DNA of 10,287 nucleotides, taken from NCBI GenBank assembly GCA_031279895.1, contig JAITHR010000025.1, positions 1-10,287 on the forward strand. The letters run 5' to 3'. Each line of letters begins with the position of its first letter. Position 1 is the first letter of the stretch. The notes beneath the pieces are model-generated. The model ran no database searches. It was not told the origin of the DNA and was given only the letters and a program-made list of their open reading frames with translations. Below, one piece after another: positions 1 to 10,287 of the stretch. Source of the DNA: Spirochaetaceae bacterium. GTDB taxonomy: Bacteria > Spirochaetota > Spirochaetia > Treponematales > Breznakiellaceae. The position numbers and the translations under genes are program-made.

Positions 1-16
1 AAACATCTTATAAAAC

Positions 17-98
17 GCGGCGATGGTGGAAATGGTAGACACGCCAGCTTGAGGTGCTGGTGCCGAGAGGTATGGAAGTTCAAGTCTTCTTCGCCGCA
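17..98 (+). tRNA. tRNA-Leu (anticodon GAG)
   Basis: The sequence folds as a class II (long variable arm) tRNA. The 7-bp acceptor stem gcggcga (17-23) pairs with tcgccgc (91-97), with discriminator A at 98. The anticodon stem ccagc/gctgg (44-48/56-60) encloses the loop ttgaggt, giving anticodon GAG at 51-53, which reads CUU/CUC leucine codons. The variable arm follows at about 61-73, then a T arm with loop ttcaagt. The D-arm block aatggtagac is typical of bacterial tRNA-Leu. The 3' CCA is not encoded (98-100 is aca), so it would be added by the CCA-adding enzyme. No promoter is visible in the 16 bases upstream; the gene may belong to a cluster outside the window. Confidence 0.96.
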
Positions 99-149
99 CA
101 TCCTTGTTTCTTACCCTTACTCCCTTACATAAAGCATAAAAATAAACCC

Positions 150-178
150 CGCCGGCCCGCTTACCAACGCGGGCGGCG
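150..178 (+). other. GC-rich stem-loop downstream of tRNA-Leu
   Basis: The left arm cgccggcccgc (150-160) pairs with gcgggcggcg (169-178) through 10 bp with one bulged G, around an 8-base loop. It lies about 50 bases past the tRNA and is not followed by a T run. It could be a transcript 3' end or processing structure, or part of the repeat family. Structure only; role inferred. Confidence 0.45.
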
Positions 179-236
179 TATCGCTAAGCGGACTCCGCCT
201 GCTGTGAGCCGCTACCGCTTCCCGCGCCGACGGGGG

Positions 237-262
237 GTTTGGGGGGACTGGTCCCCCCAAAC
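237..262. repeat. Perfect G-tract palindrome (11-bp stem)
   Basis: The left arm gtttggggggac (237-248) and right arm gtccccccaaac (251-262) are exact reverse complements. As a hairpin this gives an 11-bp stem with a 4-base loop (ctgg). A second run of six G (232-237) directly precedes it, so the top strand has G6-TTT-G6. There is no T run just after the stem (the next is tttt near 279), so a classical terminator is not clear. It could stop or protect the tRNA transcript, or be a recombination or repeat end. Confidence 0.6.
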
Positions 263-324
263 TTCCGTGCCGCCCTGTTTTAATAAGTCATGGTGCGCGG
301 AAGTAAACAGACCCCGCCCGCTGC

Positions 325-362
325 GAGCCGCACCGCAAGACGCTTATGGAACCGCCGGAGGC
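325..362 (+). repeat. 38-base dispersed repeat, copy A (inverted partner at 3608-3645)
   Basis: The 38 bases from gagccgcac to gccggaggc match the reverse complement of 3608-3645 with four substitutions and no gaps. The shared blocks are gagccgcac, gacgcttat and gccggaggc. This ties the tRNA/sigma spacer to the trpD/glycosyltransferase spacer and shows that members of the repeat family occur in both orientations. Confidence 0.7.
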
Positions 363-386
363 GGTGAGCCGCGTATCAAGATGCTT

Positions 387-415
387 TTGAAACAGCCGGA
401 GGCGGTGAAAATAAT
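387..415 (+). promoter_or_regulatory. Possible sigma-70 promoter for the sigma factor gene
   Basis: TTGAAA (387-392) and AATAAT (410-415) are 17 bases apart, each one mismatch from consensus. Transcription would start near 423, leaving a leader of roughly 215 bases. The element overlaps repeat-derived DNA, so the match may be chance. An alternative -10, TATACT at 522-527, has no -35 at the right distance. Weak call. Confidence 0.25.
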
Positions 416-638
416 AAATATGCGGCGGAGTGTATACAATATGATACAAAGCGAAGGGGCAAAGGCGGCGCGGGCGCGTTCCGTATTGGCAGGCGCGGCG
501 GGGCTTGAAAAATCATTTCGTTATACTACCAAGCATTATTACTCTTTCCCTTTTCTTTCCCTTTTTTCACCTAGAAAGCGGCGGGTATGGCACGCCTGTT
601 GCTCTGGTACACGCGAGGACACTCACTTGGAGGAATAT

Positions 639-1496
639 ATGCAGAACACAAAAGCACGTACACCGTCTTACAAAGATGATGATATTTTACAGACCTACTT
701 TGATCAGATAAAGCACATTCCCCTGCTTAGCGCCGAAGAGGAAATCGCGTTGTCGAAGCGGATTAAAACCGGAGACAAAGCCGCGAAGGATCAGCTTTTT
801 AAGGCCAACCTGCGCCTGGTTGTCAAAATAGCCAAAACCTACGCCGGCGCCGGCGCGTCGATAAGCCTCGATATTATTCAGGAAGGCAATATCGGCCTTA
901 TGCGGGGGGTGGAAAAATACGACCATACCAAGAATGTCCGCTTCTCAACCTACGCGGGCATCTGGATACGCCAGTATATCATCCGGTTTCTGTCGGACCA
1001 GCAGCGGGACATCCACCTGCCCCACCGAAAAGAAGAGTGTTTACGAAAGATACGAAAGGTCGAACAGGAACTCGGCCAGACCCTCATGCGCGAGCCTTCG
1101 GCGGAGGAGATTGCCGAAGAGCTCCGTATTCCGGCGGATGAAATAAAAACCCTGCTCAACATGACAAGCCCGCTCGTGTCCCTTGAGACGGAAAGCGGCG
1201 ACGAAGACGCGCCCGTGATTGACAAGTACGCGGACTATACCTACAACCCCGAAGAGGAGTTTTTCAAGCGCTTCTCGCAAGAAAGCGTGGCGCAGATACT
1301 CAGCCGGCTTAAGTCAAGGGAAAAATGGGTGCTTATCCATCGGTACCAGATAAACGGCTGCAAGCGGTATACCCTGCGGAACCTGAGCGACAAGATGCGG
1401 GTTTCACCGGAGACGGTGCGGCAGATTGAAAATCGGGCGCTGAAAAAGATGTACCTCTACGCCAAAGAGTTCCGCGAAGCCCTCAGCGCAATCTGA
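639..1496 (+). CDS. RNA polymerase sigma factor, sigma-70 (RpoD/SigA) family, group 2-like
   Basis: A 285-residue cytoplasmic sigma factor that would direct RNA polymerase to a promoter set. Region 1.2 is at about residues 14-45. Region 2 follows, with the core-binding block DIIQEGNIGLMRGVEKYD (78-95) and the promoter-melting and -10-reading block FSTYAGIWIRQYI (102-114). Region 3 spans about 129-190, and region 4 ends in the helix-turn-helix (245-270) with VSPETVRQIENRALKKM. It lacks the long region 1.1 and non-conserved insert of a housekeeping RpoD, and its length fits a group 2 or alternative factor. The frame is open upstream as far as base 54, but the ATG at 639 is preceded by GGAGG (629-633) and is exactly where homology begins. 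The gene stands alone, ends at a hairpin convergent with trpC, and has no visible anti-sigma partner. RpoS- or RpoH-like assignment cannot be decided by eye. Confidence 0.9.
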   Translation: MQNTKARTPSYKDDDILQTYFDQIKHIPLLSAEEEIALSKRIKTGDKAAKDQLFKANLRLVVKIAKTYAGAGASISLDIIQEGNIGLMRGVEKYDHTKNVRFSTYAGIWIRQYIIRFLSDQQRDIHLPHRKEECLRKIRKVEQELGQTLMREPSAEEIAEELRIPADEIKTLLNMTSPLVSLETESGDEDAPVIDKYADYTYNPEEEFFKRFSQESVAQILSRLKSREKWVLIHRYQINGCKRYTLRNLSDKMRVSPETVRQIENRALKKMYLYAKEFREALSAI

Positions 1497-1528
1497 CTTT
1501 TTTCCCTAAGCTTCCCGCATTGCGGCTC

Positions 1529-1552
1529 AAAGCCCGCCTGCCGGCGGGCTTT
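1529..1552. terminator. Bidirectional terminator between sigma gene and trpC
   Basis: aaagcccgcc (1529-1538) and ggcgggcttt (1543-1552) form a perfect 10-bp stem with a 4-base loop (tgcc). The stem lies 33 bases after the sigma stop codon and just past the trpC stop, between two convergent genes. The A and T ends of the stem give a short U run in both directions, so it can serve both transcripts. The U tract is short (3), so efficiency is uncertain. Confidence 0.75.
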
Positions 1553-1554
1553 GC

Positions 1555-2334
1555 CTATGTATACCCCCGTAACGCGCTGAGGCGCTTTTTTTTGTCTTCC
1601 GCACGCATCAGGGCTTCGCCGATAAGCACCCCGTCAACACCCGCGTCCGCAAGGAGTTTGACGTCCTCTTCGGAATGAATACCGCTTTCGGACACAAAGA
1701 GCGTGTCCTTTGGCACACGGCTCCGAAGCCGGCGGGTAACCGCAAGATCAACGGTGAACGTTTTGAGGTCCCGATTGTTTGCGCCGATAATTCCGGCGCC
1801 GGCGCGGAGCGCCCGATCGACTTCCTCCTCGGTGTGGGCTTCCACCAGCGCGGAAAGCCCCGCGGCGCGGGTATGGCGGATACAGGAGGCAAGGGCATCG
1901 TCATCCAAAACCGCGCAGATAAGAAGCACCGCGGAAGCGCCCAGAACCCTGCTTTCATAAATCTGATAGGGGTCAACCACAAAATCCTTGCGAAGCGCGG
2001 GAAGCGGTACCGTTCGGGCGATTTCCCGGAGGTACCGGTCGTTTCCCAAAAAATACGCCGGCTCGGTAAGCACCGAAAGCGCCGCGGCGCCGGCGCTCTC
2101 GTATTCCCGCGCAATGGCAAGGTAGGGAAAGTCTTCGGCAATGATACCCTTGGACGGAGAGGCCCTCTTAATTTCGCAGATAAAAGAAATCCCCGGACGG
2201 GACAGCGCGTTTTCAAAGTCCGGCGGCGCGCCTTCCAGCGCCAAAGCCTGTTCCCGCAGCGCCTCAAAGGGCTGTTTTTCCCTGGCCAGGGCAACCCGTT
2301 TCCGTGCGTGCGCCGTAATAGCGTCAAGAATCAA
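1555..2334 (-). CDS. trpC: Indole-3-glycerol phosphate synthase (TrpC)
   Basis: A 259-residue TIM-barrel enzyme that closes 1-(2-carboxyphenylamino)-1-deoxyribulose 5-phosphate to indole-3-glycerol phosphate, the fourth step of tryptophan synthesis from chorismate. The family signatures are intact: CEIKRASPSKG (53-63, with E54 and K56), LRKDF (114-118, catalytic K116), LVEAH (163-167, catalytic E165), GANNRDL (184-190), VSESGI (214-219) and a phosphate-binding GVDGVLIGEALM near the C-terminus. The length is normal for a monofunctional enzyme, with no fused TrpF. The start is TTG at 2334: an AAGGGGA ribosome site lies 7 bases upstream, and the N-terminus then reads MILDAI, as usual for the family. 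The gene follows trpD by 21 bases on the same strand; the other trp genes are not in the window. Confidence 0.97.
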   Translation of the reverse strand: MILDAITAHARKRVALAREKQPFEALREQALALEGAPPDFENALSRPGISFICEIKRASPSKGIIAEDFPYLAIAREYESAGAAALSVLTEPAYFLGNDRYLREIARTVPLPALRKDFVVDPYQIYESRVLGASAVLLICAVLDDDALASCIRHTRAAGLSALVEAHTEEEVDRALRAGAGIIGANNRDLKTFTVDLAVTRRLRSRVPKDTLFVSESGIHSEEDVKLLADAGVDGVLIGEALMRAEDKKKRLSALRGYT

Positions 2335-2355
2335 AATCCATTCCCCTTATTTCTC

Positions 2356-3387
2356 TTATTCCGCTACCGGCGCCGGCTTATTGGAGAGTTCTATGAACCT
2401 TTCAAGGTGCGCCAGGGCCTTCCCGCTGTCAATGGTTTCCTCGGCGATACGGATCGCCTGCGCTATGGTCAGAGAGGGACGGGCGATATAGAGCGCCGCG
2501 CCGGAGTTAAGCGCCACCGCGTCCCGTTTCGGCCCCTTCGCGCCGGAGAGAATGTCCCGTGTAATGAGTGCGTTTTCAGCGGGCCCGCCGCCTGCGAGGT
2601 CCTCTTTTTTACACTTCCTGAAACCGAATTGCTCCGGCTCAATCGTATAAAACGAAAACGACCCGTCCCGCACCTCGCATACCGACGTGGGGGCGCTTAT
2701 GGATATTTCGTCAAGCCCGTCGGTGCCGTAGACCACGAGGGCGTGTTTCACCCCAAGATTTGCCAGAACCCGCGCCATAGGCTCAACCAGGTCCCCGTCG
2801 TACACGCCGAGGAGTTCCCTGTTCGCGCCGGCGGGATTAACCAGGGGCCCCAGGATATTAAAAATCGTTCTTATCCCCAGCTCTTTCCGCACCGGCGCCA
2901 CGTATTTCATGGAAATATGATAGTTTTGGGCAAACAAAAAGCAAAGCCCCATTGTTTTAAGGAGCGCGAGGCTGTGTTCCGGCGGAACGGTAATGTTTAC
3001 CCCCAAAGCTTCAAGCAGGTCCGCGGCGCCGGATTTGCTTGAAGCCGCCCGGTTCCCGTGTTTGGCAACGCTGACGCCGGCTGCGGAGATAACCAGCGCG
3101 GAGGTGGTGGAGATATTAAACGAGTTGGCATTATCCCCGCCGGTTCCCACGATTTCAAGCACGTCCATATCATGGAGGATACGGATACAGTGTTTGCGCA
3201 TTCCCGCGGCTGCGGCGGTAATTTCCTCAATGGTTTCTCCTTTCACCGCCATCGCCGTAAGGAAAGCCGCCATCTGAATATCGCTCGCTTTGCCGTCCAT
3301 AATTTCGTGCATAACCGTTTCCGCCATTTCATAACTGAGGTTTTGCCGGTTTGCCGCCTTAATAATCGCCTCTTTTATAACTGTCAT
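2356..3387 (-). CDS. trpD: Anthranilate phosphoribosyltransferase (TrpD)
   Basis: A 343-residue enzyme that transfers phosphoribose from PRPP to anthranilate, the second step of the tryptophan branch. The PRPP/Mg site GTGGD (81-85) is followed by [10 protein letters not shown] (88-97) and by the anthranilate-binding block [21 protein letters not shown] (from 109). Further conserved blocks are [24 protein letters not shown] and [10 protein letters not shown], with [12 protein letters not shown] near the C-terminus. All positions expected of an active enzyme look present, and the length is typical. It starts at ATG 3387, with an AAGGAA ribosome site about 5 bases upstream. It is a stand-alone protein, not fused to the glutamine amidotransferase TrpG. 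It heads a two-gene operon with trpC; no trp leader peptide or tandem Trp codons are visible in the short upstream stretch. Confidence 0.97.
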
Positions 3388-3472
3388 TTTTTTCCTTTTT
3401 CCTATTCTATAGGTTTTTTTTCATAACGGACCGGTATCCATAATTACCGAAAACATAAAAAAAAACACCCCC

Positions 3473-3616
3473 ACAGCCTCCGCCGTCTCCGACGGCTTCA
3501 GCATGGCCGCCTGTTGTTTCAAATTGGTGCAACACCCTGTCCGTTTACGTTACCGGCTACTGTTAAGGCGCGGCTACGCTTCGCGCAGCCTCCGCCGTCT
3601 CCGACCAGCCTCCGGC
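3473..3616 (+). repeat. Dispersed structured repeat, copy 1
   Basis: The copy starts with cagcctccg and the palindrome ccgtctccgacgg (3483-3495). It continues into the 43-base core gcatggccgcctgttg...cctgtccg (3501-3543) with the hairpin GGTG-CAA-CACC, then after about 20 diverged bases the block aggcgcggctacgct plus tcgcgcagcctccg. The core aligns without gaps to copies at 4959, 10021 and 10165. The last block folds as ggctacgc/gcgcagcc with one mismatch. Confidence 0.75.
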
Positions 3617-3645
3617 TGTTCTATAAGCGTCCTGCCGTGCGGCTC
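3608..3645 (-). repeat. 38-base dispersed repeat, copy B (inverted relative to 325-362)
   Basis: The reverse complement of this segment matches 325-362 at 34 of 38 positions without gaps. It lies directly after copy 1 of the larger repeat and before the 21-bp array. Confidence 0.7.
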
Positions 3646-3671
3646 ACGTATTTCGCTTACTACACGCCGCC

Positions 3672-3777
3672 GTAAAACATCAATGTTTTGCTCCGAAACA
3701 TCAATGTTTTGCCTCAGAACATCAATGTTTTGCCGTAAAACATCAATGTTTTGCCTCAGAACATCAATGTTTTGCCG
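3672..3777. repeat. 21-bp palindromic tandem array, five units
   Basis: The invariant 14-base core aacatcaatgtttt begins at 3676, 3697, 3718, 3739 and 3760, an exact 21-base period. The linking 7 bases vary: gctccga, gcctcag, gccgtaa, gcctcag, gccgcgg. Each core can form an AT-rich hairpin, up to aaaacat/atgtttt. The array ends 17 bases past the stop codon of the minus-strand glycosyltransferase, so in that transcript it would form serial hairpins each followed by T-rich sequence. A terminator or mRNA-protecting role is possible but unproven. Spacers of 7 bases rule out a CRISPR array. Confidence 0.85.
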
Positions 3778-3794
3778 CGGAACTAGGGAGGAAA

Positions 3795-4892
3795 TTACAG
3801 GCGCCGGCGGTGCGAGACGAGCTCGCGTATCCCCTCGGTAAAAGCCTCCGTCGAAAAGCGCCGTACCTGTCGGGTAAAGGGTTCGCGGCTGGCAAAACGC
3901 GCCTCTTCGTTTTCAAACCGGTCCATAGCCCCTATAAGGGAGGCGGGGGTCTGGCTGTCAAAAAAGAAGCCCGTGTACCCCTCCCGCACCGTGTCCAGCG
4001 CCCCGCCCTTCCGGTACGCGATAACCGGACAGCCCGCGGCGTTGGCCTCGACCGGAATAATCCCGAAATCCTCGATGCCCGGAAAAAGGAGCGCCCTGGC
4101 CCGGGAAAAATAGCCCGCAATCTCCGCGTCTGAAACCCGACCGGTAAACGTAACGAGACCGGATTTTTCCCAGCGCCGAATATCCCGCGCCTTCGCGCCC
4201 GCGCCGGCCACCACCAGCCTTCTTCCAGAGGCAGCGCACGCCTCAATCGCCAGATCCGCCCGTTTATAGCCCGCAAGCTGGCCGAAATACAGGTAAAAAT
4301 CCTCCGGCTTCCGCTCGACCTCCAGAAACCTCTCAATGGAAACCGGCGGGAACACCACCGCGGCCTCCCGATTGTACACGCGCCGGATACGCTTGGCCAC
4401 ATAGGTCGAATTGGCCGCGAAACAATCCACGAGGTTGGCCGAAACGCTGTCCCACACCCGCAGGCGCGGGATAAGGCGGCGCATAAAAAAGCGCGTGGCC
4501 CTGTTCGCCCCGTCAAAATACTGGTGGTACATATCCCAAAGGTAGCGCATGGGGCTGTGGCAGTAGCAGAGGTGGTAGGCGTCCGGGTTCGGCACCACCC
4601 CTTTGGCAGGGCCGGCCTCGCTTGAGATGATAAGGTCATAGGGCTGCATATTAAAAGACAGAAGCGCGTCGGGCATAAGCGGCATATAGGTCTGATAGAG
4701 GGAGCGGGCAAAGGGCAGGCGGTTAATGGGGGACGTGTACACCCGCCGGCTCCGTATAAGCGGCGAAACGCCCTTCGGGTTATACACGTGGGTATATAAA
4801 TCCGCCTCCGGGAACATACTAAGGAGCGCTTCAAGCACCTTTTCCCCGCCCCGCATGGTAACAAGCCAGTAATGAACAAGCGCGACTTTCAT
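3795..4892 (-). CDS. Glycosyltransferase family 4 (group 1, GT-B fold)
   Basis: A 365-residue cytoplasmic, probably membrane-associated sugar transferase using a nucleotide-sugar donor. The N-terminal Rossmann domain opens with MKVALVHYWLVTMRGGEKVLEAL, the GGEK glycine-rich loop (15-18) seen in the WbaZ/mannosyltransferase-like branch, and carries CYCHSPMRYLWDMY (109-122). The C-terminal domain has YFGQLAGYKRADLAIEA (202-218) and the donor-binding E-x7-E motif E274/E282 in EDFGIIPVEANAAGCPVIA. It starts at ATG 4892 with an AGGA site about 7 bases upstream and a TATAAA -10-like element at 4924-4919 (minus strand) lacking a clear -35. It stands alone, not in a polysaccharide cluster, so acceptor and product cannot be told; surface glycan or glycolipid synthesis is the generic inference. 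Both sides are bounded by copies of the same dispersed repeat in the same orientation. Confidence 0.9.
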   Translation of the reverse strand: MKVALVHYWLVTMRGGEKVLEALLSMFPEADLYTHVYNPKGVSPLIRSRRVYTSPINRLPFARSLYQTYMPLMPDALLSFNMQPYDLIISSEAGPAKGVVPNPDAYHLCYCHSPMRYLWDMYHQYFDGANRATRFFMRRLIPRLRVWDSVSANLVDCFAANSTYVAKRIRRVYNREAAVVFPPVSIERFLEVERKPEDFYLYFGQLAGYKRADLAIEACAASGRRLVVAGAGAKARDIRRWEKSGLVTFTGRVSDAEIAGYFSRARALLFPGIEDFGIIPVEANAAGCPVIAYRKGGALDTVREGYTGFFFDSQTPASLIGAMDRFENEEARFASREPFTRQVRRFSTEAFTEGIRELVSHRRRL

Positions 4893-4938
4893 ACCCCCAT
4901 CCTAGCGCAAAGCCTTTTTTTATACTACGCCGCCCCCG

Positions 4939-5056
4939 CCCCGTCTCCGACGGTTCCGGCATGGCCGCTTGGTGTTTGATAATGGTGCAACACCGTGTCC
5001 GACCCGCAATCTGGTTGCTGCGTAGGCGCGGCTGCGCTCGCGCAGCCTCCGGCTGG
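4939..5056 (+). repeat. Dispersed structured repeat, copy 2
   Basis: The copy begins with the palindrome ccgtctccgacgg (4941-4953). The 43-base core gcatggccgcttggtg... is at 4959-5001 with the hairpin GGTG-CAA-CACC intact, followed after a diverged stretch by aggcgcggctgcgct and cgcgcagcctccggctg. Here the last block folds perfectly as ggctgcg/cgcagcc around ctcg. The core differs from copy 1 at about six positions and has the same length. The right end runs into the long inverted repeat. Confidence 0.72.
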
Positions 5057-5144
5057 TTCAAAAGCTTCCCGCGTCGCCTGTCGGCGGACGTTGACCGCTT
5101 CGAGGCGCAACGCGGGAAGCTGTTTAAAACAGCCGGAGGCTGCG
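5041..5144. repeat. Long imperfect inverted repeat (about 34-base arms)
   Basis: The left arm 5041-5074 (cgcagcctccggctg... ending agcttcccgcgt) is the reverse complement of the right arm 5110-5144 (acgcgggaagct... ending cagccggaggctgcg). Matches are 15 and 12 bases at the two ends, with a short mismatched AT-rich stretch between them. The 35-base middle contains cgcct/aggcg, which extends the stem. The whole could extrude as a cruciform or form a long RNA hairpin. It lies about 50 bases upstream of the ABC operon promoter. Confidence 0.8.
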
Positions 5145-5192
5145 TCGGAGACGGCTGCGGAGGCTGCGGAGATTAGGGGAAAAAGTAAAAAT

Positions 5193-5221
5193 TTGCAAAC
5201 AGGACGGGTATTTGATATACT
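5193..5221 (+). promoter_or_regulatory. Extended -10 sigma-70 promoter of the ABC transporter operon
   Basis: The -35 is TTGCAA (5193-5198), the spacer is exactly 17 bases, and the -10 is TATACT (5216-5221) preceded by TGA (5213-5215), an extended -10. Transcription would begin near 5228, leaving a leader of about 14 bases before the ATG at 5242. The -35 is embedded in the perfect palindrome TTTGCAAA (5192-5199), which could be half of an operator. That part is speculation, since no regulator gene is in the window. Confidence 0.6.
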
Positions 5222-5241
5222 TAGGGAAGCAAGGGGGAGAT

Positions 5242-6726
5242 ATGGCGGAGGTTCTGGCGGAGATTAGGGGAATAACCAAACAGTTTCTGGGAGTTACGGC
5301 GCTCAAAGACGTTTCGTTCACCATTAACAAGGGAGAAATCCACGCGCTCATTGGTGAAAACGGCGCCGGCAAGTCAACCATGATAAAGATTCTGTCCGGC
5401 CTCTACACGCCGGAAACCGGCGGAACCGTCGTCTTTGACGGGGAACCCTTCAAAACCTATGCGCCGCTCGAATCCCTCCACCGCGGCATCGTGGTCATTT
5501 ACCAGGATTTCTCCCTGTTTTCAAATCTTTCGGTTATGGAAAATATCGCCCTGGGACCCTATGTCAAAGACGGGGTCTCCCTCGTTGACTGGAAAGCTAT
5601 GGAAGAAATCGCCCGCGCCGCTCTCGAAAAACTCCAGTTTCAGCTTGATATACACGCGCCGGTCGGGTCCCTGTCCGTGGCCAAACAGCAGATTGTCGCC
5701 ATTGCCAGAGCTTTGGCAAACAGGGCGCGGCTCCTTGTCCTTGACGAGCCGACTTCGGCGCTCTCCAAGGGAGAGGTGGCCAAGCTGTTCGATATTATGC
5801 GCTCCCTTAAAGCGGAGGGCATCTCGCTGCTCTTTATAAGCCATAAACTTGACGAGCTTTTCGCGGTCTCCGACCGGTTTACCGTGTTTCGGGACGGGAG
5901 GTGCATGGGAACCTTTAACAAAGAGGAGCTTGACGGGGATAAACTTATCTCCCTTATGGTGGGGCGGAAAATCGTGTACAAGATTTTTGATAAAAACCGG
6001 CGGGAAGAGCCGCTCCTCGAAGTAAAAGGGCTTTCCAAAGCCGGACAGTTCAAAGAAATAAGTTTCTCCCTCCACAAGGGAGAGATTCTGGGCGTTACCG
6101 GTCTTGTGGGCGCCGGAAGAACCGAAGTGGCCCAGTCCCTGTTCGGCCTTAACCCGCCCGATTCAGGCACGTTTTCGCTCGAAGGCAGGCTGCTCTTTAT
6201 TCGGAACCCCAAAGACGCGGTGGCCAAAGGTATCGGGTACGTGCCGGAAAACCGGCTCCACGAGGGGCTCGTGCTGGGGAAGCCTGTAAAAGACAACCTC
6301 GTTATCACGGTCTTAAGGGCGATTTCCAACAGGCTGGGACTGGTGAATCGGGATAAGAAGGCGGGTTTGACAAAAGAGTGGATGGAAAAGCTCAATATAA
6401 AGCCACCGCTCCCGGACCTTGCGGCCTCGAAACTCTCAGGCGGCAACCAGCAGCGGGTGGTGCTGGCGAAATGGCTTGCCACCGCGCCGAAGCTCCTCAT
6501 TGTTGACGAGCCGACTAACGGCATCGACGTGGGGGCAAAGACGGAAATCCATCAGATCCTGCGGGACCTGGCAGCCGGCGGCATGGGGATTATGGTTATC
6601 TCGTCGGAACTGCCGGAGATACTCGCGATTGCGGACCGCGTTATCGTCATGCGCCGCGGCAGAATAACCTGCGACCGGTTCTGCGAGGGGCTTAACCAGG
6701 AAGATCTGCTTGCCAAAGCACTCTAG
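5242..6726 (+). CDS. CUT2-type sugar ABC transporter ATP-binding protein (RbsA/LsrA family)
   Basis: A 494-residue cytoplasmic subunit with two fused nucleotide-binding domains, energising import through the two permeases downstream. Domain 1 has Walker A GENGAGKST (38-46), a relaxed signature LSVAKQQ (144-150), Walker B LLVLDEP (164-170) and switch H201. Domain 2 has a degenerate Walker A GLVGAGRTE (287-295), a consensus signature LSGGNQQ (398-404), Walker B LLIVDEP (418-424) and VISSELPE in place of a switch histidine. This asymmetry is normal for the RbsA family, with domain 1 likely the main ATPase. The frame can be extended to a TTG at 5212, but that lies inside the promoter. ATG 5242 has AAGGGGGAG just upstream and matches the family N-terminus. 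It is the first gene of a four-gene operon in the lsrACDB order. Confidence 0.93.
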   Translation: MAEVLAEIRGITKQFLGVTALKDVSFTINKGEIHALIGENGAGKSTMIKILSGLYTPETGGTVVFDGEPFKTYAPLESLHRGIVVIYQDFSLFSNLSVMENIALGPYVKDGVSLVDWKAMEEIARAALEKLQFQLDIHAPVGSLSVAKQQIVAIARALANRARLLVLDEPTSALSKGEVAKLFDIMRSLKAEGISLLFISHKLDELFAVSDRFTVFRDGRCMGTFNKEELDGDKLISLMVGRKIVYKIFDKNRREEPLLEVKGLSKAGQFKEISFSLHKGEILGVTGLVGAGRTEVAQSLFGLNPPDSGTFSLEGRLLFIRNPKDAVAKGIGYVPENRLHEGLVLGKPVKDNLVITVLRAISNRLGLVNRDKKAGLTKEWMEKLNIKPPLPDLAASKLSGGNQQRVVLAKWLATAPKLLIVDEPTNGIDVGAKTEIHQILRDLAAGGMGIMVISSELPEILAIADRVIVMRRGRITCDRFCEGLNQEDLLAKAL

Positions 6727-6846
6727 GGGGCGCGGCAAGAAAACGAAAACACGCGGTACGGAATAAAAACGAAATAAAAGAATAAAAAGGAAGTATAAAA
6801 ATAAATACGGAAGCGAAAGAAGCATGAAGCACAAGGAAAAAATTAT
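6727..6846 (+). other. A-rich untranslated spacer inside the ABC operon
   Basis: 120 bases, strongly A-rich and T-poor on the sense strand from about 6740. There is no hairpin with a T run and no clear promoter, so the permease is expected to be co-transcribed with the ATPase. The AAGGAA near 6834-6839 is the ribosome site of the next gene. A 13-codon frame from ATG 6824 overlaps that ribosome site but lacks a convincing site of its own. Confidence 0.5.
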
Positions 6847-7839
6847 ATGGGTGTACAAAAGATAAAAGAGCTGCCTATTTTATTTGTATTGATAGGGATT
6901 TCCCTCGTCATTACCATTGCCAATCCCTCGTTCGCCACGCTGGAAAACGTTCTCGACCTGCTCAAGGGCAACCTGACCCTGGCGATTATGGCGCTGGGTA
7001 TGCTGGTGGTTATACTCACCGGCGGCATTGACGTATCCGCGGCGTCGATTATTACGGCGGTTACGGTTACGACCGGCTATTTCCTGATACATATTTCCTC
7101 AAATCTGGCGGCGGCCCTCCTCGTGGCGGTTTTAACCGGAACCGTTATGGGGCTGGTGAACGGCCTTCTGGTGGCGCGTCTCAAAATCCCGCCGATCGTA
7201 ACGACCCTCGGAACCATGAGTATCATCCTGGGTATCGTGCTGTACCTCACGAACGGAAACTGGATGACCGGCATTCCAGAGAACTTTATCCGGTTCGGAC
7301 GCCTCACAATCCTGCGCATCCCCCTTAAAAGCGGGCGGGTCATCGGCTTTCCCGTACAGAGCCTCTTTCTCATCGTCTCCGCGGCGCTGACGTGGTTCCT
7401 CTTAAAAAGAACGGTTACGGGCCGGGGCGTCTACGCCATCGGCGGGAACCTTGAATCCGCCGAGCGGATGGGCTTCAAGTCAAACCGTATTCTCGTGTTC
7501 GTGTACGCCTACGAAGGGTTTCTCATCGGCCTTGCCGCGGTGTCCCACACGTCCATCATGCGCCAGGTTGACCCGAACGCCTTTCTCGGCTTCGAGATGC
7601 AGGTCATAGCCGCGGTGGTCTTAGGCGGCGCGAGCACCTTGGGCGGAACCGGCAGCGTTTCGGGAACCCTGTTGGGGGTGGCGATATTCTGCGTCATCAA
7701 CAACGGCCTCATCCTGATGAAGATACCCACTTTCTGGCAGAAAATCGTGGTCGGCATCATCATCACAGGTTCTATCGCGATTGATATGGCGCAGAAAAAG
7801 CGCCTTGAGCGGAAACAAATCCGCGTCGATGTGGAGTAA
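6847..7839 (+). CDS. CUT2 sugar ABC transporter permease 1 (BPD_transp_2 family, LsrC/RhaP-like)
   Basis: A 330-residue inner-membrane protein with about nine or ten hydrophobic segments, for example 10-25, 46-59, 87-108, 117-134, 172-187, 216-235, 252-262, 270-291 and 299-313. Family marks are GGIDVS (59-64), NGLLVARLKIPPIVTTLGT (105-123), the cytoplasmic YAIGGN (196-201) that contacts the ATPase region, and the VIAAVVLGGASTLGGTGS block (253-270). The stretch LKIPPIVTTLGT...GNWMTGIPENF resembles E. coli LsrC as I remember it (LKIPAIVATLGT...GKWIEGLPAEL). The C-terminus is short and charged. ATG 6847 follows AAGGAA by about 7 bases. It probably forms a heterodimer with the next gene product. 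Confidence 0.93.
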   Translation: MGVQKIKELPILFVLIGISLVITIANPSFATLENVLDLLKGNLTLAIMALGMLVVILTGGIDVSAASIITAVTVTTGYFLIHISSNLAAALLVAVLTGTVMGLVNGLLVARLKIPPIVTTLGTMSIILGIVLYLTNGNWMTGIPENFIRFGRLTILRIPLKSGRVIGFPVQSLFLIVSAALTWFLLKRTVTGRGVYAIGGNLESAERMGFKSNRILVFVYAYEGFLIGLAAVSHTSIMRQVDPNAFLGFEMQVIAAVVLGGASTLGGTGSVSGTLLGVAIFCVINNGLILMKIPTFWQKIVVGIIITGSIAIDMAQKKRLERKQIRVDVE

Positions 7840-7845
7840 CGTATC

Positions 7846-8841
7846 ATGCGGCATAATCTACCGGTCTTTCACGCGAAAGCGAAAACCCTGCTTAAAACCA
7901 ACGAAGGCATCCTGTTCGCGCTGTTTATCGTTGTCTTTACCCTTATGGCGATACTTTCTCCCGGGCGCTTCCTAAGCCGCGGGAACCTGCAGTCAATGGC
8001 GTACCAGCTGCCGGAGTTCGGGATTCTCGCGTTATCCATGACCCTGGTTATCGTCGCGGGCGGGATAAACCTCTCCCTGACTTTCAGCGCCACCCTTTCC
8101 ATGATAATAGGCGGCGTCGCGATGGCCGCGGTTACGAAAAACGGCGGATCCCCGGGGGCGGCCATAGGCGCGGGCGTAAGCCTCATGCTTTTTACCGCGC
8201 TTTTGTGCGGCGCCCTTAACGGGTTCGTGGTGGTCTTCCTGGGGGTTACGCCTATGATAGCCACCCTGGGAACCGCCACGCTCTTCGAGGGAATAAGCCT
8301 TAACATCACCAAAGGCGGCGCCGTGTCCGGTTTCCCCGCGCAGTTTCTCGGCATCGGAAACGGCGTCTTCCTGGGGGTTCCGATACCCCTGTATATCTTT
8401 GTGGCGGTTATGCTGGGGACTCACGTGCTCCTTGAGCGGAGCCGCTTCGGAAGTCAGGTCTACATGACCGGCAGCAACCCGAAAGTTACCCGCTACTCCG
8501 GCATACAGGTCAGAACCGTGCTGTTCTGGGTGTATATCATAGCCGGCTTTCTCGCGGGCGTGGCGGGCATACTCATGGCCTCCCGCTACAACTCGGCCAA
8601 AGAGTCCTACGGCTCCTCGTACCTGCTCCAGTCCGTTGCCGCGTCGGTTCTCGGCGGCACGGACATAAACGGCGGGGAAGGAAAAATCGTCGGAACCGTC
8701 ATCGCGGTAATGATCGTGCAGATCATCTCAAGCGGCCTTAACATCTACGGCGTGAACCGGTACCTCACCACTATCGTTATGGGCGGGATACTGCTCGCGG
8801 TTCTGGCCGTTAAGTTCTTTGCCAACCGGACCGGACGCTGA
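7846..8841 (+). CDS. CUT2 sugar ABC transporter permease 2 (BPD_transp_2 family, LsrD/RhaQ-like)
   Basis: A 331-residue inner-membrane protein, the likely partner of the preceding permease. It has a charged N-terminus (1-20), then hydrophobic segments at about 21-38, 57-71, 81-96, 104-133, 136-150, 178-195, 225-245, 281-299 and 308-325. Family marks are GGINLS (72-77), TPMIATLGTATLFEGI (135-150), YMTGSNPKVTRYSGI (206-220) and SVAASVLGGTDINGGEGKIVGT (263-284). It starts only 6 bases after the previous stop, and its ribosome site (GTGGAG, 7831-7836) lies in the last codons of the upstream gene, so translation is probably coupled. The two permeases clearly differ in sequence, so they are not a recent tandem duplication. 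Confidence 0.93.
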   Translation: MRHNLPVFHAKAKTLLKTNEGILFALFIVVFTLMAILSPGRFLSRGNLQSMAYQLPEFGILALSMTLVIVAGGINLSLTFSATLSMIIGGVAMAAVTKNGGSPGAAIGAGVSLMLFTALLCGALNGFVVVFLGVTPMIATLGTATLFEGISLNITKGGAVSGFPAQFLGIGNGVFLGVPIPLYIFVAVMLGTHVLLERSRFGSQVYMTGSNPKVTRYSGIQVRTVLFWVYIIAGFLAGVAGILMASRYNSAKESYGSSYLLQSVAASVLGGTDINGGEGKIVGTVIAVMIVQIISSGLNIYGVNRYLTTIVMGGILLAVLAVKFFANRTGR

Positions 8842-8865
8842 ACCGGCTGGCGTTACTATGGAACG

Positions 8866-8908
8866 ATCCGAAAGTATTTTCGGATAATGTTATATTTTTT
8901 ATTTTTTT
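8866..8908 (+). promoter_or_regulatory. Hairpin plus T-rich tract before the binding-protein gene: attenuator or internal promoter
   Basis: atccgaaa (8866-8873) and tttcggat (8878-8885) form an 8-bp stem with loop gtat, followed after a few bases by T-rich sequence (8890-8908). This resembles a weak intrinsic terminator inside the operon, or a barrier protecting the binding-protein mRNA. The same stretch holds TGT-TATATT (8888-8896), an extended -10 match without a good -35, so a separate promoter starting near 8903 is the alternative. Either would change the level of the binding protein relative to the membrane subunits, as is common in such operons. Confidence 0.45.
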
Positions 8909-8925
8909 AGGAGGAAGGTTTTATT

Positions 8926-9918
8926 ATGAAAAAAACCGTTGTTTTGGCTTTAGCCGTCGTATTGTGCGCCGGCGCGGGATGGGCGAAGGGCGGCGCGGCA
9001 AAGAGCGGCGCGAAGGTTCCCACGGTGGTCGTGATGCCCAAACTGGTGGGTATCCCCTATTTCAACGCTTCTCAGAAAGGCGCTGAACAGGCCGGGAAAG
9101 ACCTGGGGATAAACGTCATCTACACCGGCCCCGCCACGGCGGACGCGGCGGAACAGGTGCGGATGCTCGAAGACCTTATCAGCAAAGGGGTTGACGCGAT
9201 CTGCGTGGCGCCCAATGACGCGGCGGCGCTTACGCCGGTGCTTCAGAAGGCAAAGACCGCGGGGATTAAAATCCTCGACTGGGACACGTCGGCGGATCAA
9301 TCGGTGGTCGACCTTTCGGTGCACCAGATTGACGACAAGCAGTACGGCGAGCATATCTGGGATCTTCTCGTTCAGGAGATGGGGGATACCGGAGACTACG
9401 CGATCCTTACCGGCGGCCTCTCTGCGGCCAACCTCAATACGTGGATAGACCACGGCATGGCCTACGCGAAGACCAAGTATCCTGGGCTTAACCTGGTGAC
9501 CGACAAGGTTCCCACTGACGAAAAACAGCAGGTGGCGTACTCGAAAACCCTCGACCTCATTACCGCGTACCCGAACCTCAAGGGCATTATCGGGGTAAGC
9601 ACCCCCACGCCCATCGGCGCGGCCCAGGCGGTTCAGGAAAAAGGGCTGAAAGACACGATCGCGGTGGTCGGCACCGCCCTCCCCACGGACTCGGGGCCCT
9701 ACCTTGAAGACGGGTCCCTGCGGGTAACGACCCTGTGGGATCCGGCGAAGCTGGGGTATCTTACGGTGGTGCTGGCAAACAACCTGCTTAAAGGCCAGAC
9801 CCCGACAAACGGACAGGACGTTCCCAACGTCGGGAAAATCACGGTAAACGGCAAAATCGTCGTCATGGGTCCGCCCACTGATTTCACCAAAGCCAATTAC
9901 AAAAACTTCTCGTTCTAG
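8926..9918 (+). CDS. Periplasmic sugar-binding protein of the ABC transporter, LsrB/RhaS-like (Peripla_BP_4)
   Basis: A 330-residue exported receptor that would deliver ligand to the permeases. It has a signal peptide (KK, hydrophobic 4-16, likely cut after GWA, residue 20; C14 is a poor lipobox match because L precedes it). The mature protein follows LsrB closely by eye: MPKLVGIPYF (37-46), AGKDLGINVIYTGP (56-69), GIKILDWDTSAD (113-124), TAYPNLKGIIGV (213-224), LWDPAKLGYLTV (270-281). Against the S. typhimurium LsrB autoinducer-2 contacts recalled from memory, K39 and D120 are kept. The positions aligned to D166, Q167, P220 and A222 are instead N169, L170, V224 and T226. Ligand specificity is therefore open: a furanose or pentose, rhamnose or an AI-2 relative. 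ATG 8926 has the strongest ribosome site in the window, AGGAGGAAGG (8909-8918), fitting an abundant binding protein. Confidence 0.92.
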   Translation: MKKTVVLALAVVLCAGAGWAKGGAAKSGAKVPTVVVMPKLVGIPYFNASQKGAEQAGKDLGINVIYTGPATADAAEQVRMLEDLISKGVDAICVAPNDAAALTPVLQKAKTAGIKILDWDTSADQSVVDLSVHQIDDKQYGEHIWDLLVQEMGDTGDYAILTGGLSAANLNTWIDHGMAYAKTKYPGLNLVTDKVPTDEKQQVAYSKTLDLITAYPNLKGIIGVSTPTPIGAAQAVQEKGLKDTIAVVGTALPTDSGPYLEDGSLRVTTLWDPAKLGYLTVVLANNLLKGQTPTNGQDVPNVGKITVNGKIVVMGPPTDFTKANYKNFSF

Positions 9919-9921
9919 CCC

Positions 9922-10029
9922 CAGCCTCCGGCTGTTCCGGCATGGCCGCAGCCTCCGGCTGTTTCAGCATGGCCGCAGCCTCCGGCTGTTTCAGCATGGC
10001 CGCAGCCTCCGGCTGTTTCAGCATGGCCG
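9922..10029 (+). repeat. 27-bp tandem array, four units
   Basis: Units start at 9922, 9949, 9976 and 10003. Each reads cagcctccggctgtt, then tcagcatggccg (units 2-4) or ccggcatggccg (unit 1). Units 2-4 are identical to one another. Each unit contains the dyad CAGCC-TCC-GGCTG. The array begins three bases after the binding-protein stop codon and merges into copy 3 of the larger repeat, whose core shares the gcatggccgc end. Its position and serial dyads resemble 3'-end REP-type elements that block exonucleases; that role is inferred. Confidence 0.85.
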
Positions 10030-10287
10030 CCTGTTGTTTCCGAATGGTGCAACACCCTGTCCGGTGAGCGAATCAGTGCTGTTGAGGCGCGGCTACGCTC
10101 TCGCGCAACGGCAGGCGGTTCGGGAGCGCCGCGTTGTTGTGCGCGGCAGCCTCCGGCTGTTCCGGCATGGCCGCCTGTTGTTTCCGAATGGTGTAACACC
10201 CTGTCCGGTGAGCGAATCAGTGCTGTTGAGGCGCGGCTACGCTCTCGCGCAACGGCAGGCGGTTCGGGAGCGCCGCGTTGTTGTGCG
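10003..10287 (+). repeat. 144-bp tandem duplication (dispersed repeat copies 3 and 4)
   Basis: 10003-10146 and 10147-10287 align without gaps at a 144-base offset, with the second unit cut by the window end. I count only three differences (10018/10162, 10020/10164 and 10050/10194). Each unit contains the 43-base core (10021-10063 and 10165-10207) shared with copies at 3501 and 4959, the hairpin GGTG-nAA-CACC, the block gaggcgcggctacgct and ctcgcgc, and the dyad GGCG...CGCC. The single core difference, C to T, falls in the hairpin loop. The near identity implies a recent duplication or ongoing gene conversion; more units may follow. Confidence 0.88.

What the first reader, a model, noticed from the sequence alone, without database searches (positions are those of the whole stretch)
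3473..10287. Dispersed structured repeat family that bounds each transcription unit
A 43-base core (3501, 4959, 10021 and 10165) recurs in the same orientation with no length change. It is followed at similar distance by a second block, aggcgcggct..cgct with cgcgcagcctccg. Copies 1 and 2 bracket the glycosyltransferase gene; copies 2 and 3 bracket the ABC operon. A fixed core plus diverged linker suggests a selected or mobile element (MITE- or REP/BIME-like) rather than random GC-rich spacer, and no transposase is present in the window.
Basis: partly seen in the sequence, partly recalled or inferred. Interest (0 to 1): 0.72.

Follow-up and report, generated by a model that had tools for sequence, protein, structure and literature searches.

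The report
Hairpin-capped mosaic repeat in termite spirochaete
A spirochaete genome carries hundreds of copies of a short DNA repeat built from interchangeable hairpin caps and a fixed core, scattered between genes and once inside a gene, which looks like a recent burst of self-spreading DNA rather than a marker of gene units.

Summary
In detail: four 43-base cores at 3501, 4959, 10021 and 10165, same strand, second block 64-65 bases on. The core is a genome-wide family: 503 copies in the 1.88 Mb assembly, none in 194 other genomes of its family or 391 others sampled from its phylum. Copies sit between genes (7 of 135 in called genes, about 90 expected), but in either orientation, and only 28 of 127 sampled gene gaps hold one. 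'Bounds each transcription unit' is not supported.

Each unit is a palindromic cap (mainly CCGTCTCCGACGG or CAGCCTCCGGCTG) plus a tail that often stops at a few preferred points where the next cap begins, giving head-to-tail arrays. Tandem neighbours share core variants but not caps, so caps seem exchanged as cassettes. The closest sister has one cap on a different tail and lacks the core. One array lies in frame inside a RelA/SpoT-family gene.

The only RAYT-type transposase found lacks the tyrosine and has no copy within 3 kb; caps lack GTAG tags. Best reading: a selfish BIME/BOX-like mosaic element, spread by a lost or unseen enzyme and reshuffled by hairpin-driven recombination. New variant of a known kind; mechanism inferred.

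The parts
3483..3495 (+). cap H2 (palindrome CCGTC-TCC-GACGG) of copy 1
   Evidence: cap typing
3501..3543 (+). 43-base core, copy 1
3544..3588 (+). tail blocks C and D (AGGCGCGGCTACGCTTCGCGC) of copy 1
3606..3635 (+). cap H1 (CAGCC-TCC-GGCTG) followed by half of an F element
4941..4953 (+). cap H2 of copy 2
4959..5001 (+). 43-base core, copy 2
5002..5042 (+). tail blocks C and D of copy 2
5043..5142 (.). F dimer: inverted element, cap H1 + F arm, 39-base spacer, F arm, inverted cap H1
   Evidence: (I11, I13)
5142..5154 (-). inverted cap like H2 (1 mismatch) closing the copy 2 block
9922..10002 (+). three 27-base truncated units (cap H1 + link + GCATGGCCG), beginning 3 bases after the binding-protein stop codon
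   Evidence: (D1)
10003..10015 (+). cap H1 of copy 3
10021..10063 (+). 43-base core, copy 3
10064..10143 (+). tail blocks C, D and E of copy 3
10147..10159 (+). cap H1 of copy 4
10165..10207 (+). 43-base core, copy 4 (144-base tandem of copy 3, 97% identical)
   Evidence: (D4)
10208..10287 (+). tail of copy 4, running to the end of the contig
   Evidence: contig length

Best explanation
This is a non-coding, non-autonomous, hairpin-capped mosaic repeat that multiplied (or took its present form) in this species after it split from its sister. Each unit begins with a short perfect palindrome (cap) and runs into a tail (core, C, D, E) that often ends at a few preferred points, where the next cap starts; units therefore stack head to tail. 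Shown: high copy number, restriction to this genome among those searched, intergenic placement, sites lacking it in the sister, caps that differ between otherwise similar neighbours, preferred end points, one in-frame array in a gene. Inferred: caps fold into hairpins in single-stranded DNA, replication or repair switches template at these hairpins, and this makes the arrays and exchanges caps between copies and between two element families (core units and F dimers); first dispersal to new sites used a trans-acting transposase that is now lost or lies in the unassembled quarter of the genome. The elements are most likely selfish and tolerated in gaps, without a general role in transcription.
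For: 503 core copies, reversed-pattern control 0, 0 in 194 other family genomes, 0 in 391 others drawn from the phylum. 7 of 135 cores in called genes against about 90 expected. The cap before the core is one of two exact palindromes in 102 of 135 cases (58 and 44), a longer GC palindrome in 24, a chimera of the two in 6, other in 3; two cap pairs change on both sides in 26 and 27 of 63 distinct sequences, which I had chosen for at least 3 of 5 cap pairs. The next cap starts at offset 32, 34, 36, 43, 73-74 or 84-86 from the core start in 65 of 86 cases; the six commonest offsets hold 54 of the 80 between 20 and 140, at most 23 in 5000 uniform draws, a crude control. 82 of 84 D blocks have a core upstream, so tails are cut short, not interrupted. 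57 tandem neighbour pairs: same core hexamer 0.30 (random 0.10), same cap 0.35 (random 0.33). Sister G005 (TrpD 91%, binding protein 93% identical) has the cap CAGCCTCCGGCTGTTTCA on a different 62-base tandem tail and no core. Sites lacking it in G005: after the binding-protein gene and between two genes still adjacent there (L053/L195).
Against: No mobilising enzyme and no target duplication were found. Template switching is inferred from junctions only. Five strands from three copies fold no better than 20-47 of 200 shuffles each (z -0.6 to -1.3), and an automatic alignment of 80 units gave no compensated pair. The TGTTG/CAACA core stem is conserved without double changes. Cap type and core hexamer are weakly linked (37 of 2000 shuffles reach the observed value), so exchange is not fully free. 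Before the ABC operon G005 is not bare: it has a cap and its own repeats. All 41 sampled stretches hold a core; they are not a random sample.
Confidence: 0.5

Rival explanations
1. A REP/BIME family mobilised in trans by a RAYT (Y1 tyrosine transposase), as in Enterobacteria and Pseudomonas.
For: Short GC-rich palindromes in high copy between genes; a RAYT-like gene exists in the genome and RAYT-type matches are common in relatives (32 of 58 genomes searched, own included). In sister G005 a RAYT gene sits at the trpD site where this genome has array 1.
Against: GTRG within 6 bases of the cap in 3 of 254, CGTC-like tag in 19 of 254. The single RAYT-like gene scores 66 bits (cut-off 80), lacks the tyrosine aligned to residue 115 of 4er8, and the nearest cap or core on its 16.7 kb contig is more than 3 kb away. 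The RAYT gene of G005 has no cap or core beside it on the 2.45 kb read. Relatives G001, G003 and G004 have 11, 15 and 4 RAYT matches but neither the core nor the cap-plus-F pattern.
Confidence: 0.17
2. A MITE family cut from a lost DDE-type insertion sequence whose terminal inverted repeats are cap plus F arm; core units are a derivative.
For: F dimers: 16 found in the sample, 11 with a spacer of exactly 41 bases and about 30-base inverted ends.
Against: At least 4 of the 16 F dimers carry two different standard caps at their ends (L068, L069 at 6005, L078 at 3419, L084). The gene-filled intervals between F arms 0.4-3.5 kb apart listed held no gene that looked like a transposase by eye (not searched by profile). 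No target duplication seen. Core units are not bounded by one fixed inverted repeat.
Confidence: 0.2
3. A host-selected transcription element (terminator, attenuator or boundary) placed at gene ends.
For: Intergenic placement; conserved core; hairpins; 20 of 50 array ends next to a gene 3' end lie within 60 bases of it, against 12 of 54 at gene 5' ends.
Against: No orientation preference in same-strand gaps (19 against 19); also in divergent gaps and inside a gene; absent at two compared sites in the sister; 0 of 194 other family genomes. Genes on the cap side outnumber those on the tail side (66 against 38, summed); I put this down to contigs breaking in the repeated tails, untested.
Confidence: 0.08
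4. Assembly or binning artefact.
For: The genome is a fragmented 292-contig assembly; 72 of 132 cores lie between the last called gene and a contig end.
Against: 53 of 132 cores lie between two called genes, on many contigs; one array lies within a single gene whose parts on both sides align to relatives.
Confidence: 0.02

Closest known systems
BIMEs / REP (palindromic units), GTAG type with RAYT
   Same: High-copy GC-rich palindromes between genes, mosaic of palindromes and short motifs, alternative stems with complementary changes.
   Different: No GTAG tag, no RAYT flanked by the caps, caps in one direction within an array. [quoted passage not shown] Nunvar 2010 (PMC2817692, start of abstract and passages seen) describes alternating orientation in BIMEs.
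CGTC-tagged REPs
   Same: Reported from Spirochaetes among five phyla and without a dedicated transposase (PMC3733652, same reading).
   Different: Published stems 8-9 bp with AT first pairs and mostly CCA tails; here 5-bp stems, TCC loop, TTTCA-like link; CGTC-like tag near 19 of 254 caps.
BOX elements of Streptococcus pneumoniae
   Same: Modular, variable number of internal modules, restricted to close relatives, judged parasitic; some large ones hold open frames (PMC3049150, abstract and one section read).
   Different: BOX has boxA and boxC with inverted ends and target duplication; here the cap varies and tails end at several points. That boxA and boxC are always outermost is recalled.
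Rickettsia palindromic elements (RPE)
   Same: Palindromic repeat inserted in frame in a protein gene (as summarised in PMC3733652).
   Different: Here 1 of 72 sampled arrays, a tandem of three units; sequences were not compared.
MITEs (RUP, NEMIS, ERIC and the like)
   Same: F dimers have about 30-base inverted ends and, in 11 of 16, a 41-base spacer.
   Different: Unequal caps at the two ends in some, no target duplication detected, no related transposase seen in the sample.

Membership tests
GTAG REP / RAYT system | GT(A/G)G tetranucleotide at the foot of the palindrome | tested here: not met
   2 of 128 H1 and 1 of 126 H2 caps have GTRG within 6 bases on either side
GTAG REP / RAYT system | RAYT gene flanked by inverted copies of the repeat | tested here: not met
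   one RAYT-like gene found; nearest cap or core more than 3 kb away on its contig; about a quarter of the genome is not assembled
GTAG REP / RAYT system | RAYT with catalytic tyrosine | tested here: not met
   gap at the tyrosine column aligned to 4er8 residue 115; HxH motif present. That residue 115 is catalytic is recalled
BIME | mosaic of palindromic units and short motifs in intergenic space | tested here: met
BIME | palindromes in alternating orientation | tested here: not met
   1 of 72 arrays has cores in mixed orientation; F dimers do face each other
CGTC REP | CGTC/TGTC/CCTC tag at one end, 8-9 bp stem | tested here: not met
   tag within 6 bases in 19 of 254; 5-bp cap stems
MITE | terminal inverted repeats | tested here: inconclusive
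   F dimers yes (16 found); core units not bounded by one fixed pair
MITE | target site duplication | tested here: inconclusive
   compared sites L053/L195 and binding-protein 3' side are too diverged outside genes
BOX-like modular repeat | modules present in variable number | tested here: met
   27- and 144-base tandems in the window; spacings such as 50-53, 57, 63, 91-93, 105, 156 and 171 in the sample
BOX element proper | fixed outer boxA and boxC modules | tested here: not met
   caps interchangeable, several end points; no BOX sequence was compared
Known RNA family | match to an Rfam model | tested here: not met
   in the window only a tRNA at 17-98 reaches a gathering score

The most novel reading that the evidence does not exclude
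The palindromic caps are the moving parts: a process acting on hairpins (an enzyme in trans, or hairpin-guided template switching) replaces whole terminal palindromes on unrelated repeat families, so that one pool of caps serves core units and F dimers here and another tail in the sister species. This would be a cap-switching economy of repeats; I did not see it described for REP, BOX or MITE families in the parts of three papers that I read.
Probability: 0.15. Interest if true: 0.65.

Novelty: new variant of a known kind. Interest (0 to 1): 0.47.

Why it matters
How short bacterial palindromic repeats spread without a visible transposase is open. Here one genome holds hundreds of similar copies with readable junctions, a close sister that shares one cap but not the core, and neighbours that seem to have changed cap faster than core. 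That makes cap exchange testable by strain comparison. The in-frame array in a RelA/SpoT-family gene shows that such arrays can be carried in a coding sequence.

Tried and rejected
RAYT mobilisation: disfavoured for the copies at hand; a short motif near RAYT starts (GGGACAGAG) occurs 14 times in the 290 kb sample and does not resemble the caps. Duplication of a cap as target site: neighbouring caps agree no more than random. Nested insertion of units into tails: 82 of 84 D blocks keep their core upstream. Conserved RNA fold: weak. A general open reading frame through the units: not so; 68, 55 and 16 of 90 units are open in the forward frames and 27, 25 and 4 of 90 in the reverse frames, against about 0.41 in base shuffles. 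C block as a covarying hairpin: no clear partner columns. Core in phages, plasmids or viral contigs: no match (own and near records may be left out there). Papers on repeats in spirochaete or termite Treponema genomes: the listings showed none on this element; this is no proof that none is in print.

Rows dropped: alignment A1 used 80 of 88 units; alignment A2 used 63 of 66 listed units, three left out when the list was typed, and the 66 had been chosen for at least 3 of 5 paired cap positions.
Full report
What was checked. The window is one whole contig (G000:C46, 10287 bases) of a 292-contig, 1.88 Mb, 74.7% complete genome. The best matches of its TrpD among named genomes are Spirochaetaceae and Treponema records; that the sample names are those of termite guts is recalled, not from a call. 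G005 is very probably the genome of record JAITHF010000130.1, Spirochaetaceae bacterium Pc512_bin53: the contig lengths agree at 9950. The window holds a tRNA, a sigma-70 gene, trpC, trpD, a group 1 glycosyltransferase gene, and an ABC operon.

The four cores are as described. Genome-wide, 386 places match a 36-base core pattern and 503 a 31-base pattern, both with up to 3 mismatches; the reversed-pattern control gives 0 both times. The counts are lower bounds: about a quarter of the genome is missing, and 72 of 132 cores in the sampled stretches lie between the last called gene and a contig end. The 31-base pattern is absent from 194 other genomes of the family and 391 others drawn from the phylum. 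A 128-base query found nothing in 57 relatives. A profile of cap plus core gave 185 matches in the own genome (150 of 3977 candidates scored), 69 weaker ones in G005 (best E 2.4e-5) and none in the other four genomes of the genus.

Anatomy. I read 41 stretches, 290 kb in all; every one holds a core, so they are not a random sample. A unit is: cap palindrome, link (TTTCA or similar), core GCATGGCCGCCTGTTGTTTC-variable hexamer-GGTGCAACACC, then C and D (AGGCGCGGCTACGCTTCGCGC); E (GTGCGTTGTTGTGCG) follows D in 50 of 84 cases. Of 135 caps before a core, 58 are exactly CCGTCTCCGACGG, 44 exactly CAGCCTCCGGCTG, 24 longer GC palindromes (mostly with a link ending GGCAC), 6 chimeras joined at the TCC loop, and 3 other. 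On 63 distinct sequences two cap pairs change on both sides together (26 and 27 sequences), and no shuffle of 500 reached the covariation score. These sequences had been chosen for at least 3 of 5 paired cap positions, and the result reflects two main cap types, not many independent events. The core stem TGTTG/CAACA is 97.5% paired but has no double change; the alternative GGTG/CACC stem has one. Single copies fold only slightly better than shuffles, and an automatic consensus fold of 80 units found no compensated pair.

Arrays. 72 arrays: 37 single, 35 tandem, one with mixed orientation. After a core the next cap (four exact cap sequences sought) begins at offset 32 (6), 34 (3), 36 (3), 43 (10), 73-74 (18) or 84-86 (25) in 65 of 86 cases; in 49 further cases no such cap followed within 260 bases of the core start. 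The six commonest offsets hold 54 of the 80 between 20 and 140; 5000 uniform draws reached at most 23, a crude control. Of 84 D blocks 82 have the core upstream. Tails are thus cut short and followed by a new cap; they are not interrupted and resumed.

Cap exchange. Among 57 tandem neighbour pairs the variable hexamer is the same in 30% (10% at random) and mean core identity is 0.894 (0.865 at random), so neighbours are related; the cap class is the same in 35% (33% at random). Of 17 pairs with the same hexamer 14 differ in cap class; 7 of these 14 involve a cap I could not class, so the strict figure is 7 of 10. About 6 of the 57 pairs would share a hexamer by chance. Across 129 units cap, hexamer, C type and D type are mostly unlinked: shuffles reaching the observed value are 248 (cap-C), 561 (hexamer-C), 1270 (C-D) and 189 (cap-D) of 2000; cap and hexamer are weakly linked (37 of 2000).

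A second element, F (cap plus TTTCATAAGCTTCCCGC), forms inverted pairs: 16 in the sample, 11 with a spacer of exactly 41 bases; at least 4 of the 16 have two different standard caps at their ends. One is at window 5043-5142, with equal caps. The cap-plus-F pattern (up to 2 mismatches) occurs 388 times in the own genome, 53 times in G005, and once each in three of the other 193 family genomes. The 20 of 53 G005 places listed read GCCTCCGGCTGTTTCAGCAGC or ...AATAGC: the same cap on another tail, which forms 62-base tandem units. Cap counts in samples: own 290 kb H1 128, H2 126; G005 256 kb H1 45, H2 0; G001-G004, 55-65 kb each, 0 of either.

Placement. 7 of 135 cores, 8 of 128 H1 and 7 of 126 H2 caps fall in called genes; 90, 86 and 84 would be expected at the coding fraction of 0.67. 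Of the 7 cores, 3 are in one RelA/SpoT-family gene, 1 at a gene end and, by eye, 3 in frames extended upstream of the gene proper. Gene calls were made by a simple codon score and miss some genes. 28 of 127 gaps between neighbouring called genes hold a core, in all three gap types, with 19 forward and 19 reverse cores in same-strand gaps. Genes on the cap side outnumber those on the tail side (66 against 38, summed), which I put down to contigs breaking in the tails; untested.

Comparison with the sister. TrpD is 91% and the binding protein 93% identical in G005. In the window, adjacencies without the repeat (trpC-trpD and the four ABC genes) are kept in G005. The glycosyltransferase, which has repeats on both sides here, lies on another G005 contig with no trpD on its 3' side; on its 5' side only 196 bases to the contig end could be read. 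This is too little for a test. After the binding-protein gene the array starts 3 bases past the stop codon; G005 has no cap, core or F in the 671 bases read. Before the ABC operon G005 has one cap and repeats of its own. Between two genes adjacent in both genomes (L053 and L195) this genome has an array of one core and two shortened units, and G005 a gap of about 60 bases without cap or core. No target duplication could be read. Upstream of trpD both genomes share an A-run followed by C(C)ACCCCC; then comes array 1 here and a RAYT gene in G005.

Transposase. The own genome has one Y1 match, in a 197-residue open frame, 66 bits against the REP-associated transposase model with a cut-off of 80. 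It has the HxH motif but a two-residue gap where the other four aligned sequences have a tyrosine, the column aligned to residue 115 of TnpAREP 4er8; that this is the catalytic tyrosine is recalled. The nearest cap or core on its 16.7 kb contig is more than 3 kb away.

In-frame array. On contig C191 an 871-residue frame matches HD_4, RelA_SpoT and TGS and holds three core units in the reverse direction, 156 bases (52 codons) apart. Aligned relatives L316, L317, L318 and L320 lack the insert, and in them too this part of the HD domain is poorly conserved, by eye. In general the units are not open: 27, 25 and 4 of 90 in the three reverse frames. In L089 the last about 30 residues and the stop codon of a pyrimidine-nucleoside phosphorylase gene lie in cap repeats.

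Verdict. A real, species-restricted, intergenic mosaic repeat; not shown to bound transcription units. It works like BIME or BOX repeats but fails the defining tests of RAYT-linked REPs. Template switching at hairpins is my inference; a lost or unassembled transposase for first dispersal is likewise inferred.

Noticed in passing
L087 (G000:C191) 253-2865: RelA/SpoT-family gene with three in-frame element units (period 156 bases) inside its HD-like domain; four aligned relatives lack the insert.
   Followed up: yes
L089 (G000:C210) 1429-2775: Pyrimidine-nucleoside phosphorylase gene whose last about 30 residues and stop codon come from cap repeats.
   Followed up: partly
window 3669-3783: 21-base tandem repeat with palindromic AAACATCAATGTTTTGC units between array 1 and the glycosyltransferase stop (D5).
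   Followed up: no
window 238-261: Palindrome-like TTTGGGGGGACTGGTCCCCCCAAA; a similar palindrome TGGGGGAACCGGTTCCCCCA recurs in the sampled stretches.
   Followed up: no
window 320-405: Inverted F-like and cap-like motifs downstream of the tRNA.
   Followed up: no
L141 (G005) about 1930-2451: RAYT gene with the tyrosine present, next to trpD at the site where this genome has array 1; its contig ends there.
   Followed up: partly
genome G030 (same family): 55 RAYT-type matches in one genome (55 of 130 candidates scored); such numbers are unusual for RAYTs as far as I recall.
   Followed up: no
G005 stretches: Sister genome has its own abundant repeats, e.g. GGTTGTGACTAA and CCCCCTGCGGGG, and 62-base cap units in arrays, four of which start after GGTTTGGGGG.
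   Followed up: partly
G000 stretches: Further palindromic repeats, e.g. CAAAAGGTATACCTTTTG and ACGTTCTTACGGAATTCCGTGACG.
   Followed up: no
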